Positions 1 through 64,000 of a DNA stretch of 64,000 nt are shown here, piece after piece (the first letter of the stretch is position 1; every line of letters starts with the position of its first letter). Origin of the DNA: Chenggangzhangella methanolivorans (GTDB lineage: Bacteria; Pseudomonadota; Alphaproteobacteria; Rhizobiales; Methylopilaceae); assembly GCF_019797865.1 (NCBI RefSeq), contig NZ_CP081869.1:186001-250000 (forward strand), written 5' to 3'. Position numbers and translations under genes: made by a program. The notes beneath the pieces are model-generated. The model was not told where the DNA came from, did no database searches, and saw only the letters and a list, made by a program, of their open reading frames with translations.

Positions 1-722
1 CAGCTTGGCTTGGAGGTCGAGCCTTAGGTCGGCGATCTCGTCGAGGAACAGCGTGCCTCCTGATGCGCGTTCCGCGTACCCCATGTGCCTGCGCGTGGCG
101 CCGCTGAAGGCGCCCCGTTCGTGGCCGAACAGCTCGCTCTCTAGGAGGTCCGCCGGGATCGCCGCGCAGTTGACCGCCATGAACGAGGCAGGTTTGAGCG
201 AAGCGGCCGAGTGCAGGAACCGGGCGGCCACGTCCTTGCCCGTCCCGGTCTCGCCGCCGATCAGCACCGTGCTTCCCACCTTCGCCACACGGCGGAGCAG
301 GGCCTCGACCTCTCGCATGGCGGTCGACACCCCGATGAGCCTTCGGCCGTGGGCGCCTCGCTCACGATGCCGGACAGGCGGTCGAGGAAGTCCTCCATCT
401 CGAACGGCTTGGTGACGTAATCGCCCGCGCCCGACCTCATCAGCCTCACCGCTTGGTCGATGTCCGCGTGGCCCGTGATGAACAGGAACGGCGGCGCCGA
501 GGATCCTGAAGTTGCCTTGAACACGTCCTCGCCGTTCAGGTCCGGCAACCGGATGTCGCAGATGACGGCGTGGCGGCGCTCCTGGCCCATGCCCGCCACC
601 GCCGAGGCGCCGTCCTTCCACCAAGTCACCTTAGCGCCCTCGAGCGTCAGCCGCTGGACGAGGCTCTCGCCCATGATTGGATCGTCCTCGACGATCCCGA
701 TGGATCGGCGTTCAAGCGACAT
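1..722 (-). CDS. Sigma-54-dependent response regulator (NtrC/DctD family), partial
   Basis: Cytoplasmic transcription activator that would receive phosphate from the adjacent kinase and drive sigma-54 promoters. The N-terminal receiver domain shows the acidic pair in VEDDPIMG, the phospho-acceptor Asp in ICDIRLPD and the conserved Lys in YVTKPF. The AAA+ domain follows, with Walker A GETGTGKD, an ELFGHERGAFSGAT loop and [12 protein letters not shown]. The usual sigma-54 contact GAFTGA reads GAFSGA here. Reading frame changes near 345-352, so receiver and AAA+ parts lie in different frames; I take this as an indel error. Start chosen at MSLERR, which overlaps the kinase stop by 11 bases and implies translational coupling. 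The C-terminal HTH lies beyond the window. Confidence 0.88.
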
Positions 723-2135
723 CGGCGAGCACCTCGTCTCGGGCAAGTGGCACGACCATGCGGACGAGCGTCCCGCCTCCGGGCAACGTCTCGGTCTCGA
801 GCACGCCCCCGATCTCGGCCACCAGACCCCGGGTTGTCCAAAGCCCGAGCCCAGCGCCCGCGGTGGGGAGCCGGTCCGGTTCTGTCAGCATCGCGGCGGC
901 CTCGACGGGCAGACCCTCGCCGCGGTCCCGCACCTCGAACGTGACCGACTCCCGCGTGCCGACAACGGCGAGCTCCACGACGGACACGTGCGGCGCGGCC
1001 GCGATCGCGTTCAGCAAGATGTTGAGCAATGCTTGCCGGACGGGACCGCTCGGGATCGGGACCTCAGCGGCCAGTCTGGCGGTGACCGTAACCCGAACGG
1101 ACTCCCGTCGCGCCTCCGCCGCCACGAGCACGAGCAGGTCGTCGACGTCGTCTGGCCTTAGGTTCCGCGCCCCCTCCCGGGGACGGTGGACCGCAAGTGT
1201 TGTTCGGACGACGTCGCGTATCCCTGCAAGCCCGCGTTCGAGCAGGCCGATCGCGCCGTCGCGGGCCGCGGGAACGTGACCGTGCGATCGGAGCGTCGAG
1301 AGCGCGTTGAACAGGCCGCCGAGCGGGTTGTTGATCTCGTGCGCGATCGAGGTAGCCAGCCGTCCGAGGCTGCCGAGCCTCTCCTCCTCGGCGAGGCGCT
1401 TGCGCAGCTCGTCGCGCTCCGTGATCGAGGTGGACAGGCCGTTGTAGGCCCGGAACATCCGCCGGAACTCACCCGGCTTCGCTCGACTTCCCAGTCCGCG
1501 ATCGGGACGGCGACGCCGTCCGACGACGCCCCGAGGTGCTCGGTGAGAACGCGGACGGGTCGCATCATCCGCGCGACCACCAGCCAGCCGGCGGCGGCGA
1601 AGAATGCCACCAGGATGCCGTTAGTGACCAGCAGGGTCGCTATCACATCGCGTCTCTCGGCGGCGAGGTGGCTCGTGTCGAATGTCGCGTAGAGGTGCCC
1701 GATGGTGCGGCCGGGATAGGACAGCTCGCGGTGGGCCCGGGCGGTGGCCGATCCGCTCTCATATGCGAATGGACGAGACTCGCTTGGCACGAAGGCGGAC
1801 CCGACCGCGTGGGACCGCGGGTCGGAGGCGGCGATCACCGCGCCACGCGGATCGGTGACGACTGCCTCGGAGGGCCGGAGGCCTTTGTACTGGTCCCGGG
1901 CGCGCGCGATCGCGTCGTAGACCTCCCAGACGTCGTCCCTTAGTACGGACGGCCCGACCGCCGAGGACAGGCCGTCGAGATAGCCTTGGGCGAGTTCACG
2001 AAGATGGCGTTGCTGGATGTCGCCAAGGCGGTCGAGCACCCGCTCCGACAGCACTGCCCCCGCTACTAGCATGAGGATGGCGACCGCGACCGGTACCTTG
2101 AACGTGATCGGCCAGCGTCTCGGGTCGACCCTCAT
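712..2135 (-). CDS. Membrane sensor histidine kinase (partner of the sigma-54 regulator)
   Basis: Two-pass inner-membrane kinase. TM1 is around residues 10-32 (VPVAVAILMLVAGAVL); a periplasmic sensor region of about 140 residues follows; TM2 (LLVTNGILVAFFAAAGWLVV) leads into a HAMP-like stretch. The H-box is SIAHEINNPLGGL, and the ATPase domain has the N-box LLNILLNAIAAA and glycine-rich AGAGLGLWTTRGLV. A frameshift near 1470, between HAMP and H-box, splits the gene into two frames; the protein is otherwise complete at about 475 residues. Start at MRVDPRRW lies 4 bases after the stop of the binding-protein gene, so the three genes form one operon. The short periplasmic loop could contact the upstream periplasmic binding protein, as in AioS/AioX. 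Confidence 0.87.
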
Positions 2136-2139
2136 GTCG

Positions 2140-3006
2140 CTATCCCGCAGCCGCGACCATCGCCGCCTTGGCGGCGATCGCGTCATAGAGACCCAGTGGC
2201 TCGCTCGCGAAGCGATCGAGCTTCAGCAGTGCAAGCACTGCTCGGCCGTCGGCGTCGCCGTCCATGCCGAGTAAGGCTGCCTTCAGGGCGTTGAGGCGGC
2301 CTGCGTCCGGCGGTGACGCCGGCGCGGCGATAGGCGGGAAGCCGAGCCATTCCGACGTGCGCAGGACCCTGGTGCGGGCGACGAACTTCGGCTCCAGCTC
2401 CGAGACGACGTCGTAGACATAGCCGTCGACCGACCCGGAGGCGGCGAGGCCCGAGGACACCGCCTCGATCACGTTGCGATGCCCGTAGGTGAAGAACGAG
2501 CGTGAGAAGAAGGTCTCCGACCGCTCGCCGAGTTCGGCGAGGGCCGCGCGCGTGCAGAGGAAGCCGGAGTTCGAGTCCGGGTCGGAGTAGGCGTGGATGT
2601 CCCCACGCAGCGCGGCGATGCCGCCGGCCTTCCGGTCCCGGTCGACGATCACGTAGGCGCGGTATAGGGGTTGCCCCCTCCAGACGGGCGTCGCGACGAG
2701 CTGGAGCTCGGATCGGTGGGCGACGAACGGGAAGCCGCAGATCCAGGCTGCGTCGAGCTGGCCCGCCACCAGCATCGCGGTCACCTCTTGGTAGGTGCGC
2801 CGCGTGACGAGCTCGACCGGACGGGTGGTGGCCTTTTCGAGGTAGGCCGCCAGACGTCCAGTGAGCTCGAGATCGGACGACAGGAAAACCGGGGTGAGGC
2901 CGACGCGTATCGGCGCCGCGGCGCTCGGCGAGCCTGCGGCCACGCATGGCAACAGCGTCAGCGTCCCCATCAGGATCGCGCGCCTGTCGACGATGGGTGC
3001 AACCAC
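2140..3006 (-). CDS. PhnD-like periplasmic substrate-binding protein
   Basis: 288-residue secreted binding protein of the phosphate/phosphonate (PhnD) superfamily. An N-terminal signal region (RRAILMGTLTLLPCVAAG) has a cysteine that could be a lipid anchor, though the lipobox is imperfect. Family features include PIRVGLTPVFL at the mature start, TYQEVTAMLVAGQLDAAWICGFPFV and the SDPDSNSGFLCTRAAL segment. No permease or ATPase gene is adjacent; the next genes are a histidine kinase and a sigma-54 regulator. By analogy with AioX and similar orphan binding proteins it probably serves as the ligand sensor of the kinase rather than in transport. The ligand (an oxyanion such as phosphonate, phosphite, arsenite or sulfate) cannot be told from sequence. 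Confidence 0.82.
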   Translation of the reverse strand: MVAPIVDRRAILMGTLTLLPCVAAGSPSAAAPIRVGLTPVFLSSDLELTGRLAAYLEKATTRPVELVTRRTYQEVTAMLVAGQLDAAWICGFPFVAHRSELQLVATPVWRGQPLYRAYVIVDRDRKAGGIAALRGDIHAYSDPDSNSGFLCTRAALAELGERSETFFSRSFFTYGHRNVIEAVSSGLAASGSVDGYVYDVVSELEPKFVARTRVLRTSEWLGFPPIAAPASPPDAGRLNALKAALLGMDGDADGRAVLALLKLDRFASEPLGLYDAIAAKAAMVAAAG

Positions 3007-3156
3007 CTCTCGCCCTCACTACCGTTCGACGAAGAAGGCTAGCAGAGATGGAGGTTGCGTCGAATTGTATTTGCCAGTGGGCGATCGAGGCAAAATTTTC
3101 ACCCAGCGGCTACCGATAGCTTTTGCCCACTTCAGCCACATGCCTGCAGCATAGAG

Positions 3157-3205
3157 TTTAGCCCAATTGGCCGTCGTAAGCTTAGCGACGGTCAATTGGG
3201 CTAAA
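3157..3205. repeat. 49-bp near-perfect inverted repeat in an AT-rich gap
   Basis: Arms TTTAGCCCAATTG-R-CCGTCG face each other around a central TAAGCTTA. The arms differ at one internal base (G versus A) and by one base of spacing. It sits in the 331-base gap 3007-3337, whose A/T content is clearly higher than its surroundings and which holds no convincing gene. It separates two operons on the same strand (binding-protein sensor versus amine catabolism). It could be a strong transcript hairpin, a regulator site or a relic of a mobile element; no transposase is present. Confidence 0.6.
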
Positions 3206-3337
3206 CTGGGCCGCTTCAACGTTCTTTTAGGCGAAACCGCGCGGACGCAATTGGCTAAGGCTCATTGATTCAATTACCTTTTTTCCAATGAAACGTCGAT
3301 CTTATGGAATAGGCCTCATCCCGCCGATCAGTCAGGA

Positions 3338-5784
3338 TCAAAGCTTCGGACGGGTCGCCTGCGGATCGACGAACGGCTTCAGGGAGACGCTCGCCGGGAC
3401 GAGCGCGCCGGCGACGTCGAGCTGATAGTCTCCGCTCATCACGAACTGCGCGTCGACGCCGCCCGGGTCGCGGACGTAGCCATAGCCGATCGGCCGTCCG
3501 ATCGTGTGCCCGAAGCCGCCGCTCGCCAGCCAGCCGACGCGCTTGCCGTCGCGCAGGATGGTCTCGCGGCCCAGAAGGATCACGTCCGGGTCGTCGACTG
3601 TGAAGCCGGCGAGCAGGCGCGGCAGCGGCTCGCCGGCCTGCTCGACCAGCGCGGCGCGGCCGAGGAACGGAGTTTCGGACTTCAGCTTCACCGCCCAGCC
3701 GAGCCCCGCCATCCGCGGCGTGTGGTCGGGGCCGATCTCGGCGCCCCAGGCGCGGTAGCCCTTTTCGAGCCGCAGCGTCTCGATCGCCCGGTAGCCGGCG
3801 AGCGCGAGCCCATGGGGCCGGCCGGCCTCCGTCAGCGCCTCGTAGACGGTCGCCGCGAACTCGGTCGGGACGTGAAGCTCCCAGCCGAGCTCGCCCACAT
3901 AGGTGACGCGCAGCGCGAGCGTCGGCGCGCCCGCGACCGAGATTTCGCGCACCGTCCCGAACGGAAAAGCGGCGTTCGACAGGTCGTCGGGCGAGATGGC
4001 CGACAGCACGTCGCGGGCGCGCGGGCCGAACAGGCTGAGCACGGCGCGCGAGGCGGTGACGTCGACGAGATGGGCGTCGCAATCCTCCGGGATGTTCTTT
4101 GATATCCAGTCGAAGTCGCGGGTCGCGAAGCCCGTGCCGGTGACGATGTAGAACCGGTCCTCGGCGAGGCGTCCGACCGTGAGGTCGCATTCGACGCCGC
4201 CACGGGCGTTCAGCATCTGGGTGTAGGTGAGCGCGCCGACGGGCTTGGCGACGTCGGCGGCCGCGATCCAGCTGAGCGCCTTCTCGGCGTCGCGCCCGAC
4301 CATCAGGAATTTCGCGAAGGACGACTGGTCGAAGAGGGCCGCGCGCGCTCGCGGCACGCCTCGTGCTCGCGCTTGACCGCCCCCACCAGTTCGGGCGGCC
4401 GTAGGAGTATCGGTCGTGGGCGTCCTCGCCCTCGCCCGCGAACCAGTTCGGCCGTTCCCAGCCGAGCTTCTCGCCGAACACGGCGCCCGCCGCCTTCAGC
4501 CGGTCGTAGAGCGGCGAGCGGCGCAATGGGCGGCCGCTGTCGTGCTCTTCGGAGGGCCAGGCCATCGTGTAGTGCTTGGCGTAGGCCTCGAGCGTGCGGG
4601 TCTTCACCCAGGTCTCGTCGCGATGGTTCAAGCCGAAGCGACGGATGTCGACGGGCCAGAGGTCGTAGGGCGCTTCGCCCTTGGCGACCCATTCGGCGAG
4701 CGCCATGCCGGCGCCGCCGCCGGACGCGATGCCGAAGGCGTTGAAGCCGCAGCCGACATAGACGCCCTTGGTCTCGGGCGCCGCCCCGAGGATGAAGTTG
4801 CCGTCGGGCGTAAAGCTCTCCGGGCCGTTGATCAGCTGCTTGACGCCCGCGGTCTCGAGCGCCGGCACGCGTCCGAGCGCGAGCTCCATGATGGGCGAGA
4901 AGTGGTCCCAGTCCTCGTCGAGCAGCGAGAACGAAAAGTCCTTGGGCGGCCCGCCGGGCGTCTCCCAGGGCAGCGGATTCGGCTCGTAGCCGCCCATCAC
5001 GAGGCCGCCGACCTCTTCCTTGTAATAAGTGAGCCGGTCGGGATCGCGCAGCGTCGGCAACCCGCGGGTGACGCCCTCGATCTGCTCCGTCACGATGTAC
5101 TGGTGCTTCACGGCGGTCAGCGGGATGTTGACGCCCGCCATCCGGCCAAGCTCGCGCGACCAGAGGCCGGCGCAGATCACCAGCTTCTCGCAAGCCACCC
5201 GACCGTGATTGGTGACGACCGCGACCACGCGCCCGCTCTCGATCTCGACGCCCTCGACCGAGACCTGCTCGCGGATCGTGACGCCCGCCATCCGCGCGCC
5301 CTTGGCGAGCGCCTGGGTGATGTCGGAGGGGTTCGCCTGCCCGTCGGTCGGCAGGAACGCCGCGCCGACGACGTCGTCGACGCTCATCAACGGCCAGAGG
5401 TCCTGCGCTTCCTTTGGCGTGAGGAGCTGCATCTCGAGCCCGAACGAGCGCGCGGTAGTGGCCTGCCGCTTTCACCTCGGTCCAGCGGTCCTTGTTGCAG
5501 GCGAGGCGCAGGCCGCCGTTCATCTTCCAGCCGGTCGCAAGACCCGTCTCGGCCTCCAGCTCCTTGTAGATCCGGACGGATTCGCCGAGCAGCTGGGTGA
5601 TGTTGGCGCTTGTCCGCAGCTGCCCGACGAGCCCGGCGGCGTGCCATGTCGAGCCTGAGGTCAGCCGGTCGCGCTCGATCAGCAGCGTCTCAACGCCAAG
5701 CTTGCCGAGGTGATAGGCGGTCGAGCAGCCGACGATGCCGCCGCCCACGACGACGACCTTGGCGGATGAGGGCAGTTCGGTCAT
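3338..5784 (-). CDS. FAD-dependent oxidoreductase with GcvT domain (dimethylglycine/sarcosine dehydrogenase-like)
   Basis: About 815 residues, the usual length for the two-domain dimethylglycine/sarcosine dehydrogenase family. The N-terminal half has the FAD-binding GGGIVGCSTAYHLG and SGSTWHAAGLVGQLR, the region where these enzymes carry covalently bound flavin. A linker with the family signature YSYGRPNWWG follows. The C-terminal half is an aminomethyltransferase (GcvT) fold that in this family passes the released one-carbon unit to tetrahydrofolate (LGWELHVP, GYRAIETLRLEKGYRAWG). Start MTELPSS overlaps the stop of the phosphotransferase gene by ATGA. The frame breaks near 5450 and near 4370, so the protein is spread over three frames; both are likely indel errors. 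Expected role: oxidative N-demethylation of the amine imported by the neighbouring ABC system. The exact substrate is not determined. Confidence 0.86.
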
Positions 5785-6663
5785 GCGGAACCCATGTCTT
5801 CGAAGCGGGCGAGCGCGCGCTCGAAACGCGCGAGGTTTTCCGCCGTGTAGGCGCGGTAGTCGAAATCGAGCGTCGAGTGGATCTCGGAGACCATGCTCCA
5901 GAGGCTCTCGCGCAAGAGCGAGGCCACCTCCATGGCGGCGAGTTTCAGACGGAGCGCGTCGTCGGGCGCGCGGCCGTAATAGATCGCGAGCAGCCGTTCG
6001 CGCTCGGCGTCCGAAAACCCGTTGTTCGACGCGAGGTTGGCGAGGTCGAACAGCGGGCTGTTGAAGCCGCCGTAGTCCCAGTCGATCAGCCAGATCTTCT
6101 GGCCGTCGTCGATGAAGTTGCCGGGCAGCAGGTCGTTGTGGCCGAACACGATCTCGGTCGGACCGACAGTCGCCTCGATGCGTTCGGCGACGGCCGCGAG
6201 GCGGGGCAAGTCGGCCGAGAGGCGGTGGCCGGCCTCGGCGAGCTCCGCGAGGTAGCTGCGCAGGATGTGGAAGGTCCAGAAGGCGAGCGCCGGCCCGCGC
6301 AGGCGCGCCGTCACCTCGCGATGGGACGTCCGGATCAGCTCCGCCACGCGCGGCAGTTCGGCGCGGACGTCGGCCTCCGAAAAGGTGCGGCCCTCGACGT
6401 GGTCGATGACCATCAGCCCGTGCTCGATATGCCGGACGGCGGGCGAGACGCCGGCGGCTTCCGCGGCGAGCGCCGCGGCGCGCTCGTTGAAACCGCAGGC
6501 AATTGTGCAGCGGGATGTCGTCGCCGAGCCGCACCACGAACTTCCGCCCGTCGTCCGTGACGAGGTAGTTGCGGTTGGTGATGCCGCCCGTGAGCGGCCG
6601 CGGGTCCACCTTCCCCGTCCAGAAGGCGAGCGACCGCACGCGTTCGAGAGCGGCGTCGGTCAT
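5781..6663 (-). CDS. Choline-kinase-like aminoglycoside phosphotransferase family protein
   Basis: About 294 residues. N-terminal lobe: LTGGITNRNYLV followed by KFVVRLGDD. Catalytic loop: FGHNDLLPGNF, the HxDxxxxN kinase motif. Metal-binding loop: IDWDYGGFN. These are features of the choline/ethanolamine kinase branch of the phosphotransferase family. Frame breaks near 6490, after NCLRFQ, and resumes in a second frame. Both ends overlap neighbours by ATGA (permease stop at 6660, dehydrogenase start at 5784), so it is embedded in the amine operon. Likely role: phosphorylation of an amino-alcohol or other hydroxylated amine brought in by the transporter; substrate unknown. Confidence 0.83.
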
Positions 6664-8672
6664 GCGCCTAGCCCCCGGCGGCGCTTCATCTTGGCGGCGG
6701 CGGCCGAGACCAGACGGTCCGCGATGATCGCGATGAAGGCGACGCACAGTCCCGCCACCAGCCCCTTGCCGACGTCGGCTTTCGCAAGCGCGGAGTAAGT
6801 CTCCTGGCCGAGGTCGCGGGTGCCGACGAGCGCGGTGATCACGAGCATCGAGAGCGCCAGCATGATGGTCTGGTTGATCCCGAGCAGGATCTCGGGGAGC
6901 GCGAGCGGCACGCGCACGCGCGTCAGGATCTGGCGGCGCGTGCATCCGGTCATGGTCGCGGCCTCGATCAGCGTCGGCGGCACGCGCGCGACGCCATGGG
7001 CCGCGTAGCGGATCGCAGGAGCCACCGCGTAGAGCACGATCGCGATCAGCGCCGTGAAGTCGCCGACGCGGAACAGCATGACGATCGGGATGAGATAGAC
7101 GAAGGACGGCAGCGTCTGCAGCAGGTCGATCACGGTCTCGACCGCGCGCCACAGCCTCGGCCTCGTCGCCGCCGCGACGCCGACCGGCACGCCGATGAGG
7201 CACGCGACCACCACGGCGACGCCGCAGAGATAGACGGTCAGCATCGCCACCTGCCAGAGGCCGGTCGTGGCGATCGCGAGCGCGAGCGCGCCGAGCCCCA
7301 GGCCGAGCCGCCAGCCGCCGAGCCGAAGCCCCGCGATGACGACCAGCGCGACGACCCAGGCCCAGGGCAGCGCGAGCGCGAAGCGTTTCGCCGGCGCCAG
7401 CAGGTTGAGGAACGCGAAGGTCCGGATGGCGTCGAGCGTCGCGTTGAACGTGACGTTGATCCAGCGGACGAGATCGCTCCAGTACGGCGCGGTGGACAGC
7501 TTGAGAGCGTCCGGATAGCGCGCGATGTCGGGGACGATCGCGGCCAGGATCCAGAGCGCGCCCGCGAGCATGAAGGCGGCCTGCAGGGCTGAGCGCTTGC
7601 GGCGCGCCGTCTGCTCGTCGCGCTCCGGCGGACGGCCGGTCTTGACTGCGAGCGCCTGGGCGAAGCGGTCGAGCAGGATGGCGAGCACCGTGATGGCGAG
7701 CCCGGCCTCGAGGCCTTCGCCGATCTTGAGCGCGCGCAGCGCCGACAGCACGTCGAAGCCGAGCCCGCCCGCGCCGATCATCGAGGCGATGATCACGACG
7801 TTGAGCGAGAGCATGATGACCTGGTTGACCCCGACCATGAGGGCCGGCAGCGCGGAGGGAACCAGCATCTTCCAGGTGAGCTGCCGGCGCGTGCAGCCGG
7901 TCATCGCGCCGAGCTCGCGGATCTCGTCCGGCACGGCCCGGATCGCAATGATCGTGACGCGCACCATCGGCGGCATGGCGTAGACGATCGTGGCGATCAT
8001 CGCCGACACCGGCCCGAAGCCGAACAGGATCAGCATCGGCAGCAGATAGGCGAAGACCGGCATGGTCTGGGCGAGGTCGAGCATCGGCGAGACCGCCCTC
8101 TCCGCCCATCTCCAGCGCACGCAGGCGAGACCGATCAGAAGCCCGCCGACGGCGCCGAGCGCGCTCGACACCAGCACCGAGGACAGCGTCACCATGGCCC
8201 CGGCCCACTGGCCGAACACCGCGAGGTAAAGCAGCCCGGCGCCGATCAGCGCCGCGAGCCGCGCGCCGCCGACCTTGTAGGCGGCGGCGACGCCCGCGAT
8301 CAGCGCCGAGAACCACGGGATCGCGGGCGCGATCGTCACCGCGTCGGCGCCCCGGCCCCAGCCGATCCCCTCGGCCAAGACGGCCTTGGCGGCGGCGAGC
8401 GGCAGGTCCAAAACCCAGGCGACCGCGCGGAACAGGTCGCGCACGGTGAACAGCCCGAAGCTCGCCACCTCCATCAGCCAGCGCATGAAGGTCGAGATCC
8501 ACGCCGCCGTCGGGATCTGCCAGGCGGCCGGATATTTGGTCATCCACGCCGGCAGCGCGCCGTTCGGCAGGTTGACCAGCACGATGGTGACGACGAGGAG
8601 CGCCGGCCAGAGCAGCCGGCCAAGCGGAAAGGAGCGTCGGACGGCCGGGGCGGACAGGGCCGCGTCGGTCAT
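6660..8672 (-). CDS. Quaternary-amine ABC transporter permease, tandem double-length
   Basis: 670-residue inner-membrane permease made of two copies of the OpuAB/ProW-type domain. Each half carries an EAA-type loop beginning GCTRRQ: GCTRRQLTWKMLVPSALPAL in the first and GCTRRQILTRVRVPLALPEI in the second, each followed by GVNQ/GINQ-TIML helices. Family members are normally one domain of about 280-380 residues, so this is a fusion or internal duplication that supplies both permease subunits of the transporter as a single chain. Several TM segments precede each half. It is cotranscribed with the phosphotransferase (ATGA overlap) and lies downstream of the ATPase gene across a 280-base gap filled with palindromic repeats. 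Confidence 0.92.
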   Translation of the reverse strand: MTDAALSAPAVRRSFPLGRLLWPALLVVTIVLVNLPNGALPAWMTKYPAAWQIPTAAWISTFMRWLMEVASFGLFTVRDLFRAVAWVLDLPLAAAKAVLAEGIGWGRGADAVTIAPAIPWFSALIAGVAAAYKVGGARLAALIGAGLLYLAVFGQWAGAMVTLSSVLVSSALGAVGGLLIGLACVRWRWAERAVSPMLDLAQTMPVFAYLLPMLILFGFGPVSAMIATIVYAMPPMVRVTIIAIRAVPDEIRELGAMTGCTRRQLTWKMLVPSALPALMVGVNQVIMLSLNVVIIASMIGAGGLGFDVLSALRALKIGEGLEAGLAITVLAILLDRFAQALAVKTGRPPERDEQTARRKRSALQAAFMLAGALWILAAIVPDIARYPDALKLSTAPYWSDLVRWINVTFNATLDAIRTFAFLNLLAPAKRFALALPWAWVVALVVIAGLRLGGWRLGLGLGALALAIATTGLWQVAMLTVYLCGVAVVVACLIGVPVGVAAATRPRLWRAVETVIDLLQTLPSFVYLIPIVMLFRVGDFTALIAIVLYAVAPAIRYAAHGVARVPPTLIEAATMTGCTRRQILTRVRVPLALPEILLGINQTIMLALSMLVITALVGTRDLGQETYSALAKADVGKGLVAGLCVAFIAIIADRLVSAAAAKMKRRRGLGA

Positions 8673-8689
8673 GGCGCGACGCCTCCAGA

Positions 8690-8726
8690 TACCCTCTCCC
8701 GTTTGCGGGAGAGGGTAAGGGTGAGG
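8690..8726. repeat. CCCTCTCCCG palindromic intergenic repeat, copy 1
   Basis: ACCCTCTCCCG-ttt-GCGGGAGAGGGT forms a strong hairpin just upstream of the permease gene. It is followed by TAAGGGTGAGGG. Two related units lie within the same 280-base gap. Confidence 0.7.
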
Positions 8727-8782
8727 GACGTCAGCGCCGAGGTTTTAGACAGAGCTCTTGCGGAACGCCCGCAACGTCGCCG

Positions 8783-8927
8783 TCCCCCCTCCCCCTTGCG
8801 GGGAGGGTAAGGGTGGGGGTGGCTCAGGACAGGGCGCGATCGTTCGGCGTCGAGCGGCGTCGAGGGTTTCTTTCTATTCGGAACCACCCCCACCCCCGAC
8901 CCCTCCCCGCAAGGGGGAGGGGGGAAG
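8783..8927. repeat. Paired, inverted copies of the C-rich palindromic repeat
   Basis: Two further units of the repeat (8783-8821 and 8885-8927) face each other as inverted copies. Each has a CCCCTCCCC-type arm around an internal CGCAAG or CTTGCG loop and an outer CCACCCCCACCC tail. Together they can form one long stem-loop inside the operon between the ATPase and permease genes. This may act as an attenuating or RNA-stabilising element that sets different levels for the two proteins (inference). Confidence 0.65.
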
Positions 8928-8952
8928 AGCGCGCCCTGCCCTGCCCTCGCCC

Positions 8953-9984
8953 TCACGCCGCGACCTTCCGCTCTCGGCCGACCAGCACGTCGATCATCGC
9001 GAGCCGGTCCACCACCCCGATGACCTCGCCGCGCTCGACCACGGCGAACGGCTTTTCGGAGCTCTCGACGTCATGGGCGAAGCTCGCGATGCGGCTTCCG
9101 GCGTCGATCCGGCCGGCGAAGTCGCTCGCGCCCGCGACCGGGGCCATCACCGAGCGGGCGGTCAGGATCTTGGCGCGCGGGGCGTCGCGGGTGAAGGCGC
9201 GGACGTAGTCGGTGGCGGGGTTCAGCACGAGCTCCTCGGCCGAGCCGATCTGCGCCACGCGGCCGTCCTTCATGATCGCGATGCGGTCGGCGATCCGGAC
9301 CGCCTCGTCGAAGTCGTGGGTGATGAACACGATGGTCTTCTTCAGAAGACCCTGAAGCCGCAGCACCTCGTCCTGCATCTCGCGGCGGATCAGCGGGTCG
9401 AGCGCGGAAAACGGCTCGTCCAGGAACCAGAGGTCCGGCCCGACCGCGAGCGAGCGCGCGATGCCGACGCGCTGCTGCTGGCCGCCCGAAAGCTCGCGCG
9501 GGAACCGGTCCTCGCGGCCCCCGAGACCCACCAGCTTGATCATCTCGAGCGCACGCGCCTCGCGTTCGGCGCGCGGCCGCCCCTGCACGTCGAGCGGGAA
9601 CGCCACGTTGCCGAGCACGGTGAGGTGCGGCAGCAGCGCGAAGTTCTGGAACACCATGCCCATCTGGTGGCGGCGGATGCGGATGAGCTCGTGCTCGGGC
9701 ATCTTCGCGAGATCCCGCCCCTCGAACAGGATCTCGCCCGCGGTCGTGGGCGTGAGGCCCGACAGGCACCGCACCAGCGTCGACTTGCCGGAGCCCGACA
9801 GGCCCATGATCACGAAGGTCTCGCCGCGGGCGATGTCGAGGTCGACGTCGATGACGGCCGGGACGATCCCGGCCGCCGAGAGAGCCGCGGCGTCGGCGGA
9901 AAGCCTGCCGTCGGTCACGAAGCGCTCGGGCCGCGCGCCGAAGAGTTTTGCGACGCCGCGCGCGGCGAGGATGGAGTCAGGCAT
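8953..9984 (-). CDS. Quaternary-amine ABC transporter ATP-binding protein (ProV/OpuAA-like)
   Basis: 343-residue cytoplasmic ATPase. Walker [11 protein letters not shown]-loop region VFQNFALLPHLTVLGNVAF, signature LSGGQQQRVGIARSLAV, Walker B LWFLDEP and switch FITHDFDEA are all present. After about residue 245 it carries the accessory C-terminal region of glycine-betaine transporters (CBS-like), ending FAVVERGEVIGVVDRLAMIDV. In ProV/OpuA this part senses ionic strength or stabilises the dimer. It is followed by a repeat-rich 280-base gap and then the permease. Together with the ProX-like protein and the double permease it makes a complete glycine-betaine-type importer. Confidence 0.93.
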   Translation of the reverse strand: MPDSILAARGVAKLFGARPERFVTDGRLSADAAALSAAGIVPAVIDVDLDIARGETFVIMGLSGSGKSTLVRCLSGLTPTTAGEILFEGRDLAKMPEHELIRIRRHQMGMVFQNFALLPHLTVLGNVAFPLDVQGRPRAEREARALEMIKLVGLGGREDRFPRELSGGQQQRVGIARSLAVGPDLWFLDEPFSALDPLIRREMQDEVLRLQGLLKKTIVFITHDFDEAVRIADRIAIMKDGRVAQIGSAEELVLNPATDYVRAFTRDAPRAKILTARSVMAPVAGASDFAGRIDAGSRIASFAHDVESSEKPFAVVERGEVIGVVDRLAMIDVLVGRERKVAA

Positions 9985-10022
9985 CGGATCGGCTCACATG
10001 CCGCGAGATCGAAACCTACCGC

Positions 10023-10118
10023 CGTCATGCCCGGCGGCGGCCGGGCGTCCACGAATTTCTAAGATCGCAGAGCGCTGCGACGAAGTCGTGGATGCCCGCG
10101 CAAAGGCGCGGGCATGAC
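10023..10118. repeat. GTCATGCCCG...CGGGCATGAC mosaic repeat, copy A
   Basis: About 96 bp bounded by GTCATGCCCGGC and GCGCGGGCATGAC, with inner CCACGAA and AAGTCGTGGATGCCCG. The whole unit is a nested inverted repeat. Related copies occur at 22749-22840 and 62493-62585. It fits the BIME/RIME class of Rhizobiales intergenic elements. It lies between the binding-protein and ATPase genes. Confidence 0.75.
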
Positions 10119-10159
10119 AGCGGAACGGGCGGCGCGAGAAAAGCATCAACGCCGATCGG

Positions 10160-11116
10160 TCACTGGATCCACTTCTTCCAGCGGTCCTCGTTCTTGGCCA
10201 TCCAGTCGTCGACCACCGCCTCGACCTTCTGGCCCTCAAGATCGACCTTGGCGGCGAGCTCGCCGATCTCCTTGTTGTCGAACGTGTAGGCCTTCACGGC
10301 CTTGTAGGCCCCCGGCCACTTGTCCTTCATGCCCTGCCAGACGGCCTTGTAGATCGGCCCGCGGGGCTTGGCGCAGTCGTACTTGGCGTCCTTGTTCACG
10401 CCCCAGGCCGGATCCTCGTAGCAAGCCTTCTCGTAGGGCGGGAACTTGATCCACTCGCCCTTGAACTTGATCGGCGCCCAGTGCGGCGCATAGATCCAGA
10501 GCAGGATCGGGGCCTTACGATCGTAGGCCGACTGCAGCTCGGCGAACATCGCCGCGTCCGTGCCCGCGTGCACCACCTCGAACGGCAGGTCGAGCGCCGC
10601 GACGCGCTCTTCGTCATAGCCGCCCCAGGTCACTGGGCCGCCGAGATACCGGCCCTTCGGCGCGGTCTCCGGGGTGGAAAACACCTCGGCGCATTCCTTC
10701 AGCGCCTTCCAGTCCGGCAGGCCCGGGCACTTCTCCTTCATGTATTCCGGGAACCACCAGTCCTCGATCGCCTGCATGCCGGTCTCGCCGACATTCTCGA
10801 CGCCGCCGGCCGCGATCGCCTCGTCCATCGCCTCCTTGGCGGTGGTGGCCCAGACCTCCATGGCGACGTGAAGGTCGCCGGTCCGCATGCCGGCGAACTG
10901 CGCGAGATAGTCGGCCTGGACGTAGTCGACGTTGTAACCGGCCTTCTTCAGCGTCTCGCCCATGATGCGGGCGGTGATCAGCTGGCCGGTCCAGTCGTGC
11001 AGGGTGACCTTGATCGGGTCCTTGGACTCCGGCGCGGCCGTGGCGGCGCCTGTCGTCCCGGCCATGGCGAGCGCGACGAGCCCCGCCGTCATTGCGCGCG
11101 TCAACTGATGCAGCAT
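10160..11116 (-). CDS. Glycine-betaine-type ABC transporter substrate-binding protein (ProX/OpuAC-like)
   Basis: 318-residue periplasmic binding protein. The signal peptide MLHQLTRAMTAGLVALAMAGTT has a cleavage site near GAATAA. The mature protein has the OpuAC pattern VTLHDWTGQLITARIMGETLKKAG and aromatic-rich ligand-pocket regions (IEDWWFPEY, VTWGGYDEE, WIYAPHW) typical of quaternary-ammonium binding cages. It is the first gene of the operon, divergent from the DeoR regulator. Family knowledge supports import of a betaine or choline-like compound; the exact ligand is not shown by the sequence. Confidence 0.92.
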   Translation of the reverse strand: MLHQLTRAMTAGLVALAMAGTTGAATAAPESKDPIKVTLHDWTGQLITARIMGETLKKAGYNVDYVQADYLAQFAGMRTGDLHVAMEVWATTAKEAMDEAIAAGGVENVGETGMQAIEDWWFPEYMKEKCPGLPDWKALKECAEVFSTPETAPKGRYLGGPVTWGGYDEERVAALDLPFEVVHAGTDAAMFAELQSAYDRKAPILLWIYAPHWAPIKFKGEWIKFPPYEKACYEDPAWGVNKDAKYDCAKPRGPIYKAVWQGMKDKWPGAYKAVKAYTFDNKEIGELAAKVDLEGQKVEAVVDDWMAKNEDRWKKWIQ

Positions 11117-11205
11117 GCCCGTCTCTCCTCAGAGGTTCGCAGGTCGCTCCCGCCGCACGGCTCCAATGCAGTTTGGGCGCCAGTTTTGCTGATGTCCACG
11201 TTTGA

Positions 11206-11243
11206 TGTGGGAATGACGTTGAGTTGACCCCAGCCTTCCCACA
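11206..11243. promoter_or_regulatory. Candidate operator between proX-like and deoR-like genes
   Basis: TGTGGGAA and TTCCCACA form a perfect 8-base inverted repeat, 22 bases apart, in the divergent promoter region. An extra CCAC-N7-GTGG palindrome (from 11197) overlaps the left arm. It is a reasonable binding site for the DeoR-type protein encoded immediately to the right. Functional assignment is inference. Confidence 0.4.
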
Positions 11244-11277
11244 AAATGCCCACGGAATAATCCCGCCGAGCCTGCGA

Positions 11278-12048
11278 ATGAGACAAAGCCCGAGACAGCG
11301 CGCGATCTTCGACCTCGTCCGCGACGAGGACGTCACGCGCGTCGTGGATCTCGCGGACCGGCTCGGCGTCTCGGACGAAACCATCCGGCGCAACATCAAG
11401 GCGCTGGTCGAGCATGGGCTGCTGACGCGAAGCCATGGCGCGGTCGAACTCGCCGGCGCCGCGGTCGAACCGCCGTTCCGAAGCCGCATGCGGGTGAACG
11501 CCGCCGCCAAGAAGGCGCTCGCGGCCGTGGTCGCCGGGCTGGTCGAGGACGGCCAGACCGTGATGATCGACGCCGGCTCGACCACGGCCTATGTGGCGCA
11601 GGCGCTCGAGCTCCGGCGGGGGCTCACCGTCATCACCAATTCGCTGGAGATCGGCCGCCATCTGCTCGAGCGCGGCGAGGCCCGCGTCTATCTCGCGGGC
11701 GGAGAGATGCGCGCCGAGCTCGGCGCCGCGGTCGGAGCCGACGCCGAAAGCTTCATCCGCAGGTTCCGCGCCGACGTCGCGATCCTGTCGATCGGCGGCG
11801 TCGACGCCCGCGCCGGCTTCACCGACTTCGACCTCGACGAGGCGCGGATCGCCCGGTCGATGATCGAAAGCTGCGAGCAGACGATCGTCGCCGGCGACAG
11901 CTCGAAGTTCGGCCGTCGGGCTCCGGTCGCCGTATGCGACGCTTCGGAGGTGAAGACGGTCGTAACCGACGCCGCCTCCGCCGCCGATATCGGAGAATGG
12001 CTGTCGAGGCACGGCGTCGCGGTGACGACGCCGGCGCGGCGATCCTGA
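11278..12048 (+). CDS. DeoR/GlpR-family transcriptional regulator
   Basis: 256 residues from the preferred start MRQSPRQRAIFDLV; an upstream in-frame start would add 18 poorly conserved residues. N-terminal winged HTH: RVVDLADRLGVSDETIRRNIKALVEHGLLTRSHGAV, the classic DeoR signature. The C-terminal DeoRC sensor domain contains DAGSTTAYVAQAL and the ISIGGVDARAGFTDFDLDEA segment, which binds phosphorylated intermediates in this family. It is divergent from the amine transporter operon with a 160-base shared promoter region, so it most likely controls that operon. A phosphorylated effector would fit the kinase-like gene in the cluster. Confidence 0.88.
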   Translation: MRQSPRQRAIFDLVRDEDVTRVVDLADRLGVSDETIRRNIKALVEHGLLTRSHGAVELAGAAVEPPFRSRMRVNAAAKKALAAVVAGLVEDGQTVMIDAGSTTAYVAQALELRRGLTVITNSLEIGRHLLERGEARVYLAGGEMRAELGAAVGADAESFIRRFRADVAILSIGGVDARAGFTDFDLDEARIARSMIESCEQTIVAGDSSKFGRRAPVAVCDASEVKTVVTDAASAADIGEWLSRHGVAVTTPARRS

Positions 12049-12079
12049 CCGCGCTGTTCGGCGAAGGCGCGCCGCGCCC

Positions 12080-13519
<1,440 letters not shown>

Positions 13520-13524
13520 CGACG

Positions 13525-14655
13525 TCAGCTCCTTTGGGCGCGGCCGTCGCCGGCCACGTACATCGGCATGAGCACGCGGAAGAGCGTCCGCCGCGGCTGG
13601 GATTCGCATTCGACGATGCCGCCGTGATTGCCGATGATCTTCGCGACGAGCGCGAGACCAAGGCCCGAGCCCGTGGGCTTGGTGGTCACGAACGGATCGA
13701 ACAGGTGGGGCACGAGGTCTTCCGGCACGCCGGGGCCGTTGTCGCGCACGATGAACTGCAGCGGCAGGCTGACCTTGGCCGAGGAGCCCGGCACGGAGAG
13801 GCGCACGCCCGGCTTGAAGGCGGTCGAGAGATGGATCTCCCCGTCCTCGGCGTCGCCGATCGACTCGGCGGCGTTCTTCACGAGGTTCAGGAACACCTGG
13901 ATGAGCTGGTCGCGGTTGGCGAGCACCGGCGGCAGCGAGGGGTCGTACTCCTCGACGATCCGGACGTTGCGGCCGAAACCCGTCATGGCGAGCCGCTTCA
14001 CGTGCTCGAGCACCGAATGGATGTTGACCGCCTCGCGCTCGATCGGGCGCTCGTCGGAGAACACCTCCATCCGGTCGACCAACTTCACGATGCGGTCGGC
14101 CTCGTCGCAGATGAGGCGGGTGAGCGCGCGGTCCTCGTCGCTCGCCGACTGCTCTAGAAGCTGCGCGGCGCCGCGGATGCCGGAAAGCGGGTTCTTGATC
14201 TCGTGCGCCAGCATCGCGGCGAGCGCCGTCACCGATCGGGCGGCGCCGCGGTGGGTGAGCTGGCGGTCCATCTTGTCCGCGATGGTGCGCTCCTGCAGCA
14301 CCACCACATGGACGCCGGGCTTTTCGGACAAGGGCGCGACATGAATGTCGACGATGCGCTCGCCGCCGTTCCTCGGCGTGCCGAGGTCGACGCGATATTC
14401 GTTGACCGGCGCGTTGCGCTCGCGCGCCTGCTCGATCAGCGCCACGAGCGGCGATCCGAAGGGAACGAATTCACGGATGTCGTGACGCCGCAGGACGTTG
14501 GCTGAGACCTCGAAAAAGGCTTCGGCCGACACGTTCACGTCCACGATCCGACCATCGGCCCCAACGCACAGAACAGGGTGCGGCAGCGCGTTCAGCACGG
14601 CCTCGGGGGCGCCCGCGCCGGTGCGGGGCTTGTGTTCCGTCGCGGCGGCGCTCAC
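13525..14655 (-). CDS. ntrB: Nitrogen regulation histidine kinase NtrB
   Basis: 376 residues, soluble. PAS domain: [23 protein letters not shown]-box: [20 protein letters not shown], the NtrB signature with His as phospho site. N-box: [17 protein letters not shown]-boxes: [22 protein letters not shown] and GSGLGLAL. In the family it phosphorylates or dephosphorylates NtrC under PII control. The GTG start is chosen because it overlaps the dusB stop as GTGA and gives the normal length. The sequence reads as one open frame with dusB only because of a frameshift near the dusB end; a real DusB-NtrB fusion is unlikely. Confidence 0.95.
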
Positions 14656-15684
14656 GCGGCGGCCCTCCACTGAAGTTCGTCGAGCGCGCGGTCGAAGGCC
14701 GCAAGGGCGGCCGGGGGTGGGCGCGGTCATGGCCGCGGCTTTCGCGGCGGGCGGGATCGGCGTTCCGACGCTCGCCGCGACGGCGTCGAGCGTCCAGCCG
14801 AGATGCTTTCGCGCGTGCCGCACGCCGACGTCGCGGCCGTAGAGGCCGAGAAGGCCGTCGTAATGTTCGAGCGCGAGCGCGCGCTGGTCGTCGACCGACG
14901 GCGCATCGGGCGCGAGTCCGGTCGCGAGAAACTCCGCGACCTGGCCCGGGAACCACGGCCGCCCCTGCGCGCCGCGGCCGATCATGACGCCGGCCGCGCC
15001 GGAGGCCGTCAGCATGGCCGGCGCGTCCTCGAAGGTCGTGAGGTCGCCGTTCGCGATCACGGGGATCTGGACCGCGGATGTCACCGCGGCGATCGCGCTC
15101 CAGTCGGCGCGCCCCTCATAGAACTGGGCGCGGGTGCGGCCGTGCACCGTGAGCATCTTCGCGCCCGCGGCCTCGGCCCGGACCGCGAGCTCCGGCGCGA
15201 CGATCGAGGTCTCGTCCCAGCCGAGCCGCATCTTGACCGTCACCGGAACCTCCACCGCCGCGACCGTGGCGTCGATCAGCCGGACCGCGAGGTCGAGCTC
15301 CTTCAGGAGCGCCGAGCCGCCATGGCCGCCCACCACCTTCTTGGCCGGGCAGCCCATGTTGATGTCGACGATCGCGGCGCCCGAGCCGACCGCGACCTTC
15401 GCGGCTTCGGCCATCCACGCGGGATTTCGGCCCGCGAGCTGCACCACATGAAGGTCGAGCCCGCCGCCCTCGGCGCGCAGCCGCGCTTCCGAATCGGCGC
15501 GCGCGAGTTCGCCAGACGCGACCATCTCGGACACGACGACGCCCGCGCCGAGCCGCGCCGCAATGCGGCGGAACACAACGTCGGTCACGCCGGACATCGG
15601 CGCGAGCGCGACCGGATTGCGCAATTCGACATCCCCGACGCGCAGGGACGGACGAACGGGAATGGGACCAGAGGGGCTGCTCAT
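14652..15684 (-). CDS. dusB: tRNA-dihydrouridine synthase B (NifR3)
   Basis: About 343 residues, FMN-dependent enzyme reducing uridine in the tRNA D-loop. Motifs: [20 protein letters not shown] at the start, [11 protein letters not shown] with the catalytic Cys, [23 protein letters not shown] and [13 protein letters not shown]. It is first in the dusB-ntrB-ntrC operon, conserved in alphaproteobacteria. Frame breaks near 14715 within a G-rich run. The true C-terminus, [13 protein letters not shown], is then found in another frame with a TGA at 14652 overlapping the ntrB GTG. Confidence 0.93.
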
Positions 15685-15842
15685 AATTTAGTCGTCTGAC
15701 CTTGTGCACACATCTTAGCCAATCCGGACCGCTGCACAAGATTCAATCTCGCCGGGACAGCGCGGACCGGCTCCGATAAAACCGCAGGCCTGCCGACGGA
15801 ACCCGAGAAGCCGCCCATGTCCCCTCTCCCGCCCTGCGTCGC

Positions 15843-17072
15843 ATGAGCACGCCCCGTCACGACGCGCCGCTGCGGACGGCCGCCCTCATCTGCGCGGCGG
15901 GCTCTGGAACGCGCGCCGGTTTCGGGCGCCCAAACAGTTCTTCGCGCTTGGCGGACGCCCGATTCTCGCGACCGCCGCCTCGGCTTTCATCGATCATCCG
16001 GGCGTCTCGCGACTGAAGATCGTCATCGGCGCGGATCAACGCGACGCCTATGGCCACGCCATGGCGGCTTTCGCCGGCCATCCGAAGCTCGCCGAACCCG
16101 CCATTGGCGGAGCGAGCAGGCAGGCCTCGGTGCGGGCGGGGCTCGCCGCGCTTGGCGGCGAGGCGCCCGATATCGTCCTGGTCCACGACGCCGCCCGCCC
16201 CTTCGCAGGGCCTGACCTAATCACCCGCGCGATCGCGGCTGCGGCCGAGCATGGCGCGGCGGTCCCCGGCCGCCCGGTCACCGACACGATCTGCGCCGTC
16301 GAGGCCGACGGCGCCCGCGGCGCGACGCTCGATCGTTCGAAGCTCGCGGCGCTTCAGACCCCGCAATCGTTCCGCTACGCCGATCTCGTCTCCGCGCATG
16401 AGAGGGCGGCGCGCGAGAACCGCGACGACTTCACCGACGACGGGGCGCTGATTTCCTGGGCGGGTGGGCGCGTCGCGCTGTTCGAGGGCGAGGCCCGCAA
16501 CGTGAAGCTCACCACACCGGGACCAGTTCGACGAGGAGGCGCTGCGGCGCGCCGGGCTCGACCATCTCGCGCTCGGCGACGTGCGAACCGGCTCGGGCTT
16601 CGACGTCCACGCCTTCGCCGACGGCGACCATGTCACGCTCTGCGGCGTGAAGGTGCCGCACGACTTCGGCCTGTCGGGCCATTCCGACGCCGACGTCGCG
16701 CTCCACGCCGTCACCGACGCGATCCTCGGCGCGCTCGGCGACGGCGACATCGGCGCGCATTTCCCGCCCTCCGACCAGCGCTGGAAGGGGCAAGACTCCG
16801 CCCTCTTCCTCGAAGACGCGGTCGCGCGCGTGCGGGCGGCGGGCGGCGTGGTCGCGCATCTCGACGTCACCATCATCGGCGAAGCGCCGAAGGTCGGCCC
16901 GCATCGCGAGGCCATGCGCGTCAGGCTCGCCGAGATCGCGGGCGTGGCCGTCGGCAGGGTCGGCGTGAAGGCGACGACGACCGAAAGGCTCGGCTTCGCC
17001 GGCCGCCGCGAGGGACTGGCGGCGCTGGCCTCCGCCACCATCCGCCTGCCGTTCCGGGATCTTCTGCGATGA
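15843..17072 (+). CDS. ispDF: Bifunctional IspD/IspF of the MEP isoprenoid pathway
   Basis: About 410 residues. The IspD half, which makes CDP-methylerythritol, shows AAGSGTRAG and [10 protein letters not shown]. The IspF half, which makes the cyclic diphosphate, begins [11 protein letters not shown] (zinc-ligand DxH) and has [24 protein letters not shown] and [16 protein letters not shown]. The fusion is normal for alphaproteobacteria. Two frameshifts are evident: near 15930 in GFGRPKQFF (one base missing after GRCC) and near 16520 before QFDEEAL. The enzyme is essential wherever the MEP pathway is the only isoprenoid route, so these are best read as sequence errors. It is divergent from dusB and overlaps cinA by ATGA. 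Confidence 0.92.
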
Positions 17073-17572
17073 CGAGATCCGCCTACGACCTCGCCGAGGA
17101 GGCGCTTCGGCTGGCGCGCGGCGCCGGGCTCACGATCGCGACCGCCGAGTCCTGCACCGGCGGGCTGGTGTCGGGCGCGCTCACCGAGGTGCCGGGCTCC
17201 TCGGACGCGATGGACCGCGGCTTCGTGACCTACTCCAACGCGGCGAAGACCGAGTTGCTCGGCGTGCCCGCGGATCTGATCGAGCGCTGCGGCGCGGTGA
17301 GCGAGGACGTGGCGCGCGCTATGGCGGAAGGCGCGCTCGCCGCCGCCAAGGCCGGCGTGGCTGTCGCGATCACCGGCGTCGCGGGCCCGGGCGGCGGCAC
17401 CCCGGCCAAACCCGTCGGCCTCGTGCATTTCGCCGCCGTCCGGCGCGGCCAGCCGACGATCACGCGCGAGCGCCGGTTCGGCGACCTCGGGCGGGCCGAG
17501 ATCCGCCGCTTGTCGGTGCTCGTCGCGCTGGAGCTGCTCGCGGAGGCGGCCGGCCGCACTGAGACCGCCTGA
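17069..17572 (+). CDS. CinA C-terminal domain protein (nicotinamide-nucleotide amidase)
   Basis: 167 residues, the stand-alone CinA-C (PncC) type. Motifs: [23 protein letters not shown] near the N-terminus, [32 protein letters not shown], and [21 protein letters not shown]. The family deamidates nicotinamide mononucleotide in the pyridine-nucleotide cycle. The start overlaps the ispDF stop (ATGA), the same ispDF-cinA arrangement seen in related bacteria. It ends 12 bases from the convergent chemotaxis gene. Confidence 0.92.
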
Positions 17573-17584
17573 GCCCGGCGCAGC

Positions 17585-19062
17585 CTACAGCAGCGCGCGC
17601 GACGCCTCACGGACTTCGCGGGTGGCGGAGTCGACCTGCTGGGTCGCGGCCGCGATCTCCTTCATGCGGCCGCTGATCGCGAACACGCCCTGCGACGCGA
17701 ACTGCATGCTCACCGAGATCTCCCGGGTGACGCCGGACTGCTGCTCGACCGCAGACGCGATCGCGATCGAGATCTCGTTGATGCGCTTGATCGTCTCGGC
17801 GATGTTTCGATGGCCGAGACCGCCTGCGCCGCCATGCTCTGGCTTTCCGAAATCTGGGAGCTGATCTGCTCGGTGGCCTTGGCGGTCTGCTCGGCGAGGT
17901 TCTTCACCTCGGAGGCGACGATCGCGAAGCCTCGGCCGGCGTCGCCCGCCCGCGCGGCCTCGATGGTGGCGTTCAGCGCCAGGAGGTTCGTCTGCTCGGC
18001 GATGCCGCGGATGAGGAGGACGACCTCGCCGATGCGGTCCGCCGCGGTCGAGAGGCCCGCGACGATCGCGTTGGTCTCGCGCGCCTGGCTGACGGCTTCT
18101 GTGGAGATCACGGAGGCGTTCGACCTTGGAGCTGATCTCCGACACCGACACCGCGAGCTCTTCGGAAGCCGCCGCGACAGACTGCACGCTGTCGGTCACG
18201 CCGCCGACCTCCTGGGCTGCGCTGCCGGGCCTGCTCGGTCGTGGGTCACGGCGCTCAGGATCGAGTCGAGCTGGCCGCTGATCGTGACCTGGCCCTGCTC
18301 CCGCCGGTCGCGGGCCTTCGCCTGGGGCCGTGACGTCGTCGCTCACGAGCTTGACGATCTTGAGCGGCTTGCCGTCGGCGCCGAGCACGGGATTGTAGGA
18401 CGCCTGGATGAAGATCTCGCGCCCGCCGCGCGCGAAGCGGCGGAACTCGCCGGCCTCATACTCGCCGCGACGGAGCTTGTCCCAGAACTGGGCGTAGTCG
18501 CCGCTCGCGCGATAAGCCTCGTCGACGAACATGCTGTGGTGCCGTCCGACGATCTCCTCGAGCCGGTAGCCCATGGCGCGCAGGAAGTTTTCGTTCGCCG
18601 AGCGGATGACGCCGTCGACGTCGAACTCGACCACGGCCTGCGACCGGTGGAAGGCCGCGATCTGGTTCTCGCAATCGACGGTGTGGCGCTTCTGCGCCGT
18701 GACGTCGGCCGCGACCTTCATGACCTTCGTCACCACGCCCTGCGGTCGACGATCGGGTTGTAGGACGCCTGCAGCCAGATCTCGCGCCCGCCCTTGGCCA
18801 CGCGCCGGAACTCGCCGGCGTGGAGCGACCCGGCGCGCAGGTTCTCCCAGAACTCGCGATAGGCCGGGCTCGCCTGCTCGGCGGGATCGACGAAGAGCGC
18901 GTGGCGGCGACCCACCACCTCGTCGAGTTGATAGCCGACGACGGCCAGAAAGTTCGGATTCGCCCCGAGGATGACGCCGTCCGGCGAGAATTCGATCACG
19001 GCTTGCGAGCGCTCGATCGCCGCGAGTTTCGCTCGGGCGTCGGAGGAGCTGAGTTTGAACAT
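17585..19062 (-). CDS. Soluble PAS-PAS methyl-accepting chemotaxis-type transducer
   Basis: About 490 residues with no membrane segments. Two PAS domains in tandem are near-repeats of each other: each has RSQAVIEF or RSQAVVEF, a [11 protein letters not shown] or [11 protein letters not shown] block, and [13 protein letters not shown] or [14 protein letters not shown] methyl-accepting signalling region follows, with the hairpin tip motif [33 protein letters not shown] present (here cut across frames). The frame changes near 17815, 18125, 18230, 18320 and 18740; no single frame covers it, probably from indel errors. A repetitive PAS pair of this type often binds heme or flavin for redox or oxygen sensing, but the ligand is not evident here. 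Convergent with cinA. Confidence 0.82.
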
Positions 19063-19187
19063 GGGGAATCCTAGCGGCCCGCGATGGAGCCTTCGTGCCC
19101 GCCCGACTCTATCGGGCGTGGCGCCAAGGATGCCAGCGACACGCTAAGGAAGCGTTATCCAAGCGAATGCACGCAAAAAGAGCGAAA

Positions 19188-19652
19188 CTACACGCCTTTG
19201 GCGAAATCGTCCTTCCGCACGTCGCGTGCGATCGCATCGAGCACGGCGTTGACCATGCCGGCCTCTTCCCGCTCGAAGAAGGCGTGGGCGATGTCGACAT
19301 ATTCGACGATCACGACCTTGGCGGGCACGTCGCGGCGCTTGCCGAGCTCATAGGCGCCGGCGCGGAAGATCGCTCGCATCACCGCTTCGACGCGCTTCAG
19401 CGGCCAGCCGCCCTCGAGCGTGCGGTCGACCAGCGGATCGAGCGCGCGCTGTTCCTTCAACACGCCGCCGACGAGATCGCGGAAGAACGCGGCGTCGGCC
19501 GGCTTGTACTCGTCGCCGTCCACCACCTTTCCGAGCCAGTGCGACTCGAACTGCGCGAGCGTGTCGGGAAGGCCGGCTCCTGCGACGTCCATCTGGTAGA
19601 GCGCCTGGACGGCCGCGAGCCGGGCCGCCGAACGGGTTTCGCCCTTCGCCAT
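19188..19652 (-). CDS. nusB: Transcription antitermination factor NusB
   Basis: 154 residues, all-helical RNA-binding protein. Family pattern: SAARLAAVQALYQMDV at the start, DPLVDRTLEGGWPLKRVEAVMRAIFRAGAYEL and PAKVVIVEYVDIAHAFFEREEAGMVNAVLDAIAR. It acts with NusE in rRNA antitermination. It starts one base after the ribH stop, in the conserved rib-nusB operon. Confidence 0.96.
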   Translation of the reverse strand: MAKGETRSAARLAAVQALYQMDVAGAGLPDTLAQFESHWLGKVVDGDEYKPADAAFFRDLVGGVLKEQRALDPLVDRTLEGGWPLKRVEAVMRAIFRAGAYELGKRRDVPAKVVIVEYVDIAHAFFEREEAGMVNAVLDAIARDVRKDDFAKGV

Positions 19653-19653
19653 C

Positions 19654-20136
19654 TCAGGCCTCCACGCGGCGCTTGAGCCGCAGCAGCGACAGCGCGGCCT
19701 CGGCGGCCCCGCCGCCCTTGTCCATCTCGGCGACGCGGGCCCGGGCGAGCGCCTGGGCCTCGTTCTCGACGGTGAGAACGCCGTTGCCGAGCGGCAGCCG
19801 CAGCGCGACGGACAGATCCATCAGGCCGCGGGCGCTCTGCTCGGAGACGATCTCGTAATGTGTGGTCTCGCCGCGGATGACGCAGCCGAGCGCGACGGCC
19901 GCGTCATACGGCGTTCCCCGCGCGGCCGCAGTCTCGAGCAGGATCGCGATCCCGGTCGGCAGCTCGAGAGCGCCCGGCACGGTCACGACGTCGAACGTCG
20001 TCCCGGCGGCTTCGAGATGGCCGACGGCGCCCTTGAGCAGCTCGTCGGCGATCTCGTCATAGAAGCGCGCCTCGACGACGAGGATGTGGGCGCGCATGGG
20101 CTCGACGGCGCCTTTGCGCCGTTGCGGTTCGGCCAT
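19654..20136 (-). CDS. ribH: 6,7-dimethyl-8-ribityllumazine synthase
   Basis: 160 residues from [11 protein letters not shown]. It condenses the ribityl-uracil and dihydroxybutanone phosphate in riboflavin synthesis. Motifs: [49 protein letters not shown], and [15 protein letters not shown]. The in-frame ATG 21 codons upstream is not preferred since the extra segment is not conserved and would reach toward ribE. Confidence 0.96.
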
Positions 20137-20173
20137 AGGATTTAGAGACCTTCGAAATTGGACGAGGCGCTTG

Positions 20174-20785
20174 CTAGCCGAGCGCGCCCGCCTCGGCAAG
20201 GCGCGCGGCGTAGCGGGCCATCATGTCGACTTCGAGATTGACGCGGTCGCCGACCCTCCGGTCGCCCCAGGCGGTCTCCTTCAGCGTGTGCGGAATGAGG
20301 TGGACGGAGAAGCGCAGGCCCTCGACCGTGTTGACGGTGAGCGAGGTTCCGTCGAGCGCGACGGAACCCTTGGCGGCGATAAACTTGGCGAGCGCCGGCG
20401 GCGCGTCGAGCTCGAAGCGCACCGTATCCGGCCCCTCGTCTCGCGCGACGATCTCGCCCAGCCCGTCCACATGGCCGAGCACGAGATGACCGCCGAGCTC
20501 GTCGCCCATCTTTAGGGCGCGCTCGAGGTTGAGCCGCGTTCCCTCGCGCCATGTTCCGGCGGTGGTGAGCTTGAGCGTCTCCGGGCCGGCGTCGACCGAG
20601 AAGGCCGCGCCGTCCCCATGCGACTCCACGGCCGTCACCGTGAGGCAGACGCCGTCATGAGCGATCGAGGCCCCGAGCGCGATCCCGGCCGGGTCGTAGC
20701 GGCTCGCGACGCGGAAGCGGACGAGTTCGCCCTCCTCCCGCCGCTCGAGAATTTTTCCGATGTCGCTGACGATGCCGGTGAACAT
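20174..20785 (-). CDS. ribE: Riboflavin synthase, alpha subunit
   Basis: 203 residues, two tandem lumazine-binding barrels. [10 protein letters not shown] is the invariant N-terminus. Barrel 1 has [12 protein letters not shown] and [27 protein letters not shown]; barrel 2 has [26 protein letters not shown] and [18 protein letters not shown]. It converts two lumazines to riboflavin plus the uracil precursor. It follows ribD after a repeat-filled gap. Confidence 0.96.
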
Positions 20786-20811
20786 GGCTGAGCCTTGCGG
20801 AAGCGAAGTGC

Positions 20812-20958
20812 GTGCTTCGAGACGCCAGCCGCCGGCCGGCTCCTCAGCATGAGGTGCGTGAAGGGTGGCGGAGAAGGCGATATGTCTTTCGCCGGATAGC
20901 TCCTCACGCCCGCAACGGTCCTCATGCTGAGGAGCGCCGAAGGCGCGTCTCGAAGCAC
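20812..20958. repeat. Inverted pair of GTGCTTCGAGACGC / CTCCTCAGCATGAGG repeats
   Basis: Two copies face each other. The left one has GTGCTTCGAGACGC then GCTCCTCAGCATGAGG; the right one has CCTCATGCTGAGGAG then GCGTCTCGAAGCAC. The 183-base gap between ribD and ribE is largely this element. A related inverted pair lies at 58799-58911. Likely a BIME-type mosaic element. Confidence 0.75.
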
Positions 20959-20968
20959 GCAGTTCCTG

Positions 20969-22080
20969 TCAGCCCCGCAGATACGTTCTCCAGACGTCGT
21001 CGCCAACCCGCTCCTGCGAGACTTCGGGCAGACCCGCGCGAACGAGCGCCGCCAGCGGGAGGCCATCCACGGCGTCCGCCCCCAGCATCCTGGGCGCGAT
21101 CAGCATCACGGCCTCGTCGACGAGGCCGGCTGCAAGCAGCGCCTTGGCCGCCATCGGCCCGCCCTCGACCATCAGCCGCGTGATCCCGCGCGCCCCGAGA
21201 AGCTGAAGCGCCTGATCGAGCCGCAGGCCGCCCTCCCCGCGCTCGACGCGCAACACCTCGACGCCGGCGTCGCGGAGCGCGCGCTCTTGGTCCGCAGGCG
21301 CGTCCACGGCGGCGAAGACCCATGTCGAGACCTCACGCGCGCCCCGGACGAGTTTCGCGCCGAGCGGCGTCCGCAGCCCTGCGTCCAGCACGATCCGGAT
21401 CGGCGAACGATCTTCCATGCCCGGCAGCCGGCAGGTCAGCTCCGGATCGTCCGCCAGAACCGTGCCGATCCCGACGAGGATGGCGTCGCTCTCCGCCCGC
21501 ATCAGGTGGACGCGGGCGCGGGAGGCTTCGCCGGTGATCGCGACCGGTTTTCCGCCGGGCAGCGCCACCTTGCCGTCCTCGGACTGCGCGAGTTTGAGCG
21601 TCACGAGCGGGCGTCCGAGCGTGACGCGCGCGACATGGCCGGCGTTCAGCCGCCGCGCCTCCGCCTCCATCACGCCGGTCTCGACGGAGATCCCGGCGTC
21701 GCGCAGCCGCGCGAAGCCCCTTCCGGCCACGCGCTCATCCGGATCGCCGGTCGCCGCGATCACCCGCGTGACGCCGGCGGCGATCACCGCGTCGGCGCAG
21801 GGGGGCGTCTTGCCGAAATGGCGCTGCAGGGCTCGAGCGTGACGTAGAGCGTTGAGCCCCGGGCCGCGTCGCCCGCCTGCGCCAACGCGACCGTCTCGGC
21901 GTGCGGACGGCCGCCGGGCTGGGTCCAGCCGCGGCCGATGATCGTTCCGTCTGGCGCGACGAGCACCGCGCCCACGGCGGGGTTGGGGGCGGTGCGGCCA
22001 AGGCCGCGGCGCGCGAGGCCGAGCGCCAGCTTCATGAAGCTCGCGTCTTGAGCCGTTAAACCATTGATCGAACTAGACAC
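20969..22080 (-). CDS. ribD: Bifunctional riboflavin deaminase/reductase RibD
   Basis: About 370 residues. The N-terminal deaminase has PNPAVGAVLVAPDG, zinc ligands in RPHAETVAL and EPCS, then PPCADAVIAAGVTRV. The C-terminal reductase has VTLKLAQSEDGKVA, AILVGIGTVLADDPELTCR and ITRLMVEGGPMAAKALL. It catalyses the second and third steps of riboflavin synthesis. The frame breaks near 21825, exactly after the EPCS motif, by the equivalent of two extra or one missing base in a GC-rich stretch; likely a sequence error. Confidence 0.94.
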
Positions 22081-22246
22081 TTACTCTCACTGACGGGTTG
22101 ATCGCCTGTCAGAGATCACTGTTTTGCTGGCCCGAGGCCAAAGCTGACGGTTTGCCAGATACAGGAGAAACAGCTGGTACGAAACAGCCCAGCAATCGTG
22201 GCCGCTGTCCCAAGCCACCCTTCTAACGAGAAGCTTTCGCAGAACG

Positions 22247-22715
22247 TCAACGGCCGCCTGATCCACTGGATGAGATTTCGCCGAGAAGCTGCTCAAAGTC
22301 CTTGGCTTCCCGGAAATTGCGGTAGACCGAAGCGAAGCGCACATAGGCGACGTCGTCGAGGCTTTTCAGCCCCTCCATCACCAGCAGCCCGAGGGTCTCG
22401 GCCGGCACGTCGGGCTCGCCTGTGCTCTCGAGCTGCCGGACGATGTCCGAGACCCAGCGTCTCGATCCGCTCGGGCTCCACGGGGCGCTTGCGCAGCGCG
22501 ACCGCGATCGAACGGTGCAGCTTGTCGCGGTCGAACGGAACGCGGCGGCCGGAGCGTTTCACCACGTTCAGCTCGCGCAGCTGGATGCGCTCGAAGGTCG
22601 TGAAGCGCTGGCCGCAGGCCCCGCAGACGCGGCGGCGGCGGATCACGGCCCCATCCTCGGCGGGCCGGGAGTCCTTGACCTGGCTGTCAGGCGCGCCGCA
22701 GTGCGGACACTTCAT
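22247..22715 (-). CDS. nrdR: Transcriptional repressor NrdR
   Basis: About 155 residues. The zinc ribbon MKCPHCG...[14 protein letters not shown] is followed by the ATP-cone domain ([45 protein letters not shown]). It represses ribonucleotide reductase genes in response to dATP/ATP. One surplus G near 22455 (ERIETL then [10 protein letters not shown]) breaks the frame. It sits between glyA and ribD as in most Rhizobiales. The 166 bases between its stop and the ribD start show no further feature. Confidence 0.94.
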
Positions 22716-22748
22716 GCGAGGGGGAGCTCCAAGGCGACGTTCGCCGCC

Positions 22749-22840
22749 GTCCTGCCCGAGCTTGTCTCGGGCATCCACGACTTTTTCGGGACGACCTGCG
22801 ACGACCCAAGTCGTGGATACCCGGCTTCGCCGGGCATGAC
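22749..22840. repeat. Mosaic palindromic repeat, copy B
   Basis: Nested inverted repeat: CTGCCCGAGCTTGTCTCGGG and CCACGACTT on the left pair with AAGTCGTGG and CCCGGCTTCGCCGGGCATGAC on the right. It is related to copies at 10023-10118 and 62493-62585 and fills the glyA-nrdR gap. Confidence 0.78.
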
Positions 22841-22930
22841 GAGCCCGACGCTCGCCGCCCGAACAGGAAGCGGCCCGCCTTCCGGAGAAGACGGGCCGCC
22901 GCCGTCGATAGGCCGAAGCCTTGGGAGAGA

Positions 22931-24238
22931 TCAGTCCGCGTAGAGCGGGAAGCGCGAGACGAGCTCGGAGACTTCCTTGCGGACCTTCGCCTCGACTTCC
23001 GAATCCTCGTCCGCGCCCTTCTGCGAGAGCACGTCCAGCACCTGGGCGATCATGTCGCCGACCTGCTGGAACTCGCTCACGCCGAAGCCGCGGGTGGTGC
23101 CGGCCGGCGTCCCGAGGCGGATGCCCGAGGTCACCATCGGCTTCTCGGGGTCGAACGGGATGCCGTTCTTGTTGCAGGTGATGTGGGCGCGGCCGAGCGC
23201 GATCTCCGAGACCTTGCCGGTCAGCTTCTTCGGGCGCAGGTCGACAAGCATCAAATGCGTGTCGGTGCCGCCCGAGACGATGTCGAAGCCGTGGCCCTTG
23301 AGGTTCTCGGCGAGCGCCTTGGCGTTGGCGATCACGTTCTTGATGTAGACCTTGTAGTCCGGGCGCAGCGCCTCGCCGAAGGCGACCGCCTTCGCCGCGA
23401 TGACGTGCATCAGCGGGCCGCCCTGGATGCCGGGGAACACCGCCGAGTTGAACTTCTTGGCGAGCGCCTCGTCATTGGTGAGGATCATGCCGCCGCGCGG
23501 GCCGCGCAGCGTCTTGTGCGTCGTCGTGGTGGCGACATGCGCGTGGTCGAGCGGGTTCGGATGCGCGCCGCCGGCGACGAGGCCCGCGAAATGCGCCATG
23601 TCGACCATGAAGAACGCGCCCACCTCGTCGGCGATCTTGCGGAACGCCGCGAAGTCGATCTGGCGCGGATAGGCCGAGCCGCCGGTGATGATCACCTTCG
23701 GCTTGTGCTCCTTGGCGAGGCGCTCGACCTCCTCCATGTCGATCCGCTGGTCTTCCTTGCGGACGTTGTAGTTGACCGCGTTGAACCACTTGCCCGAGAG
23801 CGCCGCCTTGGCGCCGTGGGTGAGGTGGCCGCCGGCCGCAAGGTCGAGGCCGAGGAAGGTGTCGCCCGGCTGCATGAGCGCGAGGAACACCGCGGTGTTG
23901 GCCTGCGCGCCTGAATGGGGCTGCACGTTGGCGAACTCGCAGTTGAAGAGCTTCTTGGCGCGGTCGATCGCGAGCTGTTCGGCGACGTCGACGAACTGGC
24001 AGCCGCCATAGTAGCGGCGGCCCGGATAGCCTTCCGCGTACTTGTTGGTCAGCACCGAGCCCTGCGCCTCGAGCACGGCGCGCGAGACGATGTTCTCCGA
24101 AGCGATCAGCTCGATCTCGTCGCGCTGGCGGCCGAGCTCGGACTTGATGGCGTCGTAGAGCTCCGGATCGCTCTCGGCGACCCCGGCCTGGAAGAAGCGG
24201 CTTTCGGCGGCCTGCGCCTGAACGTCGCTCATGGACAT
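22931..24238 (-). CDS. glyA: Serine hydroxymethyltransferase
   Basis: 435 residues, PLP enzyme that interconverts serine and glycine with one-carbon transfer to tetrahydrofolate. Motifs: [31 protein letters not shown] at the N-terminus, [26 protein letters not shown], and the PLP-lysine segment [16 protein letters not shown]. Two start codons (MSMSD) are possible; a GGGAG ribosome site precedes the first by about 8 bases. In a genome with an amine-demethylating dehydrogenase it also links one-carbon units to serine. Confidence 0.97.
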
Positions 24239-24489
24239 GGACGATCTCCCTGATGGTTGTCCCGCCGGTCGCCGCCGGCTGAACGCGGGCCTCTCAACCC
24301 GCGCCGGCGTCCCTCGCCGACGAATGCGGCTTAAGCGCCTTGAACTTGAAGCCGCACGATAGGCGGAAATGACTCGACCGCACAGTGCGGCGGAAGGCGT
24401 AGCTTGGTCGCATTCGACTTTGTATTAAGGCAGCCGCATTTGTATGCCAGATGCCATCAGTTCTTCTGAACAGCTCGACCCAGCCGATC

Positions 24490-24504
24490 GTTCCTGTTAC
24501 GTTC
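24490..24504. promoter_or_regulatory. SOS box (LexA site) upstream of uvrA
   Basis: GTTC-CTGTTAC-GTTC matches the alphaproteobacterial LexA consensus GTTC-N7-GTTC exactly. It lies 130 bases before the uvrA start within the 395-base gap 24239-24633, which otherwise shows no supported gene. Damage-inducible uvrA would be consistent with known SOS regulons. Confidence 0.72.
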
Positions 24505-24633
24505 CGACTCGACACGCGTGCGGCGATACGCGGCTTGACCTCGGCGTTTCGACGGGCGCGCCTTGACCGGAGCGCGGCGCCGCACGACCTGACGCCGAAC
24601 GGCCACCCGACCGCCGGTGGGAAAGACTGAACC

Positions 24634-27757
<3,124 letters not shown>

Positions 27758-28039
27758 GTCTGCGCAGCCTGAAAGCGCGGCACGCCTATTTGATAGGCAG
27801 ATAAATCAGGCCGCCGGGCGGCCATTTCCGTTCTTTTTTCAGAGAACGCAGACGGCGGTCTAAATATGAAGTGGCGGTTACCTCCGCCATGCCTGCCGCG
27901 CAAAGCAGCACTCCCGAAACAGCCCGACCGGAATCCGGTCGGCGCGCCTATATTGCCTCTATCGAAACACGGCGGCTCCGAAACCTCCGGCGCATGGGGC
28001 GCCGGCCAAAAAGCCGCCGGCTGAACTGGACGCAAGAAA

Positions 28040-28207
28040 ATGTTGTTCTGGGCTTTCCTCCTCAAGCGCTACCGCGCGTGGAAGGTTTACCGCGAAACCT
28101 ACAACGCTCTCGCTGACCTCGACGTTCGCTCGCGCGCCGACATCGGCGTGACCTGGCTCGAAATCGACGCCGTCGCCCGCCGCGCGGCGATCCAGGCCGC
28201 CGCGTGA
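28040..28207 (+). CDS. DUF1127 small arginine-rich protein
   Basis: 55 residues beginning MLFWAFLLKRYRAWKVYRET and continuing LADLDVRSRADIGVTWLEID. This is the DUF1127 layout: an aromatic/basic N-terminus, then L-x-x-LD-x-R-x-x-x-DIG. In relatives such small proteins bind RNA or tune phosphate and carbon responses; the role here is unknown. The 5' region 27758-28039 carries several hairpins, including CCGACCGG-aat-CCGGTCGG at 27924-27942, but no other gene. A rho-independent terminator follows 22 bases after the stop, so it is a single-gene unit. Confidence 0.75.
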   Translation: MLFWAFLLKRYRAWKVYRETYNALADLDVRSRADIGVTWLEIDAVARRAAIQAAA

Positions 28208-28229
28208 CGCGCGGCCTCCGGCTGATCTG

Positions 28230-28257
28230 AAAAGCCCCGGCCCGCCGGGCTTTTTTG
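28230..28257 (+). terminator. Rho-independent terminator after the DUF1127 gene
   Basis: AAAAGCCCCGG-cccg-CCGGGC followed by a run of six T. Strong stem, well placed 22 bases after the stop codon. Confidence 0.85.
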
Positions 28258-28352
28258 TTTCTGGCGGCAGCGGCTTGGCGCCCCGGCATGCGATGTGTGC
28301 AATGCAGCATGGCGGCCGACCCGATGGTCGATCTACAACTTTAGGCGTAGCC

Positions 28353-28405
28353 TGACTTCAGTTGCGCGGCCTCGGGACGGCCGCGCCCTGATCCTCCTGA
28401 AGTCA
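28353..28405 (+). ncRNA. Two-tier hairpin leader (candidate structured RNA)
   Basis: Outer arms TGACTTCAG and CTGAAGTCA (9 bp, perfect) enclose an inner perfect stem GCGCGGCC-tcgggac-GGCCGCGC. The structure ends 14 bases before a 32-codon ORF and lies in a segment bounded by terminators at 28230-28257 and 28543-28571. It could be a translational control leader or the body of a small RNA. Confidence 0.5.
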
Positions 28406-28419
28406 TTGGACCTTCCGTC

Positions 28420-28518
28420 ATGCTGCCCGTCGTCAAACTGGTGATCTACCTCGTCCGGCGCGTCCGCGCCTGGAACCCTGACCGCGCCGCCTTCGCGTCG
28501 CGCTCGCGGTACTTCTGA
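28420..28518 (+). CDS. Very small ORF (32 aa), hydrophobic then arginine-rich
   Basis: Encodes 32 residues: [18 protein letters not shown], then [14 protein letters not shown]. The beginning resembles the N-terminal LLKRYRAW part of the DUF1127 protein just upstream, so it may be a shortened paralogue or decayed duplicate. The spacing to the preceding stem-loop and to the downstream terminator suggests a dedicated transcript. Coding status is unproven, since 32 codons can occur by chance in GC-rich DNA. Confidence 0.4.
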
Positions 28519-28542
28519 GAGGCGCACGCCTCGGACCAAACG

Positions 28543-28571
28543 AAAAGCCCCGGCCACGCCGGGGCTTTTTT
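28543..28571 (+). terminator. Rho-independent terminator after the 32-aa ORF
   Basis: AAAAGCCCCGGC-ca-CGCCGGGGC followed by TTTTTT. Near-identical in design to the terminator at 28230, which supports local duplication of a small-gene unit. Confidence 0.85.
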
Positions 28572-28607
28572 GTTGCGGCGACGGCGCGCGCCGTTACCTA
28601 TGCGCCC

Positions 28608-29960
28608 ATGACAGCGCGCCCTGATCCCATCCATATCGTCGGCGGCGGCCTCGCCGGCTCGGAAGCCGCATGGCAGATCGCCGAAGCCGGCGTTCCCGTC
28701 GTCCTCCACGAGATGCGCCCCGACCGCGGCACCGACGCGCACCAGAGCGACGGCCTCGCCGAGCTCGTGTGCTCGAACTCCTTCCGCTCCGACGACGCTG
28801 AGCAGAACGCGGTCGGCCTGCTGCATCAGGAGATGCGGAGCCTGGGCTCGCTGATCATGGGTTCGGCCGACCGGAATCAGGTGCCGGCCGGCGGCGCGCT
28901 CGCGGTCGACCGCGAGGCCTTTTCGCAGGCGGTCACCGCGGCGCTCGAAGCCCACCCGCTCGTCGCGATCGAGCGCGGCGAGGTCGCGGGGCTGCCGCCC
29001 GCGGATTGGGACAGCGTGATCGTCGCCACCGGCCCCCTCACCTCGCCGGCTCTCGCGACCGCCGTGCAGGAGCTTACGGGCGAAGGCGAGCTCGCTTTCT
29101 TCGACGCGATCGCGCCGATCGTCCATGCCGACTCGATCGATTTTGGAATTGCCTGGAGGCAGTCGCGCTACGACAAGGTCGGGCCGGGCGGCACGGGCGC
29201 GGATTACGTCAACTGCCCGATGACGCGCGAGCAGTACGAGGCCTTCGTGGCGGGCCTCGTGGCGGGCGATAAGGTCTCGTTCAAGCAGTGGGAGGCCAAC
29301 ACCCCCTATTTCGACGGCTGCCTGCCCGTCGAGGTGATGGCCGAGCGCGGGCCCGAGACGCTGCGCTACGGGCCGATGAAGCCCATGGGCCTCACCAACG
29401 CGCACCAGCCGGACGTGAAGCCCTATGCGGTCGTCCAGCTCCGGCAGGACAACGCGCTCGGCACGCTGTTCAACATGGTGGGCTTCCAGACCAAGCTTCG
29501 CCACGCCGAGCAGGTCCGCCTGTTCCGCACCATCCCGGGACTGGCGACGGCCGAGTTCGCCCGCCTCGGAGGCCTCCATCGCAACACCTATCTGAACGGC
29601 CCCAAGCTGCTCGACGGCGCGCTTCGGCTGAAGGCGCAGCCGCGGCTGCGTTTCGCCGGCCAGATCACCGGCTGCGAGGGCTATGTGGAGAGCGCGGCCG
29701 TCGGGCTGCTGGCGGGGCGGTTCGCGGCCGCCGAGCGGCTCGGCGCGCGCATGGCCCCGCCGCCCGCCACCACGGCGCTCGGCGCGGTGCTGAACCACAT
29801 CACGGGCGGCCATCTGACCGTCGAGGGCGAAGGCCCGAAGAGCTACCAGCCGATGAACGTCAATTTCGGCCTGTTTCCGCCGGTCGACGGGCCGATCCGC
29901 GCGCCCGACGGCGCGCGCGTGCGCGGCGCGATGAAGGCGCAGGCCAGAAGCGGATGCTGA
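28608..29960 (+). CDS. trmFO: Folate/FAD-dependent tRNA (uracil-54) methyltransferase TrmFO
   Basis: 450 residues in the continuous frame. It makes m5U54 in tRNA using methylenetetrahydrofolate and FAD. N-terminal [21 protein letters not shown] and LHEMRP; family blocks [46 protein letters not shown], and [11 protein letters not shown]-terminal [16 protein letters not shown] and [14 protein letters not shown]. The true C-terminus ([16 protein letters not shown]) lies in another frame after about 29950, so one base is probably missing there. The gene would then end near 30030, overlapping the next start. Confidence 0.94.
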
Positions 29961-30026
29961 CCGACCGCGCCCGCGCCGACCTCGCCGCATGGCTCGGCAG
30001 ACCCCCGCCCCCGCGGAAGCCGCCGC

Positions 30027-30290
30027 ATGAGCGAGACCATCGAGGACCTCGTGCTGCGGCTCGCCAAGGAGCGGGGCGAAGGCAAGACCATCTGCCCGAC
30101 CGAGGCCGCAAAGGCGGCCGCAGGGCAGCGCGGCGAAGACGACTGGCAGGCCCGGCTTCCCGGCGTGAAAGCCGCGGCCGTGCGGCTCGCGCGGCGCGGA
30201 AGCGTCTCGATCTACCGCAAGGGCAAGCCGGTCGACCCGGAGGACTTCAAGGGCATCTACCGGATCGGCCTGCCGCACGGACGAGCCTAA
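30027..30290 (+). CDS. DUF3253 domain protein
   Basis: 87 residues. Pattern MSETIEDLVLRLAKERGEGKTICPTEAAKA, then VKAAAVRLARRGSVSIYRKGKPVDPEDFKGIYRIGL, matching the DUF3253 winged-helix-like family often found next to tRNA-modification or deoxyribodipyrimidine genes. Function unknown. The start follows the presumed end of trmFO (ATGA if that frame is corrected). Confidence 0.8.
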   Translation: MSETIEDLVLRLAKERGEGKTICPTEAAKAAAGQRGEDDWQARLPGVKAAAVRLARRGSVSIYRKGKPVDPEDFKGIYRIGLPHGRA

Positions 30291-30321
30291 GCCTGAGCCC
30301 GAGGCGTGAGCCAGGCGCCCT

Positions 30322-30858
30322 TCAGCGCGCCGCCACGACGACGCAGTTCACCCAGGACCGCTCCGGCTCGACGCGCCACGCCTTGATCTCGAAATGCGCC
30401 CGAGCCGCGCCCGCCACCAGTCCGGCGGCTCGACGATGAGATGGGCGTTGCGTCCGTCCGGCAGCGTCTTTCCGGCGGCGCGCGTCGAGATGTTGAGACG
30501 CGGCCTTGCGGGCGAGCCGCGCGATGTCCGCCAGGACGTTGTCGAGAAGCTCCGGCTCGATGTGCTCGAGAACGTCGGTGCAGACGACGAGGTCGCAGGC
30601 CGGCGGCGGCGCGTCCTTGCCGGGCACCGCGGGATCGTATTCGACGAAGGCGATTTCGGGCAGCGACGCCGCGAGCTTGCCCTTGCCGCAGCCGTAGTCG
30701 AGCACGTCGGCCGCGGAGAACTCCTCCACCAGCCGCTGGACCTCGTCGGCCCAGCGCGCGCTGTAGGCGCCGTAGTTCGGCGTCCGCTCATGCAGCTCGG
30801 CGTTGGCCTGGCGGTAGGCCTCGGTGATGAGGGGCCCGGCGTGCGGACTGTCCGGCAT
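30322..30858 (-). CDS. Class I SAM-dependent methyltransferase
   Basis: 178 residues. Motif I is VLDYGCGKGKLAASLP; a post-I acidic residue sits in FVEYDP; motif IV region DLVVCTDVLEHIEPELLDNVL. Between about 30400 and 30510 the conserved text (NISTRAAGKTLPDGRNAHLIVEPPDWW) is in a different frame and the original frame returns for FEIKAWRVEPERSW. Two compensating indels are therefore likely. Substrate unknown. It starts 5 bases after the kup stop and is probably cotranscribed with it. Confidence 0.78.
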   Translation of the reverse strand: MPDSPHAGPLITEAYRQANAELHERTPNYGAYSARWADEVQRLVEEFSAADVLDYGCGKGKLAASLPEIAFVEYDPAVPGKDAPPPACDLVVCTDVLEHIEPELLDNVLADIARLARKAASQHLDARRRKDAAGRTQRPSHRRAAGLVAGAARAHFEIKAWRVEPERSWVNCVVVAAR

Positions 30859-30863
30859 TGTCC

Positions 30864-32837
30864 TCACACCACCATCGGTTGCCCGAGCTCGACCACGCGG
30901 CCCGCGGGGATGCGGAAATACTCGGTCACGTCGAAGGACTGGCGCACGAGGCCGATGAACAGGTGGTCCTGCCAGAGCGGCATGCCGACGCTCGCCGACG
31001 CCCGGTAGGAGCCGCCCGACGAAGAACGACGTCTTCATCATGTCGAGGGCAGCCCCGCTCCTTCGCCTGCGCGAGCGCGCGGGGAAGGTTCGGATCCTCC
31101 ATGAAGCCGTAGCGCACCTCGAGCGTCGCGAAATCCTCCGAGACGCGGTTGAGCTGGATGCGCTCGCGGTCGTCGATCGTCGGCTGGTTTGGTGGTGTGG
31201 ACGCTCAGGATGACCGTTTGCGCTCGTGCAGCACCTGTTGTGCTTGAGATTGTGCAGCAGCGCCGGCGGCGTGATCTCGGGCGAGGAGGTGAGATACATC
31301 GCCGTGCCCTTCACGCGGGTCGCCGAGCTCGTCGACATCGACTTGGCGAACTCCTTGAGCGGGATCGCCTCGCGCTGGATGCGGCTCTCGACGAAGTTCA
31401 CGCCGCGGATCCAGGTCCACATCAGCACGACGATGCAGGCGCCGAACAGCAGCGGGATGTAGCCGCCGTCCGGCAGCTTCAGCAGGTTGGCGCCGAGGAA
31501 GGTGAAGTCCACCACCAGCACCGGCGACATCATCGCGATCGCGAGCGGCCAGCCGAACTTCCAGTGCTTGGCGATGACGAGCGTCGCCATGAGCGTCGAG
31601 ACGATCATGGTGCCCATGACCGCGATGCCGTAGGCGGCCGCGAGGTTGCTCGAGGTCTTGAACGTCATGACCAGCAGCAGCACGCCGGCGAGCATCAGCC
31701 AGTTGACCTGGGCATGTAGATCTGGCCGTGCTGGGTCTCGGAGGTGTGCTGCACCTCGAGATGGGGCAGCAGGCCGAGCTGCATCGCCTGCCGTGTCAGC
31801 GAATAGGCCCCGAAATCACCGCCTGGCTGGCGATGCCGGTGGCGAGGCAGGCGAACAGCACGAGCGCCAGCCGGCCCCATTCGGGAGCCATCAGGAAGAA
31901 CAGGTCCTTGATCGCCGCAGGGTTCGAGATCGCAAGGCCCGCCTGGCCGAGATAGTGAGCACGAGCGCCGGCAGCACGAGGCCGAGCCCGCGGTGCGGAT
32001 CGGGCCGCGGCCGAAATGGCCCATGTCGGCGTAGAGCGCCTCGGCGCCGGTGACGGCGAGGAAGGTCGCGCCGAGCACCACGAAGCCGAGGAACTTGTGC
32101 TCGATCAGGAACCAGAGCGCATGCCAGGGATTGAGCGCCGACAGCGCGACCGGAGCGTCGAAGATGTGAACCAGACCGAGCGCGCCGAGCGTCAGGAACC
32201 AGATGACCGTGACCGGACCGAAGAAGGTTGCGACCTTGGCCGTGCCGAAGGACTGCATCGCGTAGAGGCCGACGATGATCGCGATCGTCAGGGGCAGCAC
32301 GTAATGCTCGAAGGCGGGGCTCGCGACCTTGAGGCCTTCGGTCGCCGAGAGCACCGACACCGCCGGCGTGATGATCGAGTCGCCGTAGAAGAGCGCCGCC
32401 CCCACCACGCCGAGCGCGACCAGCGGCAGGCTGCGGCGGCCCAGCGCCTCCTGGGCGAGCGCCATGAGCGAGAGCGTGCCGCCCTCGCCGTGGTTGTCGG
32501 CCTTCAGCAGGATCAGCACGTATTTGAAGGTCACGATGAGGATCAGCGCCCAGATCAGCAGCGAGGTGATGCCGATCACCTCCTCCACGCTCGGCGCGTG
32601 GCCGAGATGGAGCAGCGACTCGCGCATCGCATAGAGCGGGCTCGTGCCGATGTCGCCATAGACGACGCCGACGCTGCCGACCGTCAGGGTCCAGAATCCC
32701 TGATGGCCTTCCTTTTCTTCGGCGGCTTTCGACGCCGTGACGCCGTGCGTGCCGGTCGCGCCGCGAGGGCCCGGGCTTCGCGCGGCGGCGGAAGGTTCGG
32801 GCGCCGGAGCGCCCGACTGGTCGGAACCTGTCGTCAT
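30864..32837 (-). CDS. kup: Low-affinity potassium uptake protein Kup
   Basis: About 657 residues, a multi-pass inner-membrane K+/H+ symporter. The N-terminal ~45 residues are Pro/Ala-rich. Then come [25 protein letters not shown] (family hallmark), [43 protein letters not shown] and [18 protein letters not shown]. The end reads [16 protein letters not shown]. At least five frame changes between about 30950 and 31990 (near 31030, 31200, 31710, 31815, 31955) break the C-terminal half. The total length is a multiple of three and the sequence is otherwise conserved, so errors are more likely than decay. Confidence 0.9.
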
Positions 32838-32901
32838 GAAGAGCCTTGGACGGCGCCGCTGAAACCAAAGAGCGCCCGGGAGGAAACGTCGGCGCGATGT
32901 G

Positions 32902-33708
32902 TCATCTGTCGCCCTTTGCGGGCCGCGGCAACGGCTCGACCACATAACCGAGCAGCCAGTAGGTCACAAGGCCGACCCATTCGCGCACCGCGACGTCGGT
33001 CCGGCGAAGACCGGCCGAGACCGAGGAGAACGGCCGCGCGGCGTCCTCCGGGCCGCGCGTGCGGAAGTCGACCGGCCAGGCCTCGACGTCGAAGCCGACC
33101 TTGCGGAAGCAGCCCACCGCCCGCGGCATGTGATAGGCGGAGGTGACGAGGAGCCAGCGCTCGTTCGGCGCAGGCGTCACCAGCTCGCGCGTGAAGCGGG
33201 CGTTCTCGACGGTGTTGCGCGAGCGCCCCTCGAAGATCATGCGCTCGGCCGGGACGCCGAAGCTTTCGAACACGCGCGCGGCGAGATCGGCCTCGGTCGC
33301 GCCGTCGTAGATGATCTGGCCCGAGCCGCCCGAAAACACGATCCGCGCCTCCGGCCACCGCCGCGCGAGCGTGGCGATCTCGGTCAGGCGCTCGGCGGCC
33401 TCGGTGAGCGCGATCTCGCGCCGCGCCCCGGCCACCACCGTGTCGAAGGAGCCGCCGAGCACGATGATCCCGTCCGGCGCCGCGTCGATCCGCGTCCGCG
33501 GAAACCGCTCCTCCAGCGGAAGCAGGAGAAGGTTCGCGGCGGGCGACAGGCCGAAGACCACAAGGCCCAGGATCGACGTCGCCATCAGAGCGAGACCCGC
33601 GCCCCGCGCGCCGAAGGCCGCAAGGACGACGCCCAGAAGCCCGACGAGCGCGAGCGCGTTCGACGGCGCGGTCACGAAGCCGAAAACCTTGGACAGGACG
33701 AAGAACAT
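32902..33708 (-). CDS. YdcF/ElyC-like DUF218 membrane protein
   Basis: 268 residues. Two N-terminal membrane helices (SNALALVGLLGVVLAAF and GLALMATSILGLVVFGL) precede the DUF218 domain. Motifs: DGIIVLGGSFDTV, ARIVFSGGSGQI, EGRSRNTVENARFTREL and WLLVTSAYHMPRAVGCFRKVGF. ElyC-type proteins take part in envelope and peptidoglycan-lipid carrier biology. It lies upstream of kup on the same strand, 64 bases away. Confidence 0.88.
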   Translation of the reverse strand: MFFVLSKVFGFVTAPSNALALVGLLGVVLAAFGARGAGLALMATSILGLVVFGLSPAANLLLLPLEERFPRTRIDAAPDGIIVLGGSFDTVVAGARREIALTEAAERLTEIATLARRWPEARIVFSGGSGQIIYDGATEADLAARVFESFGVPAERMIFEGRSRNTVENARFTRELVTPAPNERWLLVTSAYHMPRAVGCFRKVGFDVEAWPVDFRTRGPEDAARPFSSVSAGLRRTDVAVREWVGLVTYWLLGYVVEPLPRPAKGDR

Positions 33709-33848
33709 CGGGCCTCCGAGCGTAGAGCGAGTCTAATGCGCCGGCGGCCGGCGAGATACGGCGGGCGGGCGCGACGTTTTATTCACGCGCTTGCGCCTAG
33801 GCTGACGTCGGCCGCCCCCAATCCGGCCGCCTGCGAGGACCAGAAGAC

Positions 33849-34963
33849 GTGACGCCCACGCTCGCCGAATGCCTCTCCGGCCGTGCAACGACCTTGCGGC
33901 CGTGCGGATTTTCGCGGCGACCGCGGTGCTTCACGCGCACGCCTGGTACACTGCGGTCCCCGGCCTGAAGACAGAGGACTTCCTCCACGTCTTCGCCTTC
34001 ACGCTCGATTTCCAAGGCGTCCACGCCTTCTTCATCCTATCGGGCCTGCTGCTCACCCGCAGCCTGATCGACCGCCCCGACGCGCTGCGCTTCACCGTGG
34101 CGCGCCTGACCCGCTACGTCCCCGCGATCCTGGTTTCGGCGCTCTTCGCCGCGCTGGTGATCGGCCCGCTCGTGACGTCGAAGGACGCCGGCGCCTATTT
34201 CACGCCGGCGCTCGCGGGCTTCGTGATGAAGATCACGACGCTCGCCGACGTCAACGCCGCGCTTCCGGGCGTCTTTGACCGGAACCCCGAGCCCGGCATC
34301 CTCTTCATCCCGCTGTGGACGATCCATTACGAGCTCGTCTTCGCGGTGGTGCTCGCTGTCATCGGCGCGCTCGGCCTGCTGCGCTTCAGGCGCCTGGTGC
34401 TGTTCGGCCTCGTCGCGACGCTCGCGGTCAACGTCGTGTGGTTCTGGAACGGCGAGGAGCACCTCGCGCTCGGCGGGCCGCATCATCTCGTGCGCTTCTG
34501 CTCGACCTTCGGCATCGGCATCGCCATGGGCGTGTTCGCCGACCGCATTCCGGTCTCGAGCCGCATGATGCTGATCGTGACGCTCGTCGCCGTCCCGCTC
34601 GGCTTCACCAATCTCGCCGCGATCGCGGGAATGGCGCTGCTCGCCTACGCCATCATCTGGATCGGCTTCTGCGCGCCGCCGCTCGCCGCGACGTTCGCGC
34701 GCCTCGGGGTCTGGTCCTACGGCTTCTATGTCTGGGGCTATCTGATCGAACAGACCGTGGTCTACGCGCTGCCGGGCGTGTCGGCCTGGGCGGTGTTCGC
34801 CCTCTCCTTCCCGATCGCTCTCGCGGCCGGTTGGGCGTCCTGGGTCTTCGTGGAGCGGCCCTCGATCGCGCAGACGAGCGCGATCGCCTCCGCGATCCGG
34901 CGAGCGCTTTCGAAGGTCCGGACCATCGGCCGCGAAGCGTCGCCGACGGTCCGGCCGGACTAG
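33849..34963 (+). CDS. Acyltransferase 3 family membrane protein
   Basis: About 370 residues with around ten membrane helices. N-terminal NDLAAVRIFAATAVLHAHAW followed by FQGVHAFFILSGLLLTRSLIDRP matches the acyltransferase-3 (OafA/NodX-like) family; ARLTRYVPAILVSALF and LWTIHYELVFAVVLA are further family blocks. These enzymes O-acetylate surface sugars. The intact frame starts at 33869 (MPLRPC). One extra base near 33888 would join the more typical start VTPTLAECLSGR at the GTG at 33849, which I use as the gene start. Confidence 0.86.
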
Positions 34964-35015
34964 CGAATGGCTTGGGACCGGCGGGCGCGCCGCAGGCGCC
35001 CGCCCTCGCGGCGCC

Positions 35016-35186
35016 TTACTCGGCGTCAGCCTTCTTTTTCTTCTTGCCGCCGGCGCCGGCGCCGGTCGCCTTGCGGGCCTGACGGCGGGCGATCTTCACG
35101 CGCTTCTTGAGGCCGACGATCTCCTCCTCGAGGATGGCGATCTTCGACGCCATTTCGTCGAGCCTGCTTTCGATGAGTTCGGACAC
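35016..35186 (-). CDS. Small coiled-coil, lysine-tailed protein
   Basis: 56 residues from a GTG start preceded by GGAGAG. Sequence VSELIESRLDEMASKIAILEEEIVGLKKRVKIARRQ predicts one amphipathic coiled coil, followed by the basic tail KATGAGAGGKKKKKADAE. Not assigned to a characterised family; the pattern (short helix plus Lys/Ala tail) recalls small nucleic-acid-associated or SlyX-like proteins, but this is only resemblance. Confidence 0.5.
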   Translation of the reverse strand: MSELIESRLDEMASKIAILEEEIVGLKKRVKIARRQARKATGAGAGGKKKKKADAE

Positions 35187-35343
35187 GGACGTCACTCTCC
35201 TTCGGACCGGAACGGTCGTCCGGGGGAACCGATCACGCCGCGCCTGCTTCGGCAAGATGTTTGGCGAAACCGCAAGCGGCGTCGTGCTGCCGCACCGGCG
35301 AGGAAGAACGTGACCGGTGACGTTCGAGACGCTTCGCGCCGCA

Positions 35344-36189
35344 TCAGTAGCCGGTCGCGGCGAGGCGGCGCCAGCTTTCGGCCGTGCCCATGTAGACGTT
35401 CTGGTCGACATTGCCGACGACGCCCGGATTGCGGCCGGTCGCGGTGTGCTGCCAGAGCGAGAAGCTGGTCGAGACATGGTACTTCAGGCTCGGATGGCCG
35501 GCGACGCTGCGCAGCCACAGATGATGGCCGGGGAACGCGCCCACGAGCCGGTCGCGGTGGAAGTCGACGCTCGAATAGATGATCGGCCGCTTTCCGTAGT
35601 GCTTCTCGACGATGCGCAGGAACACGCCCATCTCGCGCAGCACCTCGACGCGGTCCGGCCGGCGCTTGCAGCTCGGCGAGAGATGGTTCCACTCCATGTC
35701 GAGCACGGGCGGAAGCGCGTTCGGGTCCGCCGGCACGTTGCGGATGAACCAGGCGGCCTGCTCGGCGCCGGTGCGGCAGAAATAATAGAAGTGATAGGCC
35801 CCGTGGGGCACGCCGGCCGCGCGGGCGTTGGCCCAGTTCTCGGCGAAGCGGTCGTCGACCCGGTCGCCGCCCTCGGTCGCCTTGATGAAGGCGAAGGAGA
35901 CGTTCGAGCCGCGCACCGCGCTCCAGTTCACCGTCCCCTGGAACTTGGAGACGTCGATCCCCTTGATCGGATGGTCGTCCGGGGTCGTCACGACGCCGGT
36001 GGACAGCGAAACCGCGCCGACGCCGAGCGGCGTCTCGGTGGTGAGCGCCGTGCGCTCGACCCCCGAGGCCGCGGCCTCATTGCGCGCCGTCTGGGCGTCG
36101 CCCGCGACGGTCGAACAGGCGCCGAGGCCGAAGGCCGCCGCGAAGGCTCCCGCCGCCATGGCGGCGCGGATCGCGCGCTGGTTCCGCAT
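35344..36189 (-). CDS. GH25-family lysozyme, predicted lipoprotein
   Basis: 281 residues. Signal sequence AAMAAGAFAAAFGLGACS with a lipobox-like LGAC. GH25 muramidase core: IKGIDVSKFQGTVNWSAVRGSNVSFAFIKATEGGDRVDDRFAENW, YHFYYFCRTGAEQA, LPPVLDMEWN (the DxE catalytic motif of the family) and IIYSSVDF. It would cleave the MurNAc-GlcNAc bond of peptidoglycan in the periplasm. The C-terminus (LWQHTATGRNPGVVGNVDQNVYMG) matches the end of the family barrel. Confidence 0.9.
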   Translation of the reverse strand: MRNQRAIRAAMAAGAFAAAFGLGACSTVAGDAQTARNEAAASGVERTALTTETPLGVGAVSLSTGVVTTPDDHPIKGIDVSKFQGTVNWSAVRGSNVSFAFIKATEGGDRVDDRFAENWANARAAGVPHGAYHFYYFCRTGAEQAAWFIRNVPADPNALPPVLDMEWNHLSPSCKRRPDRVEVLREMGVFLRIVEKHYGKRPIIYSSVDFHRDRLVGAFPGHHLWLRSVAGHPSLKYHVSTSFSLWQHTATGRNPGVVGNVDQNVYMGTAESWRRLAATGY

Positions 36190-36256
36190 GCTGTCCCCCG
36201 AAGGTCCGAAAAATCGTTCAGGCGTCAGTCTAGCCGCGCCATGATAGCAAATCTCG

Positions 36257-36421
36257 TCACGGACGCGCGAACAAAGACGACGCCACGCGGTGATGGATCT
36301 CGGCGGCGGCCGAAACGTCGCGCTTGGGCGCCTGAGGCTGCGCCACGACTGCGATCAGAGCGCCGAACAGGCCGGCGAACACCAGGCAGCCGCCGAGACG
36401 GGCGATCATCGGATCGAGCAC
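36257..36421 (-). CDS. Small single-pass membrane protein
   Basis: 54 residues from a GTG start (VLDPMIARLG) with an AAGGAG ribosome site about 8 bases upstream. One hydrophobic helix, GGCLVFAGLFGALIAVVAQP, is followed by a basic region and AEIHHRVASSLFARP. No recognised family. It is supported by the ribosome site, the clean membrane helix and the position in the gap between the lysozyme and mgtE. A frame-shadow alternative has no such features. Confidence 0.5.
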   Translation of the reverse strand: MLDPMIARLGGCLVFAGLFGALIAVVAQPQAPKRDVSAAAEIHHRVASSLFARP

Positions 36422-36523
36422 GGATTTCGCTCCTTCCCTTCATGATTGAGGGAAGGTTAAAGGCGCAATGGCTGCCAAACCGTTAACGCGCCGCTCACCA
36501 TGCCGGCGCGCGCCGCGCCCCGA

Positions 36524-37938
36524 TCACTTGCCGAGGCCGAACCACCAGGTGGCGAGACCGAGGAAGGAGAAGAAGCCCACCGTGTCGGTGACGGTCGTCA
36601 GGAACACGCCCGAGGCGACGGCCGGATCGGCCTTCAGCTTGTCGAGGGTGAGCGGAATGAGGATGCCGAACAGCCCGGCGAAGACGAGGTTGGTCACCAT
36701 GGCGCAACCGATGATCACGCCGAGCTGCGCGGGTTCTGGAACCAGAAGCCCGCCGCGAGCGCGATCAGGATCGCCAGCACCACGCCGTTGGCGAGCCCGA
36801 CAAGCGTCTCGCGGCGCACGAGGCGGCGGGCGTTGTGGCCGCCGATGTCGCGGGTCGCGAGCGCGCGCACCGCGACCGTCATCGATTGCGTCCCGGCGTT
36901 GCCGCCCATCGAGGCGACGATCGGCATCAGCACGGCGAGCGCGACCATCTGCTCGATGGTCCCTTCGAACAGCCCGATGACGCTCGCCGACAGGATCGCG
37001 GTCACGAGATTGATCAGCAGCCAGGGGATGCGGCTTCGCGCTGTGTAGAACACCGGGTCGGAGATCTCCTCGTCGCCGGTGACGCCGCCGAGCGCGCGAA
37101 GGTCCTCGTCGGCCTCCTCCTCGATGACGTCGACGATGTCGTCGACGGTCAGCACGCCCACCAGCCGGTCGGCGTCGTCGACGACGGCGGCCGAGACGAG
37201 GTTGTAGCGTTCGAAGGTGCGGGCGGCGTCTTCCTGGTCCTCGGTCGCGCTGATGGTGCGCGGATCGTCATCGAGGATCTCGGAAAGCAGCTTGGAGCGT
37301 TTGGCGCGCAGCAGGCGGTCGAGCGGAACCGAGCCCACGAGCTTGAACGTCGGGTCGACGACGAAGATCTCGTAGAAGGTGTCGGGCAGGTTCTCGGCGT
37401 CGGCGACGTAGTCGATGGTGTGGCCGACGGTCCAGAACTCGGGCGCGGCCACGAACTCGGTCTGCATGCGCCGGCCGGCGCTGTCTTCCGGATAATCGAG
37501 GCTGCGGGTCAGCGCCACGCGCTCGGGCGCGGGGATCTGCTCGAGGATCTTGGCGCGATCCTCCTCGTCGAGGTCCTCGAGAATGTAGACCGCGTCGTCG
37601 GAGTCGAGCTCGCGCACGCCCTCGGCGACCGTCTCCGGCGCCAACTCCTCGAGCAGCTGGACGCGGACCGTCTCGTCGATCTCGGTCAGCGCCGTGAAGT
37701 CGAAGTCCTTGCCCAGCAGCTCGACGAGCTTTGGGCGGTCGTCGGGCTCGAGCGTCTCGATCAGGTCGCCGACGTCGGATTCGTGCAGGTCGCCCGCGAT
37801 CTCGCGCACGCGCTCGGCGTCATTCGCGCCGATCGCGGCGGCGACCTGATCGACGAAGGCCTGGATCAGGCGGCCGTCCTCGTCCCGGATCTCGTCGTCC
37901 GCGTCGGACACGGCGCGCGTTTCGGCGTCAGCGTTCAT
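36524..37938 (-). CDS. mgtE: Magnesium transporter MgtE
   Basis: About 471 residues. N-domain with acidic helical repeats (ALTEIDETVRVQLLEELAPETVAEGVRELDSDDAV), two CBS domains (FYEIFVVDPTFKLVGSVPL and VSAAVVDDADRLVGVLTVDDIVDVIEEEADED) and a C-terminal five-helix pore domain with LMPIVASMGGNAGTQS, the family's signature. Mg2+ gating by the cytoplasmic domains is known for the family. The frame breaks near 36732 (FWFQNP then AQLGVIIGCAMVTN), one base missing in a CCG context; the last two helices are then complete. Confidence 0.93.
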
Positions 37939-38106
37939 CGCGGGCCTTTTGGAAAATCTGGAGAAAACGCGAGAGGCGCGCGCCGGGTGTAGGGGGTTTG
38001 GGCGCCTTCGGCAACCGGCCGCGGACCGGCGCCTCGCCGCGCTCCAGGCGGGGCGCGGGCGCGCGCCGAGGCGACGAGCGCCTCGGCCGCAGCCTCGTTC
38101 AGCGCG

Positions 38107-39075
38107 TCAGAACTTGGTGATCCAGGAGGTCACCACGGACCAGTAGCGCACCGTGTTCTCGGCGTGCGCGGTCGTCGTCGCCTTGACCTTCAGCGACGTC
38201 CCGAGCGACGGCAGGTCGTAGGCCGCGACGCCGCCGAGCTGCAGAAGCTCGCCGCGGCGCCCGTCCGGCGGAATGCGGCGGCCCGAGATGCGGTCGTCCT
38301 GGGGCTGGAACGCGTAGATGCCCGCAAGCCCCGCCTGCAGCGGACCGAACCGCTCCGTCACCGCGAAGTCGAGATTGACAAGGTCGCCGGTCCGGTAGTC
38401 GGTCTTCCGGTTCTCGAAATAATTGTTCCAGAAGAGCTTGGCGCTGAACTCGGTGCCTTCCCCGAGCCAAGCCGGCGTCGTGTAGGTGAGCGCGACGGTC
38501 GGCGACACGTCCCAGATCCCGGTGCCGGCGCTGATCGCCTGCGCCCGCGGATCGCGGTGGTCGTACTCCCCGACAGGAATCACCGCTCCGAGACCGAAGA
38601 GCACCGACAGGCCCTCGGGGATCGGATAGGCGTCCGGGTGCTTCGACGGCCGCCATGTCCCGAAGAAGCGGCTCCAATGGGCCTCGACGTAAGGATCGCC
38701 CATGCCGTTTTCGCAGGCGCGATCCTGGCCCGCGAACAGCTTGCCGCATTGGCGCACGAAGGGCAGCAGCCCGCCGAAGGTCAGCAAGCCGCCATAGACG
38801 GTCGCGTCGGGCACGTACATCAGGAACGGCCCGCCGATCGCCTTCGTCAGCTTGGCGTCCTCGAGGCCGAAGACGCGGTTCCCCTTCCCGTCCACGAAGC
38901 CCCGGGTTTCGGCATAGGCCTGGACGGTCCCGCCATAAAACCCCGGCGGCAGCGGCAGCGCCGAGCGCATGTCGGTGCCGCCGATGGGCCCTGCGGCCGC
39001 GGGCCCTTCCACAGCGGCCGACGGGCCGCACCACACCGCCGCGGCGACCCCCGCCGCCCAAACCCCCACGCGCAT
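38107..39075 (-). CDS. Predicted outer-membrane beta-barrel (phenol MetA-pathway/SphA-like)
   Basis: 322 residues with signal peptide (MRVGVWAAGVAAAVWCGPSAA). Composition and pattern fit the MetA-pathway phenol-degradation/SphA-like outer-membrane family: LPLPPGFYGGTVQAYAETRGF, alternating aromatic strands, GIYAFQPQDDRISG, and a C-terminus VRYWSVVTSWITKF ending in Phe, as in outer-membrane barrels. It begins 11 bases after the LuxR-type regulator gene and is likely cotranscribed. It could export or import a hydrophobic molecule; with the divergent acyltransferase gene, movement of an acyl-amino-acid product is an attractive but unproven idea. Confidence 0.72.
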   Translation of the reverse strand: MRVGVWAAGVAAAVWCGPSAAVEGPAAAGPIGGTDMRSALPLPPGFYGGTVQAYAETRGFVDGKGNRVFGLEDAKLTKAIGGPFLMYVPDATVYGGLLTFGGLLPFVRQCGKLFAGQDRACENGMGDPYVEAHWSRFFGTWRPSKHPDAYPIPEGLSVLFGLGAVIPVGEYDHRDPRAQAISAGTGIWDVSPTVALTYTTPAWLGEGTEFSAKLFWNNYFENRKTDYRTGDLVNLDFAVTERFGPLQAGLAGIYAFQPQDDRISGRRIPPDGRRGELLQLGGVAAYDLPSLGTSLKVKATTTAHAENTVRYWSVVTSWITKF

Positions 39076-39086
39076 CACAAAAACCC

Positions 39087-40169
39087 TCAAGATCCGAAAG
39101 ACGGCAGACCGGCCAAAAACCGCACGAGTTCGACGCGCCGCCCGAAACCGGTCTTGCGCAGCACGGATTTCACGTGCGTGCGCAACGTTTCCCCACCCAT
39201 GCCGAGCCGGCGCGCGACCTCGTCGCCTGAACCGCCGCCAAGCAATTCCTGTGCAACCCGCGCCTCGGTCGGCGTCAGGTCGAACAAGGCGCGCAGGAGC
39301 CCGGCGTCCGGCGCAGATCCGGCCTCGACGCGGGTCACGAGCAGCAGCGCGGTCCGGGCGCCGAAGAGGTCTCGGGCCGCGCCCTCGGTCGGCAGGATGT
39401 GGACCACCAGCGGCGGCGACTCGCTTTCGGCCGGAATCGCGACGGACAAGGGCGGCTTGCGTCCGCCAGGCCCCGGCGCGCGGGCGAGCGCGGCATCGAT
39501 CAGGCCCGCCGCCCCCTCGAACGCCACCCGCAGCCGGTTGCGGGCGCCGATGGCGAGTTGCGGACCAAGCGCCGCGAACAGATCGTTGGCGGCGAGCACG
39601 TGCCCGTCGGCGCGCGCAAGCGCCGCCGGCATGTCGGCGACCGCGAACGCCTCGACGGCGCTGCGCGCGCGCTCGAAACGCAGCTTCGCGGTGAGCAAGG
39701 ACGAGCGCGAAATGTGCGGGCGCAACGCCTCGAGCACCCGCATGGAGTCGTCGGAGATCGGCCCGTCGCGCCACATCTGCTCGATCGAGAACAGCAGGAT
39801 TTCGCCGCTCGGCACGGGCGTCGCGAGCGCGGCGCTCCAGCCGTAGCCGCGCGGCCGCAGGAACTCTTGCACCATCGGCAGGTTCTGCACTTCGTCACGG
39901 GTGTAGAGGTCGACGTCGCGCACGAAGCCCGAATAGCCGTCCCGCAACAGCCTCTCCATCCGGTCGTTCTTCTGCGCCCAGCCGCTTTCGAAGTAGTCGC
40001 GCACGTCGGCTCGAAGGCCGGGCGACGACACCCAGACGGGCGCCGCGCGGTCGATCGTGATGATGGTGCAGCCGGCGGCGCCGATCCGAGTCGTCACGGC
40101 GTCGAGGGCGTCGGGCCACAGTTCCGGGATGGCGGCCGCTTCGTAAATTCTCTCGACGAGATCGAGCAT
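39087..40169 (-). CDS. LuxR-family transcriptional regulator
   Basis: 360 residues. The C-terminal HTH is LFDLTPTEARVAQELLGGGSGDEVARRLGMGGETLRTHVKSVLRKTGFGRRVELVRFL, a clear LuxR/FixJ-type helix-turn-helix. The N-terminal ~250 residues do not match the classic acyl-homoserine-lactone domain. They show an autonomous sensor-like layout (MLDLVERIYEAAAIPELWPDALDAV, then a PAS-like section). It is divergent from the FeeM-like acyltransferase gene across 211 bases containing a GGGGGA palindrome, and upstream of the outer-membrane protein gene. A second protein of the same layout is at 45160-46240. Confidence 0.85.
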   Translation of the reverse strand: MLDLVERIYEAAAIPELWPDALDAVTTRIGAAGCTIITIDRAAPVWVSSPGLRADVRDYFESGWAQKNDRMERLLRDGYSGFVRDVDLYTRDEVQNLPMVQEFLRPRGYGWSAALATPVPSGEILLFSIEQMWRDGPISDDSMRVLEALRPHISRSSLLTAKLRFERARSAVEAFAVADMPAALARADGHVLAANDLFAALGPQLAIGARNRLRVAFEGAAGLIDAALARAPGPGGRKPPLSVAIPAESESPPLVVHILPTEGAARDLFGARTALLLVTRVEAGSAPDAGLLRALFDLTPTEARVAQELLGGGSGDEVARRLGMGGETLRTHVKSVLRKTGFGRRVELVRFLAGLPSFGS

Positions 40170-40300
40170 CGCGTGAGAGCCGTCCCTTATCCGCCTGCAA
40201 CGTCGCCCTGAAACTCCGCCGCATCATCGCCGGATCTCCGTCCGATTGGCAGAACGGGGGAGTACGTACGTAGTTTTTAGCATCCTCCGCGACGGCCACC

Positions 40301-40316
40301 TCCCCCATTTGGGGGA
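40301..40316. promoter_or_regulatory. Palindromic operator candidate in LuxR-FeeM divergent promoter
   Basis: TCCCCC-attt-GGGGGA is a perfect inverted repeat. A lone GGGGGA half-site lies at 40256-40261. Location between the divergent regulator and acyltransferase genes, about 65 bases upstream of the acyltransferase start, fits a binding site for the LuxR-type protein. Inference only. Confidence 0.35.
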
Positions 40317-40380
40317 CGCCCGCAAAGATCGGCCTCACGCATCCTTGATAAACACCACAAGTTGCGCCGGAGGATGCTGA

Positions 40381-41115
40381 ATGGAGCTCGCGAACACGGC
40401 GGCGGCAGATGCGGAGCGGGAGGCCGGATCGTACGCCGCAGCGGCGTTCTCGCTGTCGCTTGGCGGACCGGCTTCAATCGCTCGGTCGGAACCGATCGAG
40501 CCGCGCCCGCTGCGGGAGGCGCTCGTCGCGCATTCCGCCTTCCCGCATGTGCGGATCGCCGACACCTATGCGCGCCTGAGAGCGATCGGCGCGCTCCGCC
40601 ACCGCCAATACGTCGCCGGACAAGGCAAGCCCTACGCCTCCGCCGTGCGGGACGCCGGGACGTTGCTGGAGCTCGCCGACTTCTCCTCGGTAAACCTCTA
40701 CGCCGTCGACCGCGACGGCCTGACGGCGGCGATGCGCGTCGGCCCGCTGGTGGGCTCGAACCATCCGAAAGCCCGGCACTTTCAGTCCATCGCCGAAGAC
40801 CTGAACGTCAGCGCCCGACGGACGCTCATCTGCACCAGGCTCGTCCGCGATCCCAGACATTCCGGCCGGCATGCGGTCGACCTGGTGTCCTTCGTCCGCG
40901 TCCGAACCGTCGAGGCCGGATGGCGCTATTGCCTGATGCAAACCTCGGAAGCGCTGGTGCGCTTCTTCGAGCGCCAGGGCTTCACGAGCACCGGCCGCTG
41001 GAGCCAGGACGAGAGCGCCGGCCGGCTCCAGACCATGCTGCTCGACACGCATGACCTTCCCGTCCGCCCGAAAGCGGCGCGGACCGGCGACATCCACATC
41101 CAGGGCGCAGCGTGA
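40381..41115 (+). CDS. FeeM/LuxI-like GNAT N-acyltransferase (N-acyl amino acid synthase family)
   Basis: 244 residues. A GNAT fold of the autoinducer-synthase/FeeM group is suggested by LRAIGALRHRQYVAGQGKPY, then a LLELADFSSVNLYAVDRDGLTAAMRVGPL block, where the first Arg/Tyr and the Asp...Asn...Tyr pattern correspond to the acyl-ACP-dependent N-acyl amino acid synthases. The C-terminal part has LICTRLVRDPRHSGRHAVDL and YCLMQTSEALVRFFERQGF. The expected reaction is transfer of a fatty acyl chain from ACP to an amino acid amine; the amino acid and chain are unknown. A GGAGGA ribosome site precedes the start. The stop overlaps the next gene, so the two form a tight pair. Confidence 0.55.
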   Translation: MELANTAAADAEREAGSYAAAAFSLSLGGPASIARSEPIEPRPLREALVAHSAFPHVRIADTYARLRAIGALRHRQYVAGQGKPYASAVRDAGTLLELADFSSVNLYAVDRDGLTAAMRVGPLVGSNHPKARHFQSIAEDLNVSARRTLICTRLVRDPRHSGRHAVDLVSFVRVRTVEAGWRYCLMQTSEALVRFFERQGFTSTGRWSQDESAGRLQTMLLDTHDLPVRPKAARTGDIHIQGAA

Positions 41116-41862
41116 TGACCCGAATCGAAACCTGCATCGCGGACGCCCAGGCGCTGTTCGCCGAACTGCTCGAGAGCTACCTGAAGAACGGCGGCGCGAC
41201 GACGGTCGACCAATACATCCGCTACCTCTCGTTCCAGTACCACCTGACGCGCGGCGTGCAGCGCTACTTCATGAGCGCGGCGGCGCACGCCGACCTCGCG
41301 CGGCGGCGCAGGCTCCGCGCCTTCCTCGTGAACTTCGCAAACGAGGAGGAGCTGCACTACCTCGTCGCCGCCAACGACCTGCATCAGCTCGGGCTGAAGC
41401 CGATGCCGGCGCCGTTCGACGTGGAGCTCTGGCACGCCTATTTCGAGCGCGTGGTTGTCGACCGGCCGTTCGTGCGCCTCGGCGCGGCGACGATTCTCGA
41501 AAACATCTCGAACGGTGCGGCGCGCCCTTGGGTCCGCAAGGCCCTGACCGGCGCCTTCCTGACGCGCGACAACACCAAGTTCCTCGTGCTGCACCAGCAC
41601 GAGACCCTGCCGCATGGCGACCAGATCCTCGAAGCGCTCAGCTCGGCGAATCTGGAGGAGCGGCACCTTGCGGATCTCGCCGAGGGCGCGCGCAAGGGCA
41701 CGGTGCTCTATCTTCGCATGGCCGAATGGGCGCTTCGCCCGGGATGTCTCCTCGCTCTCCGACCGGGACGACGAGGCGATCGCGGAGGCTGAGTTCGAGC
41801 GGATTCGGTCCTTCGACATGGCGGAGCTGGCCGAAGACGCGCCGCTCGCCGCCGCCGGCTGA
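41112..41862 (+). CDS. Heme-oxygenase-like metal-dependent redox enzyme
   Basis: About 249 residues, all-helical, resembling the iron-containing redox enzyme (heme-oxygenase-like diiron) families such as CADD/UndA relatives. Candidate metal ligands, numbered from the ATG at 41115: the NEEELH cluster (E77-E79, H81), E129 in LGAATILENIS, and H160/H167 in LHQHETLPHGDQIL. In the known H-x3-D-x2-H motif the Asp position is Thr164 here, so a full diiron centre is uncertain. The start is GTG 41112 or ATG 41115, overlapping the acyltransferase stop. The frame breaks near 41745 and continues as RDVSSLSDRDDEAIAEAEFERI to 41862. Likely role: oxidative tailoring of the N-acyl product (inference). Confidence 0.6.
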
Positions 41863-41902
41863 CGCCGGGAGTCTCCGCCGCCCGCCAGGGCCCTGAAAAA
41901 GC

Positions 41903-41936
41903 AAAACCCCCGGAGCGTTTCGGCTCCGGGGGTTTT
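41903..41936. terminator. Bidirectional terminator between redox enzyme and tRNA genes
   Basis: AAAACCCCCGGAGC-gtttc-GGCTCCGGGGGTTTT: very stable stem with A-run on the left and T-run on the right. It can serve the plus-strand operon ending at 41862 and the minus-strand tRNA ending at 41973. Confidence 0.85.
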
Positions 41937-41972
41937 GGGATCGCATGAGGTTACGGATGCGATCAGCTTGCT

Positions 41973-42057
41973 TGGTGCGGTCGAGAAGACTCGAACTTCC
42001 ACGGGTTGCCCCACAGCGACCTCAACGCTGCGCGTCTACCAGTTCCGCCACGACCGC
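41973..42057 (-). tRNA. tRNA-Leu (GAG)
   Basis: 85 nt. The acceptor stem GCGGTCG pairs with CGACCGC and is followed by an encoded ACCA. D-arm TGGCGGAACTGGTAGACGC, anticodon stem-loop with TTGAGGT (anticodon GAG complementing 42021-42023), long variable arm as expected for leucine tRNA, and T-loop GTTCGAGTC. On the minus strand. Confidence 0.93.
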
Positions 42058-42128
42058 GACGGCGGTGCTGATAACAGGTCGGTTCCGGGACCACAAGCGC
42101 AAGTTCGCCGGATGGAGCGGGATAGCGC

Positions 42129-42401
42129 TCAGGCGGCCTGGTCGGCCGGCGTCCGCTCGGTGCGTCCCTTGGCGTCGCGTTCGATCATCGAGGTGATCTC
42201 GACGCCGATGCGGTCGCCGTTCACGAACACCGAACCGCGCGCGATCGGATGGTCGTTGGCGAGCACCGTCACGGCGTCGCCCTCGCTCGCGCCGAGCTCG
42301 ATCACCGCGCCGCGGCCCATTCTCAAGAGCTGGTGGATCGGCATGCTGGTCGATCCGAGCACCACCGAGAGCTCGAGGTTGACCTTGTCGATCTGCGGCA
42401 C
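42129..42401 (-). CDS. FliN-like SpoA-domain protein
   Basis: 90 residues from the GTG start (VPQIDKVNLELSVVLGSTSM) preceded by GGGAG. SpoA/FliN domain pattern: SMPIHQLLRMGRGAVIELGASEGDAVTVLANDHPIARGSVFVNGDRIGVEITSM. FliN is the flagellar switch and export-docking subunit, but no other flagellar gene is in this window, so this is an isolated copy and may serve in motility or type III-like secretion elsewhere. A longer upstream start is possible but not conserved-looking. Confidence 0.78.
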   Translation of the reverse strand: MPQIDKVNLELSVVLGSTSMPIHQLLRMGRGAVIELGASEGDAVTVLANDHPIARGSVFVNGDRIGVEITSMIERDAKGRTERTPADQAA

Positions 42402-42473
42402 GAAACGTCTCCCGGGGCGCGCATGAACGCAGGCGCCGCTTGACGACGAGATGACCACGCGCGTGGTTAATCC

Positions 42474-43192
42474 ATGGTTCACCACGTGCTGAAAACCGAC
42501 CGATCCGCTTTGCCCGCGACGTTTCCGCCAGCCCCCGGCTCAGCCCCGGTCGAATGGCGCGTCAGCGACCGTCTCGTGACTTACGCGGAGGCGCTCGCCA
42601 AGATGGAGGCGCGCGCCGCCGCGATCGCCGACGGAAAGGCGGGCGAGCTTGTCTGGCTGCTGGAGCATCCGCCGCTCTACACCGCCGGCACGAGCGCCAA
42701 GGCCGCCGACCTCGTCGAGCCGGAGCGGCTGCCGGTGTTCCAGACGGGCCGCGGCGGGCAATACACCTATCACGGCCCCGGGCAGCGCATCGCCTACGCC
42801 ATGCTCGACCTGCGCCGCCGCGCGCCGGACCTGCGCGCCTATGTGGCCGCGCTCGAGGCCTGGCTGATCGCGACTCTCGACCGATTCGGCGTGACGGGCG
42901 AGCGGCGCGAGGACCGCGTCGGCGTCTGGGTGCGCCGGCCGGAGCGCGGCCGCGACGCGGAGGACAGATCGCGGCCATCGGCGTGCGGGTGAAGCGCTGG
43001 GTGACGCTCCACGGCGTCAGCCTCAACGTCGAGCCCGATCTGTCGCATTACGCCGGCATCGTCCCCTGCGGCGTGCGCGACCATGGCGTCACGAGCCTTG
43101 CCGATCTCGGCCGGGTGGTCTCGATGGCCGAGGTCGACATGGCGATGCGGGAGACGTTCGAGGAGATCTTCGGGCCGGCCGCCCGGGAATGA
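42474..43192 (+). CDS. lipB: Octanoyltransferase LipB
   Basis: About 240 residues. It transfers octanoyl groups from ACP to lipoyl domains. Motifs: [19 protein letters not shown], the family block [43 protein letters not shown], and the catalytic Cys in [13 protein letters not shown]. The frame breaks near 42965, where the expected EDKIAAIG reads with one A missing. The deletion falls in the codon of the conserved Lys of the KIAAIG motif, so the enzyme is intact only if that base is a sequencing error. Confidence 0.92.
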
Positions 43193-43214
43193 CCGCCGGG
43201 CCGACGGACGGCGC

Positions 43215-43504
43215 TCAGCCGTCCTCGCCGATCACGACGCCGGCGCCGGCGGGAAGATCGCCGCCGCGCGCGGCCGACCGCCTGACCGTCTTCACCTCGG
43301 CGTCGGGCGGCCCCGCGAGCGCGGCTTCCGCAAACGCCGCGATGCGCTCCTCGGGGCCTTCGAGAACCGCTTCGACGGAGCCGTCCGACATGTTGCGGAC
43401 GACGCCCCTCAGCCCGAGTCCGTTCGCGGTCGCCTGCGCCCATTTGCGGTAGAAGACGCCTGGACGCGGCCGGTGATCTCGAATTTCGCCGCCTGAGCCG
43501 CCAT
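43215..43504 (-). CDS. Acylphosphatase
   Basis: About 95 residues. Acylphosphatase signature: [45 protein letters not shown] with the catalytic Arg in YRKW and the Asn in VRN. It hydrolyses carboxyl-phosphate bonds of small metabolites. The frame breaks near 43457 (GRVQ then GVFYRKW, one base off). The start is taken at MAAQAAKF; an upstream ATG four codons earlier is possible. Confidence 0.87.
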
Positions 43505-43707
43505 CGCGCCCCTCATCGCCGTTTTTTCCGTCCGCGAGAAGTGAGGCGGGACGGGAGCGCGACAAGGGCTGGAGCGGGCGAGAGGTCGAACGCCTCCGCG
43601 CGGAACGCCTCGACGATGACCGGCCAATGGCCGAGCCTCGAACATGGCGGAAGCCGACGCGTCGCGCCGAGCTCCCGCTCAGCACAGGAAGACGTCGGCG
43701 GGCCGCC

Positions 43708-45009
43708 CTACTCCGCCGCCGCCGTCCTGGCCGCTTCGATCGTGAGATAGGCGCCCATCAGCATGTTGCGCTTCGGATTCGCGTCGAGGAGGTAATAGGT
43801 GAAGAAAACCCGACCGTCCTTGAGAGCCGCGCAAGACGGCGTGCGCTGCTTGTCGAACGCCTTCTTCGAGGCGAAACCGTCAGACCGCGTGGCGCCTTCG
43901 GGCGACAGCAGCTTGTAGCGAATATCCCTCTGCTTGAGGTCGTCGGGCTGATTGTAGATGGACACGAGGTCGCCGTTCGGACGCCGGAGCACGCAGGCGG
44001 GGTCCTTGTCGCCCGTATAGTAGTCCGGCGAGATCGCGAGCCCCTCGCCTGTGTCTTTATACGACCCGCTGATTTTCACTCCGGAGAGGAAATGATTGTT
44101 GTTGTAGAGGAGCATGAAGCTGCCGTTCTTCAGCGCGAGCGTCCGCCGGAAACCGATAGGTTTCGCCGACATAGACCGGATTGGTCACTGGCGCCCGGCC
44201 TGAGAGAACACGCGAAACGCGCCGCTCTTGCGAAGCTCGTCGGTGTAAACGATGGCGTAGTTGCCATCGGAAAGCGTCACGATCGCGGATTCCGGCGAAT
44301 AGTACATTCCTCCGAACATGTATGTGTCGGAGTATCTAGCGCCGTCTGAGAACTTTAATACTTTCTTGTCTTCGATCGGCGTGACGAGTCTCGAAGGCGA
44401 AACGACGCCTCCAGCGCCATCGATGATCATCGTGAAGATATTGTAGTTCCGGCCCATCAGCCGGCCTATCTTGACCGTTTCGCGACGCTCATAGGCCAGC
44501 GCGAGTTCGCCATTCTTTAGCCGGCTCGCATGGATCTGGAGCGAGTTGTCGCCGTCGTCGGTCTTCTCGACGCTCGCGACGCGTTTCTGCACGCTGACGC
44601 CGCCGGTCTGAGAGACGCGAACGAAATAAAATCCGCCGACTGAATCTTCAGCGCTGAAACTGTGCGACTCATAGACAATTCCGAGATCGTTCTTCAAGCG
44701 CGACGATCTTGAACGAGAAGATCTGCTCGAGGCTCGAGACGCTGACGTCATGCGACGCCAGCGTTTTCCCGTCCTTCGTGAAGAAACCCGGATCTTGTTG
44801 TAGTCCAGGCTCGGAGCGTAACTCGCGGTCGCGACCGTCACGCCGTCGCTCAGCGCCGCGCTCTGGATGGGATTGAACGCATAGTCGATGACGGGACCAA
44901 TCCTGAAGAACCCGTCGGCCGTGACCTTCGCCTGCTGGGCCGAAACGCTTGACGACTGGGCGCCCGCAAACACCGCGGCCGCGAACAAAACTGACAGGAA
45001 ACGCCGCAT
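43708..45009 (-). CDS. Secreted protein with BNR/propeller-like repeats, unknown function
   Basis: About 433 residues. Signal peptide MRRFLSVLFAAAVFAGAQSSSVSAQ. The mature part has a recurring pattern of L-x-(D/N)-G followed by a hydrophobic strand: LSDGVTVATASY, LKNGELALAYER, LSDGNYAIVYTDEL, LKNGSFMLLYNN, PNGDLVSIYNQ, LKDGRVFFTYY. About six such repeats suggest a beta-propeller of sialidase/BNR type. Frame changes occur near 44185 and in 44700-44790; total length is a multiple of three. Base composition is lower in GC than the neighbours, possibly a horizontally acquired gene. No enzyme residues were recognised, so no activity is assigned. Confidence 0.6.
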
Positions 45010-45159
45010 CCTCGAGCTCCAGGCGATGGCCGACAGGCGGCCCGCGCCGACGATGGGCGAGCCTCGCAAGAGGCTACGCCGCGCCCCGTCGCCGCCCCTT
45101 ACCCGAATGGGGAACACGCGCCGGTCCGGTCGTCGAAGCCTGGGGAGAGGCCGCGGTCG

Positions 45160-46240
45160 TCAGTCCGCCGGCCGCTCGTCGCCGAGCGCGGCGACGCGCG
45201 ACAGCAGCCTCGCTGCCCGGACGCGCCGGTCTTCAGATAGATCGACTTCAGCTGCGTGCGGATCGTGTCCGGCCTCACGCCGCGCGCCTGCGCGATCTCG
45301 GCCACCGAGCCGCCTGCCCTGAGGCTCGCGACGATCGCGGACTCGGCGGCCGTGAGGCTGGACCGGGCGGCGAGCGCCGCGACGGGATCGAGGACGCGGC
45401 GCTTGAGCAGAAGAAGCACCGCGCGGCCGTCGGCGGGCGCGAACACGCTCATGCCATCGACCTCGATCGCCCGGACGAGGATCTCGCCGCCCTTCGGATC
45501 CCTGACGACGCAGGCCGCCGGCTCCGGCCCGCGCCGCCGCTGGCTCGAGGCGAGGCAGGCGCAAGGCGTCGCGATCGGCCGCGCTGCGCGCGACAGCGTC
45601 CGGCTGCGCGGATCGATCATGCGGCCGACCAGCGCCTCTGCCCGGGCGTTGATCGAGGCGATCCGCCTCCCCGGTCGCAGACGATCGCCGCGTCGCGGGT
45701 CAGCTCCAGCGCGTCCGTCATCCCCTTCAGCCTGGCGAAATCGAACTGGCGCGAGAGCGTCGCGGCGTCGCTCAGCGGCCCCCAGAGCCTCAGGAGCGCG
45801 TCCAGCTCGCGCGGCTCGAACGGGCCGTCGCGCAGCCGGCGCTGACTGAGAGGCACCAGAGATCCCCGCCCGCCCGGAACCCGACGCCCGCGAAGGCTCC
45901 GATGCCGTGCCCGGCGAGAAAGTCCTGGTAGAACTGCGAGGAGGCGATTTCGTCGCGGTCCATGCAGTCTTCGTCGGTGATGAAGCCCGGCGCTCCATCT
46001 TGGGGATGCCGCGGTAGCGGACGTCGAGCGCGTTCCAGCCCTTCGTCAGATACTCGTCCAGGACGTGCGCCTGTTCGGCGGAGGCGGGCGGCCGGACCAG
46101 CCGGTCGTCGACGCAGAACAGCAGCGCGCCGGCGCCGTTGACGCTCTGCGCTGACGTCTCCGAGCGCCTGAGCCCAGATCTCAGGCGCGCCCGCAGCCTC
46201 GCGGATGCGTCGGGCGATGAGTTCCGGGTCGTGACGCCAT
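45160..46240 (-). CDS. Second LuxR-family transcriptional regulator (frameshifted)
   Basis: About 360 residues over several frames. HTH: SSLTAAESAIVASLRAGGSVAEIAQARGVRPDTIRTQLKSIYLKTGA, then ARLLSRVAALGDERPAD at the end. The N-terminal layout matches the regulator at 39087 (ELIARRIREAAGAPEIWAQAL versus LVERIYEAAAIPELWPDAL), so the two are paralogues. At least four frame changes (near 45230, 45680, 45860, 45985, and near the start at about 46220) make the start uncertain; ATG at 46240 is assumed. It is upstream of the secreted propeller-like gene on the same strand. Confidence 0.68.
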
Positions 46241-46363
46241 GACGTCGTCCGAGGGGCGGCGGCGAGAGATATGCAACCCTACGGCGCGCGAGATCCGCGC
46301 GCCACATCGGCCCACCCTTTTTCCGTTCGTCTCAGACGTTTCGTCGGCGCTGTCTCGCGAAGA

Positions 46364-48374
46364 TCACTCGAACTCGAGGATCACCGCGTCGACCGCGAGG
46401 CTGTCGCCCGGCCTTAGCGTTGATCTTGGCGACCTTGCCGTCGCGCTCGGCGCGCAGCACGTTCTCCATCTTCATCGCCTCGACCACCGCGAGCGTCTCG
46501 CCGGTCTTGACCTCCTGACCCTCCTCGACCGCGATCGAGACCACGAGGCCGGGCATCGGGCAGAGCAGCTGCTTGGAGGTGTCGGCGATGACCTTCTCGG
46601 GCATCAGCGCATAGAGCTCGGCGATGCGCGCGCCGTGGACGCGGGCGTAAACCGCGACACCGCGATGCTGGATGTCGTAGCCGTAGTTCTTGGCCTTGCG
46701 GACCTGCGCCGCAATCTCCTGACCGTCGATCGTCCCGCGCCACACCGGCTCGCCGGGCTTCCAGTCGGTCTCGACGCGCTGGAGACGGATCTCCGAGCCG
46801 TCCTGCCCAAGCGTCCGCACGATCACGGCCTCGCCGATCGCCGAGGTCTCGACGCGGGTCGGCTCGCCGTCGAGCAGCACGGTGCGCAGCCGCTCCTTGG
46901 TGGCCGCGCCCTTGCGGAGCTGATTGGAGATGAGGCGGCGACGCTCCATCACCATCCAGTCGATCTGCGCCGCGATCGCGACCAGGGCCGCTGCGACTTC
47001 GCCTGCGGGCTTGCGAGGCGCGAAACCGTCCGGGAACTCCTCGGCGATGAAGCCGGTCGACAGTTCGCCCGAACGCCAGCGCGGATGCTCCATCAGCGCC
47101 GTGAGGAACGGGATGTTGTGCTGGATGCCGTCGATGCCGAAGGCGTCGAGCGCCCTGCCCTGCGCCTCGATGGCCGACAGGCGATCCGGCCCGTGGGTCA
47201 CGAGCTTGGCGATCATCGGGTCGTAATAGAGCGAGATCTCGCCGCCTTCGGTCACGCCGGTGTCGTTGCGCACCGTGATTCCGTCGGCGCTCGATTCGGC
47301 CGGCGGCGGTAGGCCGACAGGCGCCCGATCGAGGGCAGGAAGTTGCGATAGGGATCTTCGGCGTAGACGCGGCTCTCCACCGCCCAGCCGGTGAGCTTCA
47401 CATCTTCCTGCTGATCGCGAGCTTCGCCATAGGCGACGCGGATCATCTGCTCCACGAGGTCGATGCCGGTGACGAGCTCCGTCACCGGATGCTCCACATG
47501 AAGACGCGTGTTCATCTCGAGGAAATAGAACGACTTGTCCTGCCCCGCGACGAACTCGACGGTGGGCCGGAATCGTAGCCGACGGCCTTGGCCAGAGCGA
47601 CCGACTGCTCGCCCATGGCCTTGCGGGTCGCCTCGTCGAGCAGCGGCGACGGGGCCTCCTCGACGACCTTTGGTTGCGGCGCTGGATCGAGCATTTCGCG
47701 CTCGCCGAGATAGATGACGTGCCGTGCTTGTCGCCGAGCACCTGGATCTCGACGTGGCGCGGATTGACGATGAACTTCTCGATGAAGACGCGGTCGTCGC
47801 CGAAGGAGTTCTTGGCCTCCGAGCGCGAGGCGCGGAAGCCTTCCGCCACGTCATCGGCCGAGTGCGCGATGCGCATGCCCTTGCGCCGCCGCCGGCCGAG
47901 GCCTTGATCATCACCGGATAGCCGATCTCGTCGGCGACCTTCACGGCGTCCTCGGACGCTCTCGATCACGCCGAGATTGCCGGGCACGGGTCGAGACGTT
48001 GGCCTTGGCCGCCGCCTTCTTCGACTCGATCTTGTCGCCCATGGCCTCGATCGCCCCGGGATCGGGCCGATGAACACGACGCCGTTGGCCTTGAGCGCCT
48101 CGGCGAGGCCGCGCGCTCGGACAAAAAGCCGTAGCCGGGATGAACGGCTTCGGCGCCGGTCTCCTTGCAGGCGCGCAGGATTTCGTCGATCAGCAGATAG
48201 GACTGCGCGGCCGGCGGCGGGCCGATGCGCACCGCCTCGTCGGCCATCTCGACATGCAACGCGTCCTTGTCCGCGTCGGAATAGACCGCGACGGTCTGAT
48301 GCCCATCTTGCGCGCGGTCTTGATGACGCGGCAGGCGATCTCGCCGCGGTGGCGATCAGGATCTTCTTGAACAT
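46364..48374 (-). CDS. pccA: Propionyl-CoA carboxylase alpha subunit (biotin carboxylase + BCCP)
   Basis: About 670 residues. N-terminal [11 protein letters not shown]-grasp biotin carboxylase segments ([72 protein letters not shown]) and a C-terminal biotinyl domain [22 protein letters not shown] with biotin-Lys in VVEAMKMEN. The region just before the biotinyl domain and the partner pccB identify it as the propionyl-CoA type. More than six frame changes between about 47000 and 48340, plus one near 46425, scatter it over three frames. With an essential-looking conserved core, errors are likely. Stop at 46364 restores the normal end ([10 protein letters not shown]). Confidence 0.9.
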
Positions 48375-48529
48375 CGAGGCTTGAGAACTCCGGAGCCGCG
48401 CCGGACAAGTCCCGCGGATCGCGCGCCGACGCCGTTCGTACTTAGGGGAGCGGGTCGCCCGCCGTCCACCTGTTCAAAGGGCGAACGGCGCCGCCGAAGA
48501 AGCTTCGCCGCGGCGCGGCGCCGAAAGCC

Positions 48530-49888
48530 CTAGTCCTTGTGGTCCTTGGGCAGCGGCGGCATCCAGTCCGGCCGCGGCAGCGGCGGCGGGGCGGGCTCGA
48601 CCTTCGGCGACATCAGCCTTCCGTCCGCGGTTCGGGCGAACTGGCTGCGCGCGGTCCACGGTCCAAGGACCAGCGAGAAGTAGTCGTAGGGCCCGCGGAC
48701 CTCGTTCGCCATGACGAACTGGAAGTGCGCCCGGAACACCCGCCATCCCTTCTGCAGGGACTTGATGGAGTGCTGACCGAGCATCTTGGTCAGAAAAGCG
48801 CGGCGGAACGTCGGGTTCGGCCGGTCGGCCGGCACGTCGAGGCCGAGCTCGGTGACCGGGTCGCGGTGCGGAAAATTGAGCGTGTCCCAGGGGCCGACGA
48901 CCTCGGCCCAGAACAGCGACGGCTCGATCGCCAGCCGCCGGATGCGCTCGCGGAACCAGCCGGCGCGCGGGTGGAACGCGACCAGAAGCTCGCTCGCCCC
49001 GACGGTGAGCAGCGCGAAGTTCGATCCGCGGGCGAAGTCGGGGCTCGCCTCATAGGCGCGCGCGATGGCGTCGATCGCGACGAAGCTTCCGCTCGAATGG
49101 CCGACGACGAGAACTTCGTCGGCCGCGCGCGCCTCGACGATCTCGCGGATCCGGGCCGCGAAGGCGTCGACGCGGGCGTCGAGCTCCCTGTCGGCGCGCG
49201 TCGCGTATCGGCGCTGGGACCGGCCGTCGTCGATCAGATGGACGAGGAACGAGCCGGACCGGCGGAGCGCGGCGACGACGCCGAGCAGAAGCGCAAGGCC
49301 GAGCGCGACTCCGACGAGCACGCCCAACACCGGCGCTCCGTGGCCGGCGACGAGATCCGCGATCGCGACCCCGCCCCACACCGAGAGGGCGAACAGCGCG
49401 ATGACGGTGAGCATCGGATAGAACCAGGCCACCGCGCACCACGGCGCGGCGCGCCAGATCCGCCAGAGGAGGCCCGTCACGATCACCTCGACGCCGGTCC
49501 TGAGGCTTCGAACGAGCGTGGCGAGCAGCGGCGCGGCGAAGTCGCGGCGGACGAGATCGTCCCACCGCAACGTCTCGTAGGTCGTTTCGACCCTGGCGTC
49601 GCCGGCGGTCAGCCGCGCCCGCCAGCTGAGGCTCGGCGTCGGCGTGCGTGTGACGTCGTCCCGGTCGACGTCGACGACGACGCCCCAGAGCTTGGCGAAG
49701 CGCCGGAGCTCGAACACGGAGAGACGACGATAGAGATCGGGATCGCGCGGGTCGTAGCCGGGGACATAAACGAGGTGGCGTCGGCGGACTTCCTGCCCGC
49801 CGGCGGGGCCGCCTGTCCCGAACTCATCCGCCGGCTTCGTCACATCATCCGCGGCGGCTTCGGCTGCCATACGCTCACCCGTGCTCAT
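48530..49888 (-). CDS. Membrane alpha/beta-hydrolase-like protein
   Basis: 452 residues. N-terminal domain begins HLVYVPGYDPRDPDLYRRL; two membrane helices (WFYPMLTVIALFALSVWGGVAIA and APVLGVLVGVALGLALLLGV) follow at about residues 165-225. Then a hydrolase-like module with the GHSSG nucleophile-elbow motif in VLVVGHSSGSFVAIDAIARAYE. Family not characterised. Position between pccA and pccB may be incidental. It could be a lipase or a signalling hydrolase; the catalytic acid and His are not clearly located. Confidence 0.65.
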   Translation of the reverse strand: MSTGERMAAEAAADDVTKPADEFGTGGPAGGQEVRRRHLVYVPGYDPRDPDLYRRLSVFELRRFAKLWGVVVDVDRDDVTRTPTPSLSWRARLTAGDARVETTYETLRWDDLVRRDFAAPLLATLVRSLRTGVEVIVTGLLWRIWRAAPWCAVAWFYPMLTVIALFALSVWGGVAIADLVAGHGAPVLGVLVGVALGLALLLGVVAALRRSGSFLVHLIDDGRSQRRYATRADRELDARVDAFAARIREIVEARAADEVLVVGHSSGSFVAIDAIARAYEASPDFARGSNFALLTVGASELLVAFHPRAGWFRERIRRLAIEPSLFWAEVVGPWDTLNFPHRDPVTELGLDVPADRPNPTFRRAFLTKMLGQHSIKSLQKGWRVFRAHFQFVMANEVRGPYDYFSLVLGPWTARSQFARTADGRLMSPKVEPAPPPLPRPDWMPPLPKDHKD

Positions 49889-49946
49889 GGGCGGCGATCT
49901 ATGTCACGGCCGGCGCCCGAAGGACAGGGCTCCGACTGCGCTCAAC

Positions 49947-51236
49947 TCACTCGGCGGCCTCGCAGGGAGGATAGACGACCGACCGGGCGCGGCCGAACTC
50001 CGCCTCGATGCGATCGCAGGCCTCGGCGATCACGTCGGAGCGGCTGGTGCGCTCCGCCACCGACCGGCAGGCCGAGGCGACCGCATCGGAGGCGAGCAGC
50101 GCGTCGAGCGCCTGCGCGGCGCGACGCGCGGTGAAGAGCGCGCGCGGCACCGAGGTTCCGCAGCCGAGCCGGCGGATGCGGCTCGCATGATCGAACTGGT
50201 CGAACGCCATCGGCACGACGATCTGCGGCGCGCCCGCCGCGAAGGCCTGCGACACCGTGCCGACGCCGCCGTGGTGGATCAGCGCCGAGCAGCGCGGCAA
50301 CACCTGGCCGAGCGGGGCGTAGGTCGAGAAGAAGGCCCGGCCCTCGAGGCCCTTGGGCGGATCGATCGTCTGGTGCGACAGCACGAGGCATCGGCGCCCG
50401 GTCTTCGCGCAGGCCTCGACCGCGGCCCGATAGAGCGAGGCGGTGCGCAGCCGGGCGGAGCCGAAGGTGATGGCGACCGGCGGCTCCCCGGCCGACAGGA
50501 ACGCGTCGAGCGCCGGATCGAGCCGCGCGGTCGCGGCGCCGAACATGTCGGCGCGCGGAAAGTCGAGCTGCACCGACTGGGCCGGCCAGTCAGCCTGCCG
50601 CGGCGCGAACCAGTGCGGAAACAGGAGCAGCATGCGCTGCGAGGAATGCCACCAGCTGCGGATCTTGCGCTTCGGCCGCAAGCCCAGCGACGCGCGGAAG
50701 GCGTTGAGGCCCGGCTTGATCAGCGGCGCGATGAAGGCGGTGTAGAGCCCGGTCTGCAGCTTCAGCTTCATCGCGGCCGGCATCCAGCGCGGCATCGGCA
50801 GGAACGGCGTGCGCGGCGGCGCGTCGCGCGAGACGAACATGATGGGCGTCAGATGCACCGAGACCACCGGCACGCCGAGCGTCTCATGCGCCACCTTGGC
50901 GCCGATCGCGAGCGCCGAGGCGATGACCAGCGTGTCGCCTTCACGATGATGTCGGACGACGAAGTCGTGGGTGGGCTTTAGGAAGGAATGCAGGTTCTTG
51001 AACAGTCGCCGGGCGCCCAGGAACGGCCGCCAGAACTGCGGATGCTCGAACAGCGCCGAATATTCGGCGGCGGTGGTCAGCGGTTCGACGTCGACGCCGG
51101 CGCGGCGGGCGGCGGGCGCGAAAGTCTCGGCGCAGGAGAGCGTGACCTCATGGCCGCGCCGGTCGAGCTCGGCCGCGAGCCCGATGAAGGGCAGCACGTC
51201 GCCATATGTCCCGATCGCGACGATAAGAACGCGCAT
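49947..51236 (-). CDS. GT1-family glycosyltransferase (UGT-like)
   Basis: 429 residues, two-domain GT-B fold. N-terminal acceptor domain: MRVLIVAIGTYGDVLPFIGLAAELDRRGHEVTLSC. C-terminal nucleotide-sugar domain: PPVAITFGSARLR, FFSTYAPLGQVLPRCSALIHHGGVGTVSQAFAAGAPQIVVPMAFDQFDHA, the UGT/MGT signature. In bacteria such enzymes glycosylate lipids, sterols or polyketides; the acceptor here is unknown. No biosynthetic partner is obvious nearby. Confidence 0.85.
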   Translation of the reverse strand: MRVLIVAIGTYGDVLPFIGLAAELDRRGHEVTLSCAETFAPAARRAGVDVEPLTTAAEYSALFEHPQFWRPFLGARRLFKNLHSFLKPTHDFVVRHHREGDTLVIASALAIGAKVAHETLGVPVVSVHLTPIMFVSRDAPPRTPFLPMPRWMPAAMKLKLQTGLYTAFIAPLIKPGLNAFRASLGLRPKRKIRSWWHSSQRMLLLFPHWFAPRQADWPAQSVQLDFPRADMFGAATARLDPALDAFLSAGEPPVAITFGSARLRTASLYRAAVEACAKTGRRCLVLSHQTIDPPKGLEGRAFFSTYAPLGQVLPRCSALIHHGGVGTVSQAFAAGAPQIVVPMAFDQFDHASRIRRLGCGTSVPRALFTARRAAQALDALLASDAVASACRSVAERTSRSDVIAEACDRIEAEFGRARSVVYPPCEAAE

Positions 51237-51432
51237 GTGACCCAGTCCAACCCTACGCGACGCCGCAAAGCGCGACGCGCTGTTCGGCTCTCCATCAGCA
51301 AGTCGCGCGCCAGTCGGCGCTCGCCGTCTCTTGATCGTCGTGCAGCATTTCGTCGCCGAGGGGAAGAAGGCAAGCGCGCACGATTGATTTCGTTGTGCGT
51401 CGCGACTTGGGCGACACGGCGTCGGGTCTGTC

Positions 51433-51939
51433 TCAGCCGACGATCGCCCCGACGATGACGAGCGCGATCAGGACGCCGGCGAACGCCATCGCGGTGGCGA
51501 GCGCGGTCCAGACGAACGGCAGCGCGATGGCTGCGCCGGCCACGACCGCGGCCGTGAGATTGCCCCTCACCGCCCGCGTCCTCAGCCAGTCGACGACGGC
51601 GAGCGCCGCGCCCGAAAGCGCGATCAGGACCACGATCGGCACGACGAAGCGGGCCGAGCTCCCGAAGAGGCCCGGCTCCTCGACCGGCGCCGGCGCGGCC
51701 GTCCGCTCCTCCTGCGCCGCGCGGTCGTTGCGCTCGCGGATCTTGCGCGCGAGCCAGCGCCCGGCTTCCTCGTGAAGCGACCGCTCGCCTTCCGGCTGAA
51801 CGGGTTCGGCCCGCTGCGCGGCGGCGTCCGCGAAGGAGATCTGCTCCCTCAGCACCGCAGGGTCGAGCGCCGGCCCCGCGACGCCGAGCAGAAGCGCCGC
51901 GAAGGACAGGACCAGCGCGGCGATCGACAACCGGCTCAT
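51433..51939 (-). CDS. Small multi-pass membrane protein of unknown function
   Basis: 168 residues. One N-terminal hydrophobic segment (IAALVLSFAALLLGVAGPAL), a charged middle, then about three helices (FVVPIVVLIALSGAALAVV, NLTAAVVAGAAIALPFVWTAL, ATAMAFAGVLIALVIVGAIVG). No recognised domain. It begins 11 bases after the pccB stop, so likely cotranscribed with pccB. The 196 bases between its end and the glycosyltransferase start hold nothing obvious. Confidence 0.62.
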   Translation of the reverse strand: MSRLSIAALVLSFAALLLGVAGPALDPAVLREQISFADAAAQRAEPVQPEGERSLHEEAGRWLARKIRERNDRAAQEERTAAPAPVEEPGLFGSSARFVVPIVVLIALSGAALAVVDWLRTRAVRGNLTAAVVAGAAIALPFVWTALATAMAFAGVLIALVIVGAIVG

Positions 51940-51950
51940 CCGCGCGCGTC

Positions 51951-53477
<1,527 letters not shown>

Positions 53478-53622
53478 GTGGCGCGCCCTCGGCTTTCCGG
53501 GTCGATCAAGAGGGCAGAGGCGTAACGCGCGTCATGCGGCGCCGCAATGTCGACAAAGGGCCGATGACCGCGACGCGGCGCCCACGGGGCGAGCACGCAC
53601 AATCTTCGGGCGAAGTCAGCGA

Positions 53623-53651
53623 TTGACAGCTTGTTCACGGAGTCGTCATCT
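53623..53651 (+). promoter_or_regulatory. Candidate promoter for the dicarboxylate transporter gene
   Basis: TTGACA at 53623-53628 is followed by 17 bases and TCATCT, a weak -10. Just downstream TTTCGTTAACG and TTTTCGTTA form a direct repeat (53651-53670) that could be an activator site. The divergent pccB gene starts at 53477. Confidence 0.35.
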
Positions 53652-53684
53652 TTCGTTAACGTTTTCGTTACCGAGGGGACGGCG

Positions 53685-54968
53685 ATGCGCAACAAGTTCA
53701 CCCTCTACATCCTGATCGCGATGGTTCTCGGCATCGTGGTGGGCCAGGCCTGCCACGTGGCGTTTCCGGACGCCAAGGTCGCGGGAGCGGTGGCGGGATA
53801 CATCTCGCTCATCACCACCGTGTTTCTCCGGCTGATCAAGATGCTGATCGCCCCGCTCGTGTTTTCGACGCTAGTCGTCGGCATCGCCCATATGGGCGAC
53901 ACGGCCTCCGTCGGGCGGATCGGCGCCAAGACCATGGGCTGGTTCATCTCCGCCTCGCTGGTGTCGCTGGTGCTCGGCCTGATCATGGTCAACCTGCTGC
54001 AGCCGGGCGCGAACCTGAACCTGCCGCTGCCCGACGCCGGCACCGCCACGAACCTCAAGGTGTCGTCGCTGACGCTGAAGGAGTTCGTGCCGCATCTGGT
54101 GCCGGCCTCGATCGTCGAGGCCATGGCCACCAACGAAATCCTGCAGATCGTGGTCTTTTCCATTTTCGCCGGCATCGCGATCGCGTCGCTGGGCGAGAAG
54201 GGCAAGATGCTCGCCGAGTTCGCCGACCAGGTCGCCCACATGATGCTGGTGATCACCGGCTACGTCATGAAGGCCGCGCCCGTCGCGGTGTTCGCCGCCA
54301 TCGCCGCCACCATCACCACGCAGGGGCTCTCCGTCCTCTGGACCTACGGCGCATTCATCCTCGAGTTCTACGCGACGCTGGCGATCCTCTGGGCGCTGCT
54401 GGCGCTCGCCGGCTTCCTGGTGCTGGGCGCGCGGGTGAAGAACCTGATCGCGCGGGTGCGCGAGCCGTTCCTGCTGGCGTTCTCGACCGCGAGCTCCGAG
54501 GCCGCCTACCCGAAGATCCTCGACCAGCTCGCCAAGTTCGGCGTGGCGCGGCGCATCGCGAGCTTCGTGCTTCCGATGGGCTATTCGTTCAATCTCGACG
54601 GCACGATGGCCTATTGCACCTTCGCGACGCTCTTCATCGCGCAGGCCTACGGCGTCAACCTGTCGGCCGGCGAGCAGATCACCATGCTGCTCCTGCTGAT
54701 GGTGACCTCGAAGGGCATGGCGGGCGTGCCGCGCGCCTCGCTCGTGGTGATCGCCGCCACGCTCTCGACCTTCAACATCCCGGAGGCCGGCCTGCTGCTC
54801 ATCATGGGCATCGACCAGTTCCTCGACATGGGCCGTTCGGCCACCAACGTCATCGGCAACTCGATCGCCGCGGCCGTGGTGGCGAAGTGGGAGGGCGAAC
54901 TGCACGAGGACGAGCAGGAAAGCGCCGCCGGAGAGCCTGTCGGCGCGCATGCGCCCGCGGCCGCCTGA
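53685..54968 (+). CDS. Dicarboxylate/amino acid:cation symporter (DctA-like)
   Basis: 427 residues, about eight membrane helices plus re-entrant loops. Pattern typical of DctA/GltP carriers: FLRLIKMLIAPLVFSTLVVGIAHM, SYILMPIG-like block here FVLPMGYSFNLDGTMAYCTFATLFIAQAYGV, and NIPEAGLLLIMGIDQFLDMGRSATNVIGNSIAAAVVAKWEG, the last a family signature. It imports C4-dicarboxylates or acidic amino acids with H+/Na+. Start at MRNKFTLY with GAGGGGAC upstream; a longer in-frame start adds a non-conserved 18 residues. The next gene encodes an acidic-amino-acid-type binding protein 13 bases on, so acidic amino acids are a plausible alternative substrate. Confidence 0.9.
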   Translation: MRNKFTLYILIAMVLGIVVGQACHVAFPDAKVAGAVAGYISLITTVFLRLIKMLIAPLVFSTLVVGIAHMGDTASVGRIGAKTMGWFISASLVSLVLGLIMVNLLQPGANLNLPLPDAGTATNLKVSSLTLKEFVPHLVPASIVEAMATNEILQIVVFSIFAGIAIASLGEKGKMLAEFADQVAHMMLVITGYVMKAAPVAVFAAIAATITTQGLSVLWTYGAFILEFYATLAILWALLALAGFLVLGARVKNLIARVREPFLLAFSTASSEAAYPKILDQLAKFGVARRIASFVLPMGYSFNLDGTMAYCTFATLFIAQAYGVNLSAGEQITMLLLLMVTSKGMAGVPRASLVVIAATLSTFNIPEAGLLLIMGIDQFLDMGRSATNVIGNSIAAAVVAKWEGELHEDEQESAAGEPVGAHAPAAA

Positions 54969-54981
54969 GGGACGCGCCGCC

Positions 54982-55911
54982 ATGGCCGCCCTGCCCCGCG
55001 CGACGATCTCCGCCGCGCTCCTCGCGCTCTTCGCGCTCGCGCCGGCGGCCTGGGCCGAGGAGGCCGTCACCACCGGCGGCGAACCGACCGCGCTCGGCGG
55101 CACGCTCAAGAAGGCACACGACAGCGGGACGGTGACGATCGGCTATCGCGAGGCCTCGTTCCCGTTCTCCTATGTGGCGAACAACGGCCCGAAGCCGATC
55201 GGCTACGCGATCGACCTCTGCCTCGGCGTCGTCGAGGAGATGAAGCGGGAGCTCGACGGTCAGGCGCTCGACGTCGCCTATGAGAAGGTCACGTCCGAGA
55301 CGCGCATCCCCGAGACGGTCGCCGGCAGGATCGACCTCGAATGCGGCTCCACCACCGCCAACAAGGACCGCGAGAAAGAGGTCGCCTTCTCGCCGATCAC
55401 CTATGTGGCCGGCACCAAGCTCATGGTGAAGAGCGCCTCCGGGCTCCGGTCCTATCGCGACCTTGCGGGCAAGACCGTCGTGGCGACGGCGGGCACGACG
55501 AACGAGAAGGCGCTGCGGGCGATCGCCGAGAGGCAGAAGATCGACCTCAGGATCGTCACCGCGCCCGACCACGAACAGAGCTACGCCATGGTAGCCAGCG
55601 GCCAGGCCGACGCCTTCGCGACCGACGACGTGCTGCTCTATGGTCTGATCGCCCGCCACAAGGCCGACGCCGACCTCATCGTGGTCGGCGACTTCCTCAC
55701 CTACGAGCCTTATGGGCTGATGTTCCGCAAGGACGACCCGCAGATGGCGCGGGCGGTCGCGCGGGCCTTCGCGAAAATGGCCGAGGACCGGGACCTGATC
55801 GAGGCCTATCACCGCTGGTTCGAACGGCCGACGCCGACCGGCGAGCAGATCGCCCTGCCGATCAGTCCGCAGCTTCAGGAGGTGTTTCGCAACATCGGCC
55901 TCGCCGACTGA
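54982..55911 (+). CDS. Amino acid ABC-type substrate-binding protein (glutamate/aspartate-like)
   Basis: 309 residues from MAALPRATIS. Signal peptide with AWAEEA cleavage region. Type 3 solute-binding features: LKKAHDSGTVTIGYREASFPFSYV, GYAIDLCLGVVEEMK, RIDLECGSTTANKDREKEVAFSPI, and SGQADAFATDDVLLYGL. The pattern is close to GltI-type binding proteins. No permease or ATPase is adjacent; it pairs with the secondary carrier upstream, which is unusual (see findings). Confidence 0.87.
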   Translation: MAALPRATISAALLALFALAPAAWAEEAVTTGGEPTALGGTLKKAHDSGTVTIGYREASFPFSYVANNGPKPIGYAIDLCLGVVEEMKRELDGQALDVAYEKVTSETRIPETVAGRIDLECGSTTANKDREKEVAFSPITYVAGTKLMVKSASGLRSYRDLAGKTVVATAGTTNEKALRAIAERQKIDLRIVTAPDHEQSYAMVASGQADAFATDDVLLYGLIARHKADADLIVVGDFLTYEPYGLMFRKDDPQMARAVARAFAKMAEDRDLIEAYHRWFERPTPTGEQIALPISPQLQEVFRNIGLAD

Positions 55912-55926
55912 GGCGGCGCGACACCC

Positions 55927-56685
55927 TCAGGCTCGCGCCAGCGCCATCGTCTCGACTGCGGCCCGCATCTCGGTCTCGCGGTTGGCCTTTCGGGCCGCGG
56001 CCTCCGAATCGTAGCCCCAGAGCTCCTCGTTCCAGTCCTCGTCGACATTGGCGGCGGCCCAGGCGGCGGCGAGGTCGAGCGCGCCGCGCTGGAGCGCCAG
56101 CGCGATCAGCGCGGATCCGGTCAAAGTCGTAAGCACGCTCAAGGCCGTAAGCGCGAATACGTCGTGGCGGGGCAGCGCGCGGTCCACCGCCTCGAGCGCC
56201 GCGCCGGGCTGGCCGACGAACATCACTCCCTCGGCCAACACAAACCGGGCGCCGAGCCCGTCGCGCGCGAAGGCGAGCACCGGATCCCAGTGCGCGCTCT
56301 GCTTGGCGACGAGCCGCTCGGGACGCTCCGCGCGATAGCAGACGAGGTCGCTGCCGGCGTATTTCACGATCTCCGCCGCCACCGCCTCGCGCTCGCGCGC
56401 CACCCCGTCGATCGCGACATTCGCGATCCGCGTCAGCGGCATCGTGCTCGGATCGATGGTCTCGCTCTGCCGCTCCCACTCGGCCGCAACCGCCGCGCCG
56501 AGCGCCAGGGTCGGAAGCGCGAGCGGCGCCCGGGCGGGCGTTCGGGCGGGACGCCCGTCGAGCGCGATGACAAAGCCGCCTTTCACCGCAACGGCTTCTG
56601 CGTGTTTGTAGAAGCGCTTCGGCAAGACTGGCCGTTGGGCCAATCCCTCGGGACGCTGCGCGCCAGGACGCTGAGAATCGGTCAT
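55927..56685 (-). CDS. ATP12 family chaperone
   Basis: 252 residues. ATP12 family pattern: KRFYKHAEAVAVKGGFVIALDGRPARTPARAPLALP, DPSTMPLTRIANVAIDG, VKYAGSDLVCYRAERPERLV and a C-terminal NVDEDWNEELWGYDSEA. In mitochondria ATP12 assembles the F1-ATPase alpha subunit; alphaproteobacterial homologues are assumed to act on ATP synthase. Its start overlaps the HAD gene stop by ATGA. Confidence 0.92.
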   Translation of the reverse strand: MTDSQRPGAQRPEGLAQRPVLPKRFYKHAEAVAVKGGFVIALDGRPARTPARAPLALPTLALGAAVAAEWERQSETIDPSTMPLTRIANVAIDGVAREREAVAAEIVKYAGSDLVCYRAERPERLVAKQSAHWDPVLAFARDGLGARFVLAEGVMFVGQPGAALEAVDRALPRHDVFALTALSVLTTLTGSALIALALQRGALDLAAAWAAANVDEDWNEELWGYDSEAAARKANRETEMRAAVETMALARA

Positions 56686-57368
56686 ATGGCGTCCGCCGTG
56701 TCGGAGAGGCCGAGGGCCGCGTCGAGCTCTTCGAACGAGCCGAGCACGAGCTCGGCGCCCGCAGCGAGCAGCCGGTCGGCCGGGTGATAGCCCCAGGAGA
56801 CGCCGATGGCCCGCGCGCCGGCCGCCCGCGCCATCGCCATGTCGAAGCTCGTGTCGCCGACCATCACCGCCTCCTCGGGTTTCAGCCCCGCTTCCAGGCA
56901 GGCCTGGAAGATCATGGCGGGATGGGGTTTCGACGGCGCGTCGTCCGCCGATTGCGTCGAGACGAACCGGCCCTCGTAACTGAAGCGGTCGAGAAACCGC
57001 TCCACGCCCCGGCGAGAATTTCCGGTCGCAAGCGCAAGCAGGACGTCGTCGCGCGCGCCAAGCCTGTCGATGACCTCCGCGGCTCCGGGATAGAGCGGCG
57101 AATGATCCGCGCCATGGGTCAGGCTGTTTCGAAAGATCGTCTTGAACGCTTCGCCGATCGCCTTGCGCGGATGACCCGGCGCCTCGCGCGACAGCTCCGC
57201 CACCGCCTCCGCGACGGAAAGGCCGACGACGCTGAGAATGGCTTCGCGATCCGGAGGTTCGAGATCGTGGCCGAGATAGGCTTCGCGCATCGCCGAGACG
57301 ATGGCGTGCTGGCTGTCGATCAAGGTGCCGTCGACGTCGAAGAAGACGAGCAGTCGGGGAGCGCTCAT
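56682..57368 (-). CDS. HAD-family hydrolase (phosphoglycolate phosphatase-like)
   Basis: 228 residues. Motif I FFDVDGTLIDSQ with nucleophile Asp; motif II LALATGNSRRG; motif III/IV KPHPAMIF and MVGDTSFDMAMARAAG. Cap domain inserted after motif I. It is commonly next to the ATP12 gene in Rhizobiales and resembles Gph-like phosphatases. The natural substrate is unknown. Confidence 0.9.
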   Translation of the reverse strand: MSAPRLLVFFDVDGTLIDSQHAIVSAMREAYLGHDLEPPDREAILSVVGLSVAEAVAELSREAPGHPRKAIGEAFKTIFRNSLTHGADHSPLYPGAAEVIDRLGARDDVLLALATGNSRRGVERFLDRFSYEGRFVSTQSADDAPSKPHPAMIFQACLEAGLKPEEAVMVGDTSFDMAMARAAGARAIGVSWGYHPADRLLAAGAELVLGSFEELDAALGLSDTADAI

Positions 57369-57482
57369 GCCGCAGCAGGTAGCGCGCCCGCCTCGCTTCG
57401 CACAAGCGCCCCGTCGCCGCGCAGGCGCCCGCCCCTATGTCATCCAGACGTCACGACGGCGACAGGCGGGGTGGAGATTCCG

Positions 57483-58778
57483 ATGACGAAGGCGAAGCAC
57501 GAAGACGCAGAGGGCGACGCGCGCTCTCCTCGCGAGATCGCTGCGGCGATGCGCGAGGTCGAGGGCGGGCTCTCGGTCACGGACGCCGCCCGGTCGCTCG
57601 GCCTCGTGAAGAGCGAGTACCAGCGGCTCGCCGCCGCTCACGCCGAGCGCCGCAAGGCGAAGCTGGTGACGCAGCTGCCGCTCGTTTTTCACGAGCCAGA
57701 CCCGGACGCGGAGAAAGCCATCCGCGAAGACGTCTCGGCGATCGCCGCGATCGCCGAGGGCGAAAGCCTGTTCATCGGCGCCGACGAGGGCGCGGCGCTG
57801 GAGCGGCTCACGGCGCGACGCGACGCGGCGGGCCGCGTGGTGGGCTATGGCGGACACAAGCGCTTCGATCTGCACGACTTTTTCGACTTTCCCAACGGCC
57901 GTGACGAGGAGGCGGACGTGGAGGGTCTGGCGATCGCGGACGGATTTCTGTGGGTCGTCGGATCGCACAGCCTGAAGCGCAAGAAGCCGAAGGCCGGCGA
58001 CGATCCCGAGAAAGCGCTCGAAACGCTGACCCGCGTGGTGCGGGAGGCCAACCGTTTCCTGCTCTGCCGCATCCCGCTCGTGGCCGGCGACCATCCCGGC
58101 GCGCCGAAGCTCGCTGCGTCCGGGCCCGCGGTCGACGGGAGCGGCCGAACGCGTCGCGCGGGGGCGCTTCGGATGGACAAGGACGGCAGTGTCCTCTCCC
58201 GACGGCTCGCCCGCGATCCTCACCTCGGCCCGTTCATGTCGATCCCGTCCAAGGACAACGGGCTCGACGTCGAAGGCATGGCGGTTTCAGGCGACCGGGT
58301 GTTCCTCGGTCTGCGCGGCCCCGTGCTGCGCGGCTGGGCCACCATTCTAGAGCTTCGGTTCAGGGCGAAGAAAAAGACGGGCCGTCTCAAGCTCCGGCGT
58401 CAGGACGACGGCGATCTCATCCGTCGCCATTTTCTCGATCTCGACGGCCTCGGCGTCCGCTCGCTGCTGATCGACGGCGAGGATCTCGTGGTGCTGGCCG
58501 GCCCGACGATGGATCTCGACGGTCCAGTGCGGCTCTATCGCTGGCGCGGGGGCCTCAACGCGCAGGACTCGACCGTCGCCCCACGCGCGGACGTCGAGCG
58601 CATCCTCGACCTGCCTTTCGGCGAGGGCGACGACCACGCCGAAGGCGCGACGCTCATGCCTCTCTCGCCCGGCGATCCGATTCGACTAGTGGTGGCCTAC
58701 GACACGCCGGCGCACGCGCGGCTGGTGCGAAGCGGTGGCGTTCTGGCGGACGTCTTCGAAGCGCCGGAGCGGTTCTGA
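57483..58778 (+). CDS. DUF3616 domain protein
   Basis: 431 residues starting MTKAKHEDAE. The first ~80 residues include a helix-turn-helix-like stretch (VTDAARSLGLVKSEYQRLAAAHAERR). The rest matches DUF3616: SLFIGADEGAALERL, DVEGLAIADGFLWVVGSHSLKRKKPK, KDNGLDVEGMAVSGDRVFLGLRGPVLRGWA, and GDDHAEGATLM, with repeated strands that suggest a beta-propeller. Function unknown. It is divergent from the HAD gene. Confidence 0.78.
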   Translation: MTKAKHEDAEGDARSPREIAAAMREVEGGLSVTDAARSLGLVKSEYQRLAAAHAERRKAKLVTQLPLVFHEPDPDAEKAIREDVSAIAAIAEGESLFIGADEGAALERLTARRDAAGRVVGYGGHKRFDLHDFFDFPNGRDEEADVEGLAIADGFLWVVGSHSLKRKKPKAGDDPEKALETLTRVVREANRFLLCRIPLVAGDHPGAPKLAASGPAVDGSGRTRRAGALRMDKDGSVLSRRLARDPHLGPFMSIPSKDNGLDVEGMAVSGDRVFLGLRGPVLRGWATILELRFRAKKKTGRLKLRRQDDGDLIRRHFLDLDGLGVRSLLIDGEDLVVLAGPTMDLDGPVRLYRWRGGLNAQDSTVAPRADVERILDLPFGEGDDHAEGATLMPLSPGDPIRLVVAYDTPAHARLVRSGGVLADVFEAPERF

Positions 58779-58798
58779 TGGGGTTTGAAGCGGACTTG

Positions 58799-58911
58799 GC
58801 GCTTCGAGACGCGCCGTCGGCGCTCCTCAGCGTCAGGACCGTCCGGGTGGAGAAGAACTGAGCCTCTCCTCATGCCGAGGAGCGGCCGTCAGGCCGCGTC
58901 TCGAAGCATGC
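58799..58911. repeat. Second copy of the GCTTCGAGACGC / CTCATGCNGAGGAG repeat
   Basis: Inverted pair: GCGCTTCGAGACGC with GCTCCTCAGCGTCAGG on the left, CCTCATGCCGAGGAG with GCGTCTCGAAGCATG on the right. Related to 20812-20958, with one arm more diverged. It lies between the DUF3616 gene and the convergent RluA-type gene, where it may also act as a terminator. Confidence 0.7.
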
Positions 58912-58922
58912 CGTTCATTTCG

Positions 58923-60175
58923 TCACTCTTCGGGCGCTTCGACGATCGGGTCGTATTTGCTCGTGTCGAAGCCCAGAAGGTTCCAGCTCTGCTCCATATG
59001 CGGCGGCAGCGGCGCGGAGACGTCGAGAACGTCGCCGGACGGCAACGGCAGAACGAGGCGGCGGGCGAGCAGATGAAGCCGGTTCTGCACGCCGCCGGCA
59101 GCTGCCAGTTCTCGATGTCGAAATACTTCGGGTCGCCCACGATCGGGTGGCCGATATGGGCGCAATGCGCCCGAAGCTGGTGTGTGCGTCCGGTGACCGG
59201 CTTCAGCGACAACCATGAGAGCTTCTGCCCGGCGTGCTCCACCACGGCGTAATAGGTCAGCGCGTGCGCCGCGCCGTCGTCGCCATGCTCGGCCACCACC
59301 ATGCGCTCGCCCAGCGGGCCGTCGCCCTCGCCCTTGGCGAGATAGGTCGATATCCGCCCCTGCTTCACGCGCGGGACGCCGGGAACGAGCGCCCAGTACA
59401 CCTTCCGCGCATAGCGCGATCGGAAGGCGCGCGCGAGCTCGGACGCCGCGAGCCGGGTCTTGGCCACCACCAGCACGCCGGCCGTGTCCTTGTCGATGCG
59501 ATGGACGAGGCGCGGCTTCTGTCCCTGGCTGTCGGTGAGCGCGGTCAGCATCCCGTCGACATGGCGGGTGATGCCGGAACCGCCCTGCACGGCGAGCCCC
59601 ATGGGCTTGTTGAGCACGAGGACGTCGCGGTCCTCGTGGATGGTCATGTCACGCAGGTCTTTCGCATCGCGGTCGTCCTTCACCGGACGGCGCACCGCAG
59701 GCGCGGCGGGGCGTTCGTCGTCCCCCTCCCCGTCGCTCTCGTCTTTCAGCGGCGGAACGCGCACCGTCATGCCTGCGGACAGCCGCGTCGCGGTCTTGGC
59801 CCGCGCGCCGTCGACGCGAATTTGGCCCGTGCGGCAGAGCTTCTGCAGATGCCCGAAAGCGAGCGCAGGAAAGCGCTCCTTGAACCAGCGGTCGAGCCTC
59901 AGGCCTTCTTCGGCCGGACGCACCGGGATCGACTGGACGCCGGCGGATTTTCCGGGGAGCGCCGGCAAGACCTTCGGCGCGGGCGCAGGTTCGGGCGCAG
60001 GGCGCTGCCGCAGCGCGGGCTTGTCGGCAGGTTTGGCGGCCGATTTGGCTGGCGCACGAAACGCCTCGTTGGCCTTGGCCTTGGTGGCGGCGCGGGTCGG
60101 CCGCCGTGCGCCGGCGGGCGTAGCGCGGTTTTGGCCGGATGCGGGCTTTCTGCCGCGGGGCGGGCGGGCGGACAT
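58923..60175 (-). CDS. RluA-family pseudouridine synthase
   Basis: About 417 residues. The first ~85 are a Lys/Pro/Ala-rich extension. Then S4-like RPAEEGLRLDRWFKERFPALAFGHLQKLCRTGQIRVDG, catalytic-Asp motif PRLVHRIDKDTAGVLVVAKT, and GRTHQLRAHCAHIGHPIVGDPKYF. It modifies uridines of 23S rRNA or tRNA; the RluC type is most likely. The frame breaks near 59090 (PAACR then NRLHLLARRLVLPLPSG) and the C-terminus continues to 58923. Confidence 0.9.
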
Positions 60176-60208
60176 CAGTTCGAACTCGAGGCTGGAGAAG
60201 CGCTTCTC

Positions 60209-60583
60209 TTAGCCCAGAGCGCGCCCGAGCGCGAGACCCGCGACAAGCGCGCCGATCGAGAGGACGACGGAGGCCGCCACATAGACCGTGGCGGTCGTCG
60301 CCTCCCCTCGCTCCCAGAGCGCGACGGCGTCGAGCGAGAAGGCCGAGAAGGTGGTGAAGCCGCCCATGATCCCGGTCATCAGGAAGACGCGGAGCTCGTT
60401 GGTCCCGCCTTTCAGCGCAAGCAGCGCCGCGATGAGACCCATCACCAGACCGCCCACGACGTTGACGGTGAGCGTGCCCCAGGGAAATCCCGGGCCAAAG
60501 GCGCGCATCGTCCAGACGTTGACGCCGTAGCGCGCGACGGAGCCGAGAGCGCCCCCCAGGGCGACGAGAAGGATTGGGATCAT
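60209..60583 (-). CDS. crcB: Fluoride exporter CrcB/Fluc
   Basis: 124 residues, four-helix channel. Pattern: LLVALGGALGSVARYGVNVW, FPWGTLTVNVVGGLVMGLIAALL and LMTGIMGGFTTFSAFSLDAVALWERGE, the signature FTTFSxF. Dimers export fluoride from the cytoplasm. Its start overlaps the ParE-like stop by ATGA, so it is transcriptionally linked to the upstream toxin-antitoxin module. Confidence 0.94.
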   Translation of the reverse strand: MIPILLVALGGALGSVARYGVNVWTMRAFGPGFPWGTLTVNVVGGLVMGLIAALLALKGGTNELRVFLMTGIMGGFTTFSAFSLDAVALWERGEATTATVYVAASVVLSIGALVAGLALGRALG

Positions 60584-60871
60584 GGGCGGGTTCGGACGGA
60601 AGGGTGACGGGCGGCGTGAAAGACGCCGAGGATATCAATGTGCTCGCGACCGACCCCATAGACGACGATGTAGGGTAGGTTCGAGAGAATAAGTTCGTAC
60701 GCTTCCTCTGCGCACGCCCCGACGGCTGATGAATGGGAAATCGGCAAGCCTTTTGACCGCCTCGTCGACCCGATCGAGCACACGAGCGGCAGCTGCGGGG
60801 TTATCGCGTCGGATATGCTCAGCTATGCCACGCAAGTGCGTGCGAGATCGTTCAGCGTACCGGACGATCAC
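60580..60871 (-). CDS. ParE/RelE-family toxin
   Basis: About 97 residues. Type II toxin pattern: MIVRYAERSRTHLRGIAEHIRRDNPAAAARVLDRVDEAVKRLADFP, and after a frameshift near 60735, AYELILSNLPYIVVYGVGREHIDILGVFHAARHP. ParE-type proteins poison gyrase, RelE types cleave mRNA; sequence alone favours ParE. It follows the antitoxin with an ATGA overlap and overlaps crcB, so the toxin is tied to expression of the exporter. Confidence 0.85.
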
Positions 60872-61092
60872 CGCCGATATTGCGCGAAGAACGCCTCCAT
60901 CTCCGCGGCGGGGACATAAGGGCCGTCTTCCGAAAGCGCAGAATCGACCTCGGCCAGCTGCTCATCCGATAATCGCAGTTCGCCGGAGAGCTCGCTCTCC
61001 GCTGCGTCGATCAGCATCTGCGCCAATTCGTTTTGCCTATCGTCCGGTAGCTTTGAAAGCTCTTCGAAGGCCTTCATCAGAAGTTCGGTCAT
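60868..61092 (-). CDS. ParD-like antitoxin
   Basis: 74 residues: MTELLMKAFEELSKLPDDRQNELAQMLIDAAESE, then LSDEQLAEVDSALSEDGPYVPAAEMEAFFAQYRR. The acidic C-terminus typical of antitoxins follows a helical N-terminal region resembling addiction-module antitoxins paired with ParE. Overlap with the toxin start (ATGA) gives the expected antitoxin-first order. Confidence 0.83.
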   Translation of the reverse strand: MTELLMKAFEELSKLPDDRQNELAQMLIDAAESELSGELRLSDEQLAEVDSALSEDGPYVPAAEMEAFFAQYRR

Positions 61093-61155
61093 CGAGCGTT
61101 CCTCGATCTCGCGTCACGGAAGGCTACACCCCACCCGGGGCACGCGCCGCAGCCC

Positions 61156-62460
61156 TCACCCGCGCTCGGCCCGCAGCCGCGCCCAGTAGTCGATGCGCTT
61201 TCTCAGCTCCCGCTCGAAGCCGCGGTCCGGCGGGTCGTAGAAGGCCCGCCTCCCCATGGCCTCGGGGAAGTAGTCCTGCCCCGAAAACCCGTCCGGCGCG
61301 TCGTGATCATAGGCGTAGCCGTCGCCATAGCCTTCCGATTTCATGAGTTTCGTCGGCGCGTTGAGGATGTGCTTCGGCGGCAGCAGCGAGCCGTGCTCCT
61401 TGGCGGCGGCTCGCGCGCGCTTGTAGGCGACATAAACCGCGTTCGACTTCGGCGCGGTGGCGAGATGGATGACGCATTCGGCGAGCGCGAGCTCCCCTTC
61501 GGGCGTGCCGAGCTGCTCATAGGCGTCGCGCGCCGCGATCGCGACCACGAGCGCCTGCGGGTCGGCGAGGCCGATGTCTTCCGAAGCCATCCGGATGAGG
61601 CGTCGCGCGAGGTAGAGCGGGTCCTCGCCCGCGTCGAGCATGCGGGCGAGCCAATAGAGCGCGGCGTCGGGGTCGGAGCCGCGGACCGACTTGTGGAGCG
61701 CGGAGATGAGGTTGTAGTGGCCGTCCGCGGACTTGTCGTAGATCGGCGCGCGACGCTGGACGACGTCCTGCACGCGCTCCGCGTCGAATGTTTCGCCCTT
61801 GCGCGCCGCCCGCCAGATCTCTTCCGACAGCGTCAACGCCGCGCGGCCGTCGCCGTCGGCCATGCGGATCAGAGCCGACCGCGCTTCGGCGTCGAGCGGA
61901 AGCGCCCTGCCCTCGATCTCTTCCGCACGCGCCAGCAGCTTTTCGAGCGACGCCGCGTCGAGCGAACGGAACACCAGCACGCGGGCGCGCGACAGCAGCG
62001 CGGCGTTGAGCGCGAAGGATGGATTTTCAGTCGTCGCGCCGACAAGCGTGACGGTGCCGTCCTCCATGACGGGCAGGAACGAGTCCTGCTGCGCCTTGTT
62101 GAAGCGGTGGATCTCGTCGACGAAGAGCAGCGTGCCCCTCCCCGTCATCCGCCGCGCGCGGGCGGCGTCGAACACCTTCTTGAGATCCGCGACGCCGGTG
62201 AAGATCGCGGAGATCGGCTCGAAGGCGAGGTTGGTGGCGTCGGCCAGCAGCCGGCCGACCGTCGTCTTGCCGGTGCCGGGCGGCCCCCAGAACACGAGGC
62301 TCCCGAGAGACCCCGCCTCGACGAGCCGTCCCAGCGCGCCGTCGCGGCCGAGAAGATGCTCCTGACCGATGACTTCCTCAAGCGATCTTGGCCGCAGGCG
62401 GTCGGCGAGCGGCCGTGGCGCGTCGCGGTCCATGCCTGCGGCTTCGAAGAGGTTGCTCAT
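61156..62460 (-). CDS. rarA: Replication-associated recombination protein A (RarA/MgsA)
   Basis: 434 residues. AAA+ ATPase: Walker A GPPGTGKTTVGRLLAD, Walker B LLFVDEIHRFNKAQQDSFLPVMEDGTVTLVGATTENPSFALN, and tetramerisation C-terminus with LPPKHILNAPTKLMKSEGYGDGYAYDHDAPDGFSGQDYFPE, the family's conserved stretch. It acts at stalled replication forks. Intact frame. Confidence 0.95.
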   Translation of the reverse strand: MSNLFEAAGMDRDAPRPLADRLRPRSLEEVIGQEHLLGRDGALGRLVEAGSLGSLVFWGPPGTGKTTVGRLLADATNLAFEPISAIFTGVADLKKVFDAARARRMTGRGTLLFVDEIHRFNKAQQDSFLPVMEDGTVTLVGATTENPSFALNAALLSRARVLVFRSLDAASLEKLLARAEEIEGRALPLDAEARSALIRMADGDGRAALTLSEEIWRAARKGETFDAERVQDVVQRRAPIYDKSADGHYNLISALHKSVRGSDPDAALYWLARMLDAGEDPLYLARRLIRMASEDIGLADPQALVVAIAARDAYEQLGTPEGELALAECVIHLATAPKSNAVYVAYKRARAAAKEHGSLLPPKHILNAPTKLMKSEGYGDGYAYDHDAPDGFSGQDYFPEAMGRRAFYDPPDRGFERELRKRIDYWARLRAERG

Positions 62461-62492
62461 TGCCGTCTCTCACGCGGGGCGACCGCCCCGGC

Positions 62493-62585
62493 CGTCATGC
62501 CCGAGCTTGCCTCGGGCATCCACGACTTGATCGTAGATCGCCGCGCGAGCCGAAGTCGTGGATACCCGGCTTCGCCGGGGATGAC
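62493..62585. repeat. Mosaic palindromic repeat, copy C
   Basis: GTCATGCCCGAGCTTGCCTC on the left and CCCGGCTTCGCCGGGGATGAC on the right, with CCACGACTT and AAGTCGTGG inside. Nearly identical in layout to 22749-22840. It fills the rarA-protease gap. Confidence 0.78.
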
Positions 62586-62600
62586 GAGCGCAAAGCCTCG

Positions 62601-64000
62601 TCAGAACACGCTCGTCACCAGCTGCCCGTCGCGCTCGATCGTGACCTTCCAGTAGCCGCTCTGCCCCGAGGCCGCGACGCGCTCGAGATCGCGGGTGCTG
62701 GCGATCTTGGCGTTGTTTCACCTGCCGGACGACGTCGCCCTTCTGGAAGCCGAGGCGCTCGGCGATCGAGCCGCTCGCGACCTCCGCCACCGCGACGCCG
62801 GTGAGCCCCGATCCGAGCGACATCTCCTCGGCGAGCGCCGGCGAAAGGTTCACGACCGTCGCGCCTGTGAACGGCGTCTCGCCGCCGATCGTGCGCTGCT
62901 CGCGCGGCGGATTTTCGGGCGCGGCCGCAAGCTCCACCTTCAGGTCGCGCGCCTTGCCTTGCCGCTGGATCGTCACCGTGGCGTGGCCGCCGACGGGGCG
63001 CGTCGCGAAACGGAACGAAAAATTCTCGACGTCGTCCACGGGGCGGCCGTCCACCGCGGTGATCAGGTCGCCTGACTCCGCTCCCGCCTTGGCGGCGGGC
63101 GAGCCCTTGGCGACGTTCGCGATCAGCGCGCCTCCGGGGTGGTTCAGCCCGAGCCCGTCGGCGATGTCCTTGGTGACGTTCTGCAGGTCCGCGCCGAACC
63201 AGGGCGGGTCACGGACTTCGAGCCGGCGCGCGCCGAGGCCACGACCGCCTGCACCATGTTGGCGGGAATCGCGAAGCCGATGCCGACCGAGCCGCCCGAT
63301 TGCGAGAAGATCGCGGTGTTGATGCCGGCGAGCCTGCCGTCGAGGTCAACGAGCGCGCCGCCCGAATTGCCAGGATTGATGGCGGCGTCGGTCTGCACGA
63401 AGGACGAGATGGTCGCCGACGCCGACCTGCGTGCGGGCGAGCGCGGAAACGAGCCGGACGTCACCGTCTGGCCGACGCCGAACGGATTGCCGATTGCAAG
63501 CACCAGGTCGCCGATCTGAAGCTCGTCGGAGTCGGCGAAGGGCAGCCACGGGAACTTCTGCTTGCCGTCGCCGATGCGCAGCACCGCGAGGTCGGTGCGC
63601 TTGTCCTTCAGAATCAGCTTCGCCTCGAATTCGCGCTTGTCGGAGAGCGCGACGCGGAGCTCCGTCATGCCCTCGATGACGTGGTTGTTGGTGACCACGA
63701 GCCCATCGTCCGACACGATCGCCCCGGAGCCGAGCGAACGCTGGGTCCGGTCCTGTCCCAGAGGGCCGCGGTCGCCGAAGAACTGGCGGAAGAACGGGTC
63801 GTCCAGCAGCGGGTTGCGCCGGCGCTGCTCGACGCGGCTCGCATAGATGTTCACGACAGCAGGCGTCGCCTGCGCCACCACGGGCGCGAACGACAGCTTC
63901 ACTTCCTGCCGACTGTCGGGGAGGCGCCGCTGGTCCTGCGCATGCGCGGGAGCCCCCGCCAAGAAAACCGCGACGGCGGCGGCCAGAGTCTGGACGAAAC
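62601..64000 (-). CDS. Periplasmic Do/DegP-family serine protease, partial
   Basis: Over 465 residues, start beyond the right edge. A hydrophobic signal stretch FVQTLAAAVAVFLAGAPAHAQD is visible at the edge. Trypsin-like catalytic triad: His in VTNNHVIEGM, Asp in DKRTDLAVL, Ser in INPGNSGGAL. Two PDZ-like regions follow (VDDVENFSFRFATRPVGGHATVTIQRQG and ERLGFQKGDVVRQV). Frame changes near 63410, 63215 and 62717 need correction; the last residues are VTIERDGQLVTSVF. It degrades or refolds damaged envelope proteins. Regulator context lies outside the window. Confidence 0.9.

Follow-up and report, generated by a model that had tools for sequence, protein, structure and literature searches.

A locus in the genome of Chenggangzhangella methanolivorans, within the 64,000 nucleotides that were analyzed here (the window), looks from its sequence like a mobile, self-regulated biosynthetic cassette of four genes, centered on a putative N-acyltransferase of the LuxI/FeeM type (GNAT) and a putative heme-oxygenase-like dimetal oxidase (HDO; Table 1). 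Comparison with other genomes and solved structures provided the folds of both proteins, the conservation of metal ligands, the pairing of the two genes, a common palindrome, and the insertion site. With somewhat better than even chances of being right, we read the locus as a mobile cassette in which the GNAT acylates, the HDO then oxidizes, and a LuxR-type regulator exerts control via the palindrome. The GNAT would use acyl-ACP or acyl-CoA as the donor to attach an acyl chain, in amide linkage, to an amino acid or a related amine; the HDO, presumably a substrate-triggered 3-His/3-carboxylate dimetal enzyme comparable to UndA, BesC, and AetD, would then use O2 for desaturation, decarboxylation, or C-C cleavage of this product next to a metal-bound carboxylate. 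The adjoining regulator may control the operon, and probably also itself, through TCMCCC-N4-GGGKGA. We infer an oxidized N-acyl amino acid or amine as the product, which would most likely be a signal or other secreted small molecule. A preliminary description of the locus had suggested a lipid-amino-acid signal feeding back through the LuxR protein, which is possible, and its interpretation is partly supported by the results below.

Table 1. Features of the locus, with positions in the window.
Feature	Position	Strand	Basis or remark
Outer-membrane beta-barrel-type protein (PF13557 family)	38107..38979	-	Pfam E 1e-28; module membership doubtful
LuxR-type (GerE HTH) regulator	39087..40169	-	GerE E 3e-6; divergent from GNAT gene
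Operator-like palindrome TCCCCCATTTGGGGGA	40301..40316	.	in the LuxR-GNAT intergenic region
LuxI/FeeM-type GNAT N-acyltransferase, putative N-acyl amino acid/N-acyl amine synthase	40381..41115	+	PF21926 E 9e-5; model; fold search
Heme-oxygenase-like dimetal oxidase (HDO), putative	41112..41862	+	PF14518; model; ligand columns
Terminator-like hairpin	41902..41937	.	between HDO gene and tRNA-Leu; scores on - strand only
tRNA-Leu(GAG)	41973..42057	-	right-hand border of the insertion site

The insertion site and the barrel protein

The four genes, confirmed at the positions first described, form a 4.0-kb insertion between mgtE and tRNA-Leu, a site that holds just 156-260 bases in 7 of 12 congeners. 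No flank-to-flank direct repeat was reported around the insertion and no integrase was noticed by eye among the ORFs of the window, which argues against integration via tRNA duplication. Spread of the cassette by plasmids or viruses is countered by scans in which none of 72,556 plasmid records matched the GNAT or the HDO and the two patterns used revealed no HDO on viral contigs. Terminator-like hairpin matches were not above chance (2 found versus a shuffle mean of 1.7); by eye, hairpins like the one in Table 1 are present at the empty site of L056-L058.

The barrel protein shares the insertion with the GNAT, HDO, and LuxR genes in this strain, and it had been proposed to export the product. 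This part of the preliminary description is weak: a tblastn search of loci L007-L021 found nothing similar up to E 1e-3, which leaves its role unsupported and argues against its being part of the conserved module, and the mgtE-tRNA site of the 12 congeners gave no match either.

Pairing and distribution of the two enzymes

A FeeM/LuxI-like GNAT lies directly upstream of all 13 ligand-intact HDO genes that were found in alpha-, beta-, and gammaproteobacteria by a pattern scan with ligand-bearing peptides, which favors intact copies, and both HDO relatives without an upstream GNAT (L020 and L037) have broken metal ligands. The pairing in 13 of 13 loci rules out chance adjacency. With a leave-one-out GNAT profile, all 12 loci with an alignable GNAT were recovered at E about 1e-16 or better, and the best value at the two ligand-broken loci was 0.75. 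The genes run in the order GNAT then HDO, and the ORF coordinates indicate that they overlap at a minimum of 7 of the 13 loci; in the window, the overlap of stop and start that had already been noticed reads TGATG. By sequence searches the pair is rare and scattered: among 347 genomes of the order, 3 have the GNAT, this genome being one of them, and among 385 genomes of the class the HDO is found in 1, namely its own. The expected co-occurrence of the two genes is therefore borne out as strict pairing in other genomes, whereas wide co-occurrence across Hyphomicrobiales is unsupported because the genes are so rare. One further locus, L008, has a GNAT and the palindrome, and the HDO was not found in its genome by a search that lacked a positive control there.

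Gene neighborhoods at some loci bear on a longer pathway, in which an alpha-oxoamine synthase (AOS) would form an aminoketone, an SDR would reduce it, the GNAT would N-acylate it, and the HDO would oxidize the resulting sphingoid-like or alpha-aminoketone lipid. Bacterial ceramide synthases N-acylate such lipids, and an AOS is encoded directly upstream in L012, L013, and L017: those of L013 and L017 matched bioF and serine palmitoyltransferase models at E 1e-67 to 4e-81, yet below the cut-offs, and that of L012 was identified via 73% identity to L013. Furthermore, an SDR and a LuxI homologue are encoded downstream in L013, and an SDR of this type (about 50% identity) also lies by the HDO of L020 and L037. 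However, we consider this pathway distinctly unlikely given that an AOS is present in 3 and an SDR in 1 of the 13 GNAT-HDO loci and that neither matches in the window; loci without them would have to use enzymes from elsewhere in the genome.

Predicted structure and putative metal ligands of the HDO

The HDO is predicted to adopt a seven-helix heme-oxygenase-like fold (pLDDT 87, pTM 0.84; confidence is low for roughly the last dozen residues, which were translated out of frame). Its model matched PDB entry 3DDE (E 1.5e-5, TM 0.78) as the sole entry at E up to 0.001, followed at E 0.001 to 0.02 by TenA homologues, a CADD-like protein, UndA, CADD, BesC, and true heme oxygenases; among these, the E values of CADD, UndA, and BesC fell between 0.004 and 0.02. 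By sequence, the match to Haem_oxygenas_2 (PF14518) is just above the cut-off (29.4 versus 28.9 bits), and a search for a solved relative returned just designed helical repeats and other chance matches.

Six conserved residues (E79, H82, E130, H161, E164, and H168), complete in 13 of 15 sequences including that of the window, match the 3-His/3-carboxylate set that diiron HDOs have in three core helices, as putative ligands that were assigned via sequence pattern against AetD. They are arranged as ExxH / E / HxxExxxH, in agreement with the DxxH / E / HxxxExxH of AetD (PMC11611611). The N-oxygenases SznF and RohS have an extra carboxylate, a ligand that in SznF-type enzymes comes from auxiliary helix 2 (PMC11611611); as judged by spacing only, no invariant or nearly invariant Asp/Glu for such a position was found in HDO helices 32-57. 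The modeled fold and the full putative ligand set agree with the heme-oxygenase-like metal enzyme of the preliminary description. A metal-free protein of the TenA or PqqC type is disfavored by this conserved ligand set and also by the two relatives that lost ligands and likewise have no GNAT.

The gene had been drawn to 41862; its frame holds from 41112 to 41792, and the tail that is conserved in the family continues to 41862 in another frame. Similar frame breaks relative to three congeners in mgtE, lipB, and the gene at 46407-48304 make an assembly error the likeliest cause, so that the late frameshift is probably artificial. Together with L009, which has a stop codon in the HDO and a broken GNAT frame, it could also mean that some copies are decaying.

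The GNAT fold and the proposed order of reactions

The predicted structure of the GNAT (pLDDT 82) is nearest in fold to FeeM and the AHL synthases: the five top PDB matches in Foldseek were TofI, MesI, RpaI, FeeM, and BjaI (E 5e-8 to 4e-7), closely followed by ordinary GNATs among 302 chains at E up to 0.001. At the level of sequence, the match to FeeM (PF21926) stays below the Pfam cut-off (E 9e-5, 22.7 bits versus 27), the autoinducer synthase domain (PF00765, Autoind_synth) was not matched in Pfam at E up to 1, and the GNAT profile found serotonin N-acetyltransferases first (E 2e-4), then TofI (0.002) and FeeM (0.21). R73, D100, and R119 are invariant in the 13 rows of the GNAT alignment, and such an R...D...R pattern is known in LuxI; fold and pattern together argue for the LuxI/FeeM-like assignment made earlier. 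The models and alignments gave no support to the structural objections raised beforehand, an acyltransferase lacking a GNAT cofactor pocket and a second protein lacking any metal site. Among the partners scanned, the PF21926 cut-off was exceeded by L014, L015 (both copies), L016, and L019; L017 and L021 fell below it, and there was no match in L010, L011, L012, L013, L018, and two L009 pieces.

Phosphinothricin acetyltransferases are among the fold matches as well, at ranks 17 and below, and could point to a detoxification or resistance pair in which GNAT and HDO would acylate and oxidize a compound from outside, the LuxR protein would act as its sensor, and the barrel would be a porin. Such a role would fit the scattered distribution, the regulators without a recognized autoinducer domain, and a barrel family (PF13557) named after phenol degradation. 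We nevertheless deem it very improbable because the five top fold matches are AHL synthases and FeeM and because the barrel protein is not conserved alongside the pair.

GNATs are far more varied than HDOs (mean column identity 30% versus 64%, in alignments with 12 loci in common and one extra row each), so that the acylated amine may differ across loci or the HDO may act first. In the latter case, it would convert a free amino acid or amine that the GNAT then acylates, and a steady HDO with varied GNATs would mean one headgroup with different acyl chains. Such a sequence of steps fits L015, where a single HDO is flanked by two GNAT genes, and a record of characterized HDOs that mostly use fatty or amino acids (PMC13108848). 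The gene order and overlap weakly oppose it, and UndA is an HDO able to take a long acyl chain; all in all, we find oxidation before acylation rather doubtful and prefer acylation as the first step. The GNAT tree has one supported clade of six (window, L010-L013, and L018 from Methylobacterium terricola; 95/99) and the HDO tree is mostly without resolved branches; neither is a firm test of co-descent.

The LuxR-type regulator and the shared palindrome

The regulator of the window has a GerE HTH above the Pfam cut-off, an N-terminal region of ~290 residues without an assigned domain, and no autoinducer-binding domain among its Pfam matches, in line with the non-classic sensor and head-to-head arrangement noted before. 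In a comparison with solved structures, only its HTH end found counterparts, except for 33 residues that aligned with CMP hydroxymethylase entries. At 7 of the 13 GNAT-HDO loci, window counted, the regulators next to the pair are related over their full length and constitute one full-length family, with left-out rows recovered at E 1e-21 to 1e-91. In the six relatives (L011-L015 and L018), GerE passes the cut-off in L014, falls below it in L012 and L013, and is without a match in L011, L015, and L018; none of the six has an autoinducer-binding domain match. A regulator exclusive to the GNAT-HDO pair is ruled out by at least 2 more clear paralogues in the genome. One of these paralogues adjoins rpoC, and the L015 regulator comes after a gene resembling rpoC (both identified by eye).

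The palindrome TCMCCC-N4-GGGKGA precedes the unit in 7 of 7 LuxR-linked loci, with two mismatches in L013 and a perfect match in the remaining six, and the other 6 of the 13 GNAT-HDO loci have neither an adjoining LuxR relative nor the palindrome. When the window site alone was used as seed, palindromes within 2 mismatches were found in 6 of 6 other LuxR-linked loci versus 1 of 7 without LuxR (hypergeometric P = 7/1716, by hand), a test that came after the palindromes had been noticed by eye. Three exact palindromes were not among the sites from which the consensus was derived, and two of them lie before GNAT genes (that of L008 and the second GNAT of L015). The 5.54-Mb genome has 2 exact consensus sites, that of the locus and one between phage-like genes. 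At the level of sequence, the common palindrome and the full-length relatives thus support and strengthen the proposed link between regulator and cassette, and we infer that the regulator binds this site. On a more tentative and rather unlikely view, the cassette would represent a new signaling class in which a LuxI/FeeM-type synthase and a dedicated diiron HDO make a novel oxidized N-acyl signal (e.g., an N-acyl dehydroamino acid or enamide), a LuxR-type protein with a new sensor region perceives it and acts on the TCMCCC-N4-GGGKGA operator, and all of this spreads as a mobile cassette.

Relation to known systems

The single parts are of known kinds, and neither the pairing of a FeeM/LuxI-type synthase with a heme-oxygenase-like enzyme nor a TCMCCC-N4-GGGKGA operator was found described in the literature searched (titles and abstract openings, with subscription journals mostly outside coverage); for 3DDE, this search gave unrelated papers only. 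The cassette has strictly paired genes, its own regulator, and a short, testable palindrome that could serve as a marker for finding further members.

FeeM clusters (fee; nasY/tyz) have the GNAT N-acyl synthase fold in common with the window GNAT (PDB 2G0B matched). The genes of N-acyl tyrosine synthases cluster with one for a TyzC-like desaturase, which requires O2 and has a different fold, so that a synthase lies beside an O2-dependent tailoring enzyme as in the window (PMC12479983). However, the tyz oxidase is the nitroreductase TyzC instead of an HDO, and tyz has the ThiF-like enzyme TyzB, for which no partner was seen at the window locus. The window adds the LuxR-type regulator and the palindrome, and its GNAT is below the Pfam FeeM cut-off.

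LuxI/LuxR systems (TofI, MesI, RpaI, and BjaI) gave the best GNAT fold matches and likewise have an adjoining LuxR-type gene. An operator-like palindrome before the synthase gene may be a further likeness, though its sequence is unlike the lux box. Unlike these systems, the window has a GNAT without an Autoind_synth match, a regulator without a recognized autoinducer-binding domain, and an added oxidase. In the Pvf/valdiazen and fragin clusters, a dimetal oxygenase helps to make a small signal, together with NRPS enzymes and by N-oxygenation, whereas a GNAT is present in the window and its HDO shows no trace of the additional carboxylate of the N-oxygenases.

The oxidations performed by HDOs are unusual, and functional validation covers only about a dozen of these enzymes (PMC13108848). 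The two-gene cassette may offer a compact route to a novel HDO reaction and, perhaps, to a novel signal. The HDO of the window has its fold in common with UndA, CADD, BesC, AetD, and 3DDE (Sden_3740, of unknown function) and the 3-His/3-carboxylate ligand pattern in common with known HDOs. It differs from AetD in the last motif (HxxExxxH versus HxxxExxH) and from known HDOs in belonging to a family in which each of the ligand-intact loci found has a GNAT partner.

GNAT and oxidase genes in the window

The preliminary description had placed genes for a barrel protein, a LuxR-type regulator, a LuxI/FeeM-type N-acyltransferase (GNAT) and a heme-oxygenase-like metal enzyme (termed HDO below, for heme-oxygenase-like dimetal oxidase) side by side, and all four were found in this arrangement, with support that is now stronger than had been claimed.

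Genes of the locus and the operator-like palindrome (window positions)
Feature	Position	Strand	Remark
Barrel protein	38107-38979	-	confirmed in window
LuxR-type regulator	39087-40169	-	confirmed in window
Palindrome	40301-40316		between the divergent LuxR-type and GNAT genes
GNAT	40381-41115	+	confirmed in window
HDO	from 41112	+	start overlaps GNAT stop

The window stems from one 5.54-Mb contig (completeness 88%), and its HDO reading frame closes at 41792, while the family's conserved tail runs on to 41862 in another frame. Comparison with three congeners revealed frame breaks also in mgtE (near 36728), lipB (near 42968) and the gene at 46407-48304. Because neighboring conserved genes are broken in like manner, the HDO frame break most likely stems from faulty assembly, and the assembly of the window seems error-prone, given its completeness and the several breaks. 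Single-base frame breaks in conserved genes of the window lie near 36728, 41740, 42968 and 47306.

Intact HDO relatives are paired with a GNAT

HDO relatives were sought by a pattern scan of 84,980 species genomes with ligand-bearing peptides, which gave 45 matching stretches and 13 relatives (Methylopila, Belnapia, four Reyranella, Methylobacterium terricola, a Rhodopseudomonas MAG, a Rhizobiales bacterium, a Rhodobacteraceae MAG, a Chromatiales symbiont, a Ramlibacter MAG and a further proteobacterial MAG). Locus L037 was added from 75 Reyranella-family genomes (5 matched, four known before), bringing the total to 15 with the window counted. All six ligands are kept in 13 of the 15, including locus L009, where a stop codon splits the HDO into two pieces; intact copies are over-represented in this number because the scan used ligand-bearing peptides. 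Every one of these 13 loci carries a FeeM/LuxI-like GNAT directly upstream (in two frames in L009), bearing out the association of acyltransferase and metal enzyme that had been proposed from the window. Since the GNAT profile had been built from most of the GNATs tested, the search was repeated leaving out one locus at a time, and each of the 12 loci whose GNAT could be aligned was recovered (E ~1e-16 or better).

Within larger groups both genes are rare (own or query genomes are counted here): among the 18 genomes of the family 2 have a GNAT, and among the 347 of the order 3 do; HDO was found in one genome each of the class (385 genomes) and the M. terricola genus (111 genomes). Genome G218 carries a GNAT (locus L008), and a search of this genome found no HDO.

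In loci L020 and L037 the metal ligands of the HDO relative are lost, and no profile detected a GNAT in their stretches of 16.6 and 14.0 kb (best E 0.75); these loci are possibly a non-metal sister system. Their ligand-broken relatives (L020 7977-8717; L037 6959-7942) each have an SDR gene and a long regulator-like protein nearby, the latter 76% identical between the two.

Predicted functions of the two enzymes

The window GNAT scores below the Pfam FeeM cut-off. Its predicted structure has GNAT topology, and the five top-ranking PDB entries are four AHL synthases (TofI, MesI, RpaI and BjaI) and FeeM, with ordinary GNATs close behind, in keeping with the earlier assignment to the FeeM/autoinducer-synthase group. 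A sequence profile of the GNAT partners matched serotonin N-acetyltransferase best (E 2e-4), followed by TofI (0.002) and FeeM (0.21). Residues R73, D100 and R119, which we take to be the R...D...R of LuxI/FeeM enzymes, are invariant across 13 aligned partners. In the GNAT tree six partners (window, L010-L013 and L018) group together with support (95/99), and the others are diverse. Within this clade, no Pfam FeeM match was found for members other than the window's; outside it, the GNATs of L014, L016 and L019 and the two in L015 score above the cut-off, and L017 and L021 match below it.

The heme-oxygenase-like fold proposed for the second enzyme was recovered in its model, with 3DDE nearest and weaker matches to TenA, CADD, UndA, BesC, heme oxygenases and AetD. 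Six columns (E79, H82, E130, H161, E164, H168) form a putative ligand set of the AetD-like 3-His/3-carboxylate pattern, which differs from the D76xxH79, E140, H172xxxE176xxH179 given for AetD (PMC11611611) by one-residue spacing shifts in the last motif. N-oxygenases have an extra carboxylate near the region of helices 32-57, whereas in our alignment of the HDO family no acidic residue there is invariant or nearly so, which leads us to predict, from sequence pattern and spacing, a substrate-triggered oxidase.

We lean towards a two-step pathway in which GNAT would N-acylate and HDO would then oxidize; the opposite order, with oxidation preceding N-acylation, ranks next and appears less likely. 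For acylation followed by oxidation, the nearest published logic is an N-acyl tyrosine synthase acting with an O2-dependent desaturase, which is of the nitroreductase family rather than an HDO (PMC12479983). The word acyltransferase does not occur in an HDO review (PMC13108848), and we found no description of the pairing, palindrome or pathway in the literature searched. The enzyme families are already known, and GNAT and HDO are members or near-members of them. The boldest element of our proposal is a putative signal role of the product.

An alpha-oxoamine synthase gene lies directly upstream of GNAT in L012, L013 and L017. The gene order in L013, from a Reyranella MAG, is LuxR, palindrome, synthase, GNAT, HDO, SDR and a LuxI-family autoinducer synthase (9851-10543; PF00765, E 1.5e-8, above cut-off), and in L017 a YcaO-like gene (4531-5571; SagD-type model, E 2e-10, below cut-off) precedes the synthase, GNAT and HDO. 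These extra genes suggest that the amine substrate differs among loci, or that some carry the whole pathway and others use enzymes encoded elsewhere.

A regulator family and its candidate operator

A LuxR-type gene adjoins 7 of the 13 GNAT-HDO loci (window, L011-L015 and L018). These regulators form one full-length family: left-out members were recovered by profile at E 1e-21 to 1e-91, and the four central ones alone suffice to recover L011, L012 and L018 (E ~1e-15 or better). The remaining loci yielded no member at E up to 0.01. Pfam evidence for this kinship is weaker, with the GerE cut-off passed by the window and L014 regulators, matches under it for L012 and L013, and none for L011, L015 and L018.

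A palindrome lies between the window's divergent genes; a consensus, TCMCCC-N4-GGGKGA, was derived by eye from LuxR-linked loci. An exact scan of 282 kb, loci and window taken together, found nine sites versus none in six simulated sets, and three played no part in the consensus. One of these lies 183 bases ahead of the first matched GNAT residue in L008 (the true start being unsure), another ahead of L015's second GNAT, and the third in L014 but not at the unit. The site of L013 is two positions off consensus. Because the consensus was built partly from scanned sites, we repeated the test with a window-only seed (TCCCCC-N4-GGGGGA) in the 400 bases before every other unit, whose starts we assigned manually with the sites already known. 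It matched within two mismatches in L011-L015, L018 and L008, and also before the second L015 GNAT, with a chance rate per matching unit of 0 to 0.033; L009, L010, L016, L017, L019 and L021 had at least four mismatches. The palindrome thus precedes 6/6 LuxR-adjacent units versus 1/7 others (hypergeometric P 0.004, calculated by hand), and we infer that the LuxR protein binds it. The whole own genome holds two exact sites, the second within a hairpin flanked by genes that by eye look phage-like.

In L015 (4225-6527), a single HDO is flanked by two GNAT genes, each preceded by an exact palindrome. The window's LuxR protein is one of several paralogues; another, with an in-frame stop (L041, G000:C1:269805-270779), adjoins rpoC, and the L015 regulator likewise follows an rpoC-like gene (both named by eye).

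A variable site between mgtE and tRNA-Leu(GAG)

The order mgtE, tRNA-Leu(GAG), the gene at 42129 and lipB is kept in 12/12 congeners (one stretch, L057, stops before lipB). The gap between mgtE and the tRNA gene measures 156-260 bases in seven congeners and 1.8-2.0 kb in five, where it holds another gene. Judged by eye, the one in L055 encodes a phosphatase-like protein, and L061, L062, L064 and L065 share one whose product has about 520-550 residues. The four genes (4.0 kb) occupy this site in the window only, compared with the 12 congeners; the barrel gene lies within the same insertion as the other three, and its protein had no match in the other GNAT/HDO loci. No flanking repeat was reported at the insertion. 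The stretch from mgtE to the tRNA gene (37938-41973) looks like a hotspot of insertion or gene gain in the genus, where the four genes may have arrived together or singly.
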